Shown here one piece after another: positions 1 to 53,305 of a DNA stretch of 53,305 nt. A program made the translations under genes and the position numbers. The stretch is from Fibrobacter succinogenes. Its GTDB lineage: Bacteria > Fibrobacterota > Fibrobacteria > Fibrobacterales > Fibrobacteraceae. Every line of letters starts with the position of its first letter. The stretch's first letter is position 1. The stretch is from the NCBI GenBank assembly GCA_902762795.1, contig CACWPM010000039.1, positions 1 through 53,305 of the forward strand. Direction: 5' to 3'. The notes under the pieces were generated by a model. The model made no database searches. It was not told where the DNA came from and saw only the letters and a program-made list of their open reading frames with translations.

Positions 1-107
1 CCGAGACGCGGCAACGCGAAGTTGAGTGCCACTGCGCAGACGAAGGTCAACAAGTACCAGAACGCCTTCTGCAGGACATAACGTAGCATAGGATATTGTT
101 TAAGCAT
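1..107 (-). CDS. ABC peptide transporter permease (DppB/OppB type), N-terminal fragment
   Basis: The reading frame starts at an ATG at 107 and is still open at the window edge, giving about 35 residues that begin MLKQYPMLRYVLQKAFWYLL and continue as a first membrane helix ending in NFALPRLG. A short basic N-terminus followed by a helix and an N-F-x-L-P-R motif is typical of the first segment of peptide/nickel ABC permeases. An AAAGGA ribosome site lies 6-7 nt upstream. It starts 17 nt downstream of the solute-binding protein gene, the usual order of an oligopeptide import operon. The rest of the gene is outside the window, so substrate and subfamily cannot be judged. Confidence 0.7.
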   Translation of the reverse strand, partial: MLKQYPMLRYVLQKAFWYLLTFVCAVALNFALPRL

Positions 108-124
108 TTGTAGTCCTTTATCCT

Positions 125-1945
125 TTATTTAGCAAGCTTCAAATTCCAAAGGGTCTTGGTACCCGATGCCACCCACGGAAGCTGAGCAGGAGCGTACGGG
201 TTTGCAGCAGTCGGCCAGTTCGTCCAAACGCGGTCGCTGAATTCGTAGAACTGTTCCGGCAAATAAACCAGCGGAATGGACGGCTGATCTTCCATGAAGA
301 TCTTGTTCAATTCGCGATAAGCGGTAGCGATGGAATCGGCGTTCTTCATGAGCGGAATAGCAGAGAGGAGTTTGTCGACTTCCGGACGGAAACCTTCGGT
401 ACCCGGCTGGTTGTAACGACCGATGTTCGTGCCGGCCCAGGCGCCAAGCGGCTGCCAGTCACGGCTAGCCATGATTTCGTTGAAGCGGCTCCACGGGAGA
501 GACGGAGTCACGTCAGCAACAGGCTTGTGCATGATGAGGTCGAAGTTGCCAAGACCCATGGCCGGCCAATAGGAACCGCCATCCACAAAGCCTTCACGAA
601 TATCGATACCAGCCTTGCGCATACCTTCGACAGCGATGGTCACCATAGCTTCCCAGTCGGTCCAACCGTTCGGGCTCGTGATGTACATCGTCGGGATCTT
701 TTCGCCCTTGGCATTTTCCATGTGGTCAAGCGTTCCGTCGCTATTCCAGACAGACTTGTAGCCAGCTTCTGAAAGCATCTGCTTCACAGTTTCGACGCGT
801 TCCTTTTCGTCGGTGATGGTGAGCTTGACACCATACTTAACGAGGTCTTCGTCGCTGATGTACTTGCCTTCGAGAGCTGTCGGCATGATGAGGCCCGGCT
901 TGATCTGGTCCGTGTAGTCGGACACGGCGAACTTGCGGAGAGCCATGTAGTCGATAGCAGTTGCAAGAGCACGGCGGAAGCGCTTGTCGTTAAGCGGTTC
1001 CTTCATCGTGTTGATGATGAGCATCGGCATTGCACCCGGCAAGAAGTAAGGCGGTTCATTGAGCCAAGTGTGCACGCCAGCGCCAGCCTTGCGGTTGATA
1101 CGCGGGATGTAGCTCTGGGAAGCGTCAAGGTTGCCGCTACGCATAGCGATTGTGTTATGTTCGTTGTTCTTGTAAATCGGGTGGACAATATATTTCGGAG
1201 CTGGGAGCTTGCCTTCGTGCAAAGCGGCATTGCCCCAATAGTCGTCGCGGCGTTCAAGAATAATCTTGTTCGGGTCGGCACTGCGGAGAGCGTACGGACC
1301 GGAAACAACCGGATCCTTGTCCATCGGGAGCTTCTTGACTTCATCCTTGGAGCCAAGCTTTTCGATAAGCGGTTCAAAGACATGAGCCGGGACAATTCGA
1401 ATGGCCTGCATCAAGTCCAAAACGGAAAGCGGGTTGTTGCGCTGCTTCTTGTTCACGAGAAACGCAATGCGTTCCACCGCACCTGCCGGTTCGGATTTAA
1501 CGGTATCGACATGAATAGCGGAAATCTGTTCGCTAGTATTGATGGAACCCATAGTATAGATGAACTTCACGTCCTTGGAAGTCACCTTTTCTCCATCGCT
1601 CCACTTTGCCGCCGGATTCAAATCCACAACGATGCTATCATTGTTCTTGCTTACGAGCGTGCCGAGGAGGGATTCGATTTCACCCGTCAAGGAGTTGTAG
1701 GTGAGGAGCGGTTCATACATCAAGTTGAAACGGCCGCTCACAGGCCAAGTCGTCATCCAGCTTTCTGCAAGGGGGTTGAACGTACCGGGAGCATCATTCT
1801 GCTGCCCAGACAAATAGAGCGTCTCCTGACGCGGCAATGAACCGCTAGCGAGCTCATCTTCCGATGAAGCGCCGCCGCACCCAAAAAGTGCGCCAGTTGC
1901 CGAAAGCACCAAGGCCGTTCTAGCAATCGATTTCAATCCAATCAT
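125..1945 (-). CDS. Extracellular solute-binding lipoprotein, family 5 (peptide/oligopeptide ABC importer)
   Basis: 606 residues, a normal length for the OppA/DppA family. A lipoprotein signal is visible: basic start, hydrophobic stretch, then lipobox LFGC with the lipidated Cys at about residue 23. The mature part has family-5 features: an early FNPLAESW region, AKWSDGEKVTSKDVKFIYT near residues 115-130, and DKRFRRALATAIDY near residue 325, the segment conserved just before the second lobe. The start ATG has AGAGGA 6 nt upstream. It would capture peptides or similar solutes outside the inner membrane and pass them to the permease encoded immediately downstream. Ligand identity cannot be read from the sequence. 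Confidence 0.9.
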   Translation of the reverse strand: MIGLKSIARTALVLSATGALFGCGGASSEDELASGSLPRQETLYLSGQQNDAPGTFNPLAESWMTTWPVSGRFNLMYEPLLTYNSLTGEIESLLGTLVSKNNDSIVVDLNPAAKWSDGEKVTSKDVKFIYTMGSINTSEQISAIHVDTVKSEPAGAVERIAFLVNKKQRNNPLSVLDLMQAIRIVPAHVFEPLIEKLGSKDEVKKLPMDKDPVVSGPYALRSADPNKIILERRDDYWGNAALHEGKLPAPKYIVHPIYKNNEHNTIAMRSGNLDASQSYIPRINRKAGAGVHTWLNEPPYFLPGAMPMLIINTMKEPLNDKRFRRALATAIDYMALRKFAVSDYTDQIKPGLIMPTALEGKYISDEDLVKYGVKLTITDEKERVETVKQMLSEAGYKSVWNSDGTLDHMENAKGEKIPTMYITSPNGWTDWEAMVTIAVEGMRKAGIDIREGFVDGGSYWPAMGLGNFDLIMHKPVADVTPSLPWSRFNEIMASRDWQPLGAWAGTNIGRYNQPGTEGFRPEVDKLLSAIPLMKNADSIATAYRELNKIFMEDQPSIPLVYLPEQFYEFSDRVWTNWPTAANPYAPAQLPWVASGTKTLWNLKLAK

Positions 1946-1963
1946 TTGAGTCCTCTTAGAATA

Positions 1964-2007
1964 GGGCCTTTGCGGGCCCCTTTAATTGAAAATTCAAATC
2001 TAATATA
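1964..2007 (-). promoter_or_regulatory. Probable -10 box and leader hairpin of the binding-protein gene
   Basis: On the minus strand a TATATT -10-like box lies at 2007-2002. The leader between it and the start codon holds a short GC hairpin (GGGCC at 1968-1964 side pairing with GGCCC at 1979-1975 side). No convincing -35 box is seen. Role of the hairpin is unknown. Confidence 0.35.
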
Positions 2008-2141
2008 GATTATTCCAAATAAAAATTATTTTCGAAAGAAATAAAAAAGCCTTGATGATTTCTTAAATCGGATTAAGAAAATTTTACATTTAGAAATGTT
2101 TACTAAACAATGGTTTACGCCCTTTTATCCCTATAAAATCA

Positions 2142-2171
2142 TCATGCGGGCGGGGCCCCAGCCCGGAGTTG
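2142..2171. repeat. Dispersed GC-rich intergenic repeat, copy 1
   Basis: A 30-bp GC-rich segment containing GGGCGGGGCCCCAGC in an otherwise AT-rich intergenic region. It matches the segment at 22282-22311 at 28 of 30 positions. Both copies lie near the 5' side of genes. No coding potential; function unknown. Confidence 0.6.
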
Positions 2172-2194
2172 ACGAAATGACGAAAATGGGATAG

Positions 2195-2223
2195 TTGATT
2201 TTTTATCTTGTTTTTTATATATT
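2195..2223 (+). promoter_or_regulatory. Promoter of the type III toxin-antitoxin locus
   Basis: TTGATT (2195-2200), a 17-nt spacer and TATATT (2218-2223) make a good sigma70-type promoter. Transcription would begin near 2230, a few bases before the first antitoxin repeat at 2233. Confidence 0.7.
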
Positions 2224-2232
2224 GATATCAGC

Positions 2233-2334
2233 AACAGGGTGGTAGGTCGCCACCTGAGAAAAAAAGAAAGACCAAATTGATGAAACAGGGTGGTAGGCCG
2301 CCACCTGAGAAAAAAAAAGAAAGACCAAAATTTA
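2233..2334 (+). repeat. Two 51-nt tandem antitoxin repeats
   Basis: Units start at 2233 and 2284. They differ by a T/C change in the stem-loop, by the length of the A tract, and at the 3' end where unit 2 runs into the terminator. The hairpin arms are unchanged between units. Confidence 0.85.
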
Positions 2335-2335
2335 G

Positions 2336-2372
2336 CCGTTTCTTATATGCAAATATAAGAAGCGGTTTTTTT
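2336..2372 (+). terminator. Intrinsic terminator between antitoxin RNA and toxin gene
   Basis: A 13-bp stem (2336-2348 with 2353-2365, one G-U pair) is closed by a GCAA tetraloop and followed by seven T (2366-2372). It lies 12 nt before the toxin start, so toxin mRNA can only come from read-through, the standard layout of type III loci. Confidence 0.85.
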
Positions 2373-2384
2373 GTTGAGGAAAAA

Positions 2385-2876
2385 ATGAGCCGAATTTCAA
2401 TCGTTCACTTAACTGAAAAGTTTTACAACGATCATGCCAACCATGCCGAAATACTGAAAAAAACTGGACGCCCTCATTTAGTTTTAATCTTGCGAATCGG
2501 AAATAATCAATTTGCCATTCCATTTAGAACGAGCGCACACCGTCCTAAAACAGGGCGTATCTCACATTGCTTTTTCTTTATGGAATCTGGACGCAAAACT
2601 TTAAGTACAACAGGACGTATTCCTGCACTTGACTTCGCGAAAGCAGTCGTTATCACAGCAGATTACATCGGAAACAAAACAAGAATTGATAACGGCGAAT
2701 TCAAAGAATTGCAAGACCATTTTCATGAGATTGAAGAGAAATTCTCGACCTATCTAAAGCACTACATCAATTCCATCAAAACTCAAACAAACCTTAATTC
2801 CCCAGAAATCAAGTATTCTGCACTACAGTATTTTATAGACGTTCTTTTAACGATGGACGCTCAACAAACAACATAA
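2385..2876 (+). CDS. Type III toxin, ToxN/AbiQ superfamily (CptN/TenpN-like endoribonuclease)
   Basis: 163 residues starting MSRISIVHLTEKFYNDH. The start chosen is the ATG at 2385 with GAGGA 4 nt upstream; the longer open frame from 2277 would run through the antitoxin repeat and the terminator and is unlikely. The segment GRPHLVLILRIGNNQFAIPF (residues about 27-46), an invariant-looking R-T-S after it, and LDFAKAVVITADYI (about 84-97) resemble CptN/TenpN-type toxins, which fold like ToxN and cleave RNA in A-rich sites. An acidic/aromatic C-terminal helix follows. The gene is preceded by antitoxin repeats and a terminator, which strongly supports the call. Whether it is CptN or TenpN class is from memory of family patterns. 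It ends 5 nt from the 3' end of convergent uvrC. Confidence 0.8.
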   Translation: MSRISIVHLTEKFYNDHANHAEILKKTGRPHLVLILRIGNNQFAIPFRTSAHRPKTGRISHCFFFMESGRKTLSTTGRIPALDFAKAVVITADYIGNKTRIDNGEFKELQDHFHEIEEKFSTYLKHYINSIKTQTNLNSPEIKYSALQYFIDVLLTMDAQQTT

Positions 2877-2881
2877 AAAAA

Positions 2882-4765
2882 TTACTTTTCGACATCGGGA
2901 TTAGCATTCTCGGTGGGAGCGTCACCGGCGCAGTATTCGGCGACTTGTTCGCGAAGTTTTGTGCCACGGACTTTGCCGAGCAAATCAACGACGTCTTCGA
3001 GCGGGGCTTCCATGAACGCTTCGGCGCTCTTGTACTTGCTCAGAATCTTGACGCGGGATTCGTGACCCACGCCCGGCATCTTGAGCCATTCGACTTCGAG
3101 GTCCTTTTTGCGTTTGCTGCGCTGGTACGTGATTGCAAATCGGTGCGCCTCGTCTCGGGCATTCTGCAAAAGCTTTAGCGCAGGGCTCGTGCGGTGCAAT
3201 ACAATGCTTTTGCGGTCATCGGGGAACACGATTTCTTCGAGGCGTTTGGCAAGCCCTATGAGCGGCAAGTCCTTATCATGGCCGAGTTCCTTTAAAATCT
3301 GCATCGTGGCATCGACTTGACCTTTACCGCCATCGCACACCCACAAGTCGGGCATAGGGCTTCCTTCGTCTTCCAGGCGGCGAATGCGGCGGGTCATCAC
3401 TTCGCGCATGCTTGCAAAATCGTCAACACCCGTTACAGTCTTGATGATAAACTTGCGGTAATTGCTCTTGTCGGGGCGACCGTTCTTGAACGCCACAAGG
3501 CTTGCGACCGTGTTCGTTCCAGACAAATGAGAAATATCCACGCACTCGATGCGGAACGGAGTTTTCTTTAAACCCAAAACTTTTTGCAGTTCAAAAACGC
3601 TCGAATCGATTTCGCTATACTTCTGCACTTCGGCACGCATTTCCACAAGAATCATGTCGGCATTTGCGGCAGCGAGTTTCAGGAACCCGAGCTTCTCGCC
3701 ACGCTGCGGATTTGTCAGCACAACTTTGTGATTTGTCTTCGAGGCTAGCGCCTGTTCCATCGATTCGCGTTCCGCCAAATCTTCGGGCAAGGGCACATCC
3801 GTCGCAATTTCGCCAGGAATAAATTCCACGTCCATGTACCATTGCACCACCATTTGGCTAAAAATTTCCGTTTCGTCATCTTCGAGCTTGCATTCCAAGC
3901 GGTAGTGGCGGCGCCCGCAAAGCACGCCGTTACGGTATTCAAAAATCACGGCGGCAGCCATCGTGCCGTTACGCTTCAACGAAATCACGTCCATGCTGAG
4001 GCTCGCATCGGACACATCGGTTTTCTGGTGCGCACTCGTTGCCTTGAGCGCCTGAATCGCATCGCGCTTTTTGGCCGCGGTTTCGAAATCCATGCGCTCG
4101 CTCGCTTCGAGCATTTCGCGTTCCCAGAGGTCAATCAGGTCATCGCGTTTACCGCCCAGAAGCATCTGTGTCTGCGCCACTTTTTTGCGGTACTCTTCGC
4201 GGGTTACAAGACCTGCACACGGCGCTTCGCAACGACCGATGTGGTAATTAAGGCAAGGGCGCACAGGGCGATTCAGCGGGAGCTTGAGTTTGCATTCCCT
4301 GATTTTGAACAACCTAGCAGCAATATCCTGCAACTGCCGGATCATGCGGGAACTCATGTACGGGCCATAATACAGGCATCCATCCTTCTTTACGGAACGG
4401 CTCAAGAACAACCGCGGGAACGGTTCATTCACGGAGAACGCCAAGTACGGGAAATGCTTGTCGTCCTTAAGCAATACGTTGTACTTAGGGGTATGCTTTC
4501 GGATGAGGTTTGCTTCCAGAATAAGCGCTTCGGTCTCACTCTCCGTGATAATCCACTCGATGTCGCGGATGTACGGGAGCATCAGTGTCGCTGCACGATG
4601 GCCGGCATGGTCACTGCCGTCGAAATAGCTTGATACGCGATTTTTGAGAACCTTCGCCTTCCCTATATAGATAATCTTCCCCTGGGCATTCTTCATGATA
4701 TAAACCCCAGGCAGCAGAGGGAGTTCCGCCAGTCGCCGCTCAATGTGTTCACTTACAGGAATCAT
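2882..4765 (-). CDS. uvrC: Excinuclease ABC subunit C
   Basis: 627 residues, the family's usual length. An N-terminal GIY-YIG nuclease domain (LPGVYIMKNAQGKIIYIGKA, residues about 18-37) makes the 3' incision. A UvrB-binding UVR motif lies near residues 210-240 (MLEASERMDFETAAKKRDAI). The RNase H-like domain for the 5' incision carries ECVDISHLSGTNTVASLV and the DGGKGQ segment. A C-terminal helix-hairpin-helix pair (MPGVGHESRVKILSKYKSAE) binds DNA. The protein works with UvrA and UvrB in nucleotide excision repair in the cytoplasm. It appears to be transcribed alone; its 3' end abuts the convergent toxin gene. Confidence 0.97.
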   Translation of the reverse strand: MIPVSEHIERRLAELPLLPGVYIMKNAQGKIIYIGKAKVLKNRVSSYFDGSDHAGHRAATLMLPYIRDIEWIITESETEALILEANLIRKHTPKYNVLLKDDKHFPYLAFSVNEPFPRLFLSRSVKKDGCLYYGPYMSSRMIRQLQDIAARLFKIRECKLKLPLNRPVRPCLNYHIGRCEAPCAGLVTREEYRKKVAQTQMLLGGKRDDLIDLWEREMLEASERMDFETAAKKRDAIQALKATSAHQKTDVSDASLSMDVISLKRNGTMAAAVIFEYRNGVLCGRRHYRLECKLEDDETEIFSQMVVQWYMDVEFIPGEIATDVPLPEDLAERESMEQALASKTNHKVVLTNPQRGEKLGFLKLAAANADMILVEMRAEVQKYSEIDSSVFELQKVLGLKKTPFRIECVDISHLSGTNTVASLVAFKNGRPDKSNYRKFIIKTVTGVDDFASMREVMTRRIRRLEDEGSPMPDLWVCDGGKGQVDATMQILKELGHDKDLPLIGLAKRLEEIVFPDDRKSIVLHRTSPALKLLQNARDEAHRFAITYQRSKRKKDLEVEWLKMPGVGHESRVKILSKYKSAEAFMEAPLEDVVDLLGKVRGTKLREQVAEYCAGDAPTENANPDVEK

Positions 4766-4788
4766 GTGATTTCAAATCTATTTAATTT

Positions 4789-4817
4789 TTTATATTGTCG
4801 CGCCCAAATAGAAACAA
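4789..4817 (-). promoter_or_regulatory. Probable uvrC promoter
   Basis: On the minus strand TTGTTT (4817-4812), a 17-nt spacer and TATAAA (4794-4789) lie 24 nt before the uvrC ATG. No strong ribosome site is seen in the short leader. Confidence 0.5.
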
Positions 4818-5012
4818 GTCCTTCCCTTATCTCAATTATGAAATAGTGATTCCCGAATAAATCGTGGATGACGGCATAAAAGACAAGAGAGGACAAAGCA
4901 AAAAAAATCTAAAATACAAAGGTCATTTTACATATTATAACAGACTCGTTACAAGAAAATTTTATATATCTTACATAGTAAGTTTTTGCACCCCGCCAAA
5001 TATGGAGAAACA

Positions 5013-5885
5013 ATGAATTTTGAAAACATGAACTTGTTGTCGCAGAAGGTCGAAAGCGTCCTCGGGACCGTACGCACCCTGCGTGAAGAAAACGCCAAAC
5101 TGAAGCAACTTCTCGAAACAGCCAAGGCACAAGCAGAAAACCAAAAGAACCAATTGGATGCCGCCAGTGCCAAGATAGCCGATTGCGAAGCGGCTCTCAA
5201 TGCAAGAGCCAACCAGGTTGCCGCCCAAGATGAAACCATTAATGAAAAAGACAGAATCATCGACAATCTGAACGCACAAATTAACGAAAAGAACAATATC
5301 ATCGATTCTCTGAACGGTCAAGTGGCCGAGAAAAACAACGCCATCAATTCGAAGGATGAACAAATCAACGAAAAGAATGGTATCATCGACGCACTCAACG
5401 GTCAAGTCGCCGAAAAAAACGGCATCATCGATTCCTTGAACGGCCAGGTCAACGAGAAAAACGGAATTATCGATTCGCTCAACGGTCAAGTCAGCGAGAA
5501 GAACAACATCATCGATTCGCTCAACGGTCAAGTCAACGAGAAGAACAACATCATCGATTCGCTCAACGGTCAAGTCAACGAGAAGAACAACATCATCGAT
5601 TGCCTCAACGGACAAGTCGCCGAAAAGAACGATATCATCGATAACCTCAACGCTCAAGTCCAAAGCCAAAGCACCGAAATCGCCGAAGCCCAGAGCAAGT
5701 TCCAGCAGCTTCTCACCACCATCGAAAACGAGCTAGGCACCGAAATCAATATCAACGAACCGGCTACAGAACAAGCAAACGAGGCCGCAGAAGCCCCCGC
5801 TGAACAGCCCTCAAACAAACCACAAGACGAAACCCCAGACCTGTTCGCGAGCAACGGAGGCTCGCAACCCGGTTTTTTCGGCTAA
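5013..5885 (+). CDS. ZapB-like coiled-coil protein with ten 14-residue repeats
   Basis: 290 residues from the ATG at 5013, which has GGAG 6-7 nt upstream; the in-frame ATG at 4986 lacks such a site. The N-terminus (FENMNLLSQKVESVLGTVRT, then REENAKLKQLLE) looks like the short coiled-coil division protein ZapB. Next comes a tandem array of ten 14-residue units (consensus NEKNNIIDSLNGQV), equal to two heptads with I/L/V at core positions, so one unbroken coiled coil. The last 60 residues are acidic, Pro/Ala/Gln-rich and end in DLFASNGGSQPGFFG, probably disordered. The next gene is zapA, 45 nt downstream, which supports a role in FtsZ-ring organisation. ZapB proper is only about 80 residues, so the repeat arm is an unusual extension. 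Function is inferred from context. Confidence 0.7.
   Translation: MNFENMNLLSQKVESVLGTVRTLREENAKLKQLLETAKAQAENQKNQLDAASAKIADCEAALNARANQVAAQDETINEKDRIIDNLNAQINEKNNIIDSLNGQVAEKNNAINSKDEQINEKNGIIDALNGQVAEKNGIIDSLNGQVNEKNGIIDSLNGQVSEKNNIIDSLNGQVNEKNNIIDSLNGQVNEKNNIIDCLNGQVAEKNDIIDNLNAQVQSQSTEIAEAQSKFQQLLTTIENELGTEININEPATEQANEAAEAPAEQPSNKPQDETPDLFASNGGSQPGFFG
5241..5660 (+). repeat. 42-bp in-frame tandem repeat (10 copies)
   Basis: Ten consecutive 42-bp units encode the 14-residue repeats of the coiled-coil protein. Central units (about 5451-5600) are almost identical in DNA, while the first and last units have drifted. Unit number is therefore likely to vary by slippage or recombination without breaking the frame or the heptad register. 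Confidence 0.9.
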
Positions 5886-5930
5886 GGTGGTTGTTGGATA
5901 ACGACCCATTCGGCGTAGGAATGAAATAAT

Positions 5931-6245
5931 ATGGCAAACGAGACACTTAGATCAGTCAGCATTAATGTCGCTCAAGAACGCATCCATATCCGCACGGACT
6001 TGCCCGATACGGACTTGAAAGAAATTGTCGATTTTATCGAAAGCCGTCTCGATAATTCCTCGAAATTTAAACTGGAAATGAAGAAACAGCTGTGCCTACT
6101 CGCTGTAGAACTCACTTCTGAAATTGTCGAGCTGCGCAAGCAATTGCGCAAGGCCAAATCGTACCACGACTTAATGGACAAGGATATTAGGGAACTTTCG
6201 CTCCAGTTGGACGAAGCACTCCCTAAAGCCGACAACCAGGTTTAA
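5931..6245 (+). CDS. zapA: Cell division protein ZapA-like
   Basis: 104 residues, ZapA-sized. The N-terminal part (VSINVAQERIHIRTDLPDTD, then LKEIVDFIESRL) matches the ZapA globular domain that binds FtsZ. The C-terminal half (about 45-100) is a long helix forming the dimeric coiled coil (LCLLAVELTSEIVELRKQLR and on). It bundles FtsZ protofilaments at mid-cell. It follows the ZapB-like coiled-coil gene and precedes a terminator and a candidate 6S RNA, the zapA-ssrS order known from many proteobacteria. An AGGA site lies upstream of the ATG. Confidence 0.82.
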   Translation: MANETLRSVSINVAQERIHIRTDLPDTDLKEIVDFIESRLDNSSKFKLEMKKQLCLLAVELTSEIVELRKQLRKAKSYHDLMDKDIRELSLQLDEALPKADNQV

Positions 6246-6276
6246 TTTCTAAAAGAAATTTTATTTTTACATTGAG

Positions 6277-6304
6277 AATCTCGGTAAAATACCGAGATTT
6301 TTTT
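6277..6304 (+). terminator. Terminator after zapA
   Basis: A perfect 10-bp inverted repeat (AATCTCGGTA / TACCGAGATT) with a 3-nt loop, followed by a run of T. Confidence 0.85.
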
Positions 6305-6316
6305 GCATTTTGACTC

Positions 6317-6345
6317 TTGTTTTTACTGCGTAAGAAAGATATATT
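6317..6345 (+). promoter_or_regulatory. Promoter of the candidate 6S RNA
   Basis: TTGTTT (6317-6322), a 17-nt spacer and TATATT (6340-6345); predicted start near 6352, exactly at the 5' arm of the closing stem of the RNA. Confidence 0.6.
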
Positions 6346-6351
6346 ATAAGC

Positions 6352-6515
6352 GGGCATCCCACGGATTTTACACCCGATCTAACAGGAAAAAATCAGCTCG
6401 TTGCTCTTGTGGTTCAGTTTAGGCGCGCATCGACGCGAAAAACAAATCCCCGAGGCGCTGCTATCATTGTAGATTAGTAGTTTCGAGTGTTCGCACCGTA
6501 GGAGATGCCCTTTTT
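6352..6515 (+). ncRNA. ssrS: Candidate 6S RNA
   Basis: About 160 nt between a promoter and a T8 run, with no ORF. The ends close into a strong helix: GGGCATC pairs with GATGCCC, then CC/GG and ACGG/CCGT, interrupted only by two bulged A. Inside are an ACAC/GTGT pairing, an asymmetric bubble, an ATCTA-CA/TG-TAGAT helix and an apical arm. That is the rod-with-central-bubble plan of 6S RNA, which mimics an open promoter and binds sigma70 RNA polymerase. The position right after zapA matches the ssrS neighbourhood of many bacteria. The call rests on structure and synteny, not on a covariance-model hit. Confidence 0.62.
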
Positions 6516-6539
6516 TTTATTTGGTTTATTGGGGAAAAG

Positions 6540-7580
6540 ATGGAAATTTCCGAAAAGCTATCAGAACTTTTAAAAACCGCCGAATCCGAAGACATTTTTG
6601 ACAAAGCCGTTATAGGCTACCTGCTCCCCGACGGTACAAGCCACACCGTCACCCTGAACACCCCCGAAGACACGGTTTTCGATATCGCGTCACTCACGAA
6701 AGTCTGCCCGACCTCGACGCTTGCGCTCTTGTACATTCTCGAAGGCAAGCTGTCCATTGATGCAAAGGTCATCGACTTCATCCCGGAACTAAAGACAAAC
6801 TATCGCGATGAAATTTTTGTTTCGCACCTGCTCACGCACAGCCTAGATTACCGCGTCCCGATGAAGACGCTCATCGCGCTCTCACCCGAAGGAATACTCG
6901 ACGCGCTTTACACGTACCAGTTCGAAGCGGCTCCGGGTACTGTTTTTAATTACGGAAATCCGGCAAGCGTATTGCTCGGCATCTTGTTGCAAAGACTAAC
7001 AGGCAAAACATTGCAGGAACAAGGTAACGAGAGATTTTTCACGCCACTCGGCATGACGCGATCGGGCTACAACCCGCTCACACGAGTGCCGAAAGCAGAA
7101 ATCGCGGCAACGGAGCTTTGCGAATTCCGCCATCGCGAAATCCAAGGCGAAGTCCACGACGAAAGCGCTTCAGTCCTGCAAAAGCTATTCCCCGTCGGGA
7201 GTGCCGGCATGTTCAGCTGCGTGCCAGACCTTTTGAAATTCGTAAAAATGATTATGCAAGACGGGAAGTTCGAGGATAAACAAATCATGCCGCCCGGAAT
7301 TTTGGATATCGTAAGCCACAACGCATTTCCCGATGGTTTCGGCGCCTGCGCCGCCCTCGGCTGGGAGCTGAATGCCCCAAGGTTCATGGGCACCAAGGTC
7401 TCGCCACAAGCATTCGGCAAGACGGGCTTCACGGGCGCAAGCATTGTCGCCGATCCAGAAAAGGGTGGCGCCATCGTACTGCTCAGCAACTTCACCTACC
7501 CGCACCGAGAACCCAACGCAGACCGAATCCATGCGTTCCGTGCAAAGCTATCCGACGCGTTCTTTGAGGAATTGCAGTGA
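6540..7580 (+). CDS. Serine hydrolase of the beta-lactamase/PBP4* (class C-like) family
   Basis: 346 residues. The catalytic triad motifs of the family are present: S-L-T-K at 51-54 (nucleophile Ser51, Lys54), Y-G-N at 138-140, and K-T-G at 294-296 within AFGKTGFTGAS. No signal peptide is visible, so it is probably cytoplasmic, which argues against a true secreted beta-lactamase. Relatives include esterases, D-aminopeptidases and peptidoglycan-fragment hydrolases; the substrate cannot be inferred. A GGGGAAAAG ribosome site directly precedes the ATG. It seems monocistronic, with a terminator at 7614. Confidence 0.85.
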   Translation: MEISEKLSELLKTAESEDIFDKAVIGYLLPDGTSHTVTLNTPEDTVFDIASLTKVCPTSTLALLYILEGKLSIDAKVIDFIPELKTNYRDEIFVSHLLTHSLDYRVPMKTLIALSPEGILDALYTYQFEAAPGTVFNYGNPASVLLGILLQRLTGKTLQEQGNERFFTPLGMTRSGYNPLTRVPKAEIAATELCEFRHREIQGEVHDESASVLQKLFPVGSAGMFSCVPDLLKFVKMIMQDGKFEDKQIMPPGILDIVSHNAFPDGFGACAALGWELNAPRFMGTKVSPQAFGKTGFTGASIVADPEKGGAIVLLSNFTYPHREPNADRIHAFRAKLSDAFFEELQ

Positions 7581-7613
7581 TTAGTGGTTAGTAAACAGGA
7601 ATTGCAAAAGTAA

Positions 7614-7642
7614 AACGGCCCGCGGTTGCGGGTCGTTTTTTA
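7614..7642 (+). terminator. Terminator after the serine hydrolase gene
   Basis: A 10-bp stem AACGGCCCGC / GCGGGTCGTT (one G-U pair) with a GGTT loop, followed by T6. Confidence 0.8.
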
Positions 7643-7666
7643 GACTTTATGGTTTCCATCACAAAC

Positions 7667-7795
7667 GTAGATACGAGAAATTATGGTTCCCCTACGCAAG
7701 AGCAAAACAAGAAATTATGTTTTCCCTCCCTTCGGTCGAGAATGACGGGCTCCGAGGATGACGGGCTTCGAGGAAGACGGGTCAATGACGACGAA
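7667..7795. repeat. Dispersed intergenic repeat block, copy 1
   Basis: Begins with a 31-bp segment (7667-7697, containing GATACGAGAAAT and GGTTCCCCTACGC) that recurs almost unchanged at 23762-23792. It continues with short copies of GAGGATGACGGGCTTCGAGG-type sequence, related to units at 23793-23812 and 35611-35640. Apparent ORFs here are artefacts of the repeats. Confidence 0.6.
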
Positions 7796-7803
7796 ACGAC
7801 GAA

Positions 7804-8277
7804 TTACCGGCCGGAGGCCTTGCGGAGCATTTCCTTGCGCTGGGCTTCAGCAAACATCTTAGCCATTTCCATGCGGTTGTCAAGGATTTCCTTTTTCTTG
7901 GTTTCTTCCTTGCAGTTCACGCACTTGGTAGCCGTCGGCACAGCCATGAGCCTTGCCTTCGGAATCAACTGGTTGCAGACCTTACAAATGCCAAACGTGC
8001 CGTTCTTGATGCGCTTGAGAGCCTCTTCAAGGTAAACGAGGTACTTGCCTTCGCGAGCCGCCAACGAAAAGTTGGTCTCGAGCGAATTGTAGTCCGTCGC
8101 GGAATCCGCGCCATCAGAATCGCCACCATCACCAGACTGGGATTTTTGGCCCTGGAAAACATTCGCCTTTTCGGACTCGCTCTGGGCGGTCACAAGTTCG
8201 CGTCTTTTTTCCAAAAGCATTTCTTCGAAAAACTTAAGATCAGCATCGCTCATCTTTACGGGTTTCTTCTCAGCCAT
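7804..8277 (-). CDS. DksA/TraR-family zinc-finger protein
   Basis: 157 residues. The N-terminal half is a charged helical hairpin (residues about 10-90), and the C-terminal half carries a four-Cys zinc finger: C98, C101, C119 and C122 in GICKVCNQLIP...KCVNC. This is the DksA/TraR plan, whose members enter the RNA polymerase secondary channel and tune transcription, often with ppGpp. The inserted Gly/Ser/Asp segment (about 43-60) lengthens the coiled-coil tip region. An AAGGAG site lies 6 nt before the ATG. Strict DksA orthology, with the two acidic tip residues, is not certain, so no gene symbol is given. Confidence 0.82.
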   Translation of the reverse strand: MAEKKPVKMSDADLKFFEEMLLEKRRELVTAQSESEKANVFQGQKSQSGDGGDSDGADSATDYNSLETNFSLAAREGKYLVYLEEALKRIKNGTFGICKVCNQLIPKARLMAVPTATKCVNCKEETKKKEILDNRMEMAKMFAEAQRKEMLRKASGR

Positions 8278-8709
8278 ATTAAACTCCTTCTTTGTGAGTT
8301 ACACTGTGATAAGCACCGCTTTAAATTATGCTAAAAAGCCTCGACAACTACTTCTGGAGCTCGTAGAACGCGTTAAACCGGGCCTTAAGACGTCCCCAAC
8401 TAAAAAGTATCACCCGCCAAAGCCCTGTCACATAGTATATCCCCGTTCTTGATTTTCCTTTAAAAAGCGGCATCATCTTTATATCCTAAAAGGGAGCCTG
8501 CATATCACTTTTTCAGATTTCTTTATCTCTTTCCTAAACCATCCTCTATTACGAATAAACAATATCCCTAAATTATTTATTGCAAAATAAAAAGTGAGCC
8601 GCCAATCGTGCATGACAAGACTTTACCCAGAATGACAAAAACAATCAGCTAATGGCCAATGACTATCGACCGCAAAACCAACGACCTACGGTCTACGTCC
8701 TACAACCCA
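8278..8709. other. Intergenic region, no gene recognised
   Basis: 432 bp between the DksA-like gene and the MCE gene. It holds the DksA-like gene leader at its left end and AT-rich sequence with no long hairpin or coding frame. The right end (about 8650-8710) has repetitive short ACGACCTACGG-like words. Nothing else is seen. Confidence 0.5.
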
Positions 8710-9627
8710 CTAAAAAATATCCACGTTAAGTTTGAGTCCAGTCTTTTTGAGTTCTTCGAGCATGGATTCAAAATTCTTTTTCAAATCATCGAAATCCTTA
8801 TTGAGCTTAGAAGACTCATCGAAGAACATTTTGGCCGATCCTTCGCTTTCGTCATACTTGGTAACAATGGAGGTGGCCGCATCTTTCGATGCATTGACAC
8901 GGTCCATCAAAGCACGTACGCGGTCAATAAATTCATTGGCCTTTGCGGCGCTCTCGCCACCGCGGTCGGAAAGTTCCTGCAAGGACTGTTCCAACTTATC
9001 GGCAGCTTCGTGATAACCGCCAACCAGTTCATCCACATAGGACTTCCACTTTCGAATGTCAGACTTTGTCACACGATAAAGTCTTTTTGTTTTCTTGGCG
9101 ACTCGGTTCATGGTTTTTCCCATTTCACCAACCGTCATAGTGTCATAAAAATCGGTAATCATCTGCTGAACATCCCCAACATCCTTGAATACCACAGCAA
9201 GATTCTTCGTAATTCCAGAAGTTCCTTCGTCATAAAGGCCGCTCACGGTGTCACCTTCGGCAACCAACTTGCTTGAATTCCCAGTCAGGATACTCATTTC
9301 ACGTTCGCCCATGAGCCCCGCCGTCACCAGTCGAAATTCCGAGTTCACAGGAATTTTTGCCTCGGCAAGCACCCGGGCCGTCACATAGACTGCTTCGTCC
9401 GCAAGCTTCACATCGACAATTTCGCCCATGGCAATGCCACGGACGCGAACAAGATTCCCTGGAGAAAGCGTACCGATCGTCTCATACTTGACGACAAACG
9501 TATAGCGCTTGTGGTACGGACTTGCCGGATGGAAGAAGTAAGCGGCAAGGCCGCACGAAACGACGATTACCAGAAAAATAAGACTTGCGACAAAGTTCTT
9601 CTTGATTTTAAACAGCAAACTATTCAT
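8710..9627 (-). CDS. MCE/MlaD-family lipid-transport protein
   Basis: 305 residues. A single N-terminal membrane anchor (residues about 12-32) is followed by an MCE domain (about 40-120: YTFVVKYETIGTLSPGNLVR, then VRGIAMGEIVDV). The remainder is a long helical tail (130-300) predicted to form coiled coils. MCE proteins form hexameric rings in the periplasm that carry phospholipids between membranes. No MlaE/MlaF partner is in view. It is the last gene of the lpt-rpoN-hpf-hprK group and overlaps hprK by 8 nt, so it is probably co-transcribed with lipopolysaccharide export genes. Confidence 0.85.
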   Translation of the reverse strand: MNSLLFKIKKNFVASLIFLVIVVSCGLAAYFFHPASPYHKRYTFVVKYETIGTLSPGNLVRVRGIAMGEIVDVKLADEAVYVTARVLAEAKIPVNSEFRLVTAGLMGEREMSILTGNSSKLVAEGDTVSGLYDEGTSGITKNLAVVFKDVGDVQQMITDFYDTMTVGEMGKTMNRVAKKTKRLYRVTKSDIRKWKSYVDELVGGYHEAADKLEQSLQELSDRGGESAAKANEFIDRVRALMDRVNASKDAATSIVTKYDESEGSAKMFFDESSKLNKDFDDLKKNFESMLEELKKTGLKLNVDIF

Positions 9628-10648
9628 AGAAAGACCAGTTCTGCGGATTAAAATCTAATAAATCATCAGTGAACTCGCCCTTCGCTTTCGCCTTAATCTT
9701 TTGCAACAGCGATTCGTTGAATTCTTGCGCCACGTTCTGCCCGCTCATTTTCATAAGGGCGTTCATCGCAATGACTTCGGAAATGACGGTCATGTTCTTG
9801 CCGGGTGCAACAGGCAGCACCACTTTCGGGATACTCACGCCCATGACGTTTTCTTCCATCTCGTTAAGACCGGTACGTTCATACGAAACGTCCTGGCGCC
9901 ACTGCTGGAGCTCGACAATCATTTCGATCTTTTTGACCTTGCGGATAGCGTGGATACCGAACATCGAACGGATGTCCAAGATGCCTACACCGCGAATTTC
10001 CATGTGGTGACGAATCAATGGATCCGGGCGGCCAATAATAGATTTACCCACATGGCTAATATGAACAACATCATCAGCGACCATGCGGTGCCCGCTTTCA
10101 ACAAGATCGAGCACACATTCGGACTTGCCCACGTTGCTGTCGCCCACATAAAGCATGCCTACGCCATAGACATCGACTAGACTTCCGTGAATAATGGCGT
10201 GCGGCGCAAAGAATTCATCAAGAATTCTCTGGCTCATCTTGAAAAATTCAAACGTGTGGAGCGTTGTCGAGAACAAAGGAATATGCAGGCGATTGCACAT
10301 GGCCCGCAATTCTTCGTGCGGGGTCTGGGCATGAGTCACGACCCACATCGGCGCACGGAATACAGACAAATTTTCAAATATCTTCGTTCGCGCTTCGGAA
10401 CCGACCGATTCGAGGTAATTCCATTCCGTATGGCCAATCACTTGAATTTGTTGCGAACTATAAACTTTAGTATAACCCGCCATGGCAAGGCCTGGGCGGT
10501 GTATTCCGCTTTCCTCGATACAGGATTCCATGTCTTCATCGGGGCAATGCTGCACCAACTGCAAATCCTTGCCGTAGCGGATAAAAAAGTCCCGCACCGG
10601 GAATCGTTCCCGGTGCAGGATCCTTAAATCATTCAACCTATCAGCCAT
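9620..10648 (-). CDS. hprK: HPr kinase/phosphorylase
   Basis: 342 residues, slightly longer than the usual 310-320. The C-terminal kinase domain has the HprK P-loop GDSNVGKS at 169-176 preceded by DVYGVGMLYV. It also has ADDVV at 191-195 and MEIRGVGILDIRSMFG, the family signature after the P-loop. The N-terminal domain (1-130) fits the HprK N-domain. The enzyme phosphorylates and dephosphorylates Ser46 of HPr or its Crh-like homologues, linking carbon state to regulation. Its ATG overlaps the hpf stop by one base (TAATG), so the two are translationally coupled. The usual Gly-x-Gly within the P-loop is Asn-Val here. Confidence 0.93.
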   Translation of the reverse strand: MADRLNDLRILHRERFPVRDFFIRYGKDLQLVQHCPDEDMESCIEESGIHRPGLAMAGYTKVYSSQQIQVIGHTEWNYLESVGSEARTKIFENLSVFRAPMWVVTHAQTPHEELRAMCNRLHIPLFSTTLHTFEFFKMSQRILDEFFAPHAIIHGSLVDVYGVGMLYVGDSNVGKSECVLDLVESGHRMVADDVVHISHVGKSIIGRPDPLIRHHMEIRGVGILDIRSMFGIHAIRKVKKIEMIVELQQWRQDVSYERTGLNEMEENVMGVSIPKVVLPVAPGKNMTVISEVIAMNALMKMSGQNVAQEFNESLLQKIKAKAKGEFTDDLLDFNPQNWSFYE

Positions 10649-10965
10649 TACGTGAGTTCAGAAACCGGCTGAGATCTGTGATCGTTCTGCTTGTCGTTGG
10701 CCTTCTTGAGCTGGACCTTGATACGTTCAAGCGTCACATCGACGGCCTTGCCCATGTTTTCTTCGTCGGCAGAAGCGTTAATGACGGAACCCGTGATATT
10801 GACAGAAATTTCGCAATGACGCTGGTGTTCGACTTCGTGATCAAGAATTACAGAGGCGCTAGTGATATTCGGGTAAAATTTGGCCAATTTATCCATTTCT
10901 TCCTGAATACGATCCTGAAGACCGGCCGAAGCATTAAAATGACGAGCAGAAAACTGAATATCCAT
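10648..10965 (-). CDS. hpf: Ribosome hibernation-promoting factor, short form (HPF/RaiA)
   Basis: 105 residues, the short HPF form. It starts MDIQFSARHFNASAGLQDRI and follows the beta-alpha-beta-beta-beta-alpha pattern of the family, with DVTLERIKVQLKKANDKQND at the end of the second helix. HPF binds in the 30S decoding channel and stabilises inactive ribosomes in stationary phase. Placement after rpoN is the classic rpoN-hpf arrangement of Gram-negative bacteria. A 227-bp gap separates it from rpoN, so it may also have its own promoter; an ACGGAGG ribosome site precedes the ATG. Confidence 0.92.
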   Translation of the reverse strand: MDIQFSARHFNASAGLQDRIQEEMDKLAKFYPNITSASVILDHEVEHQRHCEISVNITGSVINASADEENMGKAVDVTLERIKVQLKKANDKQNDHRSQPVSELT

Positions 10966-11192
10966 GATGAACCTCCGTATGTTAATGTTAACATTTATTA
11001 ACGTTTAAAAACAGTTTGGAACTTCCGTTCCGCAATTAAAGTATATACATCTTTTTAAAGCAAAAATCCACTACTAAATTGATTTTTAAACAAATAATCA
11101 TTCCATTTTGGAATATTTGCTATGGCTAACCGCCCCAAAAACGCTTTTTTTAACGCAAAATGTGCGAAACACATTCTGTGAATTTGGATTTT

Positions 11193-12830
11193 CTATCGTT
11201 TTCTTTGGTTTTTGGGCAATATCTTGAGTTCCTTTTCGCGGTATTTTGCGACTGTACGGCGCGCCACCTTGATTCCCTGCTTCAAAAGTTCATCGCTGAT
11301 GTCCTGGTCTGAGAGCGGGGAAGACTTGTCCTCTTCGTCGATGAGCGTCTTGATGGCATCGATAATCTGCGCAGAACCGACTTCTTCGGCATCCGGGGCG
11401 CTGCCTTGCTTGATGCCGGAGGTAAAGAATTGTTTAAGTTCATAGATGCCGTAGGGCGTTTCCACGTACTTCTGGTCAGTCGCGCGCTGCACCGTGCTCA
11501 CCGCCAAATGGACGTCATCGGCCACATCCTGGAGAATCATCGGCTTGAGGAATGCGGGGCCGTTTTCAAAAAATCCGCGCTGGCGCTTGACGATTGCGCG
11601 CATCACAAGTTCAATCGTCGAGAAGCGGTTATCGACCGCCTTGATGAGGTCCGTCGCCTTCGCTAGCTGCGCCTTTACATATTCCTTGTCCTGCTTAGAT
11701 GCAGACGGATCCGTGAGTATCGCCTTGTACGTCTGGTTGATACGCAACGACTTCTGCATTTTCGTCTTGAAACAGATGACTTCGTAATTGCCCTTCTTTT
11801 CGACAACTTTCAAGTCCGCATTGATGATGTGTGAATACGAATGCGAAAGCTGGAAGCCCGGATGCGGGCGCAAACGCGAAAGACTTGCAATCGCGGTCTT
11901 AACATCGTCCGTCGGAACGTTGAGCGCCTTTGCAATTTTGGCATAACGCAATTGCAAAAGATTCTCGTATTCTTCTTCGAGAATGCGGATTGCCAGGCTC
12001 GGAAAATTCGGAATAGCGTATGCCTGAATCAAGAAACATTCGCGTTGATCGCGGGCGCCAATACCGCTCGGTTTGAAGGACTGCAAAACGTGAACCGCCT
12101 CACGCACCGGAAGACTTGCGTCTTCGAGCGAAAGCTCGCCGCGAAGCACGCGTTCAATCTCATCGATGTACTTGTCATCAGACTGAACGACCATCGCTTC
12201 GGAAACACTATCGCGATTCACATCGCATAGGAAACCGTCATCGTTAATGGAATTGATGAGGTACCGGACAAGCTTGCGGAAATGTTCATCGGTGATGCCA
12301 CATTCCTTGAGCTGGTCCTGCAATTCGCGGGTACCGTTCCAAAGGCGGAGCTGGTCCTCGAGCTGTTCTTGCAGGCTCTTGCCCACATCCTTGATCGGGC
12401 GGTCCCAATCTTCGTCCGGATCCTTCGCGCCAGAATTCAGATCGTTATAGGGAGCGTCATCGTACGATGTACCATCACCCAAATAGCTATCCCAATTGAC
12501 ATCAGAAGAATCTCCGTCGAGATAACTGCTATCCACTTCAGCGGTATCGTCCAGGGAACCGCGGGCCATGTCCTCGATATCTTCAGGGAACTCCGTCTCG
12601 GATTCTTCTCCACGCGGGTCGAGTTCCTCCGGGTCCTTATCGACCGGAACATCCAATTCATCAAGATCACCATCGTCCACTTCCAAAAGCGGGTTGACTT
12701 CGACTTCTTCCTTGATGGCGGTTTCCAGTTCCTGCGAAGTTTTCTGAAGCATCTTCACGGACTGCAAAAGCGCAGGAGATAGCGTCTGCTCCTGCGTCTG
12801 TCCGATATTTGCCTGCATCCCAAGATTCAT
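11193..12830 (-). CDS. rpoN: RNA polymerase sigma-54 factor
   Basis: 545 residues. Region I is Gln/Leu-rich (SPALLQSVKMLQKTSQELET, residues about 18-37) and contacts activators. Region II is a long acidic stretch (about 50-130) enriched in Asp/Glu. The core-binding domain follows. The C-terminal DNA-binding part ends with the RpoN box ARRTVAKYRE, which reads the -24 promoter element. It allows transcription that depends on bEBP ATPases. It sits 8 nt after lptB, matching the lptB-rpoN-hpf order of proteobacteria. The acidic region II is larger than in Escherichia coli. Confidence 0.97.
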   Translation of the reverse strand: MNLGMQANIGQTQEQTLSPALLQSVKMLQKTSQELETAIKEEVEVNPLLEVDDGDLDELDVPVDKDPEELDPRGEESETEFPEDIEDMARGSLDDTAEVDSSYLDGDSSDVNWDSYLGDGTSYDDAPYNDLNSGAKDPDEDWDRPIKDVGKSLQEQLEDQLRLWNGTRELQDQLKECGITDEHFRKLVRYLINSINDDGFLCDVNRDSVSEAMVVQSDDKYIDEIERVLRGELSLEDASLPVREAVHVLQSFKPSGIGARDQRECFLIQAYAIPNFPSLAIRILEEEYENLLQLRYAKIAKALNVPTDDVKTAIASLSRLRPHPGFQLSHSYSHIINADLKVVEKKGNYEVICFKTKMQKSLRINQTYKAILTDPSASKQDKEYVKAQLAKATDLIKAVDNRFSTIELVMRAIVKRQRGFFENGPAFLKPMILQDVADDVHLAVSTVQRATDQKYVETPYGIYELKQFFTSGIKQGSAPDAEEVGSAQIIDAIKTLIDEEDKSSPLSDQDISDELLKQGIKVARRTVAKYREKELKILPKNQRKR

Positions 12831-12838
12831 AAGAACTC

Positions 12839-13576
12839 CTAATCCAAGCGGAAAGAATCACCGAGGTAAATGCGACGGGCTTCCGGATCTTCGGCCAGAT
12901 GTTGCGAAGAACCTTCGGTAAGCACCTGACTCTTGTACATAATGTAAGCGCGGTCGGTAATCGAAAGCGTTTCGCGCACGTTGTGGTCCGTGATGAGCAC
13001 GCCCATGCCACGGTCCTTGAGCTCCGAAATGATGGACTGGATGTCGGCAACGGCAATCGGGTCAATGCCCGCAAACGGTTCATCGAGCAAGAGGAACGAG
13101 GGGTCGCTCGCAAGCGCACGTGCAATTTCCAGGCGGCGGCGTTCGCCACCGGAACAGCTCATGGACTTGGTCTTGCGGATGTGCGTAATCTTGAATTCTT
13201 CGAGAAGCTGTTCCAATTTCTTTTTGCGCTCGGAGCGCTTCATGTTTTGCGTTTCGAGAATTGCCATGATGTTGTCTTCAACGGAGAGCTTGCGGAAGAT
13301 GGACGCTTCTTGCGGAAGGTAGCCCACGCCGAGGCGGGCTCGCTTGTACATCGGCTTGTCCGTCATCTCGATATCGTCCAAGAAGATGTGGCCTGCATCC
13401 GGGCGGACCATGCCCACGATCATGTAGAACGTGGTCGTCTTTCCGGCACCGTTCGGACCAAGGAGCCCGACGATTTCACCTTGCGAAACCTGAATGGAGA
13501 CATCGCTCACCACCTGGCGGTGACCATAAATCTTGCGCAGCTTGTCGGTGCGTATCGTGCTGACCAAATTTTTCAC
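12839..13576 (-). CDS. lptB: LPS export ABC transporter ATP-binding protein
   Basis: 245 residues. Walker [10 protein letters not shown] at about 39-47, signature [15 protein letters not shown], Walker [14 protein letters not shown] and the H-loop ITDHNVRE are intact, and the ending [11 protein letters not shown] is typical for LptB. It powers LptFG to pull lipopolysaccharide from the inner membrane onto the LptC-LptA bridge. Its start overlaps the end of lptA by 4 nt, and rpoN follows 8 nt later. lptF and lptG are not in the window. Confidence 0.97.
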
Positions 13577-14913
13577 TGTGCTTCCTCCGTTTTCGCAGTT
13601 TCGTCCACCGGCTTTGCATTTTCTCTTCGGCGATTGAAAAATTCTCTAAGTTTTTTGTCGTTGCTTGACCTTTTAAACTTGGCCGAATCGGCTTTCGTCA
13701 AAATCTTTTTCGAAATATTCCCCGACAGCGAATCGAGCTTTGCCAAAGAATCTCTCTTTGCGTTTTCCTTGATGCGGTTCGCCTTTTCCAAATCTATATA
13801 ACGCCCACTGGCGTTTGTCGTGCGACCCAAAAGCCGAAGCGATTTTACGGCGTTCTTCTGGGCATCGAACAAGATGTGAATGGTATCGCCGGTCGCTTCG
13901 TTTTTCCCGGCGACGGTCCTATCCTTTTTCACATAGAAATAAGTGCTCTGCGCTTTCCCGGATACAACGGCTCGGTCCATTCGGCCCTTTTTAAAATACA
14001 AATCGAGACGGTTGCCATCCATCAAGTTGCGGTAATCCTTCAAGTCTGTTTCGTAGAAAAATCCCTTGGCATTCACATTCACGTAAAGGCGTTCGATTTT
14101 TCCTTTTTTGAACTCGCAGTAAAGCGTGTCGCCAAAAGCTTCAGTCACGTTGCCGGGATTGCCGCGCTTCGGGGCTTCGTTCTGGATGCCGTGCGCGTTG
14201 CGGATCACAAGTGCGGACTTGAGCATCTTGCCTGTTTCATCGAGCACGAGAAAAATGGAATCGCCCGTGAGATGGTAATTCTTCATGTCGCAAGTCGGAT
14301 GGCCCTTCATACTGAGCCAGTTTTCTTTGCGATTAAAGTAACCCGTATCGCAAGTGACCACAAGATCTTTCTGCGTAAGCTTCACGTCTTGATAAGCTTG
14401 AGCAAAGCTGTTCTTCTTGTCGAAAATGAGGGAGCGCGATGAAATCGTCACAGTATCGATCGTTCCATTCTTCTGCTTTTCGTACTGATAAAGTCGTGGC
14501 GACATCGGGATTGTCACGATATCTTCTTTGCGGTCGTACTTGAGATATTGACCGGTCATGAGGTAATTGCCCGCGGAATCGCCTGCGCTCACTTCGCCGG
14601 AGGCTATCGCAATTTCGCTCTTTCTCTGGTAAGAACCGTTTCTTGCGCGCACAAATCCGGACGGATGCGTGAAGAGGAATCCACCGCCACATTCAACTGT
14701 TTCAGTGTTACGGTTCCAGGAGGCGCGCTGCGTCTTGAAAGCAACGCTGTCGTGGACAAAGTGGACGTTACCGGTCAAAAGGAGAGTTCCGCGCTTGCGG
14801 GACACGTCGAGGTTGTCGGCATGGTACATGATAAGCGGCGAAGACTGCGCAAAAGCGAGAGTAGACGCAAGGAAGGTCGTTGCGATGAAGAGAAATGCGC
14901 GGAAATTCATCAC
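13573..14913 (-). CDS. lptA: LptA/OstA-like periplasmic LPS-transport protein, enlarged
   Basis: 446 residues against about 185 in Escherichia coli. A Sec signal peptide ends near AFA-Q (residue 22-23). The N-terminal part (24-150) has the OstA pattern: [20 protein letters not shown], then repeated GNVxF/GxYL strands. The repeats of short beta strands continue to about residue 380, suggesting two or more OstA-type jelly rolls in a row. The C-terminal 65 residues are Lys/Arg-rich and probably unstructured. It would form the periplasmic LPS bridge between LptC and LptD. Overlaps with lptC and lptB by 4 nt each mark a tight operon. Confidence 0.85.
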
Positions 14914-15722
14914 GGTTTCCCTGCCTTTGGCTTAAACGGGAGGCCACGCGGCGGAGCCATTCTGGACGAGGACGATGAAGGCTTTGCCGCTGGAGGCGCC
15001 TGCGATGACGATGACGGCGGATTGTTCAGGCGTTCCGCCTCAGCCTGTCGTTTGTCTTCATCCTTCATGCGCTTTGCCGCATCCTGGAAAATGCCCGTCA
15101 CGTTCGAAAGGATTTTCCAGTTGTCGAACTGCGCATCGCTTTCAAAACCGACCCCCTGCAACACGTCGCCATCTTCGGAAACAACACGCACATAGCTTGC
15201 GGTTCTGACCAAATTATCTTTCTTGTTCCAGAGGAGCGAATCGGCACGGACCGAGGCGCCCTTGGGAGTCAACGCATAAACGTGGCCGTAAGCGTAAACA
15301 TACGTGAACGTCATGTCGAGACTGCCGGAGTCCGCACGCAAGAACGCCACGCGCTCGCCGATGGAATCGTAAATGTCCACGAACACCGGACGCACCGTCA
15401 CGATTTCTTTGTCGGCCCAGCGTTCCAAATAAGCGGTTTTCAGGCGCCAGTTGAGCACGCCCTTGTCGTAGCTGTCGAGAAGCGTCGTATCGGTAAAGAG
15501 CATCTGCGGACGCTCGACACGAATCCAAGGTTTGGGTTCCTCGATTTCTTCGCAACCGAGCAAAAATGCGGCTAGAATGGCACAGACGAAAGCGCCCCAC
15601 AAGCGGAATGCTTTGCGAAAGGCTTTACGAGATGCGCAGGATGCATAACGGGATGCCGCCGGGCGAAATGCCGGAGCAAGCGCATTCTGAATGCTCTGAA
15701 TGTTCTGCAAAAATTGTGCCAC
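14910..15722 (-). CDS. lptC: LptC-like lipoprotein with Ser/Pro-rich C-terminal tail
   Basis: 270 residues from a GTG at 15722; no clear ribosome site is seen, and a TATATT box ends only about 15 nt upstream, so the leader is very short. A basic region and the hydrophobic stretch LWGAFVCAILAAFLLGC give a lipobox with Cys near residue 56, so it is a lipoprotein rather than the usual single-helix anchored LptC. Residues about 70-200 have the LptC pattern (FLRADSGSLDMTFTYVYAYGHVYALTPKG), the beta jelly roll that receives LPS from LptBFG. The last 45 residues are Ser/Pro/Lys-rich. It is the first gene of the lpt-rpoN group. Confidence 0.82.
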   Translation of the reverse strand: MAQFLQNIQSIQNALAPAFRPAASRYASCASRKAFRKAFRLWGAFVCAILAAFLLGCEEIEEPKPWIRVERPQMLFTDTTLLDSYDKGVLNWRLKTAYLERWADKEIVTVRPVFVDIYDSIGERVAFLRADSGSLDMTFTYVYAYGHVYALTPKGASVRADSLLWNKKDNLVRTASYVRVVSEDGDVLQGVGFESDAQFDNWKILSNVTGIFQDAAKRMKDEDKRQAEAERLNNPPSSSSQAPPAAKPSSSSSRMAPPRGLPFKPKAGKP

Positions 15723-15750
15723 GAGTACAAATTACAAATATAAAAGCGCG

Positions 15751-15900
15751 TTATTTAGGATTTTCGTAGAAATTTGAGGGAATTTGGGCGTATTTCTTGG
15801 GGAGAAGTTCCTTTTCGGCAGGACTCAATCCGAGATATTCGTCAACATCCCCTACTTTCCACCCTTTCTTTTCCAACTTTCGTTTCTTTAATTTGTCCAT
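15751..15900 (-). CDS. Small antitoxin-like ORF (XRE-antitoxin N-terminus), probably remnant
   Basis: 49 residues: MDKLKKRKLEKKGWKVGDVD then EYLGLSPAEKELL, ending NFYENPK. A basic start with G-W-K-V-G-x-V-x-E-x-L-G-L-S-P-E is the typical N-terminus of small XRE/HigA-type antitoxins, which normally continue into a helix-turn-helix; here the frame stops instead. It lies 24 nt after the next small ORF. Either a truncated antitoxin or a free-standing small protein; the resemblance is from memory of the family. Confidence 0.5.
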   Translation of the reverse strand: MDKLKKRKLEKKGWKVGDVDEYLGLSPAEKELLPKKYAQIPSNFYENPK

Positions 15901-15924
15901 AAGCTAAAATCTTCCTCATTTCAG

Positions 15925-16056
15925 TCATTTTTTCTTCTTTCGTTCCACATCTAACAGAATTTCCGACTGAAGAAATTCTGCGTATTCCTTTTCAAAAGCC
16001 ATCTTCTGTTTCAGGTCAGACATAACCCTTTCAAAAGTTGATTTCATCTTTTTCAT
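15925..16056 (-). CDS. Small ORF resembling an antitoxin N-terminus
   Basis: 43 residues: MKKMKSTFERVMSDLKQKMA, FEKEYAEFLQSEILLDVER, then four Lys. F-E-K-E-Y-x-E-F-x-x-S-E-I is the start of several XRE antitoxins from TA modules. An AGGAG site lies 10 nt before the ATG at 16056, and a good promoter lies just upstream, so it is probably expressed. The helix-turn-helix part is missing. It may be the first half of an antitoxin whose rest was lost, or a module of its own with the neighbour at 15751. Confidence 0.5.
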   Translation of the reverse strand: MKKMKSTFERVMSDLKQKMAFEKEYAEFLQSEILLDVERKKKK

Positions 16057-16078
16057 AACAGACGCACTCCTCATACTA

Positions 16079-16107
16079 AAAGTATCATCCCTTTAATGTG
16101 GAGTCAA
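16079..16107 (-). promoter_or_regulatory. Promoter of the two small antitoxin-like ORFs
   Basis: Minus-strand TTGACT (16107-16102), a 17-nt spacer and TACTTT (16084-16079). Start near 16072, leaving a short leader with AGGAG before the ATG at 16056, which rules out the in-frame ATG at 16074. Confidence 0.6.
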
Positions 16108-16181
16108 GGGAGCGAAAATACAGCCATACGACCTGACTTGACAAAACTAACGAAAATAGTGCTTTTTTGTTCATTCACTCA

Positions 16182-16210
16182 TTGACTTTCAATTTAAAAT
16201 TTTATATATT
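16182..16210 (+). promoter_or_regulatory. Promoter of the DUF3800 leader RNA and gene
   Basis: TTGACT (16182-16187), a 17-nt spacer and TATATT (16205-16210). Predicted start near G16217, which is the first paired base of the leader hairpin. Confidence 0.75.
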
Positions 16211-16216
16211 ATTTAT

Positions 16217-16276
16217 GAACTGGTCGAGAGACCCTGGTTCAACCTAACTCGGCGGGCAGACTGTCCCGCCATTTTT
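16217..16276 (+). ncRNA. Structured leader RNA upstream of DUF3800, ending in a terminator
   Basis: The transcript would open with hairpin 1: GAAC (16217-16220) with GTTC (16237-16240), an internal loop, then GGTC-GAGA-GACC with a GNRA tetraloop (16222-16233). A 10-nt linker follows, then hairpin 2, GGCGGG (16251-16256) with CCCGCC (16265-16270) and a U-rich tail, an intrinsic terminator. GGAGGAGG and the DUF3800 start follow at once. Several classes of conserved RNA upstream of DUF3800 genes were described by comparative genomics (Weinberg and co-workers, DUF3800 motifs), and this looks like a member or relative. Whether it acts as a cis-regulator or as an RNA partner of the protein is unknown. 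Confidence 0.65.
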
Positions 16277-16289
16277 ATTTGGAGGAGGA

Positions 16290-16970
16290 ATGAGTTGCCT
16301 AAGTATTTTTGTTGATGAAAGCGGGGATTTCGGCCCCTACGACACCAAAACACCATACTACATTATTACCATGTTAATCCACGACCAAGATAAGGACATC
16401 CTTAAACACGTCCAGTCGTTGGACAGCAAAATTCAATCCTTGGGTTACGAAAAAGGATTTGTCATCCACACAGCTCCGCTAATTCGTCGAGAAGAAGTCT
16501 TCGCCAATGAGTCACCAAACAAAAGAAGATCTCTTTTTGCAAGTCTATTCTTCTTTACCATAAAAAGTCCAATCCAATACAAAACATTCATCTTTGAGAA
16601 AAAATTTTTTTCAGACGCATTTTCCCTTGAAGGAAGAATGGCAAAAGAACTGTCCTTTTTCATCCGAAACAACATCATATTTTTCCAAAAATTCAACAAT
16701 GTTGTCCTATATTATGACAATGGACAAACGGAATTAAACCGAATTCTAAATCTAGTTCTATCCACAGAACTTTCCACTTACTCTTATAAAAAAGTCTCTC
16801 CTAAAGACTACAAGCTCTTCCAAGTAGCCGATTTAATCTGCACACTCAAACTACTTGACCTAAAATGTGAACACAATGAATTGTCAAGGTCCGAGCAATT
16901 GATATTCCATAGCAAACGAGAACTTAGGAAACAGTTTATCAAACCTATTTTAAAAAAACGGTTTGATTAA
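16290..16970 (+). CDS. DUF3800 domain protein
   Basis: 226 residues. Family marks: IFVDESGDFG at the N-terminus (D9, E10, S11, G12), YYDNGQ near residue 145, and KLFQVADLICTL near residue 180, the Q-x-A-D-L motif. DUF3800 proteins have an RNase H-like fold with conserved acidic residues, so nuclease activity is plausible but not shown here. The start has a strong GGAGGAGG site. It lies behind a structured RNA with a terminator and is followed after 56 nt by a DUF2971 gene, probably one operon. AT-rich codon use compared with the housekeeping genes suggests acquired DNA. Confidence 0.85.
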   Translation: MSCLSIFVDESGDFGPYDTKTPYYIITMLIHDQDKDILKHVQSLDSKIQSLGYEKGFVIHTAPLIRREEVFANESPNKRRSLFASLFFFTIKSPIQYKTFIFEKKFFSDAFSLEGRMAKELSFFIRNNIIFFQKFNNVVLYYDNGQTELNRILNLVLSTELSTYSYKKVSPKDYKLFQVADLICTLKLLDLKCEHNELSRSEQLIFHSKRELRKQFIKPILKKRFD

Positions 16971-17026
16971 TATTCATCCTGTAATTTCGCAAGTCTTCAC
17001 AACAATATCAAAAAGTGATTAGTAAT

Positions 17027-17803
17027 ATGGAAGAAAAAAGCAATATTGAGCCAATCGACATCCCTCCCATTTTATACAAATATATGCCCGAACAGCCTTA
17101 TGCGTTAAACACGATAATAACAAGATACTTTTATTTTTCTCCTATTACAGATTTCAACAATCCTTTTGAGGGAAAATTCTTTGACAACGAACAATATAGC
17201 AAAGAAGATCTTCGAAACTATTTTAGAAATATTTGTCATATCTCAGAAGAGTACATGACATCTTTAGAAAATATCTTTCTTAATGATGAAAATTGGTTAA
17301 TTGCTCTAAAGGATAGATTAATACAGGAAAAAGAATCTGTTGAAAAAACTTTTGGAATTCTATGTCTGAGCGAGACTGAAAAAGACATTCTTATGTGGAG
17401 TCATTACGCAAATTCACACAAAGGTATTGTGATTGGAATTGATTCAAAAAATTTATGGCAAAACATGACATCTTCCAAACCTGGAGGTCTTTTGGAACCT
17501 GTGCAATACAAAAAAGACTATCCCACGGTCAAATTTTTTAAGGATCAAAAAGATGTTGTAGACAAATGGTTCTTTACCAAATATGAAGACTGGAAATACG
17601 AAAAAGAGTGGAGAGCAGTTCATAAGCCCGGGCTCATTCAATTTCCAAAAGAAATCATTAAATCCGTTTATTTTGGAGCAAAATTCGATTTAAATAAGCA
17701 AGCGTTTTGGATGAGTCAAATTAAAGACTCTGGAATACACCCCCAATTTTATCAAGCTAAATTAAACAAGTCTTCTTATAAAATCGACTTTAAACCCATA
17801 TAA
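17027..17803 (+). CDS. DUF2971 domain protein
   Basis: 258 residues from the ATG at 17027; an in-frame GTG at 17015 is possible, and neither has a good ribosome site. Family pattern is clear: LYKYMP...FYFSPITDFNNPFEGKF (residues about 17-50), ILCLSETEKDILMWSHYA then HKGIVIGID (about 112-140), and YEKEWRAVHK (about 190). DUF2971 proteins are uncharacterised and common in accessory and defence-rich regions. The gene follows DUF3800 without its own visible promoter, so the two are likely co-expressed. AT-rich like its neighbour. Molecular function is unknown. Confidence 0.85.
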   Translation: MEEKSNIEPIDIPPILYKYMPEQPYALNTIITRYFYFSPITDFNNPFEGKFFDNEQYSKEDLRNYFRNICHISEEYMTSLENIFLNDENWLIALKDRLIQEKESVEKTFGILCLSETEKDILMWSHYANSHKGIVIGIDSKNLWQNMTSSKPGGLLEPVQYKKDYPTVKFFKDQKDVVDKWFFTKYEDWKYEKEWRAVHKPGLIQFPKEIIKSVYFGAKFDLNKQAFWMSQIKDSGIHPQFYQAKLNKSSYKIDFKPI

Positions 17804-17823
17804 TGAGCTACAACTATACATTT

Positions 17824-17866
17824 GCCCTACATTTGAAATAATCATCAAATGTAGGGCATTTTTTTT
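17824..17866. terminator. Terminator between DUF2971 and convergent DUF2513
   Basis: A 13-bp inverted repeat GCCCTACATTTGA / TCAAATGTAGGGC followed by T8 on the plus strand. The T-run overlaps the 3' end of the convergent DUF2513 gene. Confidence 0.85.
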
Positions 17867-18234
17867 CATAAACCTAGTTTAGATTTTGCCAATGTTTTCA
17901 AATATTCCATCAACAAAGAAATAGAAAAAGATATTCCTTCTTTCAGTATTTTATCTTTTGCCATTTTCCAAATACCGTCATCACGGGAAAGACTTAAAAA
18001 CTCATATCCATTCCAGGTTAGATTTATATCGGACACTTCTGAAAAACCACTTTCAGGAATATAACCGGCAGTCCCTGTTAAAAAGCCTTCATTAATGAGC
18101 AAATTCAAATGCTCAACCACCATCGCTTTATCCTTCCCTTCTAAAAAAGGTTCTGATTCCCAGGTTCCGCATGCCGGTTTACGTTTTTCAACATCTAGAA
18201 GGATTGTTCGGACCAAATCCATATTTCGTGTCAT
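17866..18234 (-). CDS. DUF2513 domain protein
   Basis: 122 residues. It begins MTRNMDLVRTILLDVEKR and contains VVEHLNLLINEGFLTG, INLTWNGYEFLSLSRDDGIW and an ending LKTLAKSKLGL, all matching DUF2513. The first 75 residues look like a winged helix; the C-terminal helices are of unknown role. Such proteins are small, common in phage and accessory DNA, and uncharacterised. It is convergent to the DUF3800-DUF2971 pair and shares a terminator with it. Probably a transcriptional regulator-like protein, at low certainty. Confidence 0.8.
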   Translation of the reverse strand: MTRNMDLVRTILLDVEKRKPACGTWESEPFLEGKDKAMVVEHLNLLINEGFLTGTAGYIPESGFSEVSDINLTWNGYEFLSLSRDDGIWKMAKDKILKEGISFSISLLMEYLKTLAKSKLGL

Positions 18235-18273
18235 ACCTACTCCTTTATGGTTAAAAATGACACTTTTAAAATA

Positions 18274-18301
18274 AAAAGACCTCCCATCAGAGAGATCTTT
18301 T
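18274..18301 (-). terminator. Terminator after the zinc-ribbon gene
   Basis: Minus-strand stem AAAAGATCTCTC / GGGAGGTCTTTT with a TGAT loop, followed by TTATTTT; it lies about 125 nt past the stop of the gene at 18426. Confidence 0.65.
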
Positions 18302-18425
18302 GATGAAATTCTTATAAATTTAATTCAGCCAGCCAACTGATTACCAAAATATTTTTGGATCAAAACATACTACACAACAATTACAAAAACCGTGTTTTGA
18401 GCTTTATTTCAACATTTAAAATGGA

Positions 18426-18938
18426 TTATTTTATTCTTTGGAAATCACCAAGTTTATCACTCCAAATATACAACTCTTTTGCATTACAATTTTTATCATA
18501 ATGAATTTTGTATTGATCGGAACGTTTTAAACGAGTGAACCCCTCACAAAAACCAATTCCTTTTATTCGATTTCCAGTAGTAATCCATTTTTCACGAATA
18601 TATTTATCAGCATCAATCCCCGCTGAAGATAAAGCACGTCGACAAGCATAGATGTTTGAAAAGCCCAAATCATTTTTGCAATTTTTATCTGCCAAAGCAT
18701 CTTCATCTATTTGTGAAACAGATGACTTCGTACTACGTTCTTTTTGGGAGACCTCTTTATCTGAACTTGAAAATGAAACATAAGCAAAGCCCGCTATAAT
18801 AAGCAATATGAAAAACGCTTTGCCCATAGTAATAGGTTGCTCCCCAATTGTTTTTTCATCCTCTTCGCATTTTGCTCCACACTGTTTGCAGAATTGGCTA
18901 CCAACGTCAAGTTCACAGCCACATTTTTTACATTTCAT
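18426..18938 (-). CDS. Zinc-ribbon, single-pass membrane protein of unknown function
   Basis: 170 residues. The N-terminus has a zinc ribbon (MKCKKCGCELD..FCKQCGAKC, two CxxC knuckles), then one membrane helix (about 38-58, AFFILLIIAGFAYVSF). A Ser/Lys-rich linker follows, and a 90-residue Cys-containing domain (about 80-170) that is not recognised. The layout, cytoplasmic zinc ribbon plus an exported domain, resembles many zinc_ribbon_2 proteins. GGAG lies 7 nt before the ATG. Upstream on the same strand is a structured RNA with its own promoter (19020-19164) which could be its leader. Confidence 0.7.
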   Translation of the reverse strand: MKCKKCGCELDVGSQFCKQCGAKCEEDEKTIGEQPITMGKAFFILLIIAGFAYVSFSSSDKEVSQKERSTKSSVSQIDEDALADKNCKNDLGFSNIYACRRALSSAGIDADKYIREKWITTGNRIKGIGFCEGFTRLKRSDQYKIHYDKNCNAKELYIWSDKLGDFQRIK

Positions 18939-19019
18939 ACATTTTCTCCTTTGGGTACAATAAATTCAAGACCAAAGCATTCGTGCACTAGCCTTATCTC
19001 AAAGAAGATTTCCGCATAC

Positions 19020-19164
19020 AAAAAAGGGCGTGAATCCGGCTTATTGCATTCTGAGGTTCCACTACGACCCTACACTCAACAAGCGCGAACGACCCACGCC
19101 CCAATTGGGACGTGAGCGTTTGCCAACTTATCCCCAGTGTTCATGAATTTAGTGGATTCCAGAA
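19020..19164 (-). ncRNA. Unassigned structured RNA with its own promoter
   Basis: About 145 nt on the minus strand from a strong promoter to a T6 run (19025-19020). The 5' segment pairs with a distant 3' segment (TTCT...CCACTA with TAGTGG...AGAA). Inside are ACACT/AGTGT and a very stable arm, AACG-CTCACGTCCC with GGGGCGTGGG-T-CGTT and an AATT loop. The same GGGCGTGGGT strand can instead pair over 10 bp with ATTCACGCCC directly before the T-run, making a terminator. So two exclusive folds exist, as in a riboswitch or attenuator. It matches no RNA class that I recognise. A zinc-ribbon gene starts about 80 nt downstream. Confidence 0.55.
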
Positions 19165-19167
19165 TGG

Positions 19168-19196
19168 AGAATAAGAGCAAATGCTCCAAATGTCAA
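19168..19196 (-). promoter_or_regulatory. Promoter of the unassigned RNA
   Basis: Minus-strand TTGACA (19196-19191), a 17-nt spacer and TATTCT (19173-19168); start near 19161. One of the best sigma70-type promoters in the window. Confidence 0.75.
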
Positions 19197-19246
19197 TACG
19201 GCATTAAACTTATAAAGCACCTCTTTATACGATTTATAATTTAAAT

Positions 19247-19276
19247 ATCCCTCTATTTTTTCTCAAATAGGGGGAT
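19247..19276. repeat. Inverted repeat in non-coding DNA
   Basis: A 12-bp stem (ATCCCTCTATTT with AAATAGGGGGAT, one G-U pair) and a 6-nt loop. No adjacent T-run, so not a normal terminator. A doubtful 71-residue minus-strand frame overlaps it. Confidence 0.45.
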
Positions 19277-19410
19277 TTCTTAAAAAAAACACAATTTTTC
19301 CCCAAAGCGCCATTTATCCGAGGAAGGTCTATTCCAACTAGGAATGACCTAAGCAGTTCATTTTCAATTAATAAATCTTTGAAGAAGAAATCCCCATAAA
19401 CAGAGTTTTT

Positions 19411-19587
19411 ATGCAAAAAGCATTGTTTATATACGAAACATTGCCGCAATCGTCAAAACAAGAGGTGAATGATTCACAGGGTTTAACTGCATTGAACAAT
19501 TTGAAAAAATCCCGAGGTCGAATTCCAGTCGATTTCTATATGAAAGCAGAACTTGCTGCAGCTAGGGACGAAAAATACAGTCTATAA
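19411..19587 (+). pseudogene. Internally deleted DUF2281/antitoxin-like remnant
   Basis: 58 codons: MQKALFIYETLPQSSKQEVN joins abruptly to GLTALNNLKKSRGRIPVDF and ends AELAAARDEKYSL. The first part resembles the start of DUF2281-type small antitoxins (E-T-L-P-x-x-x-x-Q-E-V). The last part resembles the C-terminal R-G-x-I-P-x-D-F...R-D-E-K-Y tail of such antitoxins. The middle that normally links them is missing. No ribosome site and no toxin partner are visible. Most likely a decayed TA antitoxin; family naming is from memory. Confidence 0.5.
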
Positions 19588-19696
19588 GAATTTCCCTATA
19601 CACAATTTTGAAAAAAGCAAAGTCAAAGCTATTTTGCCGGAAGAGTTTCTTCATCGACTTTCGATTTAGATAAAGCATTCATTTGAAGTTTTGCGC

Positions 19697-19727
19697 AATA
19701 CCGCAACCGTTACGGTTGCGGTATTTT
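19697..19727 (+). terminator. Strong hairpin terminator
   Basis: A perfect 13-bp stem AATACCGCAACCG / CGGTTGCGGTATT with a 3-nt loop, followed by TT. It may serve transcripts from the antitoxin remnant. Confidence 0.55.
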
Positions 19728-19834
19728 GCATTTCAGGGCGGGTGGGCGGCTCCAAGCCGGGCGTTGCGGGTGCGGCGTCTAAGCACCCGCAGTAGGGGTA
19801 GCATAAGACCCGACTAGGGCGGGGTATACAGAAA

Positions 19835-19858
19835 ACGCACACTCATATGAGTGTGCGT
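19835..19858. repeat. Perfect 24-bp palindrome
   Basis: ACGCACACTCAT followed directly by its reverse complement. As DNA it could bind a dimeric protein; as RNA it would have no loop. No regulator or target gene is evident. Confidence 0.5.
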
Positions 19859-19913
19859 GATTATAAGAGCGGGAGTCGGGGCTGAAGCGAGGGGGAGTCC
19901 TCCCCCTCCATAT

Positions 19914-19941
19914 AAAAAAGGACTGCGCGGGGGCAGTCCTT
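19914..19941 (-). terminator. Terminator of the iorA-iorB operon
   Basis: Minus-strand stem AAGGACTGC / GCAGTCCTT with a C-rich loop, followed by a T-run (19919-19914), about 80 nt past the iorB stop. Confidence 0.75.
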
Positions 19942-20021
19942 GTAATATTTTATGGATCCTTCCGCCTACGGCGTTACGCTCAGGATGACGAATGTGCGAA
20001 GCGTCAGGATGACAACGCCAA

Positions 20022-20495
20022 TTAGCCTTCTCGGCCAAGCATAAATGCTTTCTTGTTGCCTTCGTGGAACTTTTCGGCAAAGAGCTTGTTCAAAGCAACG
20101 AGCCACTGGTCCACGGTGAAGTCGAAGTACTTGGAGAGCTTGCCGAGCATGGCGACGTTCAAAGCCTTCACGTTTTCGAGCTTCGAAACATCGATGTCCG
20201 CCGGCGTGAGGAGCACGCCGCCCTGCTTCATGTAGGCTTCGTTCACCACAACCTGCGTTTCGTCAAAGACGACGAGGTAGTCGGCTTCGCCGCACGGGAT
20301 CATCGGGGACTGCACTTCTTCATCTTTTGCAAAGCGCACGTCAGAAGCGATGGAACCGCCGCGCTGGCTCATGCCATGGACTTCGGCCTTTTTCACGTCG
20401 TAACCTTGTTCGAAAACGAGTTCGGCCATCACGTCACTAGCCTTGATAACGCCTGTGCCACCGAGGCCTGCAAATTTAACGTTCATTACGCTCAT
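20022..20495 (-). CDS. iorB: Indolepyruvate:ferredoxin oxidoreductase, gamma/beta subunit
   Basis: 157 residues, a little shorter than the usual 190 or so. The 2-oxoacid ferredoxin oxidoreductase gamma-domain pattern is visible: VKFAGLGGTGVIKASDVMAE (residues 6-25), AEVHGMSQRGGSIASDVRF (about 37-55) and a central VVFDETQVV. With IorA it oxidises indolepyruvate and other aryl pyruvates, products of aromatic amino-acid transamination, to the acyl-CoA and reduces ferredoxin. It lies 18 nt downstream of iorA in the same operon and is followed by a terminator. Confidence 0.9.
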   Translation of the reverse strand: MSVMNVKFAGLGGTGVIKASDVMAELVFEQGYDVKKAEVHGMSQRGGSIASDVRFAKDEEVQSPMIPCGEADYLVVFDETQVVVNEAYMKQGGVLLTPADIDVSKLENVKALNVAMLGKLSKYFDFTVDQWLVALNKLFAEKFHEGNKKAFMLGREG

Positions 20496-20513
20496 AATTA
20501 TTCAACCTCTCTA

Positions 20514-22181
20514 TTAAAAGTTATTGTTCTTCTTGGCAGCGGCTTCTGCTTCGGCAAGTGCCTTTTCGGCCTTTTCCTTGTTCGCCTTGTCCCAGGCCAG
20601 GATGCTCTTGAGGGCGAGAATGCAGGGGCTCTTAGCAACGATAAGCGTGAGTTCGTCCTTTTCGAGGGATTCCTTCACGAGGCGCTTGAATTCTTCCGGT
20701 TCCTTGACCTGGTTCACTTCGTAGACGTTGTCGAAACCGGCAACCTTTGCAACTTCCTTGTAGTCAATCTTGTAGGCCGGGCTGTGGTCGAGGTGACGGC
20801 CCGTACCCGGGTGTTCCTGCTGACCGGTCATAGCGGTGATGCTGTTGTCCAAGATGATGACAACGTGGCCCGTTTCCGGGCGGTTGTAGCCTGCTTCCAC
20901 AAGGCCGGTGATGCCACTGTGAACAAACGTAGAGTCACCAATCACGGACACGACGCGCTTTGCCTGTTCGCGCGGGAGCACGTTACGGAGACCAATACCC
21001 ATACCGATTGCGGCACCCATGTCAATCATGTAGTCCATGGCGCTGATCGGCGGGAGAGCGGCGAGCGTATAGCAGCCGATGTCACCGGAAACGATGCAGT
21101 CGAGTTCCTTGAGCACTGCGAAAGAGCTGCGGTGCGGGCAACCCGGGCAGAGCATAGGCGGCTTGCCCTTGACCGGAACCGGATCCGGGCTCTTGTCGCC
21201 AGCGATAATGCGACGCACGCGGTTCACGTCGAGTTCACCAAAGCGGAAAATCGGGTCAAACTTGCTTTCGCACTGGATGCCAGCAGCCTTGATGTTTTCA
21301 GCAAGCCACGGGTCGTTTTCTTCGATGACCATGAGGCGCTTGCCTTCGAACTTCTTGGCGAAATCCTTGATGAGCTGCATCGGAAGCGGGTAGGTCATAC
21401 CGAGCTTGAGGATGCTTGCTTCCGGGGCGGCTTCGCGGACGTGGTGGTAGCTGATGCCGCTCACGATGATACCGAAATCTGCGCTGCGCATTTCGACCTT
21501 GTTCGGGCCTTCGGCAACGTTCCAGGCTTCCATTTCGTCCATCTTGGCGCGGAGGCGACGGCCAGCCGGCTTCGAGAAGCCAGGCACCATCACGTGCTGG
21601 GCGATATTGCGTTCAAAGTTCGGCACCATTGCCGGGAGTTCTTCCTTCGGCACGACGATAGACTTGGAATGGTCCACGCGGGTGGTCATGCGGAGGATGA
21701 CAGGAATCTTGAACTTTTCGCTCGTCTGCATGGCGATGCGGAAGAAGTCGTAGGCTTCCTGGGAGTTGGACGGTTCGAACATCGGGCAAACGGAGGCCTT
21801 GGCGTGGTTGCGCGTATCCTGTTCGTTCTGGGAGCTGCCCTGGCCCGGGTCATCGGCAACAATCCACACCATGCCGCCATCGACACCCGTGTAAGTTGCA
21901 GTATAGAGAACATCACTTGCCACATTCAAGCCAACCATCTTCATGGTGACAACACTGCGGGCATGTCCAAAAGCGGCACCGAGAGCGACTTCGGCAGCGA
22001 CCTTTTCGTTCGGAGCCCACTGGGCATAGCCACCCAGTTCAGAGTAATCTTCCAAGATTTCGGTGGACGGAGTTCCCGGATAACCTGCGGCAAGCTGCAC
22101 ATTGCAATGACGCATGGAAAGGGAAATGGCTTCGTTGCCCGAAATCAGCATCTTTTTCGCATTTGGATCAAAAGCTGGCAT
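20514..22181 (-). CDS. iorA: Indolepyruvate:ferredoxin oxidoreductase, alpha subunit, lacking the C-terminal ferredoxin domain
   Basis: 555 residues from the ATG at 22181, chosen because AAAGGA lies 6 nt upstream; an in-frame ATG at 22223 has none. The N-terminal pyrimidine-binding domain carries NEAISLSM...AGYPGTPSTEI and NEKVAAEVALGAAF. The thiamine-diphosphate domain carries PMLCPGCPHRSSF, SGDIGCYTLAALPP and GDSTFVHSGITGL...ILDNSITAMTG. Typical IorA ends in two 4Fe-4S CxxCxxCxxxC clusters. Here, after the core, the protein stops with a Lys/Ala/Glu-rich helix (KANKEKAEKALAEAEAAAKK) and no Cys cluster. Electrons must therefore leave by a shorter or external route. Operon with iorB. Confidence 0.92.
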   Translation of the reverse strand: MPAFDPNAKKMLISGNEAISLSMRHCNVQLAAGYPGTPSTEILEDYSELGGYAQWAPNEKVAAEVALGAAFGHARSVVTMKMVGLNVASDVLYTATYTGVDGGMVWIVADDPGQGSSQNEQDTRNHAKASVCPMFEPSNSQEAYDFFRIAMQTSEKFKIPVILRMTTRVDHSKSIVVPKEELPAMVPNFERNIAQHVMVPGFSKPAGRRLRAKMDEMEAWNVAEGPNKVEMRSADFGIIVSGISYHHVREAAPEASILKLGMTYPLPMQLIKDFAKKFEGKRLMVIEENDPWLAENIKAAGIQCESKFDPIFRFGELDVNRVRRIIAGDKSPDPVPVKGKPPMLCPGCPHRSSFAVLKELDCIVSGDIGCYTLAALPPISAMDYMIDMGAAIGMGIGLRNVLPREQAKRVVSVIGDSTFVHSGITGLVEAGYNRPETGHVVIILDNSITAMTGQQEHPGTGRHLDHSPAYKIDYKEVAKVAGFDNVYEVNQVKEPEEFKRLVKESLEKDELTLIVAKSPCILALKSILAWDKANKEKAEKALAEAEAAAKKNNNF

Positions 22182-22281
22182 GATATTCCTTTTTTGTTTT
22201 AATCGTTTTTTAAACGAACGCAAATATAGAAAAAAACAGGCTTACCGCCACAGATCCGTTTTTCAAACGTGACAAAGTACG

Positions 22282-22311
22282 TCATGCGGGCGGGGCCCCA
22301 GCTCAGAGTTG
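22282..22311. repeat. Dispersed GC-rich intergenic repeat, copy 2
   Basis: Matches 2142-2171 at 28 of 30 positions. The GC-rich character continues to about 22375 with further C-rich words. It lies between divergent iorA and the flavodiiron gene. Confidence 0.6.
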
Positions 22312-22465
22312 CGAAGGCCGCACGGGCCCCTCCCTGCACCCTCCCCATCCTTGGCCGACGCTTCCATTTTCACAACGACTATCAGCAATTCTTTATTTTA
22401 GCATAATTCTCGCAAAATACACAACAAGACTTTTTTATAATTAGTCAAAACATTTTGGAGGTTTT

Positions 22466-23644
22466 ATGATCGTTTCTAGTTTTAGCGATAGTATTAAGTT
22501 CGTTGGGGTGGATGACCGCGAGATTGATTTATTTGAAGGGCAGTACAAAGTTCCTGACGGAGTTTCTTACAACTCTTACGTGATTTTTGACGAGAAGATT
22601 GCGGTCACGGATTCTGTAGACGCACACAAAGTAATCGAATGGTTATCAAATGTTGAAAACGCGTTGCAAGGCAAAAAGCCCGACTACCTGATTGTCCATC
22701 ATCTGGAACCCGACCACGCCGGCGGCATTTTCGACTTCATCAAGAAGTACCCGGACGCAACTATCGCCGCATCTGCAAAGGCGCTTGCGTTCATTCCGCA
22801 GTTCGTCAAGCTCCCGGAAGGCACAAAGACGCTCACGCTCAAGGATGGCGACACGCTTTCGCTCGGCAAGCACACGCTAAAGTTTATCGCCGCCCCGATG
22901 GTCCACTGGCCCGAAGTTTTGCTCAGCTACGACGAATCCGAAAAAATTCTGTTCTCCGCTGACGCATTCGGCACATTTGGACTTTCTGGCATGCTCGGCG
23001 AAGACTGGGTCAGCGAAGCAAGACGTTACTACATCAACATTGTCGGGAAATACGGCATGCAAGTGCAAAACGTTTTGAAAAAACTCGCTGGCATCGAAGT
23101 CAAGACAATTTGCCCGTTGCACGGCCCAATTCTTACAGACAATTTAAATTTCTACATCGACAAGTACAACACTTGGAGCAGCTACGCTCCTGAAATGCAG
23201 GGCGTGTTTGTTGCCTACGCGGGTGTGTACGGCCACACGGCAGAAGCCGCGAAGAAGCTCGCGGAATCACTCCACGAAAAAGGCGTCGACGTGACGATCA
23301 TAGATTTGGCACGCACGTATTCTTCGGAGACGGTCGCACAGGCGTTCCGCTACAGCCATCTCGCCATATGCGCGACAACGCTTGATGCCGGGCTCTTCCC
23401 CGCTGCCGAAAAGTTCCTCACGCACCTCAAGGCGAAAAACTACTGCAACCGCAAAGTGGGCATTGTCGAAAACGGCACGTGGGCGCCGATGGCCGCAAAG
23501 AAAATGCACGAGATTCTCGACACGCTCAAGAACGTGACTTTCTGCGAAACGACGGTCACGCTCAAGTCCGCACTCGACGAAACTTCTGCCGCAAAACTCG
23601 AAGAACTTGCTGTAGAATTCGCAAAGGATTTGGGGAAAGCGTAG
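22466..23644 (+). CDS. Flavodiiron protein (FprA/ROO type A)
   Basis: 392 residues, the normal class A length. The N-terminal metallo-beta-lactamase-like domain has the full diiron ligand set: H79-x-E81-x-D83 in HHLEPDHAGG, H147 (APMVHWPE), D166 (SADAFGTFG) and H219 (CPLHGP). The C-terminal flavodoxin domain (about 250-390) has YAGVYGHTAEAAKKLAESL for FMN phosphate binding and NGTWAP. It reduces oxygen to water (or NO to N2O) in the cytoplasm and protects anaerobes from oxygen, fed by rubredoxin or similar. A TATAAT box at 22436-22441 and GGAGG before the ATG mark the start. No rubredoxin is adjacent. Confidence 0.94.
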   Translation: MIVSSFSDSIKFVGVDDREIDLFEGQYKVPDGVSYNSYVIFDEKIAVTDSVDAHKVIEWLSNVENALQGKKPDYLIVHHLEPDHAGGIFDFIKKYPDATIAASAKALAFIPQFVKLPEGTKTLTLKDGDTLSLGKHTLKFIAAPMVHWPEVLLSYDESEKILFSADAFGTFGLSGMLGEDWVSEARRYYINIVGKYGMQVQNVLKKLAGIEVKTICPLHGPILTDNLNFYIDKYNTWSSYAPEMQGVFVAYAGVYGHTAEAAKKLAESLHEKGVDVTIIDLARTYSSETVAQAFRYSHLAICATTLDAGLFPAAEKFLTHLKAKNYCNRKVGIVENGTWAPMAAKKMHEILDTLKNVTFCETTVTLKSALDETSAAKLEELAVEFAKDLGKA

Positions 23645-23663
23645 TTTATTTTACGAGAAGGCG

Positions 23664-23728
23664 ATGCCCTGTCGGAGCAGGGCATGACAGAATCCATGCA
23701 AAAAAAAGTCGGCGAGAGCCGACTTTTT
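23664..23728 (+). terminator. Double hairpin terminator after the flavodiiron gene
   Basis: First hairpin ATGCCCTG / CAGGGCAT (23664-23685). The second, AAAGTCGGC-GAGA-GCCGACTTT (23705-23726), is followed by T's and is the true terminator. Confidence 0.8.
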
Positions 23729-23761
23729 CGTTTAAAGATTGTCACTGAATCCTTCACAATG

Positions 23762-23812
23762 GTGGATACGAGAAATAACGGTTCCCCTACGCGTTGCTTC
23801 GAGGATGACCGG
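23762..23812. repeat. Dispersed intergenic repeat, copy 2
   Basis: The first 31 bp match 7667-7697 with few changes. The following GCTTCGAGGATGACCGG matches the style of 35621-35640. Non-coding. Confidence 0.6.
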
Positions 23813-23881
23813 TTTCAAAGATTGCGTCCAGCACGCTATGCTCGTGGCAGGCTTTATTACACTCCTCACAAAGACTACTTA

Positions 23882-24229
23882 TTACTTCTTGCCCGCGAGT
23901 TCTTCTTCAAGTTTCTTGTTGCGGCTGTCCTGCATTTCGCAGACGTTCTTCAAGTTGTTGATTTCGGCGTTTTGCTTTGCCACTTGTTCCTTGAGGTCTT
24001 CACACTTGGCGGCAAAAGTCTGTTCGGATTCGATGCGGCTGTTCAATTCCTTGCGAAGCGAGTCCACAGAATTGCGAAGTTTCTCGACGGCATCGTCGGC
24101 ATCCTTCAAGACCGGATTATCGCAAACTTCATTTTCTTCACAAGAGCAGCACTTAAAAAATTTCTTCGTAATGGCAACAGTAGCGGCGGCACCGAGAATG
24201 GCACCGACTAAAAAACTATTCGTCTTCAT
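23882..24229 (-). CDS. Small membrane-anchored coiled-coil protein (YtxH-like layout)
   Basis: 115 residues. A short N-terminal membrane helix of small residues (FLVGAILGAAATVAI, 6-20) is followed by KKFFKCCSCEENEVC, a cluster of Cys, and a helix-rich coiled coil (about 45-112). This resembles YtxH-type proteins in layout only. A GGAG site precedes the ATG. Function is unknown. The Cys group could bind metal or be lipid-modified, but nothing in the sequence decides this. Confidence 0.6.
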   Translation of the reverse strand: MKTNSFLVGAILGAAATVAITKKFFKCCSCEENEVCDNPVLKDADDAVEKLRNSVDSLRKELNSRIESEQTFAAKCEDLKEQVAKQNAEINNLKNVCEMQDSRNKKLEEELAGKK

Positions 24230-24440
24230 GGTCGAACTCCTTTCTATATTATCCGTTTAGTAATATCCATTAAAAAAACATAAAAGTCAAGAATTTTTTC
24301 AAAAAAAGCCGAATTCCGACACGTATAGAACTTTTTCAGGCATCCCGAAAAGCACTTGGGTCGTCCCGGGCAAATGAATTAAAAAATCATCCTTTTTACG
24401 TCACCGTCACAGCGTTTTTAGGGAGCCGCTTTATAAAAAT

Positions 24441-24469
24441 TTGCAAAGCAACTCCAAAAATCTTATATT
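24441..24469 (+). promoter_or_regulatory. Promoter of the diguanylate cyclase gene
   Basis: TTGCAA (24441-24446), a 17-nt spacer and TATATT (24464-24469). The TTG of the -35 box is also the first in-frame codon of the longest open frame, so translation cannot begin there; the ATG at 24492 is the likely start. Confidence 0.65.
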
Positions 24470-24491
24470 AAGCAAAAATATACATGGTTTT

Positions 24492-26099
24492 ATGGCTAGT
24501 CCGCTTTATACAGTCCTTGCATTCACTTGCACTCTCGTCTTGCTGATTTTCATGAATCAGTTCAACACCGTATTGGACAAAAGCGAAAAAACGGACAAGG
24601 ATTTCTTGTATCTTTCTTGCTGGGTGACATTTTTCTGCCTTCTAGACGGTATCTGGGGGCTTTTCGCAAGCGGAACCGTCCATAGAAACTCCCTATTTTT
24701 CATCCTGTCATCTCTATCCCATGCAACAGCGGCTCTCTCGGCATATATATGGCTGAGCTACATCCTGAACTTTATCAGCATCGAACGCGACAAGGCTATC
24801 CCCGCCAAGATGCTTTCCATTGCGCTCGTACTATTCCAACTGGTGCTGCTCCTGATCAACTACAAGTCGAGATTTATCTTCGACATATCGGATACGGGCG
24901 CTTATATCCCTCGTGCAGGAAGGAATCTGCTTTACTACTGCCAGTACATTACATTCTTTGTCATCGGGCTTTTTTTGGCATACCAGACCGCAAGCGCCAA
25001 AAAACTCGCCATCCGTCGCCATTACGCAGCAGGCTTCCTGTTCATTACCGCACCGGTTCTATGCGGACTGCTCCAAAAGTCCTTCCCGTTCACCCCCTGC
25101 GCATCCATCGGGTCCATGCTAGGGTGTTGTACCATCTACGCATTCGTTATCTCTCGAATAAGCCGGAACAGGGATCTCTCGCAAAAAGCGGTTATCATCG
25201 CGGGGTTATCTTCGGACTACGACGTAGTCATGTACATGAACATCGACAAAAACCAAGTCAAATACTACCAGGTAAGCGACAAGTTCGCTCCCCTTCTCTG
25301 GGAAGGCCGCAATTCCTCGGACCCCAACAGCTTCGACGAATTGATGAGGCGCATTTCCGTCCCTAGCGAATTCAGCGATTTTACCGAATACTCGACTTTG
25401 GAACGTTGCATCGAGATTTTACAGACGGCCCCCTATTATACAATACCGTTCCTTGCAAACATCAACGATCACATCGAGCACTTCCGCTTGAAAATCGCAA
25501 GCGACAAGAGCAATTCCCGGGCTTTCATTGTCGGTATCATCAACGTCGATGAAGAACACCGCCTCGAAGAGACCGCCCAGAAGTTGAGGAAGGACCTCCA
25601 GCATACAAAGCTCATTGCGAACAAGGATCCGCTAACCGGTGTCGGGAGCACAGCGGCCTTCAAGGCAAAATGCCAACTCATCGATAACCAAATTAAGGCG
25701 GGAAACAATATCAGGTTCGCCATCGTCGAATGCGATGTAAACAACCTAAAATTCATGAACGACAACTTCGGGCACGACAAGGGCAGCGAATATCTCAAGA
25801 ACTGTTGCAATGTTTTCTGCAACGTATTCAAACACAGCCCCGTATTCCGCATCGGAGGCGATGAATTTGTCATTATCCTGTACGACACGCAGTACGATAT
25901 GCGCGCGAAACTTTTCCAAAAACTCAAATCATCCATAAATACCAAGTCCAAATCCCCGAAAGAGTGTATTTCATTTGCTGCGGGAATGGCGGATTTCAGC
26001 CCTCAAATCGACGAGAGCGTTAAGGATGTGCTCAAGCGGGCGGATACGTTCATGTATATCGACAAAGGCAAGATGAAGGGGAAGAGACGTTCACCTTAA
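24492..26099 (+). CDS. Membrane diguanylate cyclase (GGDEF)
   Basis: 535 residues from the ATG at 24492, about 15 nt after the predicted transcription start and without a clear ribosome site. The first 215 residues hold about seven membrane helices. The middle (about 230-375) is a sensor-like region ending in a short coiled coil (EEHRLEETAQKLRKDLQHTK). The C-terminal GGDEF domain has NKDPLTGVGS, DVNNLKFMNDNFGHDKGSEY and an intact FRIGGDEFVIIL active site. No RxxD inhibitory site precedes GGDEF. It should make cyclic di-GMP in response to a membrane or periplasmic signal. No EAL domain. Confidence 0.9.
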   Translation: MASPLYTVLAFTCTLVLLIFMNQFNTVLDKSEKTDKDFLYLSCWVTFFCLLDGIWGLFASGTVHRNSLFFILSSLSHATAALSAYIWLSYILNFISIERDKAIPAKMLSIALVLFQLVLLLINYKSRFIFDISDTGAYIPRAGRNLLYYCQYITFFVIGLFLAYQTASAKKLAIRRHYAAGFLFITAPVLCGLLQKSFPFTPCASIGSMLGCCTIYAFVISRISRNRDLSQKAVIIAGLSSDYDVVMYMNIDKNQVKYYQVSDKFAPLLWEGRNSSDPNSFDELMRRISVPSEFSDFTEYSTLERCIEILQTAPYYTIPFLANINDHIEHFRLKIASDKSNSRAFIVGIINVDEEHRLEETAQKLRKDLQHTKLIANKDPLTGVGSTAAFKAKCQLIDNQIKAGNNIRFAIVECDVNNLKFMNDNFGHDKGSEYLKNCCNVFCNVFKHSPVFRIGGDEFVIILYDTQYDMRAKLFQKLKSSINTKSKSPKECISFAAGMADFSPQIDESVKDVLKRADTFMYIDKGKMKGKRRSP

Positions 26100-26152
26100 A
26101 AGTCATCTCCTTCGGAAAACGACTAATCGCAACAACACGTCAGACTGTATCG

Positions 26153-26185
26153 AAAAAACCCCGAGTCTTTCGACTCGGGGCTTTT
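26153..26185. terminator. Bidirectional terminator for the GGDEF gene and tRNA-Ser
   Basis: Stem CCCCGAGTC / GACTCGGGG with a TTTC loop, T4 on the plus side and T6 on the minus side. Confidence 0.8.
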
Positions 26186-26188
26186 CAG

Positions 26189-26277
26189 CGGGAAGAGCGA
26201 GATTCGAACTCGCGATAGGATTAAGTCCTATACGTCCTTAGCAGGGACGCGCCTTCGGCCAACTCGGCCATCTTCCC
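26189..26277 (-). tRNA. tRNA-Ser (anticodon GCU)
   Basis: 89 nt with a 7-bp acceptor stem GGGAAGA/TCTTCCC, the anticodon stem CGTCC/GGACG around the loop CTGCTAA (anticodon GCT), a long variable arm (TATAGGACTTAATCCTAT) and the T-arm GCGAGTTCGAATCTCGC. The long variable arm and anticodon identify Ser for AGC/AGU codons. CCA is not encoded. The RNA is followed by a terminator. Confidence 0.95.
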
Positions 26278-26411
26278 ATCTTGGACGAGCAAAATCATTG
26301 TTTTTCCATGCAAATAAGCATATTTTTACATGAATCATACCTTTTAACAGGACATACCCTCAAAACTTTTATATTTTGTAAGTCGTTAATAATCAATAAG
26401 TTATAAAAAGC

Positions 26412-29400
26412 ATGAATAAGTTCGTCAAAATCATTGTCGCTTTTTTTCTCGTAGCCCTAATTTGCTGCATACCCTTTTATATCGTCGTGTTCAAAATCCT
26501 TCCTGAACGCGATCCGGACAATCTATTCAACCGCGCCAGCATCTTGCAAGTGCTCTCCGGCGAAACCCGAGTCTTCTACGAAGACGGCGAAAACCTGCTG
26601 GGCGCGTTCTTCGACGCGAACCACCGCGTCTACGTCCCCTACGGAGACATTCCTGTCAACCTGATCAACGCCCTTATCGCCGCCGAAGATTCTCGCTACT
26701 GGACCCACAACGGATACAACCTCAAAGGCTTCATGCGGGCCATGTTCAACAACATCAAGGCAAGGAAATTCATCCAGGGAGGATCCTCGCTTACCCAGCA
26801 GGCCGTCAAGAACATATTCGGTCGCGAAGAACGCAGCGTCAAGGAAAAGCTCAAGGAATTCTTGAACGCGCTCCGCATGGAAAAGCATTTTTCCAAGGAA
26901 GACATCCTGGAATTCTACTTGAACCAGTTCCACGTTTCGGGAACAGGCAAGGGAGTCGCCATCGCAGCGCAATACTTTTTCAACAAGGAACTCAAGGACC
27001 TGACGCTTGCCGAATGCGCATTCATCGCAGGCTCGGTCAAGGGTCCGTTCAACTACGACCCGTTCATCCAGCGCACCGAAGAACGTAGGCAGAAAGCGCT
27101 CGAACGCGGCGAAACGCGACTCAAGTATGTCCTCGGACGTATGGTCGAAGAAGGCTACATCGAACAAGCCGATATGGACGCCGCCATCGCAAAACCGCTG
27201 GAATTCAACCACGGTAATTTCCGCTTCACGATGAGCACAACGCTCGAACGCCTGGAAGAACGCCTCGACAGCGATTTCTTCCACGACCTGTTCATGCAGG
27301 AAGGAATCGAGGACTGGCGCAAAGCCCAGCTCGAAATAACGACAACGTTAAACGCCAAGTCGCAAGATGCCGCCAAGCGCGCATTACAGACAAACATCAG
27401 CAACTTGCAGCTTCAACTGGGCGGCTTCGTGCTCCCCAAGGCCCAATTCGCAAACCGAGCCCGCAACGCACGCAAAGGCGATTATCTCTATGGCGCCGTG
27501 GATAGCGTTTTCTATGACACGACCGGAAGGCTCAAGACCCTCAAGCTGAACTTTGGGCAACTCAAGGGCATCGTCACGGAACAGGCTGTCAACGACTTTG
27601 CAAAACTCGCCGGCGGCGACGTGAACAAGATTCTCGCCACCCAGCTCAAGCCGGGAGCGATCCTCCTCGTGAGCATCATCGATGAAAAAATGATCGACGG
27701 TTACGCACCATGCAAGATCGAAACGGAACCGGTACTGCAAGGCGCGCTCGTCGCCATCCAGAACGGCAAGGTGCTCGCAAGTCAGGGAGGGTTCCACAAC
27801 ACGGGTTTCGACCGTAGCTTCAAGGCTCTCCGCCAACTCGGTTCCAGCTGGAAGCCTATTCTCTACGCACTCGCACTCAAGTACCATTGGAACTACCTCG
27901 ACAATCTCGAAAACGAATTTAACGCATTCCAATACGGCAACCAGTTCTACTTCCCGCGACCGGACCACAAGAACAAAGGTGACGTTGTTAGTATAGCATG
28001 GGCAGCCACCCGCTCCGAGAACATTGCAAGTATTTGGCTTCTAGAACACCTTTTGGACAAGCTTTCGAACAAGGAATTCGAGGATGTCGCACGTCAGAAC
28101 GGGTTTGCCCGCGAACCGGGCGAAGAACGCATCAAGTTCGTCGAAAGGCTGCGCGACAAGTTCGGGCTCATGATGAAAGAAGAAGTCAAGCGAGAAATCG
28201 AATTCACGAAAGCCCGCGATGCACTCGTAGACCGCTATATGAACGATGGAAAAATTTTACAAGCCCGCGCCGTGCAGAACATGCGTTACGGATCGTTCAA
28301 CGACATCGGTTTAAAACAAGCAAAGAGAGACGCAAAGATTACGAAGTACGTGAATCACAACTTCAAGCGCTACTCCGAAATTTGGCGCGCCCGAGAAATC
28401 CAGGAGCTCGACCCGGACGAATCCACGAACCTGTTACCGCTCGATTCCGTGCAGCTTATAGACAACTTCACGCTCGCGGACTTTAAGCGGTTGAACGCCA
28501 TGATTGAGCCCGTCGATAGCGACGCCGACTACTATGACATGGCGCACCTGCGCTATTGGCCGGATTACCGCCGTGCACTATCGATGTCCGACTACGCGCG
28601 CTTCGCAAATGAAATCGGCATCCGTCAAAAACTTCAAAGAGTATTCAGTATGCCTCTCGGCGTGAATGATATCACCCTCGCCGAAATCACGACCGCTTAC
28701 CAGACGCTTCTCACCGGAAAAATCTTCAAGTGCAAGGACGCCAACTGGACTGAGGCCTGCTTTATCAAGGAAATCAAGAATCGCGATGGCCGCACGATTT
28801 TCAGAAACAAGATGGAATCCATGACCATACTTGACGACACCGTTACAACACAGATGGGCGTCATGCTCCGCTCCGTGTTCACGAACGGCACGGCACACAG
28901 CCAACTCTCTGCGCTCAGCGTCAAGAACCCCGAGGGCGCATCGAAGCTGCGCTTCCCAGTGATGGGCAAGACTGGAACGACAAACGATTACAGGAACGTG
29001 GCGTTCCTGGGAGCGCTCCCGACATACGTCAAGGAAAAGAACGGTATAGCGCTGGATTCCGTTGTCGCCATCGGAAGCTATGTGGGTTTTGACGACAACA
29101 AGCCATTGAAATCGGGACGCACACGTATTGCAGGCGCCTCGGGCGGTCTCCCGCAGTGGGCCACATTCGCGAAAGAAGAAATCGACATTCTCGGATTACC
29201 GAAAAAAATAGACTTCCTCGATATTTCGATGCTAGCCACCGGTGAAGTGCCTCTGATGTTGACAAATGAACGTGGTGAATTGACAGTAGACCCGATGACT
29301 GGCGAAGCGCTTGTGAACGGCGAAAAGGGACGTCCGCTCCCGTGGCTCGACGTACCAGGATTCACGCCTCCGCAAGTGCAAAAAATTGCCGCCGAGACAA

Positions 29401-29828
29401 TAGCAAAGTCGGGAATCGTCACTAGCCTGCCAATGCCGCAAATTGCGCAACCAGATGCGCCGCAAACGGATTCGACACAAACAGGCGCACAGACAGTTCA
29501 ACAGGTCACACCGCAAAATGAAACCGCGTCGCAGCCCAAACAAGTTATTCCGGCCGATGCAAGACCCGTTGCAGAAGTCATGAAAGAGGATTCGATAAAG
29601 CGCGCCGCCGAGGCAGCAAAGAAAGCAACCGCCGCAACACAGACAGGATCGGTGCAAACGACGACAACCCAGCCAAGCACCGCCCAAACAGCGACGGTCC
29701 CGCCAACTGCGAAGCCGGTACAGCCACCAAAACCGCAGGCAGCCATGCCTAAGGACGACGACTGGGATTTGCCAGAAAACTTCAACAGTAAAAACGCGTT
29801 CGTGCCTATCGAAGTTGATACAGAATAG
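26412..29828 (+). CDS. Class A penicillin-binding protein (PBP1A-type), large form
   Basis: 1138 residues. One N-terminal membrane helix (about 7-29) is followed by the GT51 glycosyltransferase (E92 in AAEDSRYWTHNG, then GGSSLTQQAVKN and ILEFYLNQFHVSG). The transpeptidase has S-S-W-K near residue 477, S-E-N near 537 and K-T-G-T-T near 851. Between S-E-N and K-T-G lies an unusually long, charged insert of roughly 200 residues. The last 130 residues are Pro/Gln/Thr/Ala-rich and end in an acidic DDDWDLPENF segment. It polymerises and cross-links peptidoglycan in the periplasm. A TATATT box (26370-26375) precedes the gene, and a terminator follows at 29902. Confidence 0.94.
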   Translation: MNKFVKIIVAFFLVALICCIPFYIVVFKILPERDPDNLFNRASILQVLSGETRVFYEDGENLLGAFFDANHRVYVPYGDIPVNLINALIAAEDSRYWTHNGYNLKGFMRAMFNNIKARKFIQGGSSLTQQAVKNIFGREERSVKEKLKEFLNALRMEKHFSKEDILEFYLNQFHVSGTGKGVAIAAQYFFNKELKDLTLAECAFIAGSVKGPFNYDPFIQRTEERRQKALERGETRLKYVLGRMVEEGYIEQADMDAAIAKPLEFNHGNFRFTMSTTLERLEERLDSDFFHDLFMQEGIEDWRKAQLEITTTLNAKSQDAAKRALQTNISNLQLQLGGFVLPKAQFANRARNARKGDYLYGAVDSVFYDTTGRLKTLKLNFGQLKGIVTEQAVNDFAKLAGGDVNKILATQLKPGAILLVSIIDEKMIDGYAPCKIETEPVLQGALVAIQNGKVLASQGGFHNTGFDRSFKALRQLGSSWKPILYALALKYHWNYLDNLENEFNAFQYGNQFYFPRPDHKNKGDVVSIAWAATRSENIASIWLLEHLLDKLSNKEFEDVARQNGFAREPGEERIKFVERLRDKFGLMMKEEVKREIEFTKARDALVDRYMNDGKILQARAVQNMRYGSFNDIGLKQAKRDAKITKYVNHNFKRYSEIWRAREIQELDPDESTNLLPLDSVQLIDNFTLADFKRLNAMIEPVDSDADYYDMAHLRYWPDYRRALSMSDYARFANEIGIRQKLQRVFSMPLGVNDITLAEITTAYQTLLTGKIFKCKDANWTEACFIKEIKNRDGRTIFRNKMESMTILDDTVTTQMGVMLRSVFTNGTAHSQLSALSVKNPEGASKLRFPVMGKTGTTNDYRNVAFLGALPTYVKEKNGIALDSVVAIGSYVGFDDNKPLKSGRTRIAGASGGLPQWATFAKEEIDILGLPKKIDFLDISMLATGEVPLMLTNERGELTVDPMTGEALVNGEKGRPLPWLDVPGFTPPQVQKIAAETIAKSGIVTSLPMPQIAQPDAPQTDSTQTGAQTVQQVTPQNETASQPKQVIPADARPVAEVMKEDSIKRAAEAAKKATAATQTGSVQTTTTQPSTAQTATVPPTAKPVQPPKPQAAMPKDDDWDLPENFNSKNAFVPIEVDTE

Positions 29829-29901
29829 AATATTCGGAAGTATAGCGAAAAGCCCATAAACGCTCGAAAAAGTCCAAATAACAGAAAAAGTTAAGAAAAG
29901 C

Positions 29902-29930
29902 CACCCGTGACTCGAATCACGGGTGTTTTA
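29902..29930 (+). terminator. Terminator after the PBP gene
   Basis: Stem CACCCGTGA / TCACGGGTG with a 6-nt loop, then TTTTATT. Confidence 0.8.
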
Positions 29931-29986
29931 TTGTACATCATTTCAACATATATATTTCAGGTTACCCATAGAATAGAGGTAACGCA

Positions 29987-30466
29987 ATGATTTTTTTGAA
30001 GAAGATCATTTTTATATTTTTACTAACAAGTTCATTTCTTTGCTACGCCAACGCCGCGCAAAAGCACCAAGTTTCCTCTAAAGTCGAATCAAAGCTCGAC
30101 AACATTGATTTTTATACAAATTCAGTCACCAACAACACAGAAGCCAATCCAGAAGAAAAGGGGATTGTTCTTGGAGGCGAGCTCACCATTTTCGGGATTA
30201 TGTGCATCATGTCGGCAACAGCAAGCATAACCGAAGCCAAAGACAAATCGGACAAGAAATCCACAGAAAGCTTTGGGGATGCTATGGGAAACGCCGTAAA
30301 AGCAGGCGCGCTGACTGTCATGGGAGTCTTTTGCACGCTAATAGGGTTACCTATTTTGGTATACAACGGATATAAATACAGTCAAGCACAACAAGACGAA
30401 CAAAAAAACGCCCTCGAAAAGAACAAACCCCTAAAACAATTCGCGCAACTCATTTCATCTTTTTAA
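29987..30466 (+). CDS. Hypothetical exported/membrane protein
   Basis: 159 residues. A signal peptide or first helix (FLKKIIFIFLLTSSFLCYANA, cleavage near ANA-A) is followed by a polar segment and two hydrophobic stretches (about 58-78 GIVLGGELTIFGIMCIMSAT; about 103-127 AGALTVMGVFCTLIGLPILV). A charged C-terminus follows. No known domain is recognised. AT-rich; a TATATT box lies just upstream (29949 region). Probably a small inner-membrane protein of unknown role. Confidence 0.6.
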   Translation: MIFLKKIIFIFLLTSSFLCYANAAQKHQVSSKVESKLDNIDFYTNSVTNNTEANPEEKGIVLGGELTIFGIMCIMSATASITEAKDKSDKKSTESFGDAMGNAVKAGALTVMGVFCTLIGLPILVYNGYKYSQAQQDEQKNALEKNKPLKQFAQLISSF

Positions 30467-30578
30467 ATTTCTGATATTCAGTAAAGAGATTCCCACTCGG
30501 TGGCGAGAATAACGTGACGTCAACAATCGCATTCGGAATTTTTCTATCTTTAGATTGGAACTTTTTCCGGAGCGTTTC

Positions 30579-31841
30579 ATGTCCAAATCAACTGTTTTCG
30601 TTCAGGTAGCCACATTTGCCACGGCATTCTCGCTTACAGCATGTATCGGGACAAGCCAATGTCCATCTCCAGACACGGCCCCCACGGACAAGGCGCCCAT
30701 TACAAAAATTATCGGACAAGACACCGTTCAATCCGCCGAAACACAAATCGGCGCCCATACGGAAACACAGGTTGTTACAGGCGATAGCGCAGCACAACTT
30801 CTCGACCAGTTCAAGCTCACAACCCCCGACCAAACGCCAACGGTTCTTGTACAAACTAGAGTCGATACGGTCATGATGATGTTGCCGCCTTGCGACAACA
30901 CGCACTTTTCGCATTGCACGCTCGAAACGACAATGGACCCGTACAAGGCATTCCCGGCGCTTGCCAATTACGTCTTTAGCTATGCGGACACGCTCAGCAG
31001 GGCCGGTCAAACCGATTCCGCGTCCGTCATCTTGAACAGTTTTTCGACAATGGCCCCGATGTGGCAAGAATGGCAAGCCTACTCGGATACATTGCGCAAT
31101 GATTTCGGCAAACGCCGCGAAGAAAAAGCAAAAGAATTTGAATCCATGGCGCTCCAGATCCAGAACATGAACCGCGTGCAGGCTTCGTACAGCATGGTTT
31201 GTGAAACCGCGGACAGCCTGATTTCGCAGCTCGCTCCGGGAGATTCTCTTGCAAATTGGGCCAACGGGCAAAAAAAGATAGCTTATACGAACACGCTCAA
31301 GAAGGCGCAGAAAGAATTTGACGAAATCAAGGTTCTCGCCGACGAAAAAGCGCAATTCGCCGAAGCACGCAAGCAGACGGAAACATTCCGCATTCGCTAC
31401 CGCGATTTCGAGGACACGCTCCATGTACAAGCGTTCATCAACCACATCGATGTACTCGAAAAGTCCCTAGATTCCGAAACCGCCAAAATGTGGGAAAAAC
31501 AGGATCCCGAGGCGGCTCTCGCCAAGGCAGACACGCTCATCGCAAACGAAAAATTCGAAAAGGCAAAGGATTTGCTGAATAAGCTCAAATCCAGCAAACT
31601 CCGCAAAGAAGCGAACGAAAAATATATCGTCCTTGCAGACGCCTACTGCAACAAACAACGCAAAACGACATCGCAAATTTTCGCGAAATCTTTAAAGCAA
31701 ACAGACGATGCGAAGAAGAAGAAATTGCTGAACGACGCCCTCGCGCCTCTCGACAAGTGCCTTGCAGAATTTCCCGAGACCTCTCAGCGCGAAAAAGTCG
31801 AAAGCAATAGAAAGTTTATCGAAAAGGAACTCGCCAAGTGA
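30579..31841 (+). CDS. Lipoprotein with helical repeat region, unknown function
   Basis: 420 residues. The ATG at 30579 is chosen because GGAG lies 6 nt upstream; a TTG at 30555 opens a longer frame but lacks this. The lipobox is SLTAC with Cys22. After a Thr/Gln-rich linker, residues about 110-415 are mostly charged helices with A/L spacing like tetratricopeptide repeats (AMALAKADTLIANEKFEKAKDLLN style segments near 310-345), ending KVESNRKFIEKELAK. Probably a periplasmic-facing scaffold or binding protein. The downstream TSUP transporter start overlaps its stop, so the two are translationally coupled. Confidence 0.7.
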   Translation: MSKSTVFVQVATFATAFSLTACIGTSQCPSPDTAPTDKAPITKIIGQDTVQSAETQIGAHTETQVVTGDSAAQLLDQFKLTTPDQTPTVLVQTRVDTVMMMLPPCDNTHFSHCTLETTMDPYKAFPALANYVFSYADTLSRAGQTDSASVILNSFSTMAPMWQEWQAYSDTLRNDFGKRREEKAKEFESMALQIQNMNRVQASYSMVCETADSLISQLAPGDSLANWANGQKKIAYTNTLKKAQKEFDEIKVLADEKAQFAEARKQTETFRIRYRDFEDTLHVQAFINHIDVLEKSLDSETAKMWEKQDPEAALAKADTLIANEKFEKAKDLLNKLKSSKLRKEANEKYIVLADAYCNKQRKTTSQIFAKSLKQTDDAKKKKLLNDALAPLDKCLAEFPETSQREKVESNRKFIEKELAK

Positions 31842-32608
31842 GCGAATGGTGGAACTACGCGCAATATCCGGCATTCTTTATCTTAGGTGCGATCGTAAGT
31901 CTCATCAATAGCATTGCAGGCGGAGGCTCCACCCTTAGTCTCCCCATCATGATTTTTCTAGGACTTCCCGCCACTGTCGCAAACGGCACAAACCGCATCG
32001 GGCTCATCATCGGGAACTTCAGCAGCGCATTCAATCTCGCGCGTCACGGTTACCTGCACAAAAAATTGTTCCTACAATTGCTGATGCCTACATTTTTGGG
32101 AGCACTCGTTGGAGCATGTTTTTTAGTCCGCATTGGAGATAAACTTTTCCAGGCAATTCTCGCGGTCGTGATTTGTCTTGTTGTCGTCATGAGCAACTTA
32201 CGCAAGGACATTCTCGGAAAGCCTCCCGAGACCCCGCCCGAGAAGCTCACATTCAAAGGCGCCCTCGGATTTTTCGCCATCGCCATCTACGGTTGCATAG
32301 TGCAAGTGGGTGTTGGTTTTGTACAAATTTTCGGACTTACACGCTACACCGGCCTTGACCCCATTCATGTAAACGCCATCAAGAACGCCCTCACCAATGT
32401 ATTCCTGATTGTAAGCACAGTCGCTCTTGGAATTTCCGGAAAAATCGACTGGCCCATAGCCATCATCATGGCCGTTGGCGCTTGGTTCGGAGGTTACCTT
32501 GGCAGTTTCACGCAGCGCAAGAAAGGCAACAAGTTTATTCAGCGGTTTATCAGCGTTTGCAGCATCGGCATGGCGATTGCACTAATTATAGATCTCATGG
32601 TGAAATAG
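31838..32608 (+). CDS. TSUP-family (TauE/SafE) membrane permease
   Basis: 256 residues with about eight membrane helices. The TauE/SafE marks are visible: LINSIAGGGSTLSLPIMIFLGLP (residues about 22-44) and ATVANGTNRIG, and the second repeat with NAIKNALTNVFLIVS. Members export or import sulfite, sulfoacetate and related anions; the substrate is not readable. It begins with GTG at 31838, which overlaps the preceding TGA stop by 2 nt. AAAAGGAA lies upstream. Coupling to a lipoprotein gene suggests that the two work together, but no pathway genes are near. Confidence 0.88.
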   Translation: MSEWWNYAQYPAFFILGAIVSLINSIAGGGSTLSLPIMIFLGLPATVANGTNRIGLIIGNFSSAFNLARHGYLHKKLFLQLLMPTFLGALVGACFLVRIGDKLFQAILAVVICLVVVMSNLRKDILGKPPETPPEKLTFKGALGFFAIAIYGCIVQVGVGFVQIFGLTRYTGLDPIHVNAIKNALTNVFLIVSTVALGISGKIDWPIAIIMAVGAWFGGYLGSFTQRKKGNKFIQRFISVCSIGMAIALIIDLMVK

Positions 32609-32727
32609 TCCGGCCCACTCTTTGCCGGATTTCAGGAATTTCCAAAAATTGTCGCAAGTTAAAAACTGAACACAGACGCAAATTCTATATATATTTATAA
32701 CGGAAAGCAAAAAAATACGGGGTAACT

Positions 32728-34689
32728 ATGAGAAAAATTCTCAGCACGATTCTATTCTTGCTAGCCTCCTCAACGTCAATTGCCATGGGAGACACACCAA
32801 CGTCCAATAAAACGGACGTCAAGCTCACAAGCGGGCACGACGAGCAAACCGTAAAAGCCGGTGAAACAATCGAGCACATCGTGTTCAGTATCGCAAACGT
32901 CAATTCCGTGGAACCGGATCTCCTTCCCGGCTTAGAGTGCAATTGCACCGGCGTTCCGGGCGCTTCGGCAACTTGTACTGTCTCAGGCCGCATTCCGGCA
33001 ACCGCCTCCGGCAAAACATACATTATGAAACTCGATGTCCACGGCACTCAGCCCGAAGACAATGTCTCGACACAGATAAAGGTGACTGTCATACCGATGG
33101 CATCACCGCTAGAGTACATCAGCGGAAGCCTAAATCAAACCGTGACCGCAGGCGATTCCATCGAACCCATCGCCTACCGTTATAAAAGCTTGTATAGAAT
33201 TTCAATTTCGGGTCAACCGAAGGGGATCAAGGCCGTTTACGACGAATCTACATGGACGATTTCAATTATCGGCGCCCCGGACGAGAGCTACCCTGACCAG
33301 GATTTCAATTACAAGCTCGTCGTCTATTCTACGGAAAAAGATTCCGTTGTCGTCAACGGCGAATTGCATGTCAAGCACAAGCCTGCTGTTACAACTCTGA
33401 AAGTCATAGAGAATGCGACACAAAACGTGACCGCAGGCAACGCCATCAAGCCCATCGTATTCAGTTTCGCCAACATGAATGACGTCGAAGTGAAGGGAAT
33501 CCCGCAAAATTTCACTCCGGATCGGAACAACGAAAAAAAGACCTTAACCATTTCGGGAACAATTCCTGAAAGCCATGGAGATAAAGTTTATACAATATCC
33601 GTGATTGCAAAGGGCCTGGACAACAACGATACAGCAACGGCAACAATCAGTGTCGTTCACAAACCCATAGTGACAAAGCTAGAACTTCAAAGCAACAACG
33701 CCTCGCAAACCGTAAAAGCAGGCTCCCCCATTGAACCTGTTATTTTCAAGGGGGACGGAGTTCTCCGCCTAGAACCAAGCGGACTCCCCAAGGGCACATT
33801 CATGACATCGCAGGATTCCACAAACAAGACCCTGAAATTGACCGGTACTGTGGACGACCTTGACGCCGGAGGAACATATAAAGTAAAACTCATCGCCAAA
33901 GGTATAGACAACAACGATACCACTTACATAACAATCACTGTACAACCGCAAGCCGCAACCGTAGAACTAATTAACGGCAAGGATGCGCAAACAAAGAACA
34001 TCGGCGATTCGATTGAATCAATCATTTTCAAGTATTCTTACGTCAAGGGAATCACGATAATCGGAAACATTCCCGAAGGCATCACCTACAAACAGGACCA
34101 AGACAAGCATACGATTACTTTTTCGGGTAAAATAAACGAGAGCAACAATGCGGGAGAATATATTTTTGGGCTATCCGTAGAAGGGAACAATAGCGCCGAT
34201 TCCGCAAAAACGAAAGTCATCGTAAAAAGTAAATCCGAGCCTTCATCCAGCAGTATCGCAAGCAGCTCCAGTTCCGCAAAATCCAGCAGCAGCAAGGAGA
34301 TTGCCACAAGCTCTTCAAGTTCTAGCAAAGTTGCCTCCAGCAGTTCCAAGACACCGAGCTCTAGCAGTTCCGCAAAAGCGACATCCTCCAGTTCCAACAA
34401 GGCAAGCAGTTCTAGTTCGGCCAAGTCCTCTTCGAGCAAGGGCACAAAAATTGAACAGGTATTGCGCGATGCGTTCAAATTCAGCTACTCGAACAACGAG
34501 TTGACAGCGACACTTGCAAATGCAGCGCCGACACAAGTGCAAATATTCGACTTGACAGGTCACTTGATCGAGACGTACGAACTGGAAACTTCGGCAAGCA
34601 TCAACCTCGGTCATCTGCCGCGCGGAACAGTACTGCTCCGTATTTCTAGCAAGAATTTCATCAAGACGACTCGCATTGCGATTAAATAA
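32728..34689 (+). CDS. Secreted Ig-like repeat protein with poly-Ser linker and type IX-like C-terminal sorting domain
   Basis: 653 residues. A Sec signal peptide covers residues 1 to about 20. Five related 90-100-residue Ig-like domains follow (about 28-490); each contains a Q-T-V-K/T-A-G-x-x-I-E-P-I-x-F signature and a closing T-I-x-V strand. Then comes an 80-residue Ser/Ala/Lys linker (about 497-575). The last 85 residues (VQIFDLTGHLIETYELE, INLGHLPRGTVLLRI, TTRIAIK) match the C-terminal domain seen on exported Fibrobacter and Bacteroidota proteins, used for type IX secretion and surface attachment. Likely a surface or extracellular binding protein; no catalytic domain is seen. Confidence 0.85.
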   Translation: MRKILSTILFLLASSTSIAMGDTPTSNKTDVKLTSGHDEQTVKAGETIEHIVFSIANVNSVEPDLLPGLECNCTGVPGASATCTVSGRIPATASGKTYIMKLDVHGTQPEDNVSTQIKVTVIPMASPLEYISGSLNQTVTAGDSIEPIAYRYKSLYRISISGQPKGIKAVYDESTWTISIIGAPDESYPDQDFNYKLVVYSTEKDSVVVNGELHVKHKPAVTTLKVIENATQNVTAGNAIKPIVFSFANMNDVEVKGIPQNFTPDRNNEKKTLTISGTIPESHGDKVYTISVIAKGLDNNDTATATISVVHKPIVTKLELQSNNASQTVKAGSPIEPVIFKGDGVLRLEPSGLPKGTFMTSQDSTNKTLKLTGTVDDLDAGGTYKVKLIAKGIDNNDTTYITITVQPQAATVELINGKDAQTKNIGDSIESIIFKYSYVKGITIIGNIPEGITYKQDQDKHTITFSGKINESNNAGEYIFGLSVEGNNSADSAKTKVIVKSKSEPSSSSIASSSSSAKSSSSKEIATSSSSSSKVASSSSKTPSSSSSAKATSSSSNKASSSSSAKSSSSKGTKIEQVLRDAFKFSYSNNELTATLANAAPTQVQIFDLTGHLIETYELETSASINLGHLPRGTVLLRISSKNFIKTTRIAIK

Positions 34690-34725
34690 GAGCGACACAT
34701 CGCACAAGTTTCAACGAGAATTCAG

Positions 34726-34750
34726 CCCGCTCCTACCGGAGCGGGTTTTA
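34726..34750 (+). terminator. Terminator after the secreted protein gene
   Basis: Stem CCCGCTCC / GGAGCGGG with a TACC loop, then TTTTAT. Confidence 0.85.
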
Positions 34751-34857
34751 TAAAGCATTGTTTTCACCAGCAAGAGCTTGAATTTCCTACGCTCCAACCA
34801 AGTCCGACGGGACTCTCCGAAAAATGACAAAATCGGAAAAGACGAAAAAACATAGCG

Positions 34858-35193
34858 TCAAGGCCGGGATGACAAACGCTTTCTGCGGTGTTTCTTTTTG
34901 GGCTTTAGGAGGTCGTCAAGTCCAGCGCGCAATTCATCTTCTAGCGCCGCATCTCCTACAGCGAGGCGTTCCTTTTGCGATTTCTTGAGTTTCTTGATAC
35001 GGGCTTCTAGACGGAGAGCCGCTTCGCGGCTTTCTAGTTCGAACGTGCGCAACACGCATTCAGGCGGAAAAGCTTTCGTGAACTTCGCCCCCCGCCCACG
35101 GCAATGCTCGTTAAAACGGGCCTCGACATCAATTGCATAGCCCGTGTAGACGCGGTTTCCCTTGCAACGGAGCATGTAGACGAAGTGCGGCAT
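34858..35193 (-). CDS. GIY-YIG endonuclease-like small protein (UPF0213/YhbQ family)
   Basis: 111 residues from the ATG at 35193. The protein begins at MPHFVYMLRCKGNRVYTGYA, a full GIY-YIG N-terminus (V-Y-M-L ... Y-T-G-Y); the longer open frame upstream reads through repeat DNA. Arg (ARFNEH) and Glu of the small nuclease fold are present, and the family ending K-K-L-K-K-S-Q-K lies near residue 85. The C-terminal tail is Lys/Arg-rich and runs into a repeat-like TCATCCCGGCC segment. Members are thought to act on DNA, but the role is unclear. Confidence 0.85.
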   Translation of the reverse strand: MPHFVYMLRCKGNRVYTGYAIDVEARFNEHCRGRGAKFTKAFPPECVLRTFELESREAALRLEARIKKLKKSQKERLAVGDAALEDELRAGLDDLLKPKKKHRRKRLSSRP

Positions 35194-35327
35194 TTTGAGA
35201 CGAGAGAACGGACCCACGGTCCTACAGACAAGAGACGAGTGAAATATAGTTAAGGAAATAGTATCTGCAATTTGAACCGTATATGGAGATGCCAGCTCAG
35301 AGGTCAGCATGACATTTCTACAAGACA

Positions 35328-35462
35328 TTATGGATGGGGCAAGCCCAACACCTCTTTGGTTCGATTCAAAGAATATACAAGCGTATTCAGAATTGTATGG
35401 ATGGGGCAAAGCCCCTCCCTTTAGATTCGGTCATGTTCATACAAGAGCGATTAAAACTGTAT
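35328..35462. repeat. Degenerate 65-bp tandem repeat (2 copies)
   Basis: Units starting near 35330 and 35395 share TATGGATGGGGCAA, a GCCC-rich part and an ATACAAG...TTGTATGGA end. A third unit begins (TATGGATCC) at about 35459 and runs into the 48-bp array. Confidence 0.6.
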
Positions 35463-35473
35463 GGATCCTCCTA

Positions 35474-35640
35474 ACGGAGGATGACCGTGGCTGCGACGCT
35501 CGCCTTAAAGGGAGTCTCCCAGCGGAGGATGACCATGGACGCGACGCTCGCCTTAAAGGGAGTCTCCTAGCGGAGGATGACCGTGGCTGCTACACTCGCC
35601 TTTTGAGGTTGTCCCTACGCGTTACTCCGAGGATGACAGG
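35474..35640. repeat. 48-bp tandem repeat (about 3 copies) plus dispersed repeat copy 3
   Basis: Units start at 35476, 35524 and 35572 with GGAGGATGACC and share GACGCTCGCCTTAAAGGGAG; the third is diverged at its end. It merges into CCCTACGCGTTACTCCGAGG (from about 35613), related to the dispersed repeat at 7667 and 23762. Confidence 0.8.
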
Positions 35641-35673
35641 TTTCGAGAACAATTATTCCCTAACTCCTAAATC

Positions 35674-36999
35674 CTATTTCTTCTTAGAGACGATGCTCAT
35701 GTAGATCGTTCCGAGGATTGCTGCACTGAAGCTTCCAAGAAGGATGCCCAACTTTGCCGAATCCTTATTCGCCCCGTCTTCAAAGGCTAGGCCTGCCACA
35801 AAGAGCGCCATCGTAAAACCGATACCGGCAAGCATGCCGCCACCCCAAAGAACCTTCCAGGAATAACTCGGCTTCTTGGAAACTCCAATCTTCACGGACA
35901 AGAGGCTGAAAAGGAAAATACCAATGGGCTTACCGAAAATGAGAGCAAGAGCCACGGCGCCAAGCACGGGCACGTCGAGACCGCCGAGCTTGATTTCGAC
36001 ACCGGCATTTGCAAGCGCAAAAATCGGCATGATTGCAAAGTTTACCCAAGGCACAAGCATCTTGTACAGGCGTTCCTGCAACGAAACGCTTTCGCTTGCC
36101 CCGCGCTTGAGCATCGTAAATACTTCATACTGTTCGTTGCGATCCTTCGTCTCGCCCGAAAGCACATTACCCACGTCACTTGCAAACTGGGCCACCACGC
36201 CTTTCGCCACCACGGCCTTAGCGGGCACGGAGAGGCCAAGGAGCACGCCCGCAATTGTCGGATGCACACCGGACTTGACAAAGAACGCCCACACGGCAAT
36301 ACCCGTGAAATGGAGCAGCAGCATGTTGCGCACGCCAATGCGGAAAAACACATTAAACAAAGTGAGGAGCACAAAGGCCATTCCAAGAGCGCTAAAGTTG
36401 ATGCCGTCGCCGCTCGGGTAGCCAATCGCAATCACGAGAATGGCACCAATATCGTCCGCAATCGCCAAGGTCAAAATCATCACGCGGAGCGCATGCGGCA
36501 CCTTCTTGCCCAAGATTGCCATGCAGCCCACCACGAACGCGATATCCGTTGCCGTGGGGATTCCCCAACCATGTGACGTTCCCGGAGGGCAAAGCGCCAA
36601 ATAAATCAAGGCCGGGAAAAGCATACCGCCAGCCGCCGCAATAATCGGGAGGCTCGCCGCCTTCGGGTCATGGAGTTCGCCATAGGTCATTTCGCCCTTG
36701 ACTTCAAGACCGATGTTGAAGAAAAATATCGTCATCAGCGCGTCGTTGATGAACCAGTGCAAGTCACCAGTACCCACCCAGCTGCCAATCGTTACCACAA
36801 ACGGCAAATGCCAAAAGTGCTCATACGATTCTGGAGAGAGGTTCGCCCAGATGAGAGCCGCAAGCGTCATAATGATAAGCACTATGCCGCCCGTCGTCTC
36901 CACCTTCATCAGGCGTTCAATCGGGGTGATAATTTTACGTACCGGGGTTTCCGGGAACATTTCTTCAATTTTATCGCTGCTAGTTACTCGTGCTGACAT
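35674..36999 (-). CDS. nhaA: Na+/H+ antiporter NhaA
   Basis: 441 residues, slightly longer than Escherichia coli NhaA (388). Family signatures are clear: RLMKVETTGGIVLIIMTLAA (residues about 30-49), FFFNIGLEVKGEM, GWGIPTATDIAFVVG and LTLAIADDIGAILVIA with the two transport aspartates of helix V. About 12 membrane helices are expected. It expels Na+ in exchange for protons in the inner membrane. The start at 36999 has a TATATT box (37014-37009) only about 10 nt upstream, so the leader is almost absent; an internal ATG at 36960 is an alternative. No partner genes. Confidence 0.95.
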   Translation of the reverse strand: MSARVTSSDKIEEMFPETPVRKIITPIERLMKVETTGGIVLIIMTLAALIWANLSPESYEHFWHLPFVVTIGSWVGTGDLHWFINDALMTIFFFNIGLEVKGEMTYGELHDPKAASLPIIAAAGGMLFPALIYLALCPPGTSHGWGIPTATDIAFVVGCMAILGKKVPHALRVMILTLAIADDIGAILVIAIGYPSGDGINFSALGMAFVLLTLFNVFFRIGVRNMLLLHFTGIAVWAFFVKSGVHPTIAGVLLGLSVPAKAVVAKGVVAQFASDVGNVLSGETKDRNEQYEVFTMLKRGASESVSLQERLYKMLVPWVNFAIMPIFALANAGVEIKLGGLDVPVLGAVALALIFGKPIGIFLFSLLSVKIGVSKKPSYSWKVLWGGGMLAGIGFTMALFVAGLAFEDGANKDSAKLGILLGSFSAAILGTIYMSIVSKKK

Positions 37000-37086
37000 A
37001 TGTTTTTCAATATAGATAACTTTTTACATTTTTTTGGAACCACACCGCCGTTGTAACAGATAAATAGGATTAAAACTACAAGTCCG

Positions 37087-40000
37087 TTACAAGAACATCG
37101 CAAGGACATCTTTCAGCTTTTCAATGCTGACCGGTTTTGCAATATGCTCGTTCATGCCGACTTCGAAAGAAGCCTGGCGATCTTCGTCAAAAGCGTTTGC
37201 AGTCATAGCGATGATCGGGATGTTAGCCACGTCCTTATTTTCAAGGGCCCGGATACGCTTAGTCGCCTCGTAACCGTCCATCACGGGCATACGGACGTCC
37301 ATCAAAACAACGTCAAACGGTTTCGAAGTCGCTTTCGCTAGCATTTTAACGGCAATATCGCCGTCTTCCACGGCAGTCACGATAAAGCCGTTGTCCTGCA
37401 AAATTTCCATCGCGATTTCGCGATTGAGGATATTGTCTTCGACCAGGAGGATTTTCTTTCCGGCAAAGTCCGAATTTTCGAGATTTCCCGCACCTTCATT
37501 GCGCTTTTTCGACTGCACCAGTTTGAATTCAAAAGTCATGACAACTTCCGTTCCAACATGCAAACGGCTCGCAATTTCGATTTGGCCACCCATCATTTCG
37601 ACAGAATTTTTCGTAATCGCAAGGCCAAGCCCCATACCGCGATTTTCTCTCGACCCGGTAGTTTCCCTCGTGAAGGGTTCATAAATCGTCTTGAGGAATT
37701 CTTCGCTCATGCCGATACCGTTATCCTTGATGCGGAATTCATAAGCGGCATAGCTCGATTTCGAAAGCGGGGTTTCCTTGACGCTCATCGAGATGGATCC
37801 GCCTTCCTTCGTAAACTTGATCGAGTTCGAAAGAATCTTGAGCAGCGCCTGACGCAAGCGGTCCTTGTCGCAAACGACCTCGTCGTCATTAATACCTGCA
37901 TAATCGATTTCAAATTTCAAGTCCTTCGCCTGCAAGTCGGCACGGGTATCGCGTTCAACTTCGTGAATGATTTCAAACAAATGCGTTGGGGTCTCGTTGA
38001 GATCGAATTTGCCGGATTCAATGCGGCTCATGTCAAGGATATCGTTGATAATCGAAAGCAAACGGTCGGAACTTTGGTCAATCTTGACCAGGCAATCCTT
38101 CACGCGGTCGCGGTCATCCAAATGCGACGAAGCAATCGACGTAAGACCGATAACGGCATTGAGCGGCGTTCGGATTTCATGGCTCATGCTGTTGAGAAAT
38201 TCCTTTTTCGCACTGTTAGCCGCCTGCGCTGCAGAAAGCGCCTGCTTCAAGGCATCCGCCTGCGTTTCGAGCTGTTCCTTCTGTTCCAACTGCAAACGGG
38301 TCGATTCATCGACACTGATAAAGCCGGCCACAATCTGCTCCAACGCATCGGGGGCCTTGCCGGCCATCACGAACTTGAGCTGCCAGTATTCAACAATGCC
38401 ATTAATAATCATGCGGTAGTTGACATAATAGGCGTTCTTGACAGAAAGTTTTTCCATCACGACCTCGCGGGTCGTCATTTCCATGAACATCTTGCGATCG
38501 TCCGGATGAACCAGCGTGTTCGCAATCAGCTTCAAGCGGTCTTCAAAATTCCCGACTTTTTTCCAGTTCGGGTTATCCGCCCAATTATTCTTCTTCACGT
38601 AATACAGATGGTCTTCACGAGTCGCCGGGTTGATAAAACTCACCAACGAAAAGTCTTCTGAAAGCCCCTTGATTACAGAAAGCCTTTCACGTTCGGCTTC
38701 AAGGGCAACCTTTTCATCGTTCACGTCTTCCACACCGATGAGCACATAGCCATCGCCCTTCCCGTCGGCAAGTCCAATCAACGTGTGTCGAAGCCATACC
38801 CAGTTGCCATTGATGAACCAGCGCATATCCACAACTTTCCTGGATTCATTCGGTCCCATCATTTCAAGGAACGCATCCCTGTTGAATACGCTATGGCAAA
38901 GTTCCAAATCATCCTTGTGGATTTTTGTCAGCTCGTCATTGTTCATGATATCGTAAAGCGATACATTGCAATCAAAACGGCTAAGAATTTCTTTGTACAA
39001 ATCGTTCATGGAACTCGGATAAACTACATACGAGCCCGATTCAGGATTGACGTAATAAATATGGATAAAGTTTTTAGACAAAAGCCCAAGGAGTTTCATC
39101 TGCATATAACGGACTTTTCCCACATCATCTTGTTTAGCACGGTCGAATTCACCGGCAAAGCACCGTCTCGCCACACGGTTCAACAGAATAAAATACGCAA
39201 TAAAGAACGCAAGTCCCGCAAGCCCAAAGCAAAGCAAAATAAGTCGGACCTTACGGAGCGCATTCATCGCAATTTTTTCGGGAGACGAAATAACGATACT
39301 CCAGCGGTTTACGGGAAGAGGCTTGTAATAAAAGCAGTTGGATTCTTCCCAATAGTTTTCCAGACAAGTTTTCCCCTCGCCTCCAGCAATAATACTGTCA
39401 ATGACTGCAGCGAATAGGCCTTTCTCGTTATCCATTTCGTTTTTGTAATCGTAAATACTCTTGAGAGAATCGTGCCTAGTATCGGCAATAAAGCGGCCAT
39501 CATCGCGATTGATTACATATACGAACATCTTACGGTCGTAACGTTTATTCGTACGCAAATACTGGTGAATCAATCCTAAGCTAAAATTCCAGAACACGAC
39601 TGCCGATGTTTTTCCGTGGCTTTTGACCGGCACAAAATGATACAGAAGTTTTTCGTCTTGGTTGTCACTCTCCAAATGCACCGACACGTGCGGTTCAGAA
39701 GAAGCCTCTCTCTTGTACGAAATCTTCATCGTTTTCGAATCCGTCACGGAACCATCCGGCATAATAGCCGTATCGCCAGGCAAGAGAACACTGATTTTCT
39801 GTTCTCGCATGAACGGAAGCAGTTCTTTCAATTTCGGGCGCAACCCATCGACAGAATAATCGTCACGATCTCCCAGTGCATCCGCAATGAACTGGAGCGT
39901 CCCTCCATAATACAGATTATTCATTATAAATTCATTTTCCGAAATTTCGGCATATTCCTGCAATCTGCCGAAGCACCCGTCCTCAACGAATCTCAGAATT

Positions 40001-40116
40001 TTTTGACTAGCGAACAAGAACGCCAGTGCCGTCATTAAAACGAGAACAATAGCGAAAACAAGGTGATCCCGGTGCATCACCTTTTCATTATGGATACCAT
40101 CAATATTCTTTATCAT
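37087..40116 (-). CDS. Membrane hybrid histidine kinase (Cache-like sensor, HisKA, HATPase, REC)
   Basis: 1009 residues. Two membrane helices (about 20-38 and 294-314) enclose a 250-residue extracytoplasmic sensor of the Cache type. Two PAS-like cytoplasmic segments follow (about 340-600). HisKA has the phospho-acceptor His in NSMSHEIRTPLNAVIG (about residue 642). HATPase has ILSNSIKFTKEGG and an ENRGMGLGLAI G-box. A C-terminal receiver has ILLVEDNILNREIA and the acceptor Asp in VVLMDVRMPVMDGYEA. No output domain, so it signals by phosphorelay to another protein. It lies 7 nt downstream of a second hybrid kinase gene, likely co-transcribed. Confidence 0.92.
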   Translation of the reverse strand: MIKNIDGIHNEKVMHRDHLVFAIVLVLMTALAFLFASQKILRFVEDGCFGRLQEYAEISENEFIMNNLYYGGTLQFIADALGDRDDYSVDGLRPKLKELLPFMREQKISVLLPGDTAIMPDGSVTDSKTMKISYKREASSEPHVSVHLESDNQDEKLLYHFVPVKSHGKTSAVVFWNFSLGLIHQYLRTNKRYDRKMFVYVINRDDGRFIADTRHDSLKSIYDYKNEMDNEKGLFAAVIDSIIAGGEGKTCLENYWEESNCFYYKPLPVNRWSIVISSPEKIAMNALRKVRLILLCFGLAGLAFFIAYFILLNRVARRCFAGEFDRAKQDDVGKVRYMQMKLLGLLSKNFIHIYYVNPESGSYVVYPSSMNDLYKEILSRFDCNVSLYDIMNNDELTKIHKDDLELCHSVFNRDAFLEMMGPNESRKVVDMRWFINGNWVWLRHTLIGLADGKGDGYVLIGVEDVNDEKVALEAERERLSVIKGLSEDFSLVSFINPATREDHLYYVKKNNWADNPNWKKVGNFEDRLKLIANTLVHPDDRKMFMEMTTREVVMEKLSVKNAYYVNYRMIINGIVEYWQLKFVMAGKAPDALEQIVAGFISVDESTRLQLEQKEQLETQADALKQALSAAQAANSAKKEFLNSMSHEIRTPLNAVIGLTSIASSHLDDRDRVKDCLVKIDQSSDRLLSIINDILDMSRIESGKFDLNETPTHLFEIIHEVERDTRADLQAKDLKFEIDYAGINDDEVVCDKDRLRQALLKILSNSIKFTKEGGSISMSVKETPLSKSSYAAYEFRIKDNGIGMSEEFLKTIYEPFTRETTGSRENRGMGLGLAITKNSVEMMGGQIEIASRLHVGTEVVMTFEFKLVQSKKRNEGAGNLENSDFAGKKILLVEDNILNREIAMEILQDNGFIVTAVEDGDIAVKMLAKATSKPFDVVLMDVRMPVMDGYEATKRIRALENKDVANIPIIAMTANAFDEDRQASFEVGMNEHIAKPVSIEKLKDVLAMFL

Positions 40117-40123
40117 TCGATCG

Positions 40124-43100
40124 TCACTTTTTAAGGAATCTAGACAAAATATACTTCATTTTGTCAATGTCAATCGGTTTGGAGATATGTTCATTCATGC
40201 CAGCATCAAGAGCTGCCCTACGGTCTTCTTCAAAGGCGTTTGCAGTCATGGCGACAATCGGTATATGGGACAAGCGCCTGTTTTCAAGCGAACGAATCGC
40301 CCGCGTTGCGGCGTAACCATCCATAACGGGCATTTGAATGTCCATAAGAATCAAATTGTATTGACCGGGTATCGATTTTTTTACTAGATCGACCGCTTCT
40401 TGACCATTTTCGGCGGTGAACACCACAAGCCCGTTATCGGCGAGGATATCCGATGCAATCTGGCGATTCATCTCGTTATCTTCGACAAGCAGGACCTTCT
40501 TGCCCGAAAAGCTGACCTTACCTAAATCAAGTTTTGAGCCTACGCCATTTTTATCGTGCAACTTGAAATTGATATTGAGGACAACTTCTGTCCCCTTGTT
40601 CTCTTCGCTAAAGATTTCAATGGAGCCGCCCATCATCTCGACTATATTCTTGGTAATGGACATGCCAAGCCCCGTCCCCTGAATTCCGCTCACGGTAGAA
40701 GAGTTCGCACGGGTAAACGGTTCATATATCATCTTCAGGAATTCGGCATTCATGCCCATGCCGTTATCGCGAATGCGGAACTCAAAATCAGCTGAACCGG
40801 GCCTCGCGGATTTTTTCTCTTCCACCCGCAAGGCAATCAAGCCTCCCGAATGCGTGTACTTGATGGCGTTCGAGAGCACGTTGAGCAGCACCTGGTTCAA
40901 ACGGAGCTTGTCGCACTTAATACCCGGATTGCGGACATCCACATTCACTTCAAACATAAGATGTTTTGTATCGATGTCCGCCTGCACAATATCCTTGAGC
41001 GACTCGATGATATCCATCAAGTTCTCGTCATTTTCAGAAAGTTCCATCTTGCCCGATTCAATGCGGCTCATATCCAAGACGTCATTGATGAGCGAAAGCA
41101 GATGGTTCGAGCTCTGCCTGAGTTTCCGAAGATAATCTAGAACAAGTCCTTTTTCATCGATATGCGCCATTGCAAGGCCCGTAAAGCCCACAATGGCGTT
41201 CATCGGCGTGCGGATATCGTGGCTCATGTTCGAGAGGAAGGTCGTCTTTGCACGGTCCGAAGACTGCGCCATCGAAAGCGCCCTTTGCAGCATGACCTGC
41301 TGCTTTTCGAGCAAATCGTTTTGCTCGGCAATTTTTGCATCCAGTTCAATTTTTTCGACCTGTTCATCGCTCAAGAGCATAAAAGAAAGCACGAACGAAA
41401 CCACTTCATTTTCATCGTCGCGCTCAATGGTCGTAAACTTCGCGCGTAGCCACTCCCCGCTCGCAATCTTGAATTCCTGTTCGCGCTGGTCCGCATCTTT
41501 CAGGAACTTTTGTACATAGAACAAATTGGACAACTTCAGCCAATCCTGTTCAAATTCGTCTTGAACAATGCTACTGATTTTCTTGATTTCGTAAGAATAG
41601 GTGCTATACAGGGGGCGCTTATCGACCCAGGATACGTTCGAGGACTTGATAGTTCGGAAAGAATTGTCCTCGACATTTACAAAATAGATGGACACGTAGT
41701 CATCGTACAAAATGTCATTCACAAAATCCTTGAGAATCAAATCGTCCTTTTCGGCAAAGCCAAGCGCCACCGCCTTGGGACTATCAAACTCGTTCCCCAC
41801 CTTCACGAACTTCATTTCGCAATAATGCGGGCGCCCGTCGACATTGCCTCTATACGTTGTTATAAACGTCTTTTGCAGGGAAAGCTCTTTCTTGATATTT
41901 TCAATCGTTCCTGCTTCGCGCATCATATGGCGGTCCCGTTCCCAGACAACGCCCTCGACATATTCGTTAAACGCCTTGGAATACGAAACACCCGAACGGA
42001 AACGCCTTCCGAACAAGGATTCCGATTCCTTGTTCATCGAATATGGAGTGATAGAATCCTTTTCCAGGTCAATGTAATAAACCGAAGAATACTCCGACGC
42101 AAGGACATCGATGATTTCCAAGTCCTGTTCAATCTTTTTCTGGTGCATGCGCGCCGTGCGGATCAGCTCATCCTTGTCGGCAAATCCTATCACAAACGCC
42201 TTTTGCTTCCTGTTGACGGTAACAACCTTACATTCACAGAACCTGTCCAAATAATTCAAGAATTCAAAGCTCGTGACGCCCTTTTTCTGGAGGAGCGGCT
42301 TCAAGTTCTTGACAGAAAGTCTCCTCGAAACGGCATCCACATTTTCCGGCGCGACAATTTTACTTACAATAAATTCAATCGCACCGCTGTACGTCATTTC
42401 GCTTAACGAATTGCCAAGCATTTTCTGTATACTCGTATTCAGCTTATGCGCCGTCACCAAATCCGCTTCGAGATCGCAATAGAAAATGCACGAGTAGTCC
42501 GAAGCCAAAAGCGATGTCACGGCAGCGTCTTCGTCCATACGTTTTCTGCGATTGATTTCGTTTTCCACAAAACCGGCCACAAGCTTCAGCACCGCAAAAT
42601 TCTTTTGCGATTCCTTGGGATTGTCAAGCACGACAAAACCGTAGCGCTGTTCGCTAGACACAATCGTCGAGACGCTGATGCATTTTACATCCAAGACAGG
42701 CAATGCGCTGTACAACCTTTCCCAAACACCGTATTCGTCATTTTGCGAATCGAGGTAGACGGCATCCATATCGCCAAGCGTCTCGATCCACGGATTGATA
42801 TATTCCATCGGAAGCCGTTGCAATCCAGCCTTGTTGGAACGAACCCCCTTACGGCACCATTCGTACGTGCTACTGAGATATTCCCTTTCCTTGGCGCATT
42901 CCAGAATATACGCCCTATCGGCAGCGTAGAACGAAGCAAGCGAAGAGAGCAAATCTTCAATGGCATCCTTGGAACGTTTTTCTTTGTACAAAACATCGAT
43001 ACAGTCTCGAATGGCTGCATCCTGTTTTTGCTGTTCCGAGACATTGTATGCAACCATCATCGCCTGGTATTCGCCCAGGATTTCATCTTTCGAAACGTAG

Positions 43101-43906
43101 CAGACAAAGCGGCTATAATGCCAGCCGATATGCGGCGAATAGAACCGGCAAGTGTATTCGGGAATGGAATCGCCCTTCTTGAACTGATCGATCAGCGCGC
43201 TCGCCGAAAAATGCTGGATAAAGGCATCCCTGAATTCCTTATCGACAAGCTGTTTTGCGATCCTTTCGACAACAGCATCATACGAAGGAAAGTTGGAACC
43301 AAACGAATCGCTTATATCCACCGACTCGCCATCGACAATCTGGATAAAAGGCCGGATAATTTTACCTTCCGAAAGGTTCACCCTGAAATATCCATACGCC
43401 TTGTCGAGAATAGCCTTTCCGTAAAGCTTTTCATTCAAGGCCACTCGCAGACGCTCGCGCTTGGAATCCAAGTCCATCGCGCCGATTTCTTTGCGCAATT
43501 TCTCCTCGGCTGTTTTCTGGATCAGCGCAAGCTCCGTGATATCCCGATGCCAGCCTTCAAGCCTTATTCCCTTCGTATATTTATAATTGCGGTTCCCCCC
43601 GCACCGAACGAAGCGGACTCTTCCATCGGGAGAATGCCAAGGGTACTGAATTTCGGCATAATCGCCGTCGCTCATTTTGTCGACATACGACTTGACTTCG
43701 GCAAAATGCTCCGGGTCAATACAGTCGAACCAGGCATGAAAAATATCTTCTTCGGAAGCATCACCTGCAACACCAAGCAACTTGAGCATGATTTCGTCAG
43801 CGTACATTCGCGGTGCACGGCCGTCATCAATTTCGACAGCCCAAATTCCAACACCCACGCCGTCCAAAATATTCGTCGTCAACGGTATCATGTTTTTCCC
43901 AGTCAT
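40124..43906 (-). CDS. Cytoplasmic multi-PAS/GAF hybrid histidine kinase
   Basis: 1260 residues with no membrane helix. An N-terminal PAS (about 8-130, WHSPDGRVRFVRCGG) and a GAF-like domain (about 292-449, YAADRAYILECAKEREYLSS onward) are visible. Three consecutive PAS-like repeats follow, each starting with D/EYxxxYYxDLE, near 465, 602 and 735. HisKA (LSNMSHDIRTPMNAIVGF, about 894), HATPase (NVLSNAIKYTHSGG; GTGLGMSI) and a receiver (VLLVEDNEMNRQIA; LILMDIQMPVMDGY) complete it. Its kinase and receiver parts are close paralogues of those of the next gene. The signal and target regulator are unknown. Confidence 0.9.
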   Translation of the reverse strand: MTGKNMIPLTTNILDGVGVGIWAVEIDDGRAPRMYADEIMLKLLGVAGDASEEDIFHAWFDCIDPEHFAEVKSYVDKMSDGDYAEIQYPWHSPDGRVRFVRCGGNRNYKYTKGIRLEGWHRDITELALIQKTAEEKLRKEIGAMDLDSKRERLRVALNEKLYGKAILDKAYGYFRVNLSEGKIIRPFIQIVDGESVDISDSFGSNFPSYDAVVERIAKQLVDKEFRDAFIQHFSASALIDQFKKGDSIPEYTCRFYSPHIGWHYSRFVCYVSKDEILGEYQAMMVAYNVSEQQKQDAAIRDCIDVLYKEKRSKDAIEDLLSSLASFYAADRAYILECAKEREYLSSTYEWCRKGVRSNKAGLQRLPMEYINPWIETLGDMDAVYLDSQNDEYGVWERLYSALPVLDVKCISVSTIVSSEQRYGFVVLDNPKESQKNFAVLKLVAGFVENEINRRKRMDEDAAVTSLLASDYSCIFYCDLEADLVTAHKLNTSIQKMLGNSLSEMTYSGAIEFIVSKIVAPENVDAVSRRLSVKNLKPLLQKKGVTSFEFLNYLDRFCECKVVTVNRKQKAFVIGFADKDELIRTARMHQKKIEQDLEIIDVLASEYSSVYYIDLEKDSITPYSMNKESESLFGRRFRSGVSYSKAFNEYVEGVVWERDRHMMREAGTIENIKKELSLQKTFITTYRGNVDGRPHYCEMKFVKVGNEFDSPKAVALGFAEKDDLILKDFVNDILYDDYVSIYFVNVEDNSFRTIKSSNVSWVDKRPLYSTYSYEIKKISSIVQDEFEQDWLKLSNLFYVQKFLKDADQREQEFKIASGEWLRAKFTTIERDDENEVVSFVLSFMLLSDEQVEKIELDAKIAEQNDLLEKQQVMLQRALSMAQSSDRAKTTFLSNMSHDIRTPMNAIVGFTGLAMAHIDEKGLVLDYLRKLRQSSNHLLSLINDVLDMSRIESGKMELSENDENLMDIIESLKDIVQADIDTKHLMFEVNVDVRNPGIKCDKLRLNQVLLNVLSNAIKYTHSGGLIALRVEEKKSARPGSADFEFRIRDNGMGMNAEFLKMIYEPFTRANSSTVSGIQGTGLGMSITKNIVEMMGGSIEIFSEENKGTEVVLNINFKLHDKNGVGSKLDLGKVSFSGKKVLLVEDNEMNRQIASDILADNGLVVFTAENGQEAVDLVKKSIPGQYNLILMDIQMPVMDGYAATRAIRSLENRRLSHIPIVAMTANAFEEDRRAALDAGMNEHISKPIDIDKMKYILSRFLKK

Positions 43907-43990
43907 AGCAGTCCCATATATCCCATTATAAAAATAATACCATTTATTAACAATATTTCAAACCAATGAAATTTTTACCCTTTTCCCATT

Positions 43991-44027
43991 AAAAAAGAAA
44001 TCCCGGACATCGTAAGACGTCCGGGAT
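43991..44027 (-). terminator. Terminator after the PRPP synthetase gene
   Basis: Minus-strand 12-bp stem ATCCCGGACGTC / GATGTCCGGGAT with a TTAC loop, followed by TTCTTTTTT. Confidence 0.85.
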
Positions 44028-44049
44028 CCGTTTCCATATACAACAAATA

Positions 44050-45216
44050 CTAGAAGAATGCAGGCGGCCAACGCGGGTTCTTGGAGGACATGTCGATCTT
44101 GTAGAAGTCCTTCTCGAAACGTCCATCGTCGAGACCGTACATCTGCATCACGTGGCGGGCAATCCACTTGCCGAGCTTCATCACAGTGAGTTTCTTGCGG
44201 AGGCGGCCCTGGCAGTCGCGGTTCATGATGTCCGGAAGAGTCGAAGTCGTGAGGATTTCGTCGATAGCCGGGCTGTTGAGCTTTTCGCGGGCCTCGGGAC
44301 TCGTGTGGAAGTGCGTCACGCCGAAGCAAACGCGGTTCGGGTTGCCCTTCTTGATGTGCTCGCAGCACTGCACGATGGTGGTACCCGTACGCACCATGTC
44401 GTCGAACACAATCACGTCCTTACCCTGGATTTCTTCGATGCTGATGTCGGAAAGTTCGGGGTTGAAGGTCATGCTGATTTCGCGTTCGCCTGTACGAACC
44501 TTGTCCATCACCACGCGTTTGCATTCCGGCAACTGGAGAGCGTCGAACACGGCGTTCATGAACGGGCGTGCGCCCTTGTCCGGAGAAACGATGACGAGGT
44601 TGTTGCCGTCCTTGCCAGTCTGGACAAAGTTGCTGTTCTTGATGTAGTGGGCATAGACGTCGGTCGGAATCAAGTTGTGGAAATGACCTTCGAAAATTTC
44701 GTTGAAGAGGTTCTGCACCTTGATGCTGTGGTTGTGGACAGTCACCACGGCATCGACACCAGCCTTCTTCAGGAGTTCGGCATAGAGAAGGCTCGTGAAT
44801 GCCTGGCCGTCAAACTTCTTGAGGTCGATATCCGGGCGATCCTTTTCAAGTTCGCCAATGCGGTGCGGGCCGCGGTCTTGGGCGCTGTAGAAAAGGTCCG
44901 GTTCCACGAGCACGACCTGTTCGGCACCGTTGTCCTTTGCGGCGCGGGCCAAAATACAGTTGCGCATGGCGTAGTCGTTGCGGCTACGTTCATGGTTCGA
45001 AACCGAGCAAATCAAAACAATCTTGCCTTCGAGGCGGCGACCGATATGGTCCATATCGTCCACGTCTAGTCCGTAACGGGGGCAGAATTCGGAGTTGGCG
45101 AAAGTCTTCAGGGAGACCACGTCGGAGATATCTTCACGGAGGCCGATGTACTGCGCCATGTCGATGGCAAACGGATCATCGGTAAAGTTACCGGTCACGA
45201 TAAAACGATCTGACAT
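44050..45216 (-). CDS. prs: Ribose-phosphate pyrophosphokinase (PRPP synthetase-like), long form
   Basis: 388 residues against about 315 for classical PRPP synthetases. The N-terminal half has LKTFANSEFCPRYGLDVDDM and LICSVSNHERSRNDYAMRN. The PRPP loop is VIVFDDMVRTGTTIVQCCEH, the type-I phosphoribosyltransferase motif, and VIVSPDKGA matches the P-D-x-G-A segment. It would transfer pyrophosphate from ATP to ribose 5-phosphate for nucleotide, His and Trp synthesis. The C-terminal 50 residues (GKWIARHVMQMYG ... RWPPAFF) are an extension. Some catalytic positions of the classical enzyme differ, so it could be a divergent class. A single gene with its own terminator. Confidence 0.85.
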   Translation of the reverse strand: MSDRFIVTGNFTDDPFAIDMAQYIGLREDISDVVSLKTFANSEFCPRYGLDVDDMDHIGRRLEGKIVLICSVSNHERSRNDYAMRNCILARAAKDNGAEQVVLVEPDLFYSAQDRGPHRIGELEKDRPDIDLKKFDGQAFTSLLYAELLKKAGVDAVVTVHNHSIKVQNLFNEIFEGHFHNLIPTDVYAHYIKNSNFVQTGKDGNNLVIVSPDKGARPFMNAVFDALQLPECKRVVMDKVRTGEREISMTFNPELSDISIEEIQGKDVIVFDDMVRTGTTIVQCCEHIKKGNPNRVCFGVTHFHTSPEAREKLNSPAIDEILTTSTLPDIMNRDCQGRLRKKLTVMKLGKWIARHVMQMYGLDDGRFEKDFYKIDMSSKNPRWPPAFF

Positions 45217-45387
45217 TTTCCTAGCCTTGATTTAAGGGTTTGAATGATTAGCCCAAATATAGTTAATATTGGCTAAAAGTTGCAAGGTAGAGTTCATCTG
45301 GATGGTTACGCTTGTATTTTCAGCCAACAATCTAGGCGAAATGGTAAAGTCTGGCAGAAAAGCACGCCCTGAAACCCTTGATCCATA

Positions 45388-45443
45388 TTGCAAGATTCCG
45401 ACAATTAGATTATATTAATCAAGAATGCGAAATTTTTCGCATT
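45388..45443 (+). promoter_or_regulatory. Promoter and 5'-end hairpin of the ATPase gene
   Basis: TTGCAA (45388-45393), a 17-nt spacer and TATATT (45411-45416), start near 45423. The RNA would open with a perfect 9-bp hairpin, AATGCGAAA / TTTCGCATT (45424-45443). A further copy of its 3' arm (TTTTTCGCAT) lies at 45447-45456, allowing an alternative pairing just before the ribosome site. Confidence 0.6.
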
Positions 45444-45468
45444 GAATTTTTTCGCATAGGGAGCCACC

Positions 45469-46533
45469 ATGAACCCGTTCAAATTCGGAACTATCGTAGA
45501 AGACGAATATTTCACGGATCGCGTGAACGAACTTGCGCAGATCAAGCAATTACTGAACAGCGAGAACCACCTCGTGCTAATATCCCCACGCAGATTCGGC
45601 AAGAGCAGCCTGGTAGCAAGGGCGCTTCGGCAGCTTGGCCGACCGTCCATGACCATCGACTTCATGAAAGTCCTGAATGTGGAAGATTTGGCTTCCCAAA
45701 TTTTACGCCAGGTGTTCCGGATACACAAATTCGAAAAGATCAAGCACCTTATGAAGCTTTTCCGCGTCATGCCCACGCTTTCCTTCAATCCGGTGACCGA
45801 AGGTATGGACGTGAGCTTCGTACCCTCGGTAGGAAAACCGTCCGCCATGTTGGAAGATTCCCTGGACTTATTGGAAAAGGTGTCTTCTGCAAAGAACCGA
45901 CTTATAGTGGTGTTCGACGAATTCCAAGAAGTGAATTCTATAGACAAAGCCCTGGCAAAGCAGCTGCGGGCCATCATACAACGGCAAAAAGGGTTGAATT
46001 ACGTGTTTATGGGCAGCCAGGAGACTATGATGGAGGAAATATTCGAAAAGAAAAAATCCCCATTTTTTCATTTTGGCGAACGCATGAACCTGAAGAAAAT
46101 TCCATACGAGGATTTCTATTCCTATGTAGAAAGTCGCCTGCCCAATATGCCAGCCGAGCGAAAGGCCGCCATCACAGGGGAAATTCTGAAATTTACGGAT
46201 GTGCACCCTTATTACACGCAGCAGCTCTCGGCTGCTGTCTATAACGCAATCGAGTACGGCAAAATTAAGGACAATCCTGTGGCCTACGCCATAAAAAAGC
46301 AGGTAGAGGAGCATTCCCTGAATTACGAGCGGCTCTGGGCGAACATGAACCGCACAGACCGCAAGGTGATGCTCGCGCTTGCCAATAGGCGCAACCCTAT
46401 GACCGACAGGTCGGTGGCCCCTAGCACTTTGTTCAGCGCCATCAAGCGCCTGCTGAAACAGGGGTACGTCATCAAGACCACGGGTTATGAACTCGAAGAC
46501 CCGTTCTTTGGCAAATGGATTTTGGGGAACTGA
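45469..46533 (+). CDS. P-loop ATPase of the ATPase_2/archaeal-type (STAND-like) family
   Basis: 354 residues. It begins MNPFKFGTIVEDEYFTDRVN, with the R-x-x-E motif of this family. Walker A is SPRRFGKSSL (about 41-50), Walker B is LIVVFDEFQEV, and an arginine-containing G-S-Q-E-T sensor segment follows (FMGSQETMMEEIF). The C-terminal 100 residues form a winged-helix-like tail (LANRRNPMT...TLFSAIKRLLKQGYVIKTT). These proteins are common in prokaryotes, often in mobile or defence-associated places, and mostly have unknown function. GGGAG lies 5 nt before the ATG. It lies beside the Cas6 remnant. Confidence 0.85.
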   Translation: MNPFKFGTIVEDEYFTDRVNELAQIKQLLNSENHLVLISPRRFGKSSLVARALRQLGRPSMTIDFMKVLNVEDLASQILRQVFRIHKFEKIKHLMKLFRVMPTLSFNPVTEGMDVSFVPSVGKPSAMLEDSLDLLEKVSSAKNRLIVVFDEFQEVNSIDKALAKQLRAIIQRQKGLNYVFMGSQETMMEEIFEKKKSPFFHFGERMNLKKIPYEDFYSYVESRLPNMPAERKAAITGEILKFTDVHPYYTQQLSAAVYNAIEYGKIKDNPVAYAIKKQVEEHSLNYERLWANMNRTDRKVMLALANRRNPMTDRSVAPSTLFSAIKRLLKQGYVIKTTGYELEDPFFGKWILGN

Positions 46534-46594
46534 AACATACCCCCCAAAAAAGAAAAAATCGAAGAAAAATCCCTCGACCTTTTCGACAACCTAT

Positions 46595-46623
46595 TTGACC
46601 TTTAGTGGACACTAGTGTATTCT
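46595..46623 (+). promoter_or_regulatory. Orphan promoter with a palindromic operator in its spacer
   Basis: TTGACC (46595-46600), a 17-nt spacer and TATTCT (46618-46623). The spacer contains the perfect palindrome ACACTAGTGT (46609-46618). The -10 box overlaps the stop codon of the Cas6 remnant on the other strand. No plus-strand gene follows for over 500 nt, so the promoter looks orphaned. A related sequence lies at the promoter of the GntR-type gene (50093-50113). Confidence 0.5.
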
Positions 46624-47035
46624 AGAGATTGACTAATCGTCGAAGGCGATAACGGCCACCGCCAAATGTGGTATTCTTGCCAACGGCCAGCTGCTCTCCC
46701 CACAGCAAAAGATTCACAACGAGCGGCGGCACGCTCTTTATTTGAACTCGCCCTGTAAATCCCGCACAAACTATCGACTGTTTTTGTCGAGAGCTAAAGC
46801 GTTTTCGAGACACGGACTTCGTCATGCAGCGACAGTCCAGCGACATAAAAGCATCCACAAAATCCGACAACGAACATGCGGAATCAAAAGGTATTTTGAG
46901 AGCACCACACAACAATTCTACACGATTGTACAAATTACGGGCAAACGCATCCTGGTCCCACACATCCAATATGCGCCCTCCATAAGCCTTGAGCGTCATC
47001 GGAGAATAGAGCTGCAATTCGACATCTTCCCGCCA
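46622..47035 (-). pseudogene. Cas6 C-terminal remnant (CRISPR pre-crRNA endoribonuclease)
   Basis: The frame begins right after an in-frame TGA at 47036 (residues WREDVELQLYSPMTLKAYGG) and runs 137 codons; the only early start is a TTG at 47017 without a ribosome site. It matches the C-terminal Cas6 domain: V-E-L-x-L-Y-S-P-M-T-L-K at the start, a FTGRVQIKS strand, and the RAMP glycine-rich loop VGKNTTFGGGRYRL at the end. The N-terminal ferredoxin-like half of a normal Cas6 (about 250-300 residues) is absent. No other cas gene or repeat array is in the window. Best read as a leftover of a deleted CRISPR-Cas locus. Confidence 0.7.
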
Positions 47036-47126
47036 TCACAAGACGAATTTTGAAACAGTTTATTTTATATAAAATATTTCATCTAAAACAGCCTTAGTCG
47101 AGTACAAACTTTATCCAAAACACAAA

Positions 47127-47153
47127 GAAACCGCCCCACACGGGAGCGGTTTC
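47127..47153 (-). terminator. Terminator after enolase
   Basis: Stem GAAACCGC-CCC with GGG-A-GCGGTTTC around an ACAC loop; T-rich on the minus strand after the stem. Confidence 0.75.
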
Positions 47154-47180
47154 TCTTAGCAATTTTCTTTAATCAGAAGA

Positions 47181-48620
47181 TTACTTCTTGCAGCCCTTCT
47201 TGCACGGAGCTTTCTTGGCCGGAGCAGCCTTGGAAGCCTTGGCACCCTTGCGCGGATCGCCAGCGTAGACAGCAGCCTTGCCGAGTTCTTCTTCGATGCG
47301 GAGCAAGCGGTTGTACTTGCAAACGCGGTCCGTACGGGAGAGAGAACCTGTCTTGATCTGGCCTGCGCCAGTACCGACAGCGAGGTCAGCAATGAAGGTG
47401 TCTTCGGTTTCGCCAGAACGGTGAGAAACGATCGGAGCATAGCCTTCGTTCTGAGCACGCTTGATAGCAGCGAGAGTTTCAGAAACAGAACCGACCTGGT
47501 TCACCTTGATAAGGATAGCGTTAGCGATACCAGCCTTGATACCTGCGTCGAAGATGGTCGGGTTCGTGACGAACAGGTCGTCACCCACGAGGTTGCACTT
47601 GCCACCGAGCTTTTCGGTCATGACCTTCCAGCCAGCCCAGTCAGCTTCATCGAGACCGTCTTCAATGGAGAAGATGGAGTACTTGTCGATGAGCTTTTCA
47701 TAGAGCTTGACCATTTCAGCAGACTTGAGAGTCTTCTTGGTGCTCTTCTTGAAGAAATAGGTCACCTTGCGCTTGTCATCAACGGACGGTTCGCCGTTTT
47801 CGAGCTTGTCAACGCAGAATTCAGAAGAAGCGACGTCAAGAGCGATCTTGATATCCTTGCCGAATTCGTAACCGGCATCTTCAGTAGCCTGCTTCAAAGC
47901 ACCGAGAGCCTTTTCGAGGGTCATCACGTCCTTGATTTCGTAACCGAACTTGTTCTTAGCCGGCTTGATAGCAACGCCAGGAGCAAAGCCACCTTCGTCA
48001 CCGACAGTCGTATCGAAACCACCCTTCTTGAGGACAGCCTTAAGAGCGTGGAAGATTTCGGTCACCATCTGGAGACCCTTGGAGAAAGTCTTTGCGCCAA
48101 CCGGAGCGATCATGAATTCCTGGAAGTCGATCGGAGCGGAAGAGTGAGCACCACCGTTAATCACGTTGCACATCGGGCACGGGAGGGTGAGCTTTTCAGT
48201 GCCATGAAGCTTGGCGATGTACTGGTAAAGCGGAAGCTTTGCGTCCTGAGCAGCAGCGCAGCAAACAGCCATGGAAACGCCGAGGATAGCGTTTGCACCG
48301 AGCGTGTTCTTGAGCATACGGTTGCCGTCGAGTTCGATCATAGCGTTGTCAACCGCGGTCTGGTCAGCCGGATCCATGTCGACAATCTTCTTAGCAATCT
48401 TGTTGTTGACGTTCTTCACGGCAGTGAGCGTGCCCTTGCCGAGATAAACTTCCTTGTTGCCGTCGCGAAGTTCGCAAGCTTCACGAACACCGGTAGATGC
48501 GCCGCTCGGAACAGCAGCGTGACCAACGATACCGTTGTCAAGAGTTACATCGACTTCGAGAGTCGGATTGCCACGAGAGTCAAGGATCTGACGAGCCCAA
48601 ACTTTAGCGATTTTAGCCAT
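47181..48620 (-). CDS. eno: Enolase with Lys/Ala-rich C-terminal tail
   Basis: 479 residues against about 430 usually. It has the full enolase set: [36 protein letters not shown], the GDEGGFAP loop, [18 protein letters not shown] with the Mg ligands, [26 protein letters not shown] with the catalytic Lys, and SHRSGETED. It converts 2-phosphoglycerate to phosphoenolpyruvate in glycolysis. The extra length is an insert near residues 225-245 ([14 protein letters not shown]) and a C-terminal tail [21 protein letters not shown], which is unusual. An AAGG site and a TATATT box precede the ATG. A single gene. Confidence 0.97.
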
Positions 48621-48674
48621 TTTGTTAACCTTCTGTTAAAGTGAAAAAAATTTTTGTGTTTTAAATATAAAAAA

Positions 48675-48703
48675 GTGGTTAGTGATTAGTGGTTAGTGGT
48701 TAG
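48675..48703. repeat. Heptamer tandem repeat (GTGGTTA)4
   Basis: Four copies of GTGGTTA (the second is GTGATTA) in the enolase upstream region. Shorter copies of the same words occur at 7577-7594 and 17015-17025. Non-coding. Confidence 0.7.
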
Positions 48704-48756
48704 AAAAAAATGTGAAGATTTAGTGAATTCCGGTGTTTAACGATTATGCAAAAAAA

Positions 48757-50076
48757 TTACTTCTCTACAACATGCCCTGAGAGTTCACGGAAATCGCCTT
48801 TTTTATACAAGGTAATCCCCGGAGAAACCAAGTGAAACACGGACTGTTCTGCAAGCGTTTCCACGTTGAACTCGAAAGAATCTAGGCGATTGCGGTAGCT
48901 ATCCGTAGAGTTGTCGAACGAGACCATGTAAGGCGGGCGCGGAATCTTGCCCTGATTCACAAGCGATATCAGCTCAACTCCGACCTTGTCGTTAGACACA
49001 ACCCACGCATCCACAGGCGGGATTTTTTTCACGAGCGACATTAAAATCTGTCTATAACGGGCATGCGCACGCGGTTCTTGCATAAAGTCATAAGGACTCG
49101 CATGCGACGCATCAGTCGCTTCGAACACATCAAGCCCCACATTCTTGAGCCCTTTCAAGCGGTCCCTCGACCACATGCTCATGTGATACGGAGACACAAA
49201 GGCTATCCGCGTCAAGCCCTTTTTCTTCAAAAAACGCCCGACAATACGCCCCGGAAATTCACCAAAGGCAAGGTTAAAAAAAGCAAATCGCTTTTCTCTT
49301 TTCAACGCACGCGGAATGTCGTACAGCGGGTGCTCCCACCACACAGCCACAGGGAAACGCGTCGTCGCAAGCTTTGTAAATAACTTATTGATATTGAACA
49401 CAAGCATCGTCGAGACAATCACCCCAAAGCAGCCCCGGCAATCCTCCAGCTTGATGCGGTTGCCGTTAGCGTCCAAGAATACACCATCCTCTTCGAAATA
49501 GCCGAGCGCCTTGACGTTTAAGTTATTGCGGTGCGCTTCCACATACACTTTTCGCATAAACGAAAGTTCACGTTCGCCAAGGCAATTAAAGTCCCCGTTA
49601 GGGTTGCAACGCATAATCAAGAGGATTTCTTTTGTTTTAGAGACCGCCAACCGGGTATCGACAAAATAATAACGTCCTTGTCCTTTACGCTCCAAAGTTC
49701 CCTTTGCACGCAGCTGTTCCAGCGTACGCCGCATCGTCCCCAAAGTCGTCGAAAAAGACTGACACATATCCTTAATCGATGGGAGCGGATTACCGACCGA
49801 AATCTTTCCCGATTTCCAGTCCTCCAGCAGCAATCGCTCTGCGCGTTCCGTTTCGTTCTCGTGCGCAGACACTTCGATTTTAGGCTTCGCCCCCCAAAAA
49901 TACCCGTTGCCGTGCTCCGCATAAATTTTCCCCTGAGAAGCAAGCATCTTGTACGCACGGAAAACGGTGAACGTCGAAGCCCCCGAAGACGCAGCCACCT
50001 CGCGCACGGAAGGGAGCCGGTCCCCGTCCTTGAAATTGGACAATTCAATCCACTTGCAAAAATCTTCGACTTTCAT
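48757..50076 (-). CDS. GntR-type transcriptional regulator with two winged-helix domains and a PBP1-like sensor
   Basis: 439 residues. The ATG at 50076 is used because TTGAGG lies 7 nt upstream; a TTG at 50088 is part of that site. A first GntR-type winged helix (about 1-65: DGDRLPSVREVAASSGASTF, then TVFRAYKMLASQGKI) is followed by a second GntR-like winged helix (about 84-145: PLPSIKDMCQSFSTTLGTMR, RTLEQLRAKGTLERKGQGRY). The rest (about 155-435) is a periplasmic-binding-protein-like (LacI-type) domain with VDAWVVSNDKVGVELISL and FDNSTDSYRN. AraR-like proteins have one such head; two are unusual. It probably binds a sugar-like ligand and represses nearby genes. Confidence 0.82.
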   Translation of the reverse strand: MKVEDFCKWIELSNFKDGDRLPSVREVAASSGASTFTVFRAYKMLASQGKIYAEHGNGYFWGAKPKIEVSAHENETERAERLLLEDWKSGKISVGNPLPSIKDMCQSFSTTLGTMRRTLEQLRAKGTLERKGQGRYYFVDTRLAVSKTKEILLIMRCNPNGDFNCLGERELSFMRKVYVEAHRNNLNVKALGYFEEDGVFLDANGNRIKLEDCRGCFGVIVSTMLVFNINKLFTKLATTRFPVAVWWEHPLYDIPRALKREKRFAFFNLAFGEFPGRIVGRFLKKKGLTRIAFVSPYHMSMWSRDRLKGLKNVGLDVFEATDASHASPYDFMQEPRAHARYRQILMSLVKKIPPVDAWVVSNDKVGVELISLVNQGKIPRPPYMVSFDNSTDSYRNRLDSFEFNVETLAEQSVFHLVSPGITLYKKGDFRELSGHVVEK

Positions 50077-50092
50077 GGTGAGCCTCAAAAGA

Positions 50093-50113
50093 ACACTAGA
50101 TACACTATAGTGG
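50093..50113 (-). promoter_or_regulatory. Candidate operator at the GntR-type gene promoter
   Basis: ACACTAGA followed by the 10-bp palindrome CACTATAGTG (50103-50112), lying 17-37 nt before the ATG at 50076. It overlaps likely -10 sequence TATCTA on the minus strand. It resembles the palindromic site at 46609-46618, suggesting autoregulation. Confidence 0.4.
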
Positions 50114-50123
50114 AAAAATAGTT

Positions 50124-50819
50124 CTATTTCATCGGCATGAGCACGAAGTCATTAAGTTCCTTGCGGACTTCTTGCCAGAAGGGCATGTACTTGTCGAGCA
50201 GTGCGATGTAATCTTTATTGTGGTGGCGGACTTTTAGGTGCAGGAGTTCGTGCAGTATCACGTAATCCAGGCAGCGGATGGGCGTATGCGCCAAATGCAA
50301 ATTGAACCAGAGTTTGCCTACTGGGTTGCAACTCCCCCATTTGTTCTGCATGATTTTGGTCTGCCATCCGTTGCATTTTAGGTGCGTTTTCTTTTCCCAC
50401 GCAGGCAAACGCTTTTCAATTTCGACGACAAGCATTTCACGGAGTTTTTCGTTCACGTAGTTTTCTCGCTGTTGTGCGGTACTTGCTTCGCGAACAGTCA
50501 GAATCACATTTTGCCCGTCTATTACAAATCCATTTGCACGGTCATGTTCTACACGCAAATAATACTGGCGGCCGAAAATAAAAATGGATTCGCCGGAAAC
50601 ATATTCACGTTCGCTCAAGCGCGCCTGATTTGCAAATTTTTCTTGTTGGCGTTTAATCCAGGCAACCTTGGTGCGCACAAAAATCTTGATGGATTCGTCA
50701 GAAAGGTTCAGCGGTGCAGAAATTCGCACAGCGCCATCGGGCGGCATCACCGAGAGGTGAATGTTCTTGATATCCTTTTTTGTAACAGCAACTGTAATGC
50801 CCGACACTTGCATCCGCAT
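50124..50819 (-). CDS. YgjP/WLM-like zinc metalloprotease (M48-type, DUF45)
   Basis: 231 residues. The zinc site is H190-E191-x-x-H194 in HELLHLKVRHH, with H200 as a possible third ligand, preceded by WGSC (161-164) and a Q-N-K-W-G-S-C motif typical of YgjP-like proteins. The N-terminal 100 residues have the beta-strand pattern of DUF45. No signal peptide, so cytoplasmic. It overlaps the hsdR stop by one base (TAATG), and such genes are often linked to type I restriction loci. Its cellular role is unknown; peptide or DNA-protein crosslink cleavage is only a possibility. Confidence 0.88.
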   Translation of the reverse strand: MRMQVSGITVAVTKKDIKNIHLSVMPPDGAVRISAPLNLSDESIKIFVRTKVAWIKRQQEKFANQARLSEREYVSGESIFIFGRQYYLRVEHDRANGFVIDGQNVILTVREASTAQQRENYVNEKLREMLVVEIEKRLPAWEKKTHLKCNGWQTKIMQNKWGSCNPVGKLWFNLHLAHTPIRCLDYVILHELLHLKVRHHNKDYIALLDKYMPFWQEVRKELNDFVLMPMK

Positions 50820-53305
50820 TAGAACTCACTCTGCTTGCTGATGAGTTCATAAACGCGGTCAACTTCCGCATCATCGTCCAAGACCTCGGAAAGAGCACGC
50901 TTAATCTTGTTGATTTTCACCGGGCTGTTACGGAAATCGGCTTGCATGCTACTCATGACGGCGTCGTAAATTCTATTTGTCAAATCCTCATCACTTCCGC
51001 AGTTGTCATAAATTGCGCGTTTTGCGGCACTTCCCTTGACAGAGGCCGGATAATCTTCGTTTGCCGCCGAAGAATTCACCTTTTTGGCAAGCTCAATATA
51101 GCGTTCCAGCAACTTCTTGTATTCAATCAAGCCGTTCTTGCGTTCTTCAATCAGCTGATCCAGAATTTCTGACATTTTGTTGTAGTACGCCGGGTTGACA
51201 TTTATCTGGTCAACGATTTTGCGGCGGATGTTATTTTCGATTTTCTCGGCAGCGCTTTGCTGAGCGCGCTTTCTGCCGGCAACTAAATCAAACTTGCAAA
51301 GTTCAATGATATCCAGCAAAGTCGTGTCGTCAAATTCAATAATCTTTGTCGAATCGCCAGCGGCAATGTAATTGTCAATAAGGTGGCGCATGTCGGGTTC
51401 GCAAGCCTTTAAATCAACAAAGTCGCCACTCGCCTGCATAATCACCTGACGCAAATTCACGTAATCATTGGTGCGCTTTTCTTTTTCGTTCCATTCCGCA
51501 TCGGTATAGGGCAAGGACAAAATCTGCGATTTCAGTTCGGCAAACGCACGAGCCAAGCTACTCACTAACGAATAGAAGCGTTCACGCAAGCGGGCAAGCG
51601 CCTCAAATTCTTCCGGATTGCTAAGCCAACTAACGCCTTCTCCACAGAAGAAATGAATGTAATCCGACTCATCCTTGGGCGGCTTTACATCTTCACAAAG
51701 TGTCTCGATTTCTTCAAGAGTCTTGCTAAAATATTTCTCGGCTTCAGTTGCGCGGTCCTTAATCAAACCGTCAACATCGCTTTCGTCGTAGCCTTCGAAT
51801 GCACCCGATGTGTATTTGTTCATACTGTCGGTCACATCGTCGAAAAGTTCCTTGTAGTCGATAATGATACCGAAGGGCTTCGTCTCGTCATCCAAACGGT
51901 TCACGCGGCAAATCGCCTGGAACAGGCCATGATCCTGCATCTTTTTGTCGATATATAGATATGTGCAATGAGGAGCATCAAAACCAGTCAACAGTTTATC
52001 GACTACAATGAGCAACTTCATGTTAGCCGGTTCTTCAACGAATTTGCGTTTGGCTTCCTTTTCAAAAGCTTCCACCTTCTTGTCGATGCGGGAAGTATCG
52101 TCGCCTTCTTCGACTCCGACCATCTTCAGGTAAATCTGGTATTTCCTGAAAGTTTCCGTGTCTTCATCGAGGCTCACCGTATCGGTACGCAGGTCGCCCG
52201 GATTCGGCGTATAAGAAGAAATGATAGCGCATTTCTTAAAACCCAATGATTGGAAAATTTCATAGAAGCGACATGCCGTATAAATGGAATCCGCAACAAG
52301 GATGGCGTTCCCGCGACCTTCCGCCAAACGGGCATCCTTTGCAAAATCAAGAATGATATCGTTCGCAATCGCTTTCAGGCGGTCGTAAGACGAATAAACC
52401 GTGCGCATATTCGCCCAGCGGGCCTTCAGCTTCGCCTTCGCGACAGGCGTCATGCCACGCGTTTTCAGTTCAAACCATTCATCAATCTTTTCACGGGACC
52501 GGAGATCTTGCGGAACATCACGGCCTTCGTAACGCAAGTCAAGAATCACGTGGTCGCGCACACCTTCATCAAATTTGTATGTATGGATGTAGCTTCCGAA
52601 AACTTCCAGACTCGTCTTCTTGTCTTTTTTCAAAAGCGGCGTGCCGGTAAAGCCCACGAAAATCGCCTTAGGCATCAAAGCCGTCATCGCCTTGTGCAAC
52701 TTGCCCGATTGCGTACGGTGGCACTCATCCACGAATACGACGAAATCACCTTTCACGCTAAAGTTCGGCGGCAACGAATCCTTGATTTCTTTCAAGAACT
52801 TCTCGTAATCGCCGTCAGTAACTTCACCGCCACGGCGTCCGAACTTGTGAACCAGCGAACAAATGATAGAACCTTCGGTAGAATTCAAGCGGTCCAGCAA
52901 ATCGCGACCGCTCTTGGTGCGAATAATCTTTTCTTCTACACCCGTAAACAGTTGCTCAATCTGGTCGTCAAGTTCATCGCGATCAGTGACAATCAAAATC
53001 CTGCGGCTCGGGTTGTTCAGCAACAACCGCTTTGCAAGCCAAACCATCGTGAGCGACTTTCCGGAACCCTGCGTGTGCCATACAATACCGCCCTTCTTTT
53101 GCGTGGTAATCCTGTTGTACGTGCGGTGAATTGCGTAATACTGATTGTAGCGGCAGACCTTCTTTACACCATTATCAAAAATGATAAAGTTATGAATCAA
53201 GTCTAGGAAGCGGACCTTGTTGAACAGCGAATAAAGACTCTCGAAGAGAACGCCGTCAAACGACGAACTCTTATCATCGATAATCAAATCGTTGTCGTCC
53301 AGTTC
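50819..53305 (-). CDS. hsdR: Type I restriction endonuclease subunit R, N-terminus outside the window
   Basis: 829 codons, open to the window edge (begins ELDDNDLIIDDKSSSFDGVL in frame), so the N-terminal nuclease domain is missing and the ATG is further upstream. The visible part is the motor: IVWHTQGSGKSLTMVWLAKR (Walker A), VVFVDECHRTQSGK (DEAD-type Walker B, DECH), IFVGFTGTPLL (motif III), and the second RecA-like domain with LLIVVDKLLTGFDAP and AICRVNRLDDETK. The C-terminal helical region (about 560-829) binds the methylase complex. HsdR cuts DNA after ATP-driven translocation when HsdMS finds an unmethylated site. hsdM and hsdS must lie outside the window. Confidence 0.92.
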   Translation of the reverse strand, partial: ELDDNDLIIDDKSSSFDGVLFESLYSLFNKVRFLDLIHNFIIFDNGVKKVCRYNQYYAIHRTYNRITTQKKGGIVWHTQGSGKSLTMVWLAKRLLLNNPSRRILIVTDRDELDDQIEQLFTGVEEKIIRTKSGRDLLDRLNSTEGSIICSLVHKFGRRGGEVTDGDYEKFLKEIKDSLPPNFSVKGDFVVFVDECHRTQSGKLHKAMTALMPKAIFVGFTGTPLLKKDKKTSLEVFGSYIHTYKFDEGVRDHVILDLRYEGRDVPQDLRSREKIDEWFELKTRGMTPVAKAKLKARWANMRTVYSSYDRLKAIANDIILDFAKDARLAEGRGNAILVADSIYTACRFYEIFQSLGFKKCAIISSYTPNPGDLRTDTVSLDEDTETFRKYQIYLKMVGVEEGDDTSRIDKKVEAFEKEAKRKFVEEPANMKLLIVVDKLLTGFDAPHCTYLYIDKKMQDHGLFQAICRVNRLDDETKPFGIIIDYKELFDDVTDSMNKYTSGAFEGYDESDVDGLIKDRATEAEKYFSKTLEEIETLCEDVKPPKDESDYIHFFCGEGVSWLSNPEEFEALARLRERFYSLVSSLARAFAELKSQILSLPYTDAEWNEKEKRTNDYVNLRQVIMQASGDFVDLKACEPDMRHLIDNYIAAGDSTKIIEFDDTTLLDIIELCKFDLVAGRKRAQQSAAEKIENNIRRKIVDQINVNPAYYNKMSEILDQLIEERKNGLIEYKKLLERYIELAKKVNSSAANEDYPASVKGSAAKRAIYDNCGSDEDLTNRIYDAVMSSMQADFRNSPVKINKIKRALSEVLDDDAEVDRVYELISKQSEF

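Follow-up and report, generated by a model that had tools for sequence, protein, structure and literature searches.

Of the eleven DUF3800 RNA motifs in the catalogues, none has, to our knowledge, an assigned function. The DUF3800 protein is described as having an RNase H fold (PMC10910872). A structured RNA with a known role is found in AbiF-RCd22 (RF03085), a system that came from a catalogued RNA motif, in which the RNA neutralises the protein both in cis and in trans (PMC12373285). RNA mimics are also known from phages and include the pseudo-ToxI of phiTE, which is directed against ToxIN (PMC3475682), and the RNA anti-CRISPRs, Racr, which are directed against CRISPR-Cas (PMC10651486). Phage tRNA arrays carry anti-defence tRNAs (PMC11555353, PMC13096335). 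The locus described here lies in a 53,305-nucleotide stretch of DNA from Fibrobacter succinogenes, which is called the window below. On balance, the evidence leans towards an RNA-protein module that is toxin-antitoxin (TA)-like, probably anti-phage, and for which phages encode RNA mimics.

Layout of the locus and its RNA element

The genes and regulatory elements of the locus are all located on the forward strand. The promoter at 16182–16210 features a −35 box TTGACT and a −10 box TATATT separated by a 17-nt spacer, and it agrees with the consensus at 10 of 12 positions in a promoter scan. The initial annotation called this a good promoter, and a −10-like box does recur with unchanged spacing to the RNA in most homologues; by the scan alone, however, the promoter is not above chance, with 8 found in the window vs 10.3 expected. 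The RNA occupies 16216–16276 and, based on folding, covariation and Rfam, consists of two hairpins and a U-rich tail (fold of −24.3 kcal/mol, z −3.5). Hairpin 1 (16216–16241) features a 10-bp stem with a 2-nt bulge and a GNRA loop, GAGA, and is the part that is retained by solitary phage copies. Hairpin 2 (16251–16270) belongs to an intrinsic terminator at 16251–16279, GGCGGG..CCCGCC and then ATTTTTATTT, which was located by a terminator scan and is supported by covariation. The Shine-Dalgarno sequence GGAGGAGG is read at 16281–16288, followed by the ATG at 16290 of the DUF3800 gene (16290–16970, 226 aa). The DUF2971 gene lies at 17027–17803, with an alternative GTG at 17015, and the terminator scan places a strong terminator downstream of it at 17823–17858. 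The order promoter, RNA, terminator, Shine-Dalgarno, DUF3800 and DUF2971, as first read from the DNA, was borne out by the scans, Rfam and Pfam.

A comparison with Rfam, which the initial annotation had proposed, identified the RNA as RF02975 (DUF3800-XI); it scores 45.9 bits, above the cut-off of 37.8, over the full model (positions 1–48 of 48). The RNA as such is not new because it already is a known Rfam family, and it is present as a single copy in the source genome. Weak Rfam matches to PrrF and TeloSII were at chance level. The window also features a 48-nt unit that is repeated 2.8 times in a tandem array at 35468–35602, where there is no Rfam match.

The covariation alignment is made up of 43 RNAs, all from DUF3800 loci. 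In this alignment 97.8% of the cells are paired and compensatory changes are found at 8 of the 18 pairs (38 compensatory cells), a level that none of 500 shuffles and none of the slid controls reached. The sequence of the aligned RNAs is conserved from end to end. A variable guide-like stretch is absent, and a role as a guide, which had been considered for this RNA, is disfavoured because there is no such segment.

Pairing of the RNA with DUF3800

The protein encoded at 16290–16970 belongs to Pfam DUF3800 (PF12686, E 1e-9, 39.7 bits vs a curated cut-off of 21). The AlphaFold2 model of the protein has a pLDDT of 93 and a pTM of 0.90, and its best Foldseek matches are RNase HII structures (2dff, E 2.3e-4). 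VIA-align gave a Z of 7.8 for 1eke, which is moderate (Z under 8), and the identity to the best RNase HII matches is at most 16%, a distant relation. The predicted structure upholds the RNase H-like fold given for DUF3800 in the initial annotation. Residues D9, H60, K104, D143, and D181 are invariant among the clade relatives and E10 is nearly invariant; the DESG that ends strand 1 resembles the DExG motif of RNase HII. A PDB sequence search found no relative, and the PADLOC library that was searched features no DUF3800 family. The modelled fold and the conserved acids D9, E10, D143, and D181 point to a putative RNase-HII-like, metal-dependent nuclease.

To collect relatives, the protein was searched against a set with one genome for each species, which gave 41 loci, and against viral contigs, which gave 18 further loci. 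The hosts of the 41 loci are Fibrobacter, Treponema, Salinivirgaceae, Lachnospiraceae and other Clostridia, Flexilinea, and Parasutterella. In the set collected by protein similarity, which spans several phyla, the RNA lies upstream of all unique intact genes with upstream sequence (45/45), and of 60/60 once loci fetched by the RNA are included; no intact gene of the clade was found without it. The pairing rule is limited to this DUF3800 clade and does not extend to all DUF3800, because proteins outside it carry other Rfam motifs (DUF3800-VI, VII) or no listed RNA.

The two components are lost unequally. In the Fibrobacter family 20 of 42 RNA sites have no downstream gene of this clade (~15 independent loci when orthologues are merged), and the RNA is retained at 8 broken DUF3800 genes. 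The sole gene fragment with upstream sequence that has no RNA (L091) has also lost its N-terminus, which includes D9 and E10. An RNA that outlives its protein is what an antitoxin role predicts, judged from these comparisons of sequences, although persistence of the RNA without the gene could reflect slow decay.

The strict pairing also favours a different role, in which the RNA is a required cofactor and forms with DUF3800 an active ribonucleoprotein nuclease for defence or RNA processing, the phage copies then being competing decoys or having some other use. The nuclease-like fold of the model agrees with this, as does the presence of other DUF3800 proteins at Cas12a2 and VI-F loci (PMC10910872, PMC12669027). 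The cofactor role is nevertheless unlikely, if still credible, since the RNA features no variable guide part and its survival after loss of the protein fits an antitoxin more naturally.

Several individual loci feature further arrangements. Tandem RNA units occur at L097 (3488–4663), where a C-terminal DUF3800 remnant with an RNA is followed by an intact unit, and the inner stem of the RNA in the intact unit is re-paired. At L141 (G082:C10) a solitary RNA lies directly downstream of a DUF3800 gene from another clade. Other Fibrobacter DUF3800 genes (L037, L038, L040, L042, L043, and L053) are found with the unrelated DUF3800-VI RNA, in loci of similar promoter, hairpin, U-run and gene order. 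The RNA-DUF3800 unit at L070 (2485–3820) is flanked by four matches to the Acido-Lenti-1 RNA (RF01687), which form two inverted pairs ~1.1 kb apart and may mark sites for recombination in a cassette array. At L080 the next element after the DUF3800 gene, in the same orientation, is a pemK RNA (RF02913, 4935–4989), which suggests adjoining TA-type units. Solitary RNAs at L121, L132, L136, L119, L138, and L133 are located 11–24 nt past the stop codon of a VapC-like or Fic gene and are perhaps the terminators of these genes.

Solitary RNA copies in phage contigs

Over 20 different phage contigs carry the RNA without DUF3800; most of these copies lie in tRNA arrays, and they usually lack a U-run. 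These copies were first detected by exact-pattern scans of viral contigs. Taken by itself, the pattern GGGCTGGNNNNNNNNCCNNGGTCCA is no more frequent than expected by chance, and it was applied only in combination with pairing, loop and tRNA controls. A pattern with a GNNA loop was found in 38 contigs, 6 of which feature DUF3800, while the control with swapped loop letters was found in 2 contigs. A scoring model built solely from the host RNAs of DUF3800 loci assigns up to 65.8 bits to the solitary phage RNAs, and RF02975 is above its cut-off at 14 of the 17 solitary loci tested; phage copies below ~35 bits have collective support and are not individually significant over the whole collection. 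DUF3800 was found in 0 of 35 whole viral records with a solitary RNA. A DUF3800 flag at L389/L390 was rejected as noise (3.9 bits).

A tRNA gene lies within 700 nt of 18 of the 26 unique solitary copies. In a further, separate collection of matches to the pattern, proximity to a tRNA was seen for 1 of 34 matches without the inner pairs vs 18 of 33 with them, and solitary RNAs near a tRNA were always on the tRNA strand where this was tested. The phage set shows covariation in hairpin 1 and also keeps the GNRA loop and the bulge; some phage copies have no clear second hairpin. The neighbouring phage genes include a terminase gene beside L319 and L299-type copies, as well as tail, head-decoration, RNA ligase and kinase-like genes. 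The phage tRNA arrays at L394, L423, L442, and L444 feature a ROOL RNA in addition to the solitary RNA, and those at L448 and L449 feature a tmRNA gene. Plasmids and isolate phages yielded almost nothing, with one distant plasmid match and one partial phage match, and blastn of the short RNA against isolate phages returned chance-level matches only. The literature searched, which did not include the original motif paper (doi 10.1093/nar/gkx699), holds no earlier report of solitary phage copies. In gut bacteria the RNA is constantly paired with DUF3800, and phages carry it alone, often among their tRNA genes; together these observations suggest that DUF3800 is held in check by the RNA and that the phage copies serve to disarm the protein.

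A role as a cis-acting leader only, that is an attenuator bound by DUF3800 for autoregulation, would account for the terminator that lies between promoter and gene, and the sister motif DUF3800-VI is typed as cis-regulatory in Rfam. Cis attenuation, which the initial annotation had listed, is possible in itself, but it leaves unexplained the solitary copies far from DUF3800, which are located in phage tRNA arrays and mostly have no terminator U-run. It also does not account for L121 and L136, orthologous solitary copies that differ by a compensatory change of a C-G to a U-A pair. These points make a leader function alone improbable. It is very improbable that the RNA is a terminator open to re-use, or a mobile hairpin of the REP kind, that spreads independently of the protein. 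Some chromosomal solitary copies do lie just past a VapC-like or Fic stop codon with no clear promoter, but re-use of this kind was rejected since most phage copies have no U-run and yet retain hairpin 1, the GNRA loop and the bulge. In addition, bacterial genomes hold one to three copies of the RNA each, and a phage record almost always holds a single copy.

Variable slot, proposed mechanism and known systems

A comparison of relatives shows that the locus sits in a variable slot (16116–19913) that extends from a conserved lptC-like gene to iorB. Two close relatives share homology up to 16115, after which they feature a RelB/YafQ-like TA pair, named by eye from the protein sequences. The slot is nearly empty in another relative and holds a solitary RNA in genome G126. 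From the TA pair, the near-empty slot and the solitary RNA, the slot is, as far as these alignments go, a site of exchangeable TA-like cargo.

The second gene in the slot encodes a Pfam DUF2971 protein (PF11185, E 2.4e-10) that matches PDC-S31 of PADLOC, a phage-defence candidate family, with an E of 1.4e-47. In homologous loci, where the initial annotation had proposed to look for co-occurrence and covariation, the RNA covaries and co-occurs with DUF3800, but DUF2971 does not accompany them. A single three-part system of RNA, DUF3800 and DUF2971 is hardly tenable: the two genes are on the same strand, 56 nt apart and with no intervening terminator, but DUF2971 stands beside none of ~80 RNA-DUF3800 relatives, it is present in 45 of 168 genomes of the phylum and adjoins the RF02975 RNA only in the window, and the single close relative of this DUF2971 protein (58%) belongs to a genome that lacks both the RNA and DUF3800. 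On this distribution DUF2971 was rejected as a partner candidate, and because the link is unique to the window DUF2971 is probably a separate cargo of the slot, a neighbour rather than a partner.

Among the functions listed in the initial annotation, that of a bound inhibitor is the best fit for the RNA. In the proposed toxin-antitoxin-like module the single promoter would produce the short terminated RNA in excess, and read-through of the terminator would supply a small amount of DUF3800. Hairpin 1 would bind DUF3800 and hold the nuclease inactive, and the nuclease would be released when host transcription or the RNA balance is disturbed, for example by a phage. A phage could counter this with a lone RNA copy, often freed by processing of the tRNA array, that would keep the nuclease bound, while DUF2971 would be separate cargo in the shared variable slot. 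We infer binding, inhibition, toxicity, phage sensing and the anti-defence role. It is tentatively suggested that the lone DUF3800-XI RNAs of phages, mostly in tRNA arrays, inhibit a new family of RNA-neutralised RNase-HII-like toxins. If this is true, DUF3800 proteins and their RNA motifs would constitute a broad class of RNA-antitoxin defence. Together, the invariable pairing, the fact that the protein is lost ahead of the RNA and the lone phage copies lead to a directly testable hypothesis of the RNA as neutraliser, on which phage tRNA arrays would also be carriers of RNA decoys.

The window RNA resembles RF02975 in that it matches 48 of 48 positions above the gathering score and lies upstream of a DUF3800 gene, and the solitary phage copies in tRNA arrays set it apart from what the literature searched describes for this family. 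The DUF3800 protein is similar to RNase HII in its predicted fold and its D-E-D-D acids, and differs in being distant in sequence. It is unlike an RNA-guided nuclease in that its RNA has no guide segment. The order of promoter, RNA, terminator and protein gene is the same as in type III TA systems of the ToxIN type. However, tandem repeats are absent at the locus, where the RNA is a single motif, and the model indicates an RNase-HII-like fold; type III toxins are expected to have the ToxN/AbiQ/TenpN/CptN fold, and the best structural matches of DUF3800 are RNase HII. The locus was not filed as type III TA because its RNA is not a tandem repeat and its fold differs by model, but it may nevertheless function in the way that those systems do. 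Elsewhere in the window, a type III TA locus that had been proposed was not confirmed: the RNA-level Rfam scan of the window shows only a tRNA besides RF02975. AbiF-RCd22 shares with the locus a structured RNA and a terminator ahead of the protein gene; its protein is Abi_2, its RNA is different, and RCd22 features two motif copies where the window RNA has one. As with pseudo-ToxI and Racr, phages carry a lone RNA of bacterial defence type without the cognate protein, although in the present case the RNA and protein are different, the copies are located in tRNA arrays, and the role as a mimic is putative.
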